Positions 1-32,758 of a DNA stretch of 32,758 bases are shown here, piece by piece. How positions within the stretch are numbered: position 1 is the first letter of the stretch; each line of letters opens with the position of its first letter. This DNA is from an uncultured Pelagibacteraceae bacterium (GTDB lineage Bacteria; Pseudomonadota; Alphaproteobacteria; Pelagibacterales; Pelagibacteraceae), in NCBI GenBank assembly GCA_902590365.1, contig CACIWJ010000004.1, forward strand, positions 1 through 32,758, written 5' to 3'. The notes beneath the pieces were generated by a model, which worked only from the letters and a program-made list of their open reading frames with translations, was not told the DNA's origin and made no database searches. The position numbers and the translations under genes are program-made.

Positions 1-267
1 GTAAAAAATAAAACAAACTTTTTTGCAAAAAGATTTGCTGCAAAAGAAGCCTTTGTTAAATCATTGGGTACTGGTTTTAGAAATGGCATTAATTTTAAGG
101 ATATTTCTGTAAAAAATAACAATTTAGGCAAACCCCAGCTATATCTAAGTAAAAAAATTAAGTCTTTTTTGTCACATAAATTAAAGTATAGAAAATATAA
201 AATACATTTGTCTTTATCAGATGAAAATAAACACTCAATAGCATTTGTTATTATCAACAAATATTAA
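1..267 (+). CDS. acpS: Holo-[acyl-carrier-protein] synthase, C-terminal part (truncated by window start)
   Basis: Open frame from base 1 ([35 protein letters not shown]...) matches the AcpS 'RFAAKEA..KALGTG' motif; followed by lepB-rnc as in alphaproteobacteria. Confidence 0.85.
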
Positions 268-270
268 AAA

Positions 271-999
271 ATGAAAAAGTTTATAACTGAAAATTTAACA
301 ACAATTTTTTATGCACTTATAATAGCTGTTATAATAAGATCTTTATTTATTCAGCCTTTCTTTATTCCCTCTTCATCAATGGAACCAAATCTATTAGTTG
401 GTGATAGATTATTTGTAACAAAATTTACTTATGGTTATAGTAAACATTCATTTCCATTTAGCCCACCAATCTTTAAAGATAGAATTTTATTTAATAAGCC
501 AAATAGAGGCGATGTAGTTGTTTTTAAAACACCAGCTGATAATAGAACTGACTATATAAAAAGACTGATAGGGTTACCAGGTGATACAATACAGTTTATA
601 AATGGGAATTTATACATTAATCAAATACAAATTTTTAAAGATATCAAATCAAGAAATGATAAAACTCACTGTGGCAATAAAATATTAGATGTTAATACAT
701 TTGAAGAAAAATTTGATAATAATGTCAAATTTAAAACTGTTTATAGTAATGAATATACGTTTCAAAATTCAGATCAATTTTTAGTTCCTGAAAAACATTA
801 CTTTTTTTTAGGCGATAATAGAGATTGTTCAAAAGATAGTCGTTTTTTAACTAGTGTTGGTTATGTACATGAAAATAATTTAGTAGGAAAAGCGCAATTA
901 ATATTTTTTTCTTCTGATTATAGAAACGGAAGGTTATTTCAATTTTGGAAATGGTTTGAAATAATAAGATTTGATCGTTTCTTTAAAATAATAAAATAA
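271..999 (+). CDS. lepB: Signal peptidase I
   Basis: PSSSMEPNLLVGDRLFVTKFTYG, RGDVVVFKTP...DYIKRLIGLPGD and GDNRDCSKDSR motifs. Confidence 0.95.
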   Translation: MKKFITENLTTIFYALIIAVIIRSLFIQPFFIPSSSMEPNLLVGDRLFVTKFTYGYSKHSFPFSPPIFKDRILFNKPNRGDVVVFKTPADNRTDYIKRLIGLPGDTIQFINGNLYINQIQIFKDIKSRNDKTHCGNKILDVNTFEEKFDNNVKFKTVYSNEYTFQNSDQFLVPEKHYFFLGDNRDCSKDSRFLTSVGYVHENNLVGKAQLIFFSSDYRNGRLFQFWKWFEIIRFDRFFKIIK

Positions 1000-1000
1000 A

Positions 1001-1663
1001 ATGAATCTAAATTATCTTGAAAAAAAAATAAAAATAAATTTTAAAAACAAAGATTTATTAATTAGATCTCTCACTCACAAAAGTTTTGATTCAAATAATA
1101 ACAATGAAAAATTAGAGTTTTTAGGTGATAGAATCTTAGGATTCGTAATTGCAAAAAAACTTCTTGAATTATACCCAAATGATAAAGAGGGCATACTCGA
1201 TAAAAAATTAGCTTCTTTAGTTAATAAAAAAATGTGTTTACAAGTTTGTAAACTTTTTGAAATAGAAAAGTTTATAAAAACAAGCTCATCTAATAAAAAA
1301 AATTACAAAATAGAAGATAAAATTATATCTGATACATGTGAAGCAATTATTGGAGCAATATTCCTGGACCAAGGAATTAAAGTAGCAGAAAGATTCATTT
1401 TAGATTTATGGAAAGAACATATTGAAAAAACAACAAAAACTAATGTTGACTCAAAAACCAGGTTACAAGAATATTCTTTAAAAAAATTTAAAAAACTTCC
1501 CATATATAAATTAATTGAAAACTCTGGCCCTAGGCACAAACCAACTTTTATAATCGAGGTAAAAATAAAAAGTTCAAAATCTACTATCGGCAAAGGTTTT
1601 TCTAAAAAAGATGCTGAACAAAATGCTGCAACACAACTATTAAAAAATATAAATTTAATATGA
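1001..1663 (+). CDS. rnc: Ribonuclease III
   Basis: NEKLEFLGDRILG signature; C-terminal dsRBD (GPRHKPTFIIEVKI...GKGFSKKDAEQNAA). Confidence 0.95.
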   Translation: MNLNYLEKKIKINFKNKDLLIRSLTHKSFDSNNNNEKLEFLGDRILGFVIAKKLLELYPNDKEGILDKKLASLVNKKMCLQVCKLFEIEKFIKTSSSNKKNYKIEDKIISDTCEAIIGAIFLDQGIKVAERFILDLWKEHIEKTTKTNVDSKTRLQEYSLKKFKKLPIYKLIENSGPRHKPTFIIEVKIKSSKSTIGKGFSKKDAEQNAATQLLKNINLI

Positions 1664-2340
1664 TTTGGGGTGATAAGGGTTTTTTAATATCTAAATTTAA
1701 ATATAATGAGAACTCTATAATATCAGATTTTTATACTTTAAATCATGGCAGGTCTTCTGGAATTATATTTGGTGCCACTTCAAATAAAATTAGAGGATAT
1801 TTAGAAATTGGCAATTTATTTCAGTTAAATTGTACTTTAAAAAATGAAAGTAAAATTGGATCATTTAAAGTAGAAATAATTGATCCAATAACACCAATTT
1901 TTTTTAATAATAGAAAAAAATTACACTGTATTACCTCTGCTATGAGCATGATAAAACTATTGACTGCAGAAAATCAAAAAAATCATGAAATTTTTAAAAT
2001 TATAAATGACCTTTTTATAATACTTAAAAATGAAAATTGGATTAAAAACTATATTTTATGGGAACTAAATTTACTAAAATTAGTTGGATATGACCTTGAT
2101 TTAAAAAAAATAGTCAACAAAGAAAACAAAAATGATAAAACTTCATATTTTGTTGAAAATTCCAATATTAAGAAATTTGTTCCTGCCTTCTTAGTGGAAA
2201 ATAATAATAAAAATATAGAAATTAGTGAACTGCTAAATGGTTTTAAACTGGTAACTAATTATCTTGAAAAAAATATATTAATTCCAAATAATATTAATCT
2301 ACCAGTTCAAAGAACTGATTTTATTAATTTATTTAAATAA
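1660..2340 (+). CDS. recO: DNA repair protein RecO
   Basis: N-terminal GFLISKFKYNENSIISDFYTLNHG OB-fold pattern; position after rnc; ATGA overlap. Confidence 0.8.
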   Translation: MIWGDKGFLISKFKYNENSIISDFYTLNHGRSSGIIFGATSNKIRGYLEIGNLFQLNCTLKNESKIGSFKVEIIDPITPIFFNNRKKLHCITSAMSMIKLLTAENQKNHEIFKIINDLFIILKNENWIKNYILWELNLLKLVGYDLDLKKIVNKENKNDKTSYFVENSNIKKFVPAFLVENNNKNIEISELLNGFKLVTNYLEKNILIPNNINLPVQRTDFINLFK

Positions 2341-2349
2341 CGATTGTAT

Positions 2350-3369
2350 TTATTTTAAATCTCTTGCAATTTTATCAGCAAAATAAGTTATAATTGCATT
2401 TGCACCAGCTCTCTTAAAACTTATTAATGTTTCTAAAATAATTTTATTGCTTACAATACCCTGTTTAATTGAGTTAACAATTAAACTATATTCACCAGAA
2501 ACTTGATATGCAAGTACAGGTATCTTAAATTTGTTCTTTACATTTTTGATAATATCCAAATAAGGCAAACCTGGTTTCACCATTACCATATCAGCACCTT
2601 CTTTAATATCTAATGCAACTTCTCTAATAGCTTCGTCACTATTGCTATAATCCATTTGATAAGTTTTTTTATTTCCTTTTAATAAATTTTTAGATCCAAT
2701 TGCGTCTCTAAAAGGTCCATAAAAACTTGAAGCATATTTAACTGCATAAGATAATAACTGAACATCTTGAAAATTATTTTTATCTAGCGCTTTTCTTATT
2801 AATCCAATTCTACCATCCATCATATCAGAAGGTGCAATCACATCACAGCCTGCCTCAGCTTGAATTAATGATTGTGAAATAAGAATTTTTATAGTTTCGT
2901 CATTTATTATTTTCCCAGATTTAAGCAGGCCATCATGTCCATGGGAAGTATATGGGTCTAATGCAACATCACACATTACCCCAATTTTATCTTTGTATTT
3001 TTTTTTTATAAAATTTGTTGCCCTGCATACTAAATTATTTTTATTTAAAGCTTCCGCACCTCTTTCGTTTTTTAAATTTTTATTAATATAGGGAAATATA
3101 GCAACCATAGGTATTTTTAATGATACCGCATTTCCAACAACTTGATTAAGTTTATCAATAGAATATCTAAATATACCAGGCATAGATTTAATAGGTATTT
3201 TCTTATTTTTACCTTCAATAACAAATACAGGAAGTATTAAATCGTTAACTGATAATGTATTCTCACTGACCAGTCTTCTCGACCAATTAGATTTTCTATT
3301 TCTCCTAAGCCTTAAATTTGGGTATTTTCCAGTGATAATCATTCTCAATAAATTTTTTATATGCGACAA
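2350..3369 (-). CDS. hemB: Delta-aminolevulinic acid dehydratase (porphobilinogen synthase)
   Basis: RLRRNRKSNWSRRLVSENTLSVNDLILPVFV; DVALDPYTSHGHDG; APSDMMDGRI; MVKPGLPYLDII. Confidence 0.95.
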   Translation of the reverse strand: MSHIKNLLRMIITGKYPNLRLRRNRKSNWSRRLVSENTLSVNDLILPVFVIEGKNKKIPIKSMPGIFRYSIDKLNQVVGNAVSLKIPMVAIFPYINKNLKNERGAEALNKNNLVCRATNFIKKKYKDKIGVMCDVALDPYTSHGHDGLLKSGKIINDETIKILISQSLIQAEAGCDVIAPSDMMDGRIGLIRKALDKNNFQDVQLLSYAVKYASSFYGPFRDAIGSKNLLKGNKKTYQMDYSNSDEAIREVALDIKEGADMVMVKPGLPYLDIIKNVKNKFKIPVLAYQVSGEYSLIVNSIKQGIVSNKIILETLISFKRAGANAIITYFADKIARDLK

Positions 3370-3414
3370 AAGTTATATGTATTATAATTATAAATAAAGT
3401 ATTAATTTAAATAC

Positions 3415-4038
3415 ATGAACAACATTACTTCTTTAAGTGAAATAAAAACTAATAAAATAGCAAGTGATTTTCAAAAACAAGATATTCATTTCGATATAGA
3501 TAAACTTAGAAATGCATGTAATGAAGTTTTAAAAATAAAAGGCTTTGATACAAGTTTAGGAATTCCACATTTTGCAGCTATTTCTTTAAATCAAATCCCA
3601 GGTGATCCTGACTCTATTAAAGGAAGCAAAGTAAGAGGCGTCTATTGGACAAAACCAGACTCAACAGGTGTAGAAGTAACAAGAGATGTAAACATTGATG
3701 AAAGCAAATATACGGAATTTGTAAAAGATTTTGAACACACTTACTTCAAAGAAGTTTATGATGAATTATCTAAAAAATATAAATTAGGTAGAGTAAGACT
3801 TTTATTAAAAGAGCCTAGATCTACATTAAGTTGGCACAGAGATCCTGAACCAAGACTACATATACCTATATACACCAATCCAGGCGCTATAATGGTAATT
3901 GATAAAGCAGCACAACACATGCCAGCAGATGGATCTGTTTGGGTAACTAACAATTTGAAATATCATAATGCTTTTAATGGCGGGGAAGAAAATAGAGTTC
4001 ATTTAGTTGCTTGCGTTTTAGACTATAAATTTAATTAA
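3415..4038 (+). CDS. Aspartyl/asparaginyl beta-hydroxylase-like 2OG-Fe(II) oxygenase
   Basis: SWHRDPEPRLHIPI...GSVWVTNNLKYHNAFNGGEENRVHLV: H-x-D...H and R pattern of AspH-type cupin dioxygenases. Confidence 0.65.
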   Translation: MNNITSLSEIKTNKIASDFQKQDIHFDIDKLRNACNEVLKIKGFDTSLGIPHFAAISLNQIPGDPDSIKGSKVRGVYWTKPDSTGVEVTRDVNIDESKYTEFVKDFEHTYFKEVYDELSKKYKLGRVRLLLKEPRSTLSWHRDPEPRLHIPIYTNPGAIMVIDKAAQHMPADGSVWVTNNLKYHNAFNGGEENRVHLVACVLDYKFN

Positions 4039-4061
4039 TTTTAGTTTATAAATTAAATCAG

Positions 4062-4484
4062 TTGAAAAAAATTTATATTGCATCAGATCACGCTGGTTTT
4101 AAATTAAAGAGTTGTATTCTCTCAAAATTTGTTAATAAGAAAAAAATAATAGATTTAGGTCCTAAATCGAACATCTCTGTTGACTATCCAGATTATGCAA
4201 AAAAATTATCCAAAAAAATTGCATCAGATAAAGGAAGTTTAGGTATATTAATATGTGGATCAGGTATGGGAATGGCTATAACAGCAAACAAAATAAAAAA
4301 TGTTAGAGCTGCCCTATGCTATAGCAATAAAAACACTAAATTATCGAGATTGCATAATAATGCAAATATCATTACATTAGGAGAAAGGTTGATTAGCAAA
4401 AATAAAGCGATTAATCTTATAAAAATTTTCTTAAGGACAAAATTTGAAGGTGGAAGACACTTAAGAAGAATTAAAAAAATGTAA
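4062..4484 (+). CDS. rpiB: Ribose-5-phosphate isomerase B (RpiB/LacAB family), TTG start
   Basis: [43 protein letters not shown] motifs; precedes glyA. Confidence 0.9.
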
Positions 4485-4486
4485 TT

Positions 4487-5800
4487 ATGTCTAGTGAAAG
4501 TAAATATTTAAACGACCAATATAAAGGCTTTTTTGAAGATAGCTTGTCTAAAACTGATCCAGAATTATATAAAGCTATTAACGATGAATTAAAGAGACAA
4601 CAAGAACATATTGAATTAATAGCGTCAGAAAATATTGTTTCTCAAGCAGTTTTAGAAGCTCAAGGCTCAGTTTTAACGAACAAATATGCCGAAGGTTATC
4701 CTGGCAAGAGATATTATAATGGATGTGATCATGTTGATGTTGCAGAAAATCTTGCTATTGAAAGATTAAAAAAAATATTTGATTGTAAATTTGCAAATGC
4801 ACAACCGCATTCTGGAGCTCAAGCTAATGGAGCTGTATTCTTAGCTTTATTAAAACCAGGTGATACATTCATGGGAATGAGTTTGAATTCTGGAGGTCAT
4901 ATAACTCATGGTTTAAAAATTTCTATGTCAGGTAAGTGGTTTAATGCAGTAAGCTATGATGTTGATAAAGAGTCAGAGCTCATTGATTATGATAAAGTTG
5001 AAAAAATTGCTTTAGAAAATAAACCAAAACTTATAATAGCTGGAGGTAGTGCTTATTCTAGAGTAATTGATTTTAAAAGATTTAGAGAGATAGCCGACCA
5101 AGTTGGAGCCTATCTCATGGTAGATATGGCTCATTTTTCAGGCCTTGTTGCAGGAAAAGGATATCCTAACCCATGCGAGCATGCACATGTTGTAACTTCA
5201 ACAACACATAAAGTTTTTAGAAGTGCAAGAGGCGGTATTATTTTAACAAACCATGAAGACTTAGCAAAAAAATTTAATTCTGCTGTATTTCCTGGTTATC
5301 AAGGAGGACCTTTGATGCACATAATTGCAGCAAAAGCCGCAGGATTTTTAGAAGCGTTAAAACCTGAGTTTAAAGATTATATTAAAGCAGTTTTAGCAAA
5401 TGCTAAAATTTTATCAGAAACACTTAAAAATAATGGATTTAAAATTTATTCAGGAGGTACAGATTCTCATTTAATGTTAGTTGATTTAAGACCCTTTAAT
5501 GTAAAAGGAAATTTAGCTGCAGAAAGTTTGTGTAGAGCTAACATTACATGTAATAAAAACGGTATACCTTTTGATAGTGAAAGTCCCATGGTAACATCTG
5601 GTATAAGACTTGGAACTCAAGCTGCAACTACTAGAGGTTTTGGCTTAAAGGAATTTGAAAAAGTGGGCGAGTTGATTACAAAAGTCATTGATGGTTTATC
5701 TAAAAACCCAAGTGATAACAGTAAAATTGAAGACGAAGTAAGAAAAGAAGTTGTTTCACTTTGCTCGTCTTTTCCAATATATAAGAATCTTAGAAAATGA
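4487..5800 (+). CDS. glyA: Serine hydroxymethyltransferase
   Basis: [58 protein letters not shown]-lysine motif. Confidence 0.98.
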
Positions 5801-6255
5801 TTTGTCCATGTGAAAAAAAAGGAGAAACTTCAGTTGTAGATTCAAGACCAACTGAAGATGGCACTGCAATAAGAAGAAGAAGATTGTGTAGTTGTGGTGA
5901 AAGATTTACTACTTTCGAAAGAATTCAATATAGAGAGATAATGGTTGTAAAAAAAAATGGTCGAAAATCTCCTTTTGATAGAGACAAGTTATCAAAATCT
6001 ATTTATATAGCTTTAAAAAAAAGACCAATAGACACTGATACTGTAGAAAAATTTATAACTAAAATATCACGATCTTTGGAAGAATTAGGCCAAAATGAAA
6101 TATCGTCAAGCACTATAGGGTCAATGGTTATGGATGGTTTAAAAGAATTAGACCCTGTTGCATATGTAAGGTTTGCTTCTGTTTATAGAAATTTTAGGGA
6201 AGAAAAAGATTTTATTCAGTTTGTAGACAAAATCGATGTCTTCAAAAAAAGATAA
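5797..6255 (+). CDS. nrdR: Transcriptional repressor NrdR
   Basis: [42 protein letters not shown] zinc ribbon plus ATP-cone. Confidence 0.95.
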
Positions 6256-7336
6256 ATTTACCAATCAAGATAGATTTTATATGAATCTTGCTATTAATTT
6301 AGCAAGAGGACAGGATGGCTTAACAGGATTAAATCCTTCAGTTGGTTGTGTAATTGTAAAAAATAAAAAAATAATCTCTCATGGAGTGACAAATATAAAT
6401 GGTAGACCACATGCTGAAACAATAGCTCTTAACAAAAACAAGAAAAATATTAAGGGATCTACTGTTTATTTAACTTTAGAGCCATGTGCACATTATGGAA
6501 AAACTCCACCATGCACAAATGCTCTTGTTAAATCAAAAGTTAAAAAAGTTATTTATTCAATTGACGATAGAGATCCAAGAACATTTAAAAAAGCTAAAAA
6601 AATATTAAAATTAAATAAAATTTTAACAAAATCAGGTTTATTGATTAATGAAACTAAAAATTTGTATAAAAGTTATAATTATATAAAAAAGAATAAATTT
6701 CCTTATATTACTGGTAAACTTGCTTGTTCATCGAACTTACATATATTAAATAATAGTACTCATATTACAAATGAACATTCAAGAAAAGTATCACATTTGT
6801 TAAGATTCAAAAATCAAGGTATTTTAACTACTTATAAAACTGTAAATTCAGATAATCCAAAACTGACTTGCAGAATTGATGGTTTAGAGAAATTTTCTCC
6901 TGTAAAAATTATTATAGATAAAAATTTAAAGATAAAATTAAATTCATATATTGTTAATAATTCAATGAAAGGTAAAACCATTATTTTTCATAATTCAAAA
7001 AATTTTTCAAAAATTAAATTTTTAAAAAGTAAAGGCATTAAACTAGTAAATTTTAATTTAGGTAATAATAAAAATTTTGATCTAAAAAAAATTTTTAAAA
7101 AAATTTATAATTTAGGAATTCATACAATTTTAATAGAAGGTGGCAAAACCTTAACTTATAATATTATATCTCAAAAAATATTTAATGAATTTTATCTCTT
7201 TAAAAGTGATAAAATTCTTAATAATAAACATAAAATTAATGTTTTAGATGTAAAAAAACAGCTAGATAAAGAATTTAAAAATAAATATTTTGTTAATACT
7301 TATCTAGATAAAGATAAACTAATACATTATTACTAA
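6236..7336 (+). CDS. ribD: Bifunctional diaminohydroxyphosphoribosylaminopyrimidine deaminase / 5-amino-6-(5-phosphoribosylamino)uracil reductase
   Basis: [39 protein letters not shown] deaminase motifs; C-terminal reductase domain. Confidence 0.95.
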
Positions 7337-7340
7337 AAAA

Positions 7341-7934
7341 ATGTTTAATGGAATCATATACAACCAAGGTGAAATTAAAAAAATTTTAAGAAGAAAGAAA
7401 GGAATTAATCTTTTTTTAAAATCAAATCTTAAGTTAAAAAAGAATAGTATTGGAATGTCTATATCATGTGATGGTGTCTGTTTGACCCTTATATCTGTAA
7501 AAAATAATTTAATTGAGTTTTACCTATCAAACGAAACTTTAGTTAGATCAAAATTTAAAAACATAACAATAGGTAATAAAATCAATCTAGAATTACCAAT
7601 AAAATTTGGGCAAAAAATTTCAGGTCACATTTGTCAAGGACATGTTGATACTATAGGTATAGTCAAAAGTATATCAAAAGTTGATAAATCTTATGTTTTT
7701 GAATTTGTTATAAAAAGAAATTTTAAAAAAAGTTTAATTGAAAAAGCTTCAATTCTTATTAATGGTGTCTCATTAACAATTTCAAAAATTACAAAAAATG
7801 GATTTAAAGTTTGGATAATTCCTCATACATTAAAATTAACAAATTTAATATATTTAAATAAAAAAGATTTGGTTAATATTGAAATAGATATTTTATCAAA
7901 ATATATAAAAAATTTTTTTAATGCCAAAAAATAA
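7341..7934 (+). CDS. ribE: Riboflavin synthase alpha subunit
   Basis: MFNGII...SISCDGVCLTLISV; GHICQGHVDTIG; INGVSLTI lumazine-binding repeats. Confidence 0.95.
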   Translation: MFNGIIYNQGEIKKILRRKKGINLFLKSNLKLKKNSIGMSISCDGVCLTLISVKNNLIEFYLSNETLVRSKFKNITIGNKINLELPIKFGQKISGHICQGHVDTIGIVKSISKVDKSYVFEFVIKRNFKKSLIEKASILINGVSLTISKITKNGFKVWIIPHTLKLTNLIYLNKKDLVNIEIDILSKYIKNFFNAKK

Positions 7935-9024
7935 ATTTAGTAATATTGAATCGATAATCAAAATATCTAAAAAAGGTGGTATGTATATTTTAGTTGACGA
8001 TGAAAATAGAGAAAATGAAGGTGATATCGTTTTTTGCGCATCTGACGTTAGTGCTAAAAAAATTAATTTTATGGCCAAAAATGGTAGAGGATTAATTTGT
8101 TTAACACTAAATAGTAATCAAGCTAAAAAATTAAATCTAAATTATATGTCACCAGTAAATCAATCAAGAAACCAAACAGCCTTTACTGTTTCCATAGAAG
8201 CAAAGAAAGGTATTTCTACTGGAATTTCTGCCAAAGACAGATCAAGAACAATAAAAATTGCTACAAAAAAAAATGTTAAAAAAAATGAAATAGTTTCACC
8301 CGGTCATGTTTTCCCAATTATTGCAAAGGATGGTGGTGTTCTTGTAAGAGCAGGTCACACTGAGGCTTCAATAGATATAGCTAAATTATCTAAAAAAATT
8401 CCTGCTGCAGTAATATGTGAAATAATGAACGAAGATGGAACAATGTCAAAAGGGGATGATTTATTTAAATTTGCAAGAATACATAAGTTAAAAATTGCTA
8501 AAATTGATGATCTAATTGCTTACAGATTAAAAAAAGAAAAATTAGTTAAAATAAAAAAGAAATCGAGCATTCACGTTAAAGGTAAAAAATACTTAATAAA
8601 AATTTATGAAAATTTATTAGATGGTTCAGAACATTTTGCTCTAATAAAAGGTAAAATTAAAAAAGGTATAGCACCACGTGTTAGAGTTATCTCTTCAAAT
8701 GTAGTTCAAAATTATCTACTAACACAAAAATTGCCTAATTCGTTTAATAACACTTTAAATTACTTCAAAAAATATAATAATTGTGTTTTAATATTTATAA
8801 GAGATTCTAATTTAAAATCTGTTACGCAAACTCTACGTGATTATAAAAGCAAAGGTTTCTATAAAAAAGGAAAGGATAAATTAATAAAAAATTATGGTAT
8901 TGGTGCTCAGATTATTAAATCTTTACAGATAAAAAATATGATATTAGTGACTAGATCTAGAAAAAAAGTTGTTGGTTTAGATGGGTATGGAATTAAAATA
9001 ACTAAGCAGGAAATAATTAAATGA
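7921..9024 (+). CDS. ribBA: 3,4-dihydroxy-2-butanone-4-phosphate synthase with degenerate C-terminal GTP cyclohydrolase II-like domain (RibBX-type)
   Basis: N-terminus DDENRENEGDIVF...GLICLTL...RAGHTEASIDIAKL (RibB); C-terminus lacks the Cys zinc ligands and RQEGRGIG-type loop of RibA. Confidence 0.9.
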   Translation: MPKNKFSNIESIIKISKKGGMYILVDDENRENEGDIVFCASDVSAKKINFMAKNGRGLICLTLNSNQAKKLNLNYMSPVNQSRNQTAFTVSIEAKKGISTGISAKDRSRTIKIATKKNVKKNEIVSPGHVFPIIAKDGGVLVRAGHTEASIDIAKLSKKIPAAVICEIMNEDGTMSKGDDLFKFARIHKLKIAKIDDLIAYRLKKEKLVKIKKKSSIHVKGKKYLIKIYENLLDGSEHFALIKGKIKKGIAPRVRVISSNVVQNYLLTQKLPNSFNNTLNYFKKYNNCVLIFIRDSNLKSVTQTLRDYKSKGFYKKGKDKLIKNYGIGAQIIKSLQIKNMILVTRSRKKVVGLDGYGIKITKQEIIK

Positions 9025-9401
9025 AAAAAATATTAATTGTTATAGCTGATTATTACAAAGATATTTCTTCATCATTGCTAAAAAGTGCAAAAAGTAACTT
9101 GAATAATTTTGCAGTTAAAGTCATTAAAGTTCCAGGTGTTTTTGAAATTCCTATAACAATTTCAAAAAATATTAAAAAATATGATGGGTTTATAGCTTTA
9201 GGTTGCGTAATAAAAGGTAAAACTCCTCATTTCAATTTTATTTCTAGTGCATCAACTCAAGCTATAATGGATATATCTGTAGTTAATAAAAAACCAATTG
9301 GTAATGGTATAATTACTTGTTTAAATATGAGTCAAGCCAAGGCTAGAGGCAAAAAAGGTAAAGAAGCTGCTCAAGCGGTAATTTCTATATTATCACAATA
9401 A
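9021..9401 (+). CDS. ribH: 6,7-dimethyl-8-ribityllumazine synthase
   Basis: VPGVFEIPITISK; ALGCVIKGKTPHFNFIS; GNGIITC. Confidence 0.93.
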   Translation: MKKILIVIADYYKDISSSLLKSAKSNLNNFAVKVIKVPGVFEIPITISKNIKKYDGFIALGCVIKGKTPHFNFISSASTQAIMDISVVNKKPIGNGIITCLNMSQAKARGKKGKEAAQAVISILSQ

Positions 9402-9402
9402 C

Positions 9403-9807
9403 ATGACCTTACAATATACTCCAAAAAATAACCCAAGAATTATAGTAATTCAAAAACTTTATGGAAAGTATTTCAACAAAGAAGAAAATTTGACTTTTCC
9501 CAAACACAGGTTCAAAAAATTTATTAAAGATGTAGTTAACGGAACTATTGAAAGAGACGATGTTATTAACAATGAAATATCAAATCATTTAAATCCAGAT
9601 TTAAATTTAAAAAAATTAGATAAAGTTTTTCAAGTTATAGTAAAAAGTGCAATATTTGAGTTTTTGTATAAACCAAAAATATCTACAAAAATAATCATCA
9701 ATGAATATTTGAAAGCATCAAATTTTTTTATTGAAGTAAATCAAACCAAATATTTAAATGCATTATTAGATAAAATATCAAAGAAAATAAGAAATTCTAA
9801 TGGATGA
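9403..9807 (+). CDS. nusB: Transcription antitermination protein NusB
   Basis: Position between ribH and thiL; C-terminal YKPKISTKIIINEYLKASNFF...YLNALLDKI NusB pattern. Confidence 0.85.
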   Translation: MTLQYTPKNNPRIIVIQKLYGKYFNKEENLTFPKHRFKKFIKDVVNGTIERDDVINNEISNHLNPDLNLKKLDKVFQVIVKSAIFEFLYKPKISTKIIINEYLKASNFFIEVNQTKYLNALLDKISKKIRNSNG

Positions 9808-10759
9808 ATTTGAGTTAATAAAAAAATATTTTCAAAAAATAACTAATAACAATCCAGGAGCAAAAAAGTTAAACGATGATGTTTTTTATGATAAGAAAAA
9901 TAAATTAATAGTATCTGTAGATACATATAATGAAGGTATACATTTTCCAAATTTTAAATATCCAAGTTTAGTTATTAAAAAAGTTTTAAGATCCTCAATT
10001 TCAGATTTATTATCCAAGGGAGTTAAACCCCAGTATTATTTTATTTCAGGAAGTGGCAATAAAAAGAATTTTACAAAAAGAAATTTAATAATGATTTCAA
10101 AATCATTAAAGCAAGAGCAAAAAAGATATAATTTAAAATTATCAGGTGGCGACACTACTAATTCTAATAAAGTTTCTTTTTCTGTATCCACCATAGGTTT
10201 TTCCAAAACTATTGTTGAAAGAAATAAAGCAAAATTAAACGATGATATATATGTCACTGGAAATATAGGTGATAGTTATTTAGGTCTTAAAGTAATTAAA
10301 AATAATATTAAAATTAATCCCAAACTAAAAAAATATTTTATTAATCAATTTTATTGTCCTAATTTACCTTTCAAAGTTTATAATCAAATTCATAAATTTG
10401 CTAATACATCTATGGATATATCAGATGGTTTAATTTCTGATATGGAGAAACTTATTAATAATCAAAATTTATCTTTTGAAATAGATATTAATAAAATACC
10501 TATTTCAAAAAAATTAGAAATCTATTTAAATAAATATAATAAAAAAAAAAATAAATATTTATTTAATGGAGATGACTATCAAATACTTTTTACTGCATCT
10601 AAAAAAAAAAGATTATTAATTAAATCCGTAGCTACTAAAATGAATCACAAAATTACACAAATAGGCAAAATTAATCATGGTAATAAAAAAAATTTAATTA
10701 AAATGGACAATAAATCTCTAAATCTGACTGATTTTAAAGGTTATTCACATAAGTTTTGA
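9800..10759 (+). CDS. thiL: Thiamine-monophosphate kinase
   Basis: NDDVFYD...VSVDTYNEGIHF; LSGGDTTNS; SMDISDGL; LFNGDDYQILFTA. Confidence 0.93.
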   Translation: MDEFELIKKYFQKITNNNPGAKKLNDDVFYDKKNKLIVSVDTYNEGIHFPNFKYPSLVIKKVLRSSISDLLSKGVKPQYYFISGSGNKKNFTKRNLIMISKSLKQEQKRYNLKLSGGDTTNSNKVSFSVSTIGFSKTIVERNKAKLNDDIYVTGNIGDSYLGLKVIKNNIKINPKLKKYFINQFYCPNLPFKVYNQIHKFANTSMDISDGLISDMEKLINNQNLSFEIDINKIPISKKLEIYLNKYNKKKNKYLFNGDDYQILFTASKKKRLLIKSVATKMNHKITQIGKINHGNKKNLIKMDNKSLNLTDFKGYSHKF

Positions 10760-10841
10760 TAAGTTAAATATTGCCTTTTATTTCTTTTTTTGTAATGTGC
10801 GATTTTTAATATTTACTTAATAACTAATAATTAAAGGAATT

Positions 10842-12947
10842 ATGGAAGCTTCAGCATCAAATATACTTCAACTTATTATTTTGGCGGGTTTACTCTCAAT
10901 TGTTTATGGATATTTCACTGGAAAGAATATTTTAAGTTCTAGTGCTGGAAACAGTAAAATGCAGGAAATTGCATCAGCTATACAAGTTGGCGCAAAAGCT
11001 TATTTAAATAGACAGTACAAGACTATAGCAATTGTTGGAGTGGTTGTTCTAGTTATCATTAGTTATGCATTTAGTATTTTAGTTGGCTTAGGATATTTAA
11101 TTGGTGCTACATTATCTGGGATTGCTGGATATGTTGGTATGCTTGTATCAGTACAAGCAAACGTAAGAACAGCAGAAGCTTCAAGAAAAGGATTATCTCA
11201 AGGACTTTCAATAGCTTTTAAGTCCGGAGCTGTTACAGGTATGTTAGTTGCAGGTTTGGCACTATTGGCAATTGCAGTTTATTATTATTTGTTACTATCT
11301 TATGGAATTGAAGAAAGAGAAATAGTAAATGCTTTAGTTGCACTAGGTTTTGGTGCATCACTAATCTCAATTTTTGCAAGACTCGGCGGAGGAATTTTCA
11401 CTAAAGGTGCAGATGTGGGTGCTGATTTAGTGGGGAAAGTAGAAGCTGGCATTCCAGAAGATGACCCTAGAAATCCTGCTGTAATAGCAGACAATGTAGG
11501 TGATAATGTTGGTGATTGTGCTGGAATGGCTGCTGATTTATTTGAGACATATGCAGTAACAATAGTTGCTACTATGGTATTATCTTCAATATTTTTTCAT
11601 GGAGATCTTAATATGATGGTTTATCCTTTATCCATTGGCGGAGCTTGTATTTTGACTTCTATTCTTGGAACATTTTTTGTCAAATTAGGAAAATCTAAAA
11701 ATATTATGGCTGCATTATATAAAGGTTTTATTGCTACAGCAGTCACATCTCTAATAATTCTATATCCAATTACAGATTATGTTTTGGGTTTAGAAAATAA
11801 TTATTCAGTAGCAAATAAATCATTTTCTGGAATGAGTTTATACATTTGCGGAGTCATAGGGTTGGTTATTACTGGTTTATTAATTTGGGTAACAGAATAT
11901 TACACTGGAACTAATTATAGACCTGTTAAAAGTGTTGCTTCTTCATCAACAACTGGGCATGGAACTAATGTAATTCAAGGTTTAGCAGTTTCAATGGAAG
12001 CTACTGCAATTCCAGCCTTAATTATTGTTGGTGGAATACTATTAACAAACTATATTGCAGGACTTTTCGGTATTGCAATTGCTGTAACTACAATGTTGGC
12101 ACTAGCAGGTATGGTAGTAGCTTTAGATGCATATGGACCTGTTACAGATAATGCTGGTGGAATTGCAGAAATGTCTAATTTACCTAAAAATGTTAGAAAA
12201 ACTACAGACGCACTTGATGCTGTTGGCAACACTACTAAAGCAGTTACAAAAGGTTATGCAATAGGCTCAGCTGGTCTTGGAGCATTAGTTTTATTTGCTG
12301 CTTATACAGAAGATATTAAACATTTTTCAAAAGTCGCTGGATCAGAATTAGAGGGAATTATTGTAACATTTGATTTATCCAATCCTTTTGTAGTAGTAGG
12401 ATTATTAGTTGGTGGTATGCTTCCATATTTATTTGGCTCTATGGGAATGCAAGCTGTAGGTAGAGCAGGTGGAGCAGTAGTTGTTGAAGTAAGAAGACAA
12501 TTTAAAAAAATTCCAGGAATTATGAAAAGAAAGTCAAAACCAGATTATGGTAAACTGGTTGATTTATTAACTAAAGCAGCTATTAAAGAAATGATAGTTC
12601 CATCATTATTGCCTGTTTTATCACCAATTGTTTTATATTTATTTATCCTACCTATCGGAGGTCAAGTTGCTGCTTTATCATCTGTAGGAGCAATGTTGTT
12701 AGGTGTAATAATTACCGGTTTATTTGTTGCAATATCAATGACTGCTGGTGGTGGTGCTTGGGATAATGCAAAAAAATATATTGAAGATGGAAATTATGGT
12801 GGCAAAGGTTCGGAAGCGCATAAAGCTGCTGTGACTGGTGACACAGTCGGTGATCCATACAAAGACACTGCAGGACCAGCTGTTAATCCTATGATTAAAA
12901 TTACTAATATTGTAGCATTATTGTTATTAGCTGTTATAGCCGGTTAA
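10842..12947 (+). CDS. hppA: K+-independent-type H+-translocating inorganic pyrophosphatase
   Basis: [60 protein letters not shown] (Lys at the position associated with K+ independence); [12 protein letters not shown]. Confidence 0.97.
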
Positions 12948-13417
12948 TTATCTTTCATTCTCTTAGCTCTGTTTCCAAGGGGATCATTAATTTTTTGTCT
13001 CATGCTAGATAAGAAATCGTATACAAATGATCTTTTTCGATAAACAGGATCAGTTTGATTAACAGCAATTTTAATATCATTCATGGATTGTTTGTCATAA
13101 AACTTTTTACTTGATAAAAGTCCCATTTTATTAATTTCTAATACTAAAACATTATTAACTAATAATTCCTTTTTTCCTAATTTAAAAATTGAGCCAACTG
13201 AAGTTTTTCTTTCTATATAGATCCAAACATCATTGTCAAAAGTACTTTTTGTTGAAGGTTTACCTAATAAATTAATTATATCATTTTTGTTAGTTTGATT
13301 TATAACTAAATTATCATGCTTTTTGTCTAAGAATTGTACACCGTGATGTTTTGCTACTTTATCAAATGAGCAATTTAAAATAAATATAAAAGGAAGTAAT
13401 AAATAAATTTTTCTCAT
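12944..13417 (-). CDS. bamE: Outer membrane assembly lipoprotein BamE/SmpA family
   Basis: Signal sequence ending [38 protein letters not shown] SmpA/OmlA pattern. Confidence 0.8.
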
Positions 13418-13889
13418 GTCTGAAAATTATATAAATATTTATAACAATTTAGTAAATTTCTCTAGAAATAAAAAGCTTTTTACAGAATTTACTAAAGAAG
13501 ATACTTTTTCAGATAGATTGATTATTTTTCTATTACATTTTGCATTTTTTCTTAAAATTTACAAAAATAATGAAAATCAAGATAAAATGCAAAATATATA
13601 CGATTATATATTTAAACAAATAGAATTAAATATCAGAGAGATAGGTTATGGAGATATGTCCATAAATAAAAAAATGAAAAGTTATATAAATATATTTCAT
13701 ACTTTATTAAAAAAAATAGATATCTGGGAAAAAATTGATCATGAGGAAAGAGATGATCTATTAAGAAGCTTCCTAAATTATAATAAAGATATGAGGAATT
13801 TAAGTAAATATTTTGAAAAATACAGATTATTTTTATTAAAAAGTTCTTTAAATTTGTTTATAAAAGGTGTAGTTAATCCAGAATTATAA
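13416..13889 (+). CDS. Ubiquinol-cytochrome c chaperone (CBP3-like) family protein
   Basis: [16 protein letters not shown]...[35 protein letters not shown]; divergent from bamE as in other alphaproteobacteria. Confidence 0.7.
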
Positions 13890-13891
13890 TT

Positions 13892-14071
13892 ATGGCTGTA
13901 CCAAAGCGAAAAACATCGAAATCTAGAACGGGTAAAAGACGTTCACATATAAAATTTTCTACGAAAAATATTATAGAGGACAAAAAGAGTGGAGAATACC
14001 GTTTATCCCATCATTTAGATTTAAAAACTGGCATGTATAAAGGAAGACAAATCTTAGACCCCAAAGAATAA
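13892..14071 (+). CDS. rpmF: 50S ribosomal protein L32 (not in supplied ORF track)
   Basis: Translated by eye: [59 protein letters not shown]. Confidence 0.95.
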
Positions 14072-14095
14072 ATACTTTATAATAACAATAAGATA

Positions 14096-15103
14096 ATGTC
14101 CAAAGATGTAACAATTGCTGTTGACGCAATGGGTGGAGATGGTTCACCTAAAAAAGTTATTGATGGAATTTCTAACCATTACAAAAATTCAAAAAGTACA
14201 TTTTATCGTATTTTTGGTGATGAAGATCAAATAAAAAACCTAATACCAAAAACGTTAAGTAATAATAACTTTGAAATTGTCCATACAAAAAATTTTGTTA
14301 AGGGAACCGATACACCACTCGAAGCTGCCAAGAGAGGAAAAGATACTAGTATGTGGCTAGCAATCGAAAATGTTAAAAATAAAGAAGCTGACACCATCAT
14401 ATCAGCAGGTAACACCGGCGCTTTATTAGTAATTTCTAAATTAAATTTAAAGATGATCGAAAATATTGATAAGCCAGCCTTATCAGCATTATGGCCAAAC
14501 AAAAAAGGAATGAGTGTAGTTTTAGATTTAGGTGCAAATATTGAATGTAATGATAAAAACTTAGTTGATTTTGCTATAATGGGTTCGTCTTTATTTAAAT
14601 CATTGTTTCCAAATGAAACAGCAAAAGTTGCTTTACTAAATATTGGCTCTGAAGAAATTAAAGGTAATGAAGTAATTAAGAGCACTTATCAAAAACTTAA
14701 TCAGATTCATAAAGAAGAACAATATGAATTTAAAGGATATATAGAAGGAAATAGTTTAATGAATGGTGAAGTAAATGTAATTGTAGCAGATGGATTTACA
14801 GGCAATGTTGCTCTAAAAACAGCAGAGGGAACTGCAAATTTTATTACCAGCGAATTAAAGAAAGCTATGAAAAGCTCGTTATTGGGAAAAATTTCAGGAT
14901 TATTAAGTTACATTAATTTAAATCAATTTAAGCAAAGATTAGACCCAAGACTTTATAACGGAGCAATATTTATAGGATTAGATTCTCCAGTAATAAAAAG
15001 TCATGGATCTACAGATTATATTGGTTTTTCGAATTCTTTAAGTGTTTGCGAAAAAATAGTAAAAGGAGATTTGATTAATAAAATTAAAAAAAATATTAGT
15101 TAA
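14096..15103 (+). CDS. plsX: Phosphate acyltransferase PlsX
   Basis: IAVDAMGGDGSPKKVIDGI; ISAGNTGALLVISKL; LDLGANIECN; ADGFTGNVALKTAEG. Confidence 0.96.
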   Translation: MSKDVTIAVDAMGGDGSPKKVIDGISNHYKNSKSTFYRIFGDEDQIKNLIPKTLSNNNFEIVHTKNFVKGTDTPLEAAKRGKDTSMWLAIENVKNKEADTIISAGNTGALLVISKLNLKMIENIDKPALSALWPNKKGMSVVLDLGANIECNDKNLVDFAIMGSSLFKSLFPNETAKVALLNIGSEEIKGNEVIKSTYQKLNQIHKEEQYEFKGYIEGNSLMNGEVNVIVADGFTGNVALKTAEGTANFITSELKKAMKSSLLGKISGLLSYINLNQFKQRLDPRLYNGAIFIGLDSPVIKSHGSTDYIGFSNSLSVCEKIVKGDLINKIKKNIS

Positions 15104-15399
15104 TGAGAATAAATTTAACCAAAAAAGATATTGTTAACTCAATCTATATGCAAATAGGTTTTTCTAAAAAGATTTCTGAAAATTTATTTGACGATATATT
15201 TTTATGTATTGTTGAAAATTTAACCAAGCATAATAAATTAAAAATATCTAAATTTGGAACTTTTGTTATTAAAAACAAAAAGAGTAGACCAGGCTTAAAT
15301 TTTAAAACAAAAGAAAAGAAAATTATTTCTCAACGTAATGTTGTTTTATTTAAACCTTCTAAAGAGTTAAAAGAATTTATTAATTCTATAAATGAATAA
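15103..15399 (+). CDS. ihfA: Integration host factor alpha subunit / HU family
   Basis: LTKKDIVNSIYMQIGFSKK...KISKFGTFVIKNKKSRPGLNFKTKEKKIISQRNVVLFKPSKELK. Confidence 0.9.
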   Translation: MRINLTKKDIVNSIYMQIGFSKKISENLFDDIFLCIVENLTKHNKLKISKFGTFVIKNKKSRPGLNFKTKEKKIISQRNVVLFKPSKELKEFINSINE

Positions 15400-15769
15400 A
15401 CTTAATTCAGCTTATAAATCTATTGGTGAGGTTGCTAAAATTTTAGGTCTAATAGATGAAAGAAAAGGTCGATTAAACACTCATACAATTAGATTTTGGG
15501 AGAAAAAATTTAAACAAATTAAACCCAAATTATTTAATAATAATAGAAGATATTATGATAAAAATTCAATCGATGTTCTTAAGAAAATCAAATATTTACT
15601 CAAAGAACAAGGAATGACTATAGATGGAGTAAATAAGATGCTTAAAAAAAATAATTCTTTAAAACTTGACGATTTTTCAAATAAACCTATAAATGTGCCA
15701 GATAATAATTTAAAGATTAAATTAAGCAAAATTTCAAAAATTATTAAAGACTTAAAGGACTTAAAATAA
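15392..15769 (+). CDS. MerR-family transcriptional regulator
   Basis: YKSIGEVAKILGL...HTIRFWEKKFKQIKPK...NRRYYDKNSIDVLKKIKYLLKEQGMTI. Confidence 0.9.
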   Translation: MNKLNSAYKSIGEVAKILGLIDERKGRLNTHTIRFWEKKFKQIKPKLFNNNRRYYDKNSIDVLKKIKYLLKEQGMTIDGVNKMLKKNNSLKLDDFSNKPINVPDNNLKIKLSKISKIIKDLKDLK

Positions 15770-15961
15770 ATGGCTAAAAAAACACATGTTAAAGTTAGGT
15801 TGGTACCCGAAGCTAAACCAAATAGTCCATATTTTTATTATGTTAAAAAACCTGCTGGCGGGGAAAAAGCAAAAATAAAATTAAAAGCAAGAAAATATAA
15901 TCCGAGCACGAGAAAGCATGAAATATTTGTAGAAAAAAAACTTCCGCCTCATAGCAAATAA
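15770..15961 (+). CDS. rpmG: 50S ribosomal protein L33
   Basis: MAKKTHVKVRLVPEA...YFYYVKKP...KIKLKARKYNPSTRKHEIFVEKKL. Confidence 0.8.
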   Translation: MAKKTHVKVRLVPEAKPNSPYFYYVKKPAGGEKAKIKLKARKYNPSTRKHEIFVEKKLPPHSK

Positions 15962-15962
15962 T

Positions 15963-16253
15963 TTATTTCTTTTTAAATACTTTCTTTTCATAATCTATAA
16001 AAGACCAGATCATATTTTTCCATATACGATTTGTAATTTTTGGATCAATACCTTTATTAATAGATTTTTTTTTAATTCTATTAAGTATTAATTTTATTCT
16101 TTTTTTGTCGACAATTTCTTTTTTAAACTGCTTTTGTTTTATTACCTGATTAACTAGATTTTTTCTAATTTTAATCAAGTTAATTAACTTATTATCTAAT
16201 TTATCTAGATTTTTTCTAATTTGATTTAATTTCTTTTTATTATTAGGCGACAT
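15963..16253 (-). CDS. Chorismate mutase type II (AroQ class)
   Basis: LNQIRKNLDKLDNKLINLIKIRKNLVNQVIKQK...KRIKLILNRI. Confidence 0.75.
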   Translation of the reverse strand: MSPNNKKKLNQIRKNLDKLDNKLINLIKIRKNLVNQVIKQKQFKKEIVDKKRIKLILNRIKKKSINKGIDPKITNRIWKNMIWSFIDYEKKVFKKK

Positions 16254-16296
16254 TTATACAATTGGATTTATTAAAAATTAATATATTTATTCTCAT

Positions 16297-17313
16297 ATGT
16301 ATACAAAAAATATTGCATTAAGAAAAAAAATTTCTGATTGGTTAATTGTAATGTTTTTTATTATATCCATAATGATTATAATTGGTGGATTAACAAGACT
16401 TACAGATTCTGGATTATCTATTACTCAATGGCAGTTATTTTCAGGTTTTTTACCTCCATTAAATGAATCAGATTGGGAAAATTATTTTTCTTTATATAAA
16501 TTAATACCTGAATATAAAATTCAAAACTTTTCTATGACTCTTGATGAATTCAAAGTAATTTTTTGGTGGGAATGGATACATAGGTTTTTAGGTCGTTTAA
16601 TTGGTATATCGTTTTTAATACCATTAATTATTTTTACAATTAATTTAGGTTTTAAAAAGTTAAGTAATCTATACTTTATTTTCTTTCTAATTTGTTTTCA
16701 GGGTTTTATTGGATGGTATATGGTTTCTAGTGGATTAGTCGATAGAGTCGATGTAAGTCATTTTAGATTATCTTTACATTTGGTAGTAGCATTTATTATA
16801 CTTTCATTAATTTTTTGGAATTATTTAAAATTATGTGAATTTAATTTAACTAAGGATAAATTAAATTATTATTTTCCAGTAATTTTTTTAATACTGATAT
16901 TTTTACAAATATCTATAGGTGCTTTTGTATCTGGTATGGATGCTGGTAAAATTTATAATACTTGGCCATTAATGGGTAGTAATTACTTCCCTGATGACAA
17001 TAAATTTATTAATTTATTCGATTTTAATGCTTTTAGTGATCCTTCACTAGTACAATTTATGCACAGGAATCTTGCATATTTAATCTTATTTTTTTATTTC
17101 TTTATCTTATTTAAAATTTACAAAAATAAAAAAAAAAGTTTTTTTAATATTATAAAATTAATTGGATTTATTCTTTTTATACAAATAATTTTAGGGATAT
17201 TTACACTTATTTATGGTGCACAGATATTTTTATCATCCATGCACCAAATTTCTTCAATTTTTTTAGTTAGTTCTTCAGTATACTTTTGTTACTTAAATTC
17301 TAGATCTAACTAA
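16297..17313 (+). CDS. ctaA: Heme A synthase (COX15/CtaA)
   Basis: GGLTRLTDSGLSITQWQLFSGFLPPLNESDWENYFSLYKLIPEY; WWEWIHRFLGRLIG; GAFVSGMDAGKIYNTWPLMG. Confidence 0.95.
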   Translation: MYTKNIALRKKISDWLIVMFFIISIMIIIGGLTRLTDSGLSITQWQLFSGFLPPLNESDWENYFSLYKLIPEYKIQNFSMTLDEFKVIFWWEWIHRFLGRLIGISFLIPLIIFTINLGFKKLSNLYFIFFLICFQGFIGWYMVSSGLVDRVDVSHFRLSLHLVVAFIILSLIFWNYLKLCEFNLTKDKLNYYFPVIFLILIFLQISIGAFVSGMDAGKIYNTWPLMGSNYFPDDNKFINLFDFNAFSDPSLVQFMHRNLAYLILFFYFFILFKIYKNKKKSFFNIIKLIGFILFIQIILGIFTLIYGAQIFLSSMHQISSIFLVSSSVYFCYLNSRSN

Positions 17314-18634
17314 CTGCTTTTAAACCAGGTTTGCCCGAAGCATTTAAAGCTTGCTCCAAGTCTGCAATAATATCGTCTGGATGTTCTATTCCAATCGATA
17401 ATCTTATATAGCCAGGTGTTACTCCTGCAGCTAAAAGTTCTTCTGGTGTTAGCTGACTATGCGTAGTTGTAGCTGGGTGTATTGCTAAGCTTCTTGCATC
17501 TCCTATATTTGCTACATGATAGAACATTTTTAAAGCTTCTATAAATTTTTTACCAGCCTCGACACCACCTTTTACTTCAATACCTACTAAAGCACCATTG
17601 CCACCTTTGAAATATTTCTTAGCTCTAGCTGCTAATTCTCCTTCATGCAAAGTAGGGTAAATTACTCTTTCAACATTTTTATGTTTGCTTAAAAAGGTAA
17701 CTACTTTTTCTGCATTTGAGCAATGTTGTTTCATTCTTAAAGGAGCTGTCTCAAGTCCTTGAATTATTCCCCATGCATTATCAGGTGCTAAGGGTGCTCC
17801 TAGGTCTCTTAGAAGACATACTCTAGCACGGACTGCAAATGAAACATTTGCTCCTGTTAATTGAGGAACTACTTCTCCCCAAACTGCACCTCCATAACTT
17901 GCGTCAGGTTCATTGAACATTGGTTGTCTTTTCTTATCTGCTGTCCAATCAAAATTACCACCATCAACTAGACAACCGCCAATAACAGTTCCATGACCAC
18001 CAATAAACTTAGTTAATGAATGAACTACTATAGCTGCCCCATGTTCAATTGGTTTACATATGACTGGAGCTGCAGTGTTATCCATAATTAATGGAATGTT
18101 ATGCTTTCTACCAATATCAGATACCTCTTTAATTGGAAAAACTCTTAAATAAGGATTTGGTAAAGTTTCAGCATAAAAACATCTTGTTTTTTCATCAATT
18201 AGTTTTTCAAAATTTTTTGGATCTGATGGATCTGCATATCGACATTCAATACCAAGTTTTTTTAAAGTATGAGTAAATAAATTCACAGTACCGCCATATA
18301 GATCTGTTGAGCTGATAAAATTATCTCCTGATTGACATACATTCATAATTGCGAATGTTGAAGCAGCTTGACCTGATCCTACAGTTACACAAGCTAAACC
18401 ACCCTCTAAAGCAGCAACTCTTTTTTCTAATACGTCATTAGTTGGATTCATAATTCTTGTGTAAATATTACCGAATTCCTTAAGTGCAAATAAGTTTGCA
18501 GCATTTTCGGTATCTTTAAACTGATACGATGTTGTTCTATAAACAGGTACAGCTACAGCAGTAGTTGCTGGGTCACTTCTATAGTCACCACCATGTAGAG
18601 CTATAGTTTCTGGATTTTTTATTTCTTTAGTCAT
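17306..18634 (-). CDS. metY: O-acetylhomoserine aminocarboxypropyltransferase / sulfhydrylase
   Basis: Cys/Met metabolism PLP family: ETIALHGGDYRSDPATTAVAVPVYRTTSYQF; VVHSLTKFIGGHGTVIGG; ARSLAIHPATTTHSQL. Confidence 0.93.
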   Translation of the reverse strand: MTKEIKNPETIALHGGDYRSDPATTAVAVPVYRTTSYQFKDTENAANLFALKEFGNIYTRIMNPTNDVLEKRVAALEGGLACVTVGSGQAASTFAIMNVCQSGDNFISSTDLYGGTVNLFTHTLKKLGIECRYADPSDPKNFEKLIDEKTRCFYAETLPNPYLRVFPIKEVSDIGRKHNIPLIMDNTAAPVICKPIEHGAAIVVHSLTKFIGGHGTVIGGCLVDGGNFDWTADKKRQPMFNEPDASYGGAVWGEVVPQLTGANVSFAVRARVCLLRDLGAPLAPDNAWGIIQGLETAPLRMKQHCSNAEKVVTFLSKHKNVERVIYPTLHEGELAARAKKYFKGGNGALVGIEVKGGVEAGKKFIEALKMFYHVANIGDARSLAIHPATTTHSQLTPEELLAAGVTPGYIRLSIGIEHPDDIIADLEQALNASGKPGLKAVS

Positions 18635-18699
18635 ATTATCTCCTTTTTTTTTACATTAATTTTATGTATTTGCTCATTTTTATTCAAGCTATATATAAA

Positions 18700-18728
18700 T
18701 TGACAATATAAGCATTTATAAGTATTAA
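18700..18728 (+). promoter_or_regulatory. Predicted sigma70-type promoter of rplM
   Basis: TTGACA (18700-18705), 17-nt spacer, TATTAA (18723-18728), 10 nt before the rplM ATG. Confidence 0.55.
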
Positions 18729-18738
18729 TCCCGCAACC

Positions 18739-19200
18739 ATGACAAAATTTGTTAAAAAATCAGAGATAAGTAATAGTTGGTATGAAATAGATGCTAAAAA
18801 TGCTGTTGTTGGCAGATTAGCTACAATAATTTCTAAAATTATTAGAGGCAAAAATAAAAATACTTATTCTCCACATATGGATGATGGAGATTTTGTTGTT
18901 GTTAAAAATATAGAAAAAATAAAATTTACAGGAAGCAAATATCAAAATAAAAAGTACTATAGACACACAGGGCATCCAGGTGGAATTAAAGAAATAACAC
19001 CTGAAAAATTAAATGAAAAAAACAAACCATCTGAAGTGTTAAAACTTGCAGTAAAAAGAATGCTGCCATCAGGACCACTTGCAAAAAAACAATTAACTAA
19101 ATTAAAAATTTACACTGGAGAAAATCATCCACATACAGCCCAAAATCCAACCATGATAGAACTTGGGAAATTAAATGCTAAAAATTTGATTAGAAATTAA
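18739..19200 (+). CDS. rplM: 50S ribosomal protein L13
   Basis: WYEIDAKNAVVGRLATIISKIIRGKNK...YYRHTGHPGGIKE. Confidence 0.97.
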   Translation: MTKFVKKSEISNSWYEIDAKNAVVGRLATIISKIIRGKNKNTYSPHMDDGDFVVVKNIEKIKFTGSKYQNKKYYRHTGHPGGIKEITPEKLNEKNKPSEVLKLAVKRMLPSGPLAKKQLTKLKIYTGENHPHTAQNPTMIELGKLNAKNLIRN

Positions 19201-19201
19201 T

Positions 19202-19639
19202 ATGGAAAATATACAACAAAATTCAACTAAAGAAAAAATTAAACTTGATTTTAAAGACGCAAATTATGCTACAGGTAAAAGAAAAACATCAATTGCTAAA
19301 ATTTGGTTAAAAAAAGGATCAGGTAAAATATTTGTAAACGGCAAAAATTACGAAGATTATTTCAAAAGAGCTAATCATAAAATGCAATTATTAAGACCTT
19401 TTGAAATATTGAATCAAGCTACATCATATGATGTTAGATGTAATGTTAAAGGTGGAGGTTTATCTGGTCAAGTAGGTGCCATGGTTCATGGTATTTCAAA
19501 AGCATTAGTTCAAATAAATCCAGAGAATAAATCGACACTTAAAAAAGAAAAACTTACCACACGTGATTCTAGGGCAGTAGAAAGAAAAAAATACGGCCAT
19601 AGAAAAGCTAGAAGAAGCTTTCAGTTTTCTAAAAGATAA
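19202..19639 (+). CDS. rpsI: 30S ribosomal protein S9
   Basis: ATGKRKTSIAKIWLKKGSGKIFVNGK; C-terminal DSRAVERKKYGHRKARRSFQFSKR. Confidence 0.97.
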   Translation: MENIQQNSTKEKIKLDFKDANYATGKRKTSIAKIWLKKGSGKIFVNGKNYEDYFKRANHKMQLLRPFEILNQATSYDVRCNVKGGGLSGQVGAMVHGISKALVQINPENKSTLKKEKLTTRDSRAVERKKYGHRKARRSFQFSKR

Positions 19640-19673
19640 TATTTTTTTCAATTTAAACTGTTATAATAATAGA

Positions 19674-20693
19674 ATGTCTAAACTAAATGTATTGGTAGCT
19701 GGATCGACTGGATATATAGGAGTTCAATTAATTAAACTTCTAATAAAGCACAAAAATATAAGAATAAAATATTTATGTGGAAATTCTTCCATAGGAAAAA
19801 AAATAACATTTTATGACAAAACTATTAAAAAAAAACTTCCAAGAATAAGTAAATTAAATAAATCAAAAATGAATGAATGTGACATAATTTTTACTGCCTT
19901 GCCCAATGGCGACGCACAAAAAGTATCTAAGTTGCTAAATAAAAAAAATACTTTAATAGATTTATCTGCTGATTTTAGACTAAATAATAGTAAATCTTAT
20001 TTTAAATGGTACAAGCAAAAACATAAATCTGTAAATAAAATTAAAAATAGTATTTATTCTTTACCTGAACTTAATCAGACAAATATTAAAAAATATCAAA
20101 TTATATCTTGTCCTGGATGTTATCCAACGTCAATATTGCTACCATTAATTCCATTGATTAAAAAAAAATTAATACTACTAGATAATATTATAATAGATTC
20201 AAAATCTGGATTTTCAGGAGCGGGTAGAGGAGTTCATAAAAAATATGCAAGTAAAAATTTGTATGAATCTTTAAGTGCTTATGGAGTCGGTTTTCATAGA
20301 CATAACTCTGAGATAGAACAAGAAATGAAAATTTATACTAATAGTAAGTTTAAAGTAACTTTTACACCTCATTTAACACCAATGTTTAGAGGAATTTTAA
20401 GCACAATATATATAGATCTTAAAAATACTATTACTCAAAGTAAAATCATTAAAGAGTTAAGAAAATTTTATAAAAATAAAAAATTTGTAAAAATTATGAA
20501 CAAAGACAAGTTATTAAGCACAAATGATGTTATTAATACAAACTATTGTTACATATCGGTGTGCAAAACTAAATATAAAAATAAATTAATATTGTTGTCA
20601 GTAATTGACAATTTAATTAAAGGTGGATCTGGCCAAGCGATACAAAATATGAATCAAAAATTTAAATTTAAAGAAAATGAAGGTTTGATATGA
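19674..20693 (+). CDS. argC: N-acetyl-gamma-glutamyl-phosphate reductase
   Basis: VLVAGSTGYIGVQLIKLL; LIDLSADFRL; ISCPGCYPTSILLPL; SGFSGAGRG. Confidence 0.96.
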   Translation: MSKLNVLVAGSTGYIGVQLIKLLIKHKNIRIKYLCGNSSIGKKITFYDKTIKKKLPRISKLNKSKMNECDIIFTALPNGDAQKVSKLLNKKNTLIDLSADFRLNNSKSYFKWYKQKHKSVNKIKNSIYSLPELNQTNIKKYQIISCPGCYPTSILLPLIPLIKKKLILLDNIIIDSKSGFSGAGRGVHKKYASKNLYESLSAYGVGFHRHNSEIEQEMKIYTNSKFKVTFTPHLTPMFRGILSTIYIDLKNTITQSKIIKELRKFYKNKKFVKIMNKDKLLSTNDVINTNYCYISVCKTKYKNKLILLSVIDNLIKGGSGQAIQNMNQKFKFKENEGLI

Positions 20694-20866
20694 AAAAAAT
20701 ATTGCTAATTTTATTTTTATTAACTTCATGTTCAAGTAGTGACAATCTTTCTAAAGTGAATAACAGATTGAATGTAGAAAATGTATTTGATTTGACAATT
20801 AATCAGTATAAAGAAATGTTAAAATATTATAATGATAATAATGATTATCCAAAAATAGATAAATAA
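20690..20866 (+). CDS. Small putative lipoprotein (58 aa, not in supplied ORF track)
   Basis: Translated by eye: MKKILLILFLLTSCSSSDNLSKVNNRLNVENVFDLTINQYKEMLKYYNDNNDYPKIDK*; lipobox LTSC; starts in an ATGA overlap with argC and ends immediately before the hom ATG. Confidence 0.75.
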   Translation: MKKILLILFLLTSCSSSDNLSKVNNRLNVENVFDLTINQYKEMLKYYNDNNDYPKIDK

Positions 20867-22156
20867 ATGAGTAAAAAAATTAATATTGCAATTATAGGTT
20901 TAGGACAAATTGGAATATATTTGTACAATGAACTTAATTTAAAAAAAAAAGAAATCTTAATTAAAACTGGTAAATCAATAAATATAGTTGCTGTATCAGC
21001 AAAAAATCGTAATAAAAAAAGAAAATTTAAAATTAATAAAAAAATTTTTTATCGCAATCCTTTAAATATTATTAAAGATAAAGAGATCAATATACTATTT
21101 GAGTGCATTGGAAAATCTGACGGAATTTCAAAAAAAGTTGTTGAAAAAGCTATTAAAAGTAAAATTCATGTAATTACACCTAATAAGGCACTTATATCTA
21201 AACATGGTGATTATTTATCTGAGTTAGCTGAAAAAAATAAAGTCAATTTAGAATTTGAAGCCTCTGTAGGTGGCGGTATCCCAATACTAAGAACAATCAA
21301 GGAAGGTTTGGCAACTAATAAAATTTCAAAAGTATATGGAATATTAAATGGTACTTGCAATTATATATTATCTGAAATGGAATCTACAAAAGATACTTTT
21401 TTTAACGTTTTAAAAAAAGCACAAAACTTAGGTTATGCTGAGCCAGGTAATCCAAAGTTAGATTTAAATGGATATGATGCTTTAGCTAAAGTTAAAATTT
21501 TATCATCTTTATCCTTTAATAAAAAAATTTCACAAAGTAAATGTTTAATGGAGGGTATAGAAAATATAGAATCTAAAGATTTTGATATTGCTGAACAACT
21601 TAATCTCAGAATAAAACTTTTAGGAATTACTGAAATTGTTGATAACAAACTTTTTGAAAGAGTACATCCATGTTTGGTTAAAAAGAATACATATATAGGT
21701 AATGTTGGTGGCGTAATGAATGCTGTAATATTAGAAGGAAAACCAGTAGGTGAAAGTGTTTTACAAGGGGAAGGCGCAGGTCCTGGTCCTACATCTTCGG
21801 CCTTAATGTCTGATCTTTTATCTATATTAAGAGGAAATATTAAATATCCTTTCGGAATATCACAAATAAAAAGAAAACAAATCAAAACGTACGATGTAAA
21901 TAATTATGTCAATTCACTATATTTAAGATTTGAAGTTAAAGATAAACCTGGAGTTCTTTCACAAATTACAAAACAATTAGCTAAATATAAGATTTCTATC
22001 CAACGACTTATACAGATACCTGATAATTTAAGGAAAAAAGCTTCAATTATTATTATTACTCACAATGTAAAAGAATATTACTCTAAAAAATGCATGAATT
22101 CATTTAAATCAAATAAAAATGTTCTTAAAACGCCTGTTTTAATTAGATTATTCTAA
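20867..22156 (+). CDS. hom: Homoserine dehydrogenase
   Basis: HVITPNKALISKHGDYLSELAEKNKVNLEFEASVGGGIPILRTIKEGL; NGTCNYILSEME; C-terminal ACT domain. Confidence 0.96.
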   Translation: MSKKINIAIIGLGQIGIYLYNELNLKKKEILIKTGKSINIVAVSAKNRNKKRKFKINKKIFYRNPLNIIKDKEINILFECIGKSDGISKKVVEKAIKSKIHVITPNKALISKHGDYLSELAEKNKVNLEFEASVGGGIPILRTIKEGLATNKISKVYGILNGTCNYILSEMESTKDTFFNVLKKAQNLGYAEPGNPKLDLNGYDALAKVKILSSLSFNKKISQSKCLMEGIENIESKDFDIAEQLNLRIKLLGITEIVDNKLFERVHPCLVKKNTYIGNVGGVMNAVILEGKPVGESVLQGEGAGPGPTSSALMSDLLSILRGNIKYPFGISQIKRKQIKTYDVNNYVNSLYLRFEVKDKPGVLSQITKQLAKYKISIQRLIQIPDNLRKKASIIIITHNVKEYYSKKCMNSFKSNKNVLKTPVLIRLF

Positions 22157-23055
22157 TGGAAATATATATCCAGCTTTTTGAAGTATTGTTTCCAGTTTTT
22201 TTTGTAGTTGGTATTGGTTATTATTTAGGAAAGAAAAATCCTAAATTAGACACTACATTCATCACAAATTTTGGTGCTAATATTGGTTCTCCTGCAATTG
22301 TATTCTATTCTGTAACTACTACTGGGTTAACATTTGATATATTTAAATCCTATTTTGCTTTTTATTTATTAGCAATTATTGGATTTGCAATTGTAGGTAT
22401 TGTTTTTCTCTTTTTTATGAAAAAAGACCCTATAATGGAATTACCACCATTTATATTACCTAATACTGGAAATATGGGTTTACCCATATGTCTATTTGCA
22501 TATGGGTCTCAGGGTTTAGGAGTTGCTGGTGCTATTTCATCATTAATAATTTTATTTCACTTTACTTTAGGAGTTTTTTTGGCAAGTAAAAAATTCAGCT
22601 TTAATGTAATTACCAAAAGTCCTGCTTTTTATTCAGTGATAATATCTGTTACTTTTTTGTATTTTAAAATTGATGTTCCAAATTTTGTGGTTAACACGAC
22701 TATGCTACTTACTTATGCAACAATTTTTTTAATTCTTATGTCGCTAGGTATAGCTTTAACTAGACTTAAAGTTTTTTCTTTTAACAAAGCTTTAGTTTCA
22801 TCTGTAGCCAGAGTCATTATTGGTCCAATCATTGGCTTTGCAATTATAAGATTTTTTAGTCTTAGTGGAATTGCTGCAGGTGTTTTATTAATACAATGTT
22901 CTATGCCAAGCGCAATATTAAATTATTTAGTTGGATCTATTTATTCCCCAAAAAAAGTTGTTGATAATATCGCCAGCATGATAGTTGTTTCGACAATATT
23001 ATCTTTTATTACAATACCAATTGTTGTATTTTTTTCTCTTAAATATTTTATTTAA
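22156..23055 (+). CDS. AEC (auxin efflux carrier) family transporter
   Basis: Multiple TM segments; PNTGNMGLPICLFAYGSQGLGVAGA; CSMPSAILNYLV. Confidence 0.8.
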   Translation: MEIYIQLFEVLFPVFFVVGIGYYLGKKNPKLDTTFITNFGANIGSPAIVFYSVTTTGLTFDIFKSYFAFYLLAIIGFAIVGIVFLFFMKKDPIMELPPFILPNTGNMGLPICLFAYGSQGLGVAGAISSLIILFHFTLGVFLASKKFSFNVITKSPAFYSVIISVTFLYFKIDVPNFVVNTTMLLTYATIFLILMSLGIALTRLKVFSFNKALVSSVARVIIGPIIGFAIIRFFSLSGIAAGVLLIQCSMPSAILNYLVGSIYSPKKVVDNIASMIVVSTILSFITIPIVVFFSLKYFI

Positions 23056-23903
23056 TGAGAGCTATTATATTGAATTTATTAGCATGGCCAATGCTTGCCA
23101 TAATGGATGGTTTTGCAAAGTATTTAAGTAGCACAATACCCATATTACAAATTACTTGGTCTAGATATTTTTTTACTGTAGTTATTGCATTACCAATAAT
23201 TTTACTTTTTTTTAGAAAAAACTTTAAATGGCCCAACAAACCTAAATTACAATTAATTAGAGGTCTTTTATTATTTTTTGCAAATATTTTATTCTTTTAT
23301 TCAATATCAATAATTCCATTAGCTAAAGCTCTTACTTTAGCTTTTATTGCACCATTAATTGTCACTGCACTTTCTCCAATTTTATTAAATGAAGTAGTTG
23401 GTTTTAGAAGGTGGGCAGCAGTTATTACGGGCTTCGTAGGCTCATTAATTGTCATTAGACCAGGTTTTATGGAAATAAATTTAGCTAGTATTGCAGCTTT
23501 AGGTACTGGTGTGCTCTATGGTTTATACTTAATAGTAACGAGAAAATTAAATAAATCAGAACATCCACTTTTAACACTTTTATTAACCGGTATAGTAGGG
23601 GCTATCATAGGTACTATTTTGATGCCTCAAGTGTGGGTACATCCAACAATTTCTGAATGGTATATGATGTTTGCTATTGGATTATTTGCATCAATTGGTC
23701 ATTTACTTCTTATTTTATCTTTAATGTATGCTGATGCTTCCAAATTAGCTCCATTTGGTTATTTTGAGATTGTTCCGAATATGATTATTGGATATTTCTT
23801 CTTTAATAACTTCCCTGATCACTACCATTTTATGGGTTTATTGATAATTATATCTTCTGGTATTTACATTTTTAGAAGAGAATTGATTAATAAATCTTCT
23901 TAA
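23055..23903 (+). CDS. EamA/DMT-family permease
   Basis: Ten hydrophobic segments; PLAKALTLAFIAPLIVTALSPILLNEVVGFRRWAAVITGFVGSLIVIRPG. Confidence 0.85.
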   Translation: MRAIILNLLAWPMLAIMDGFAKYLSSTIPILQITWSRYFFTVVIALPIILLFFRKNFKWPNKPKLQLIRGLLLFFANILFFYSISIIPLAKALTLAFIAPLIVTALSPILLNEVVGFRRWAAVITGFVGSLIVIRPGFMEINLASIAALGTGVLYGLYLIVTRKLNKSEHPLLTLLLTGIVGAIIGTILMPQVWVHPTISEWYMMFAIGLFASIGHLLLILSLMYADASKLAPFGYFEIVPNMIIGYFFFNNFPDHYHFMGLLIIISSGIYIFRRELINKSS

Positions 23904-24018
23904 TATAGTAAATATGTGTTACCTAAATATTAAAGTATCACTTTAATTAATTATTTTATATTATTGTTATTATTAAGTTTTTTTAGTATTAATAAATAAT
24001 GTAAAAAATAATACGATA

Positions 24019-24055
24019 TTTAGGTCATAAAGGGAAGGGCCCAAATTGGAAAAAT
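24019..24055. repeat. 37-nt sequence repeated perfectly in inverted orientation at 29571-29607
   Basis: TTTAGGTCATAAAGGGAAGGGCCCAAATTGGAAAAAT; its reverse complement is at 29571-29607 inside the two-domain glycosyltransferase gene. Confidence 0.95.
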
Positions 24056-24321
24056 GATGAATTATAAAAAAAGGTCTAAAAATAGGGAAAAATTGAAAAA
24101 AAATGAAAATTTATAAAAAAAATAAGTTTAAAATTGAAATTTAAAACTAAATAATTAACTTTTTAATACTAAAAATCACCATTGATAAGCTTATATTTTA
24201 AAGCAATGCATTAATTGAATATAGTCTTTAAACGCTCATAGAAGGGGTTTATTTAGCAAAGTATGAGTATTAAGTACAACTGAAGGGTGAATTAGAAAAA
24301 TTTAATGATTACAGGGGTCTA

Positions 24322-24353
24322 AATAAAAAAAATCCTTTAAAATCAAGGGTTTT
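24322..24353 (-). terminator. Possible intrinsic terminator of ogt
   Basis: Minus strand reads AAAACCCTTGATTTTAAAGGATTTTTTTTATTT: short stem followed by a T run. Confidence 0.45.
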
Positions 24354-24627
24354 AGAGCAAAAAACCTTCTTTTTTTAAGAGCTTTTTCTTTGCTTTTAAG
24401 CCTCCAGGACCCGAGAAACCACCTAAGGTCCCATCTGATCTAATTACTCTATGACATGGTATTTTCGGTGAATATGGGTTCTTTCCACATGCGTTAGCCA
24501 CAGCACGTGCCGATTTTGGCTTATTTATCCCAATAGCTACCTGTTTATAGGTTTTAACTTTACCTTTAGGTATAGTTTTGAGGTATTTCCAGACTTTTAT
24601 TTGAAATTGGCTGCCTTTTAAAATCAT
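24352..24627 (-). CDS. ogt: O6-alkylguanine-DNA alkyltransferase, catalytic (C-terminal) domain only
   Basis: FQIKVWKYLKTIPKGKVKTYKQVA; ARAVANACGKNPYSPKIPCHRVIRSDGTLGGFSGPGGLKAKKKLLKKEG; intact PCHR. Confidence 0.9.
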   Translation of the reverse strand: MILKGSQFQIKVWKYLKTIPKGKVKTYKQVAIGINKPKSARAVANACGKNPYSPKIPCHRVIRSDGTLGGFSGPGGLKAKKKLLKKEGFLL

Positions 24628-24633
24628 TTAATG

Positions 24634-24685
24634 AAAAAAAACACTGTTTCCTTGCACTTTTTAAGGTGCAAAGAACAGTAGTTTT
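24634..24685 (-). terminator. Intrinsic terminator of the candidate ncRNA
   Basis: Minus strand CTACTGTTCTTTGCACCTTAAAAAGTGCAAGGAAACAGTGTTTTTTTTC: roughly 14-bp stem with one bulge, then eight T. Confidence 0.7.
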
Positions 24686-24820
24686 GGCACGTCGTTGTAT
24701 GCGCTACCGCCATGCCTTCTGCCCTACGATTTTAGCGCTACTCCGCAGAGCTTTCTGCCCCCTGGGCTTGGTCCTCTCGGCCTTTCCCCAGTCGGCCAGT
24801 TAAGGGTTGCCCCTTAATTC
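24634..24820 (-). ncRNA. Candidate structured non-coding RNA, family not assigned
   Basis: GC-rich island in AT-rich DNA; perfect hairpin UUAAGGG-GCAA-CCCUUAA (24817-24800) at the 5' end; GCAGA-AAGC-UCUGC hairpin (24758-24745); possible pseudoknot GCGCUA(24738-24733)/UAGCGC(24706-24701) with GGCAU(24716-24712)/GUGCC(24690-24686); ends in a terminator hairpin plus U8. Ends are approximate. Confidence 0.65.
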
Positions 24821-24915
24821 ATTTTTACAATATCAAATGTCAAAAGTTGTATATATCACTTTATTGTTGAATTTATTGAGTTTTTCACAACTGTGGATAG
24901 CGTGGATAACTAAAA

Positions 24916-25080
24916 CTAAAAAATCAGAAGGGCAATAAGAATAATAAAAGCTATAGCAATAATCCCAAATATTGAAGCTATGATTCTATTTTTAGTAGTT
25001 TCTTTAAGTTTAGGCCAATAATTCATTATAAGGAATGTTGCAATTACTGCTAAAAGTCCAATTAATATATATTTAGGCAT
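24916..25080 (-). CDS. Small membrane protein (54 aa, not in supplied ORF track)
   Basis: Translated by eye: MPKYILIGLLAVIATFLIMNYWPKLKETTKNRIIASIFGIIAIAFIILIALLIF*; two predicted TM helices around a charged loop. Confidence 0.55.
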   Translation of the reverse strand: MPKYILIGLLAVIATFLIMNYWPKLKETTKNRIIASIFGIIAIAFIILIALLIF

Positions 25081-25101
25081 AATTTCTTTTAACTTAATTG
25101 C

Positions 25102-25130
25102 TTGACATTTAAAATGAGTTATATTATTAC
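25102..25130 (+). promoter_or_regulatory. Possible promoter of the tyrosine recombinase
   Basis: TTGACA (25102-25107) with 17-nt spacer to TATTAC (25125-25130); the -10 overlaps the inverted repeat. Confidence 0.4.
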
Positions 25131-25160
25131 TAATGATAATTAATTGTTATCAATAGTAAT
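25126..25160. repeat. 35-bp inverted repeat (14-bp arms, 7-bp centre) directly upstream of the recombinase start codon
   Basis: ATTACTAATGATAA-TTAATTG-TTATCAATAGTAAT; arms match at 13 of 14 positions; ends 3 bp before the ATG at 25164. Confidence 0.9.
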
Positions 25161-25163
25161 TAT

Positions 25164-26117
25164 ATGAATGAGCTAACAACAGATCTAAAATCGCTTCATG
25201 AGGCTACTTTAAATAACCTCAAAAGTTCTAAAGCAAATAATACTTTAAGAGCATACAAATCAGATTTTAAAGATTTCGGAGCTTTTTGTGCTAAGCATGG
25301 TTTAAATTCATTGCCATCAGAGCCAAAAATAGTTTCTATATACCTAACTCATCTCTCTAAAAGTTCAAAAATAAGCACTTTAAGAAGAAGATTAGTTTCA
25401 ATAAGCATGGTTCATAAACTTAAAGGTCATTATTTAGATACAAAACATCCAATAATTGTTGAAAATTTAATGGGAATAAAAAGGGTAAAAGGAAGTATTC
25501 AAAAGGGTAAAAAACCTATATTAATCAATCATTTAAAATCAATAATTAATGTAATAGATCAACAAAAAATTGATGAAATAAAAAAGTTAAGAGACAAATC
25601 AATAATTCTAATTGGCTTTGGAGGTGGTTTTAGAAGAAGCGAGCTTATTTCAATAGACCATGAGGATCTAGAATTTGTTACTGAAGGACTTAAAATAACT
25701 ATTAGAAGATCAAAAACAGATCAATTTGGTGAAGGAATGATAAAAGGATTGCCCTACTTCACAAATGAAATTTACTGTCCAGTAACTAACTTAAAAAAAT
25801 GGTTAGAAATATCCAAAATTAGTACAGGGCCAATTTTTAGAAGATTTTCAAAAGGCTCATCATTAACAGATAAAAGATTAACAGACCAATCTGTAGTCCT
25901 ATTAATGAAAGAATATTTAAATTTAGCAGGTATTGAAAATAGGAATTTTGCTGGTCATAGTTTAAGATCGGGTTTTGCAACTGTTGCGGCTGAGTCCGGG
26001 GCTGATGAAAGAAGCATTATGGCTATGACAGGTCATAAAACAACACAAATGGTCAGAAGATATATAAGAGAAGCAAATATATTTAAGAACAATGCTTTAA
26101 ATAAAATAAAAATTTAA
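25164..26117 (+). CDS. Tyrosine recombinase / site-specific integrase
   Basis: SAM-like N-domain (NTLRAYKSDFKDFGAFC); catalytic GFGGGFRRSELISI, HSLRSGFATVAAESGADERSIMAMTGHKTTQMVRRYIR (R...HxxR...H...Y). Confidence 0.93.
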   Translation: MNELTTDLKSLHEATLNNLKSSKANNTLRAYKSDFKDFGAFCAKHGLNSLPSEPKIVSIYLTHLSKSSKISTLRRRLVSISMVHKLKGHYLDTKHPIIVENLMGIKRVKGSIQKGKKPILINHLKSIINVIDQQKIDEIKKLRDKSIILIGFGGGFRRSELISIDHEDLEFVTEGLKITIRRSKTDQFGEGMIKGLPYFTNEIYCPVTNLKKWLEISKISTGPIFRRFSKGSSLTDKRLTDQSVVLLMKEYLNLAGIENRNFAGHSLRSGFATVAAESGADERSIMAMTGHKTTQMVRRYIREANIFKNNALNKIKI

Positions 26118-27019
26118 ATAGAAATCCATTCATTTGGCCAAAAATCATTATTATTTGAAGGATTGATATTTTTTGGTCTAAGGCAAATTTTATTAGGATT
26201 ATTATTTAACCACGCTCCCCACCAATGGAATGATGTGGGGCCTACTATAAAATGTTTGCTAAAATTAAATAAATGAAAATCGTTCAATGATTTATTTATA
26301 CTATTTTCAACAAATACATAGTCATTTTCATTGAAATGTTCTCTTAAATTCGTAAAATCGTTAGACCATATAAAAAACATAGGATTATCAATTTTTTTCT
26401 TAATATAAGCGATAGCTCGATATATATAATCAATTGTATCTTTGGTAAATTTTAGAGATTTATCATTATTTTTAAATCTACCCTCTGAATATCTATTTTG
26501 CCTAATGCAAATAGACACAGAATTATTATTTTTAATATCGTTCATGTAAAAATTATTATTTTCTAATAGATTATTCTTAACTTTTAAAATTTTTTTAAGG
26601 TCATCTTTATATTCATAAAAATATTTTTCAGATTCAAAATGACCTTCTAAAAAAAGCTTATTAGAGTAATTATCTAAGTTAATTTTTGTAAAAAATGTTT
26701 TTTTATGAGAATCTTTTTTTTCTAATATAAAACTTCTATGGTTACGAAATTTATCCAACTTAATTAAAATTTTTCTTTTTAAATTTTTGATATGTGTATC
26801 AAATTTAAGATCAGTTGTTGCAAGGTTTTCTTCAATGTGAAAATTATTTAATTCATAAGTTCTAAGCTGGTTTTTTTTTTTAAAATAACCCGATGTATTA
26901 TCGATGAAAAGTTGATAATTATAATTTTTAGATAAACTGTAAGCATTAGCATACATAAATAATTGGTTACCAATACCCTGTGCAAGTCGTACTGTAAGAG
27001 TTTTTTCAACGTTATTCAT
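26114..27019 (-). CDS. GT11-family glycosyltransferase (alpha-1,2-fucosyltransferase-like)
   Basis: VRLAQGIGNQLFMYANAYSLSK N-terminus; ICIRQNRYSEGRF; FHLFNFSKHFIVGPTSFHWWGAWL. Confidence 0.85.
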   Translation of the reverse strand: MNNVEKTLTVRLAQGIGNQLFMYANAYSLSKNYNYQLFIDNTSGYFKKKNQLRTYELNNFHIEENLATTDLKFDTHIKNLKRKILIKLDKFRNHRSFILEKKDSHKKTFFTKINLDNYSNKLFLEGHFESEKYFYEYKDDLKKILKVKNNLLENNNFYMNDIKNNNSVSICIRQNRYSEGRFKNNDKSLKFTKDTIDYIYRAIAYIKKKIDNPMFFIWSNDFTNLREHFNENDYVFVENSINKSLNDFHLFNFSKHFIVGPTSFHWWGAWLNNNPNKICLRPKNINPSNNNDFWPNEWISI

Positions 27020-27025
27020 TTAATT

Positions 27026-27898
27026 TTACCTCTTTATAAAATTTAAAAAAAAATATTTAATTTTACAAATTAAAAAAGGGAAAAAACTGGAAAAAGATAT
27101 TTTAAAATCTTTTAAAGGCTCGTTGAAAATATCACCTCTTTTTAAATAATATTTAACAAAAAACTCAATTGAAATACCCCACTTTAAAAGAAAAGTTTTG
27201 TTTGCATTATTTCTAACTACATTCTTGTTTTTTCTAGTAGTTTGTGAACCAAAATGATAAACTCTAGACTTATTTACACACTTAAATATACGAACACCAT
27301 TAATCCATAACTTCATATTTAAATCAGGATCAGACCCAAAACCAGGGTTAAACTCCTCGCTGAAGCCCCCTATTTTGTTCCATAAATTTTTTGAAATCAC
27401 ATGTGGAGCCCAATGAGAGCCTTGCAAATCACTGAATTTTAAATTTTCAAAATTATCAACTAGTTTTTGTTCATCAAAATTTTCAAGACTTCTACCACAA
27501 TCAAAGTAAATATGATTCATTTTAGAACCCGGTAATGCTTTTGTTGGGGAGATTTGGGTTGATGATAAATAAAAATTTTTATGTGAAATTGATTTAATTT
27601 CACTTATCAAAAAATGATCCCATTTTGGGCAAAAATACATGTCATCATGAGCATATACTATTAACTCGTTTATAGATTTTTTGGAGGCAATATTTACTCC
27701 ACTACAAAGTCCCATGTTTTTTTCTGTACTTGTATATTGTATATTATGAGTTTTACAAAAATTTTCTGTTTCCTCGTCTTTGCCATTTATGTGAATAATA
27801 ATTTGGTGATTGTATGATGAATTTTTTTTAATAGAATTAATTGAGGTTTTAAGATATTTGTAATTTTTAAAAGTTGGAACTATAATTGAAAATTGCAT
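27026..27898 (-). CDS. GT2-family glycosyltransferase
   Basis: FSIIVPTFKNYKYLKTSINSIKKNSS; NMGLCSGVNIASKKS; VYAHDDMYFCPKWD; GGFSEEFNPGFGSDPDLNMKLW. Confidence 0.88.
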   Translation of the reverse strand: MQFSIIVPTFKNYKYLKTSINSIKKNSSYNHQIIIHINGKDEETENFCKTHNIQYTSTEKNMGLCSGVNIASKKSINELIVYAHDDMYFCPKWDHFLISEIKSISHKNFYLSSTQISPTKALPGSKMNHIYFDCGRSLENFDEQKLVDNFENLKFSDLQGSHWAPHVISKNLWNKIGGFSEEFNPGFGSDPDLNMKLWINGVRIFKCVNKSRVYHFGSQTTRKNKNVVRNNANKTFLLKWGISIEFFVKYYLKRGDIFNEPLKDFKISFSSFFPFLICKIKYFFLNFIKR

Positions 27899-27928
27899 TT
27901 CTAAAATATAATTGTTTATTACAAAATA

Positions 27929-28918
27929 ATGAATTTTGATACCATAAATTGCGATACAGCTTTAATAGGGTGTGGTTATTGGGGAACTAATATAGCAAAA
28001 GTACTTACTAAAATTAAAAAAAACAAAATAATTATTTATGATGAGAATCAAGCAAATTCTATCATTTTAAAAAAAAGATTTTTAAATAAGTTTATCATAG
28101 CAAAAAAAATCACTAACATTCTTGATAGCAAAAAAGTTAAAAATATTATTTTAGCAACCCCACCTAATAAAAATTATAAATTACTTAGTTTGTGCATCAA
28201 ATATAAAAAAAATATTTTTATAGAAAAACCAGGTTTAAAAAGCTACTCAGATTTAATTAAAATTAAAAAACTGAAACATGATAAAATTTTAATGTTTGGA
28301 TACATTTATTTATTTAATAATAATATTAAGTTCTTAAAAAAATATATTACGTCTAAATCAAATGGTAAAATATTATATATAAGATTCGAAAGACAAAACT
28401 TAGGACCTATTCGTAATGACGTTAGTGTAGCATACGATTTATCATCTCATGATTTAAGTATATTCTTATATTTATTTAAAAGTCTTCCTAAATTGAATAA
28501 GAATTCTAGTTACTCTATACTTAAAAAAAATATTTCTGATATCTCAAATTTAAGTTTCAAATTTAAAAATTTCAACATTGACATAAACAATAGCTGGTTA
28601 AATCCTGATAAAATTAGGAGAATAACAATCATCACTGATAAAAAAATGTTATTATTCAATGAAATGGAAAGTGTCAATAAAATTAAAATTTATAATAAAT
28701 ATGCTAGGTATCCAAAAATTTCTGAATTCGATAATAAATTTTTTAATAAAAAGGCTAAAATTTATTTAGGAAAAAATTATTCACCTAAAATTTCTGAAAA
28801 CGATAGCTTGTTAGATGAGATCAAGTATTTTTTTAAATGTGCTAAAAGAAATACTAAACCCGTAACTGATATTGATTTTGCAACCAAAATTTTAAAAATT
28901 TTAAATAAAGTTAGCTAA
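27929..28918 (+). CDS. Gfo/Idh/MocA-family oxidoreductase
   Basis: ALIGCGYWGTNIAKVL; IILATPPNKNYKLLSLCIKYKKNIFIEKPG; LMFGYIYLFNNNIKFLKKYI. Confidence 0.88.
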   Translation: MNFDTINCDTALIGCGYWGTNIAKVLTKIKKNKIIIYDENQANSIILKKRFLNKFIIAKKITNILDSKKVKNIILATPPNKNYKLLSLCIKYKKNIFIEKPGLKSYSDLIKIKKLKHDKILMFGYIYLFNNNIKFLKKYITSKSNGKILYIRFERQNLGPIRNDVSVAYDLSSHDLSIFLYLFKSLPKLNKNSSYSILKKNISDISNLSFKFKNFNIDINNSWLNPDKIRRITIITDKKMLLFNEMESVNKIKIYNKYARYPKISEFDNKFFNKKAKIYLGKNYSPKISENDSLLDEIKYFFKCAKRNTKPVTDIDFATKILKILNKVS

Positions 28919-30992
28919 AAGTTTTATCGATTATTTTTTTTGTTAAACGAATATTATTAAATAACTTAAAGTATTTAATCTTTCCATTTTTGCCATATTC
29001 ATCAATTTTTTTAGGATTATTTAAAAAAAATTCAACTTTTTTACCTAAATCATTATAATTTTTATAAAATCCAACTTCACTTTCATTAAAAAAATCATTA
29101 AATTTAGTTTTTTCATCTATAAACGTATAAATTCCATTACCAATTAATGCTGCTATTCGATTACTAGAAGTATACTTTAATGGCAATCCCCTACTTAAAT
29201 TTAATGCCATTTTACATTTAATCAATTCTTCATAAAAATTATAATTCCATTTAGGACTTTCATTCGCAACTCCTAAAATATTATAGTTTATATTTGGAAA
29301 AATATTAATTAAGTTACTGATAAAAGACTCTCTTTCATCTTTTTTACCTGCTTTTAATTTACCGAAATTTACACCATGGCTTAATGCAAAAAATAGATCT
29401 TTATATCTATTTTTATATTCAAACACTTTAAGATTTTCAATATTTTCATCAACTGGTATTGGCAAATAGTTTAATTTTTTTTTTAAAATGTTTGATTTAA
29501 TTTCATCAGGATGAGTTGTTACGAAATATGAATTTATTAATTCATTATTTTTTTCAATTAAATTTAAGTTATTTTTCCAATTTGGGCCCTTCCCTTTATG
29601 ACCTAAAGCATCTTCATACCACAAAGCAATTTTTGAATTATAATTTTTTTTAATTTTTGTTAATGTTTGAAAATCTAAGATATTGTTATGACCAAGAACT
29701 ATTAAATTGGGTCTGTAATTATCAGCAACTGAATTAATTTTTGAGCTAATGTATTTGCTTGCATTAACTAATGGCGATTTAGGCAAGTAATTTCTATAAC
29801 TAAAATTAATAGTATCGTGTCCATTTCTTATGAAACCTTTTGAAAGTTTATTGGCAATAGAAATATTAAATAATCTATGGTCATTTCTTTCATCAAAAGT
29901 GGATATGTGCAAAATCTTAAGCTTGATACCTTTGTTAAAATTAAAATTTGCGTTTAAATAAAAATTTTTAAGATTATCGATTTTTTTTACTTTATCGGAC
30001 AATTTATGTTTAACATTTCTCCAATTAAATTGTTGATGTTTGTGTCTAATTTTTTTATTTTTAATAAGAAAGTTAATCATTTTAAAAAGTTCGTTCTCAT
30101 TAACTTGATTAATAAATAATTTATTATCAAAAGTTTCTGGAAGACCACCTTTCCTGGATGTAATGGTAGCGCAGCCTGCTGCTGCTGATTCCATTGCTGT
30201 ACGTCCAAAAGGCTCTTGCCATTTAGATGGAACAACTGATATTGCAGATTTATTATAATATTGAAGTATTTTTTTGTGATTTACCCAATCTAGAATTTTA
30301 AAATTACGATGTTCAAAGTTAAACTTTTCACGAGGTTCATTTCCAATAGCTAAAGCTTCCCAATTTTTATGTTGATCTAAAATTTTAACTATTGATTTTC
30401 CAAATATATCATAACCTTTTGATGAGTTAAGTTTTCCAGTAAAAATTATTTTATTAAATTTTTTTGGGAATTTTCTTAATGGATCAATTGCAGGATAAAG
30501 TATTTCACAATTGTTTTTATGATTATAAGGTAAATCTTCAAAAAATTTTTTCTTTACCCAGTTACTAACAAAATAAATTTGATCAGTATTATTTGCAATA
30601 AAAATTCTTTCTTTAGAAGTATATGATGATCTTAAATCTTGAGGATTATTATGGTAAACAAATATTAATTTGCTTTTAACCTTTTTCTTTATCAAATAAA
30701 TCAATGATTCGGGTCGGTTGTGAATTTCTATTATTTTAAATTTATATTTAAGATATTCATCATAAAATTTAGATGTGTACGATGCATTTTTGCTAAGAAA
30801 AGTTTTTCCTAAATTTAAATTTTTAAAATTATTTAATAATGGTTTATTTCCTTTTTTTAAATTACCATAAACTAATGTTTTACTTTTTAACTTACTTTTT
30901 GATAAATAATCTTTGACCCAAATAGATGCAGCAGCCGCATTATTTTCTGTAAAATTTTCTTTGTAAGGTAGTAGTATGGCAATATCTTTCAT
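28911..30992 (-). CDS. Two-domain glycosyltransferase (N-terminal GT4-like plus C-terminal CgeB-like/GT-B domain)
   Basis: N-half: FTGKLNSSKGYDIFGKSI...VPSKWQEPFGRTAMESAAAGCATITSRKGGLPETF; C-half restarts with LKILHISTFDERNDHRLFNISIANKLSKGFIRNGH and ends with NRIAALIGNGIYTFIDEKTKFNDFF. Confidence 0.8.
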   Translation of the reverse strand: MKDIAILLPYKENFTENNAAAASIWVKDYLSKSKLKSKTLVYGNLKKGNKPLLNNFKNLNLGKTFLSKNASYTSKFYDEYLKYKFKIIEIHNRPESLIYLIKKKVKSKLIFVYHNNPQDLRSSYTSKERIFIANNTDQIYFVSNWVKKKFFEDLPYNHKNNCEILYPAIDPLRKFPKKFNKIIFTGKLNSSKGYDIFGKSIVKILDQHKNWEALAIGNEPREKFNFEHRNFKILDWVNHKKILQYYNKSAISVVPSKWQEPFGRTAMESAAAGCATITSRKGGLPETFDNKLFINQVNENELFKMINFLIKNKKIRHKHQQFNWRNVKHKLSDKVKKIDNLKNFYLNANFNFNKGIKLKILHISTFDERNDHRLFNISIANKLSKGFIRNGHDTINFSYRNYLPKSPLVNASKYISSKINSVADNYRPNLIVLGHNNILDFQTLTKIKKNYNSKIALWYEDALGHKGKGPNWKNNLNLIEKNNELINSYFVTTHPDEIKSNILKKKLNYLPIPVDENIENLKVFEYKNRYKDLFFALSHGVNFGKLKAGKKDERESFISNLINIFPNINYNILGVANESPKWNYNFYEELIKCKMALNLSRGLPLKYTSSNRIAALIGNGIYTFIDEKTKFNDFFNESEVGFYKNYNDLGKKVEFFLNNPKKIDEYGKNGKIKYFKLFNNIRLTKKIIDKTFS
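29571..29607. repeat. Second arm of the 37-nt inverted duplication (within the glycosyltransferase CDS)
   Basis: ATTTTTCCAATTTGGGCCCTTCCCTTTATGACCTAAA; encodes LGHKGKGPNWKN on the minus strand. Confidence 0.95.
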
Positions 30993-31576
30993 TGTGATTT
31001 TCTAATTTTATTGAATCTATTTAATTCTTTTTTAAGATTTTTATAGTTAATTTTATATTTATTTAAAGCTAATATATTTCTTTTAACTTGTCTTACTGGT
31101 TTACCGTAAAATACATATCCAGGTTTTAATTTAATTTTTTTTGTTACTATTGAACCCATTCCTATCATAGTAAAGGAACCAATTACCTGATTTTGATGAA
31201 TAACAGTTTTAATTCCGACAGTTGAATTTTTCATTATATGAACATTTCCTCCTAAAACGACATTGCTACTCAAAGTTACATTGTTTTCGATATAACAATC
31301 ATGATCAACTGTAGTCGAATTCATCAAATAGTTATTATTTCCTATATAAGTTTTTTTTTTAAGATTTGTTGGTAAGTGAATATTACAATATTCATTTATA
31401 GTATTTTTATTACCAATTTCAATTTTACCAACTGTTTTTTTATTTTTCCATTGCGGAACATTTCCAATAACAACATAGGGACCAATTATATTACCTTTAC
31501 CAATTTTAATTTTTTTCCAATTTATTACAGCGGTTTTATGAATAAGATTACCTTTTATTTTTTTAAATTTAAGCAT
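30989..31576 (-). CDS. LpxA-like hexapeptide-repeat acyltransferase
   Basis: IHKTAVINWKKIKIGKGNIIGPYVVIGN; left-handed beta-helix repeats; LSSNVVLGGNVHIMKNSTVGIKTVIHQNQVIGSFTMIGMGSIV. Confidence 0.85.
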   Translation of the reverse strand: MLKFKKIKGNLIHKTAVINWKKIKIGKGNIIGPYVVIGNVPQWKNKKTVGKIEIGNKNTINEYCNIHLPTNLKKKTYIGNNNYLMNSTTVDHDCYIENNVTLSSNVVLGGNVHIMKNSTVGIKTVIHQNQVIGSFTMIGMGSIVTKKIKLKPGYVFYGKPVRQVKRNILALNKYKINYKNLKKELNRFNKIRKSQ

Positions 31577-31829
31577 ATTGTAAAAATTTATTTTTTATTA
31601 ATTTTCTTAATTTGTAATTTTTTTTTAATTTATATTCTTCTTGCATAGCTTTAATTTTACTTTTGTACTTTCGTGAGTAAATTAATTTCCATTTTTTTCC
31701 TTTAGTAAATTTTGCTCCTTTATTAGAGTTATGCAATTTTAATCTTTTTTCAATATTATTGGTGTATCCAACATATGATATTGTCTTATTTTTGGCAGAT
31801 GTAATTATTAGATATACAACATATTTCAT
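31569..31829 (-). CDS. GIY-YIG domain protein
   Basis: YVVYLIITSAKNKTISYVGYTNNIEKRLKLHNSNKGAKFTKGKKWKLIYSRKY...AMQEEYKLKK. Confidence 0.88.
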   Translation of the reverse strand: MKYVVYLIITSAKNKTISYVGYTNNIEKRLKLHNSNKGAKFTKGKKWKLIYSRKYKSKIKAMQEEYKLKKNYKLRKLIKNKFLQYA

Positions 31830-31832
31830 TGT

Positions 31833-31907
31833 TGGCGGTCCCTAGGGGAATCGAACCCCTCTTTCGAGGATGAAAACCACGTGTCCTAACCGATAGACGA
31901 AGGGACC
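31833..31907 (-). tRNA. tRNA-Glu (anticodon TTC), CCA encoded
   Basis: GGTCCCTTCGTCTATCGGTTAGGACACGTGGTTTTCATCCTCGAAAGAGGGGTTCGATTCCCCTAGGGACCGCCA folds as a cloverleaf. Confidence 0.96.
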
Positions 31908-31942
31908 AAATTTGGATCTTTTATTGTAAATACTGTAATTAA

Positions 31943-32758
31943 TCAAGTTATTGCTACCTCTTTTTTTACAATATTGATACTAGAGTTTTTATGCGTAACT
32001 AATGTTTCAGTAATAAATTTTCCATTTTTTAATTCAACGCCACTTACAAGATCTCCAGAAGTAATACCAGTAGCACAAAAAATAGAGTCTCCTCTAACTA
32101 TTTCATTTAAATCATATTTTTTATTTAGGTTTTTAATTCCCATTTTTTTTGCTCTATCTATATCTTTATCTGTCTTAAATAAAAATCTTCCTTCAAATTT
32201 ACAATTGAAAGCATCAAGAGCTGCAGCTGCCAAAACCCCTTCAGGACCTCCACCAATACCCAAAAATATATCAATTTTATATTTTTCATTTGTAACTAAA
32301 AGAGCTCCAGATATATCACCATCAGATAATAATTTTAAATTTACATTTAAATCTTTTAGTTGATTAATGATTTCTTTATGCCTAGGTCTATCAAGAATGC
32401 ACGCAGTAATTTTGCTAATATCTTTATTTTTTGCTTCAGCAATATTTTTGATATTTTTTTCAATAGAAAAATCTAGATTAGTAGCATCTTTTGGAACATC
32501 TTTTCCAACAGCTAATTTATCCATGTACGTTTCAGGTGCGTTAAATAAATTTCCTTTTGAAGTAATGCACATTACGGACAATGCGCCAGGTAAATTTTTA
32601 GCAGCAAAATTTGTTCCTTCTAGTGGATCAACAGCAATATCGATACTTGGACCTTTGCCAGTACCTAATTTTTCACCAATGTAAAGCATTGGTGCTTCGT
32701 CTAATTCACCTTCACCTATTACAACTTTTCCATCTATGTCTAATTTATTTAAATTCTT
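31943..32758 (-). CDS. glpX: Fructose-1,6-bisphosphatase class II, truncated by window end
   Basis: Frame stays open to 32758: KNLNKLDIDGKVVIGEGELDEAPMLYIGEKLGTGKGPSIDIAVDPLEGTNFAAKNLPGALSVM; IFLGIGGGPEGVLAAAAL. Confidence 0.93.
   Translation of the reverse strand, partial: KNLNKLDIDGKVVIGEGELDEAPMLYIGEKLGTGKGPSIDIAVDPLEGTNFAAKNLPGALSVMCITSKGNLFNAPETYMDKLAVGKDVPKDATNLDFSIEKNIKNIAEAKNKDISKITACILDRPRHKEIINQLKDLNVNLKLLSDGDISGALLVTNEKYKIDIFLGIGGGPEGVLAAAALDAFNCKFEGRFLFKTDKDIDRAKKMGIKNLNKKYDLNEIVRGDSIFCATGITSGDLVSGVELKNGKFITETLVTHKNSSINIVKKEVAIT

Follow-up and report, generated by a model that had tools for sequence, protein, structure and literature searches.

A probable free-standing IMES-2 RNA gene in a Pelagibacteraceae contig, with covariation evidence for pairing between two of its hairpin loops

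The question raised by this locus is what kind of element makes up the GC-rich block beside an ogt-type gene in the window, i.e. the whole 32,758-nucleotide stretch of DNA analysed here. The first-pass annotation had taken the block for an unassigned structured RNA gene on the minus strand, while hedging that it might be one of the marine-metagenome RNA motifs. Its core does lie in the GC-richest stretch, with 57% GC at 24684-24824 where the window overall has 26%, and a cmscan search matched the minus strand of this core to the Rfam family RF02035 (IMES-2) over model positions 1-141 of 141, with an E-value of 2.8e-41 and a score of 156.2 bits (gathering cut-off 54.7 bits). Judged by this score, by the covariation in hairpins P1-P4 and by the marine SAR11-type hosts, the block is a member of this catalogued family. 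The hedge was thus right and the label "unassigned" falls, since the model matches over its full length, and on the first-pass annotation's own terms so strong a match (156 bits) removes the novelty of the family. What is new is the covariation evidence for a loop-loop pairing and the map of SAR11 carriers and non-carriers.

IMES-2 was reportedly described by Weinberg and colleagues in Nature in 2009, as one of a set of structured RNAs that stand out by their size or abundance, and the IMES RNAs are said to have been picked partly for high abundance. We found no open-access paper assigning IMES-2 a function. A permissive E-value scan of the block gave no other credible Rfam family, RF00013 (6S RNA) included, and the only further RNA in an Rfam scan of the whole window was a tRNA-Glu (31833-31907), with no match to the tmRNA, SRP RNA or RNase P RNA models, in line with the missing signatures remarked on earlier.

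The fold and its parts are as follows:

24684-24824, minus strand: IMES-2 RNA core (RF02035, model positions 1-141)
24800-24817, minus strand: P1, a 7-bp hairpin with a GCAA (GNRA) tetraloop; 100% of cells paired, double changes at 5/7 pairs
24755-24799, minus strand: P2/P2a, a bulged helix with a GNRA-type terminal loop and an A-rich internal loop; double changes at 9/11 and 4/4 pairs
24721-24751, minus strand: P3, an 8-bp hairpin with GUAGCGCUAAAA in its loop; double changes at 8/8 pairs
24686-24716, minus strand: P4, a 9-position hairpin with loop GGUAGCGCAUACAAC; double changes at 5/9 pairs
24733-24738, minus strand: loop 3 kissing strand GCGCUA (RNA positions 87-92), by pairing and covariation with loop 4
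24701-24706, minus strand: loop 4 kissing strand UAGCGC (RNA positions 119-124), by pairing and covariation with loop 3

Homologues were aligned first as 17 diverse sequences by MAFFT without structure, and then as 29 sequences with members of the divergent genera g5 and g11 among them, and the pairs of the Rfam hairpins were counted together with the loop 3-loop 4 pairing. Over the 29 homologues 34/45 pairs showed compensatory change on both sides. Double-change cells numbered 204 against a shuffled mean of 48, and the true register was 93.5% paired, a share that fell to 33-41% when the structure was slid by 1-3 columns. The shuffle controls leave relatedness in; the stronger argument comes from the slid registers and from changes that recur in different genera. 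This strongly supports conservation of the four-hairpin fold P1-P4, the 5' GCAA hairpin of the first-pass annotation among them. A second hairpin proposed there (GCAGA-AAGC-UCUGC) does fold in the window sequence, yet over the 29 homologues only 65% of its cells are paired and none of its pairs has supporting covariation; its strands belong elsewhere, P2 using GCAG as its 3' strand and P3 having CUCUGC within its 5' strand. The terminal loop of P2/P2a is GAGA in the window and GCAA in four other loci (L214-L217), one internal position of P4 is never a standard pair (29/29 sequences), and the stretches conserved outside the helices are short, rich in A and offer no long antisense seed.

Two further pairings, GCGCUA with UAGCGC and GGCAU with GUGCC, had been drawn by eye as a pseudoknot; both proved real, and the first, between loops 3 and 4, is supported by covariation. 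In its helix 95.4% of the cells are paired and 3/6 pairs show double changes, while slid registers reach at most 57%; there are 11 double-change cells compared with 1.9 in shuffles, with 0/500 shuffles as high. The RF02035 model, which agrees with the RNA of the window over its full length in all hairpins, in the conserved loops and in the SAR11-type host, differs from it in stopping before the terminator and, as displayed by cmscan, in lacking this pairing. Because the two loops are unpaired in the aligning model, the alignment was not fitted to their pairing, and the same three pairs carry double changes in the structure-free MAFFT alignment. Among the variants, AGCACU occurs with AGUGCU in g5, g11 and one member of g9, AGUGCU with AGCAC in g12, and AGUACU with AGUACU in one member of g8. 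These changes support a pseudoknotted fold in which loops 3 and 4 of IMES-2 would pair with each other. They would also accommodate loop 3 of one molecule pairing with loop 4 of another, while a loop 3-loop 3 homodimer was rejected as the conserved interaction, loop 3 being non-self-complementary in several lineages in which loop 4 compensates. In that two hairpin loops pair and pack, the fold recalls intramolecular kissing-loop RNAs such as the purine riboswitches, but the IMES-2 hairpins are adjacent rather than arms of a three-way junction, and no cis-regulated gene accompanies them across contexts.

The loop pairing bears on whether IMES-2 could be a base-pairing small RNA that binds mRNAs through an exposed loop sequence. 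Its size, its own promoter and terminator, and loops with strongly conserved heptamers (GUAGCGC) would suit such a role. However, pairing between the two loops takes up the heptamers, which change in concert from genus to genus and hence cannot be a fixed seed, and there is no other long conserved single strand, so we regard a small RNA of this kind as unlikely.

The signals expected of a separate gene flank the core:

24827-24835, minus strand: extended -10 element TGATATTGT, TGnTAnnnT being conserved among homologues
24634-24682, minus strand: rho-independent terminator, a hairpin followed by U8, beyond the Rfam model, by sequence and fold

The predicted folding energy of the minus strand is -74.2 kcal/mol, compared with -53.2 +/- 4.2 for shuffled sequences (z = -5.0, 0/200). 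TGnTAnnnT was present in 128/140 distinct upstream sequences, mostly 16-19 nt ahead of P1, where about 10 would be expected from shuffles, and transcription would start near 24820. A T-run follows the RNA in 174/187 loci. Both the extended -10 and the closing bulged hairpin with its run of eight U had already been picked out by the first-pass annotation, and its free-standing RNA gene is well supported by these features: the block would be an IMES-2 gene of about 185-190 nt with its own promoter and terminator. Upstream of the -10, about 26-37 nt before P1, the RNA strand is nearly free of G (about 1% G in 140 distinct sequences), which suggests an upstream promoter element.

The neighbouring genes in the window are:

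24352-24627, minus strand: ogt-type DNA-binding-domain protein, directly downstream (PF01035, 1.8e-32; TIGR00589)
25164-26117, plus strand: divergent Xer-like tyrosine recombinase (PF00589; below the XerC/XerD equivalog cut-offs)

In the genus of the window IMES-2 lies between the recombinase and ogt, and its terminator ends just ahead of ogt here and in most loci of the genus. This arrangement is what a cis-regulatory leader of ogt would look like, i.e. a riboswitch or attenuator with an aptamer, a terminator and the ogt start a few nucleotides further on. In other loci and in genera g8, g9 and g12, however, IMES-2 follows mnmA, in most cases with a membrane-protein gene converging on it; in g5 it is flanked by an SNase-like gene and a convergent SRAP gene, and in g11 by selO and rmuC. 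There are thus at least four contexts with unrelated neighbours, and ogt is retained in genomes without IMES-2. Since the contexts differ between genera, IMES-2 is not a cis-regulator of ogt and most likely acts in trans; we consider the leader highly improbable.

That the block holds no RNA gene at all, and is instead a site of recombination or some DNA element next to the recombinase, is suggested by the adjoining tyrosine recombinase and palindrome, but is scarcely credible in view of the compensatory base-pair changes in every helix, the strand-specific promoter and terminator, and the contexts without a recombinase. The palindrome, imperfect and 33 bp long (25127-25159, TTACTATTGATAACAATTAATTATCATTAGTAA on the minus strand), ends 4 bp ahead of the recombinase start and occurs once in each of 73 loci. 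Most tested genomes of the family of the window have one PF00589 recombinase, and both tested sister-family genomes have two. In one single-contig genome the GC skew changes sign at the palindrome, and in another roughly near it. The "island" integrase is probably the sole Xer recombinase of the cell, placed next to a dif-like palindrome, and the two may make up an Xer/dif unit with a single recombinase where replication terminates. The island setting assumed by the first-pass annotation is accordingly doubtful, the recombinase resembling a resident Xer protein more than a mobile-element integrase. The interval between ogt and the recombinase (24628-25163) is a variable slot, which carries IMES-2 and a small membrane ORF in the window; in six IMES-2-free genomes (L158-L163, one of them complete) it is AT-rich, with small ORFs or an acetyltransferase-like ORF (named by eye). 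Past the recombinase, 26114-31576 holds glycosyltransferase-like and sugar-related ORFs, a run that by eye, from the translations, looks typical of a variable surface-polysaccharide region.

We also mapped the occurrence of the RNA. Among sampled Pelagibacterales genomes at least 80% complete, 225/398 had an IMES-2 match, in 6/12 genera and nearly always with one copy per genome; among those at least 90% complete the count was 77/151. In a class-wide sample of 387 genomes IMES-2 was confined to the family of the window, and the titled loci all belong to uncultured Pelagibacteraceae or Pelagibacterales, i.e. SAR11. Genome G397 is the sole listed case with two copies, the second (L223) being divergent, on a separate contig and among unrelated neighbours; it may be a genuine second copy or contamination. 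Within the genus of the window, several genomes that are closed or nearly complete gave no credible match to either RF02035 or model R2, which includes the divergent genera and recovers g5 and g11. The absence of IMES-2 from many complete genomes of the genus means that it is dispensable, and not an essential housekeeping RNA. A 2009 survey of Candidatus Pelagibacter ubique HTCC1062 does not mention IMES (PMC2704228), which is consistent with HTCC1062 being a putative non-carrier.

Other accounts of this distribution were considered and set aside. Hidden divergent homologues in the IMES-2-free genomes were not credible (the best R2 E-value was about 0.014, and the strongest hits of model R1 fell inside rpoA). 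IMES-1 (RF02034), which shares the naming group and is likewise a marine structured RNA but forms a separate family, is no substitute, with 0 matches over the cut-off in 42 Pelagibacterales genomes. A phage origin found no match in phage records, nor in IMG/VR with two patterns. In the recombinase tree one well-supported group holds the carriers, together with three non-carriers that seem to nest in it, at weakly supported positions and with some genomes incomplete; four other non-carriers lie outside. Within the genus of the window the pattern is most simply read as vertical descent with losses, while between genera the RNA has changed genomic places.

The distribution also touches on the idea of a 6S-like RNA that binds RNA polymerase and stands in for 6S RNA, which went undetected in these genomes. 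RF00013 had no match at E <= 10 in 16 Pelagibacterales genomes, and the reportedly high abundance of IMES RNAs would fit. 6S RNA is also of similar length and free-standing. Yet the 6S search was positive in just 8/14 control genomes, so that its absence is weak evidence, and 6S is undetected in carriers and non-carriers alike. There is no sequence or structure match, and IMES-2 has the P3-P4 kissing fold where 6S RNA has a long bubbled helix; a long helix with an open-promoter-like bubble is lacking. We therefore hold this replacement to be very unlikely.

That the RNA is catalytic or binds a ligand, with a chemistry of its own, is a slim possibility. The compact pseudoknot, the conserved internal A-rich loops and the P4 mismatch amount to a complexity like that of ribozymes or aptamers, but there is no cis-regulated gene, no known catalytic core and no other credible Rfam family.

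We give roughly even chances to IMES-2 being a stable, trans-acting structured RNA that works with a protein partner. The fold would yield a compact and stable RNA, leaving the GNRA loops and the conserved A-rich single strands free for tertiary contacts or protein binding. Such packing or binding fits better than antisense action, because the single strands are short, A-rich and placed beside GNRA-type loops and the conserved heptamers are already paired mutually. Together with a putative protein partner, IMES-2 would then serve in trans as a scaffold, as a sequestering RNA or as a regulatory RNA, and would be neither an antisense RNA nor the leader of the next gene. This sequence analysis itself turned up no protein partner or target.

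For the biology of the family, the loop-loop pairing gives IMES-2 a testable tertiary fold, and the natural carriers and non-carriers within one genus, with single-contig genomes of each kind, form a ready comparison for its function. It is a long shot that the pseudoknotted RNA, by itself or within an RNA-protein machine, carries out biochemistry new for bacterial RNAs and is lost where unneeded; if true, this would be a new bacterial RNA function in cells that are among the most abundant of the ocean.
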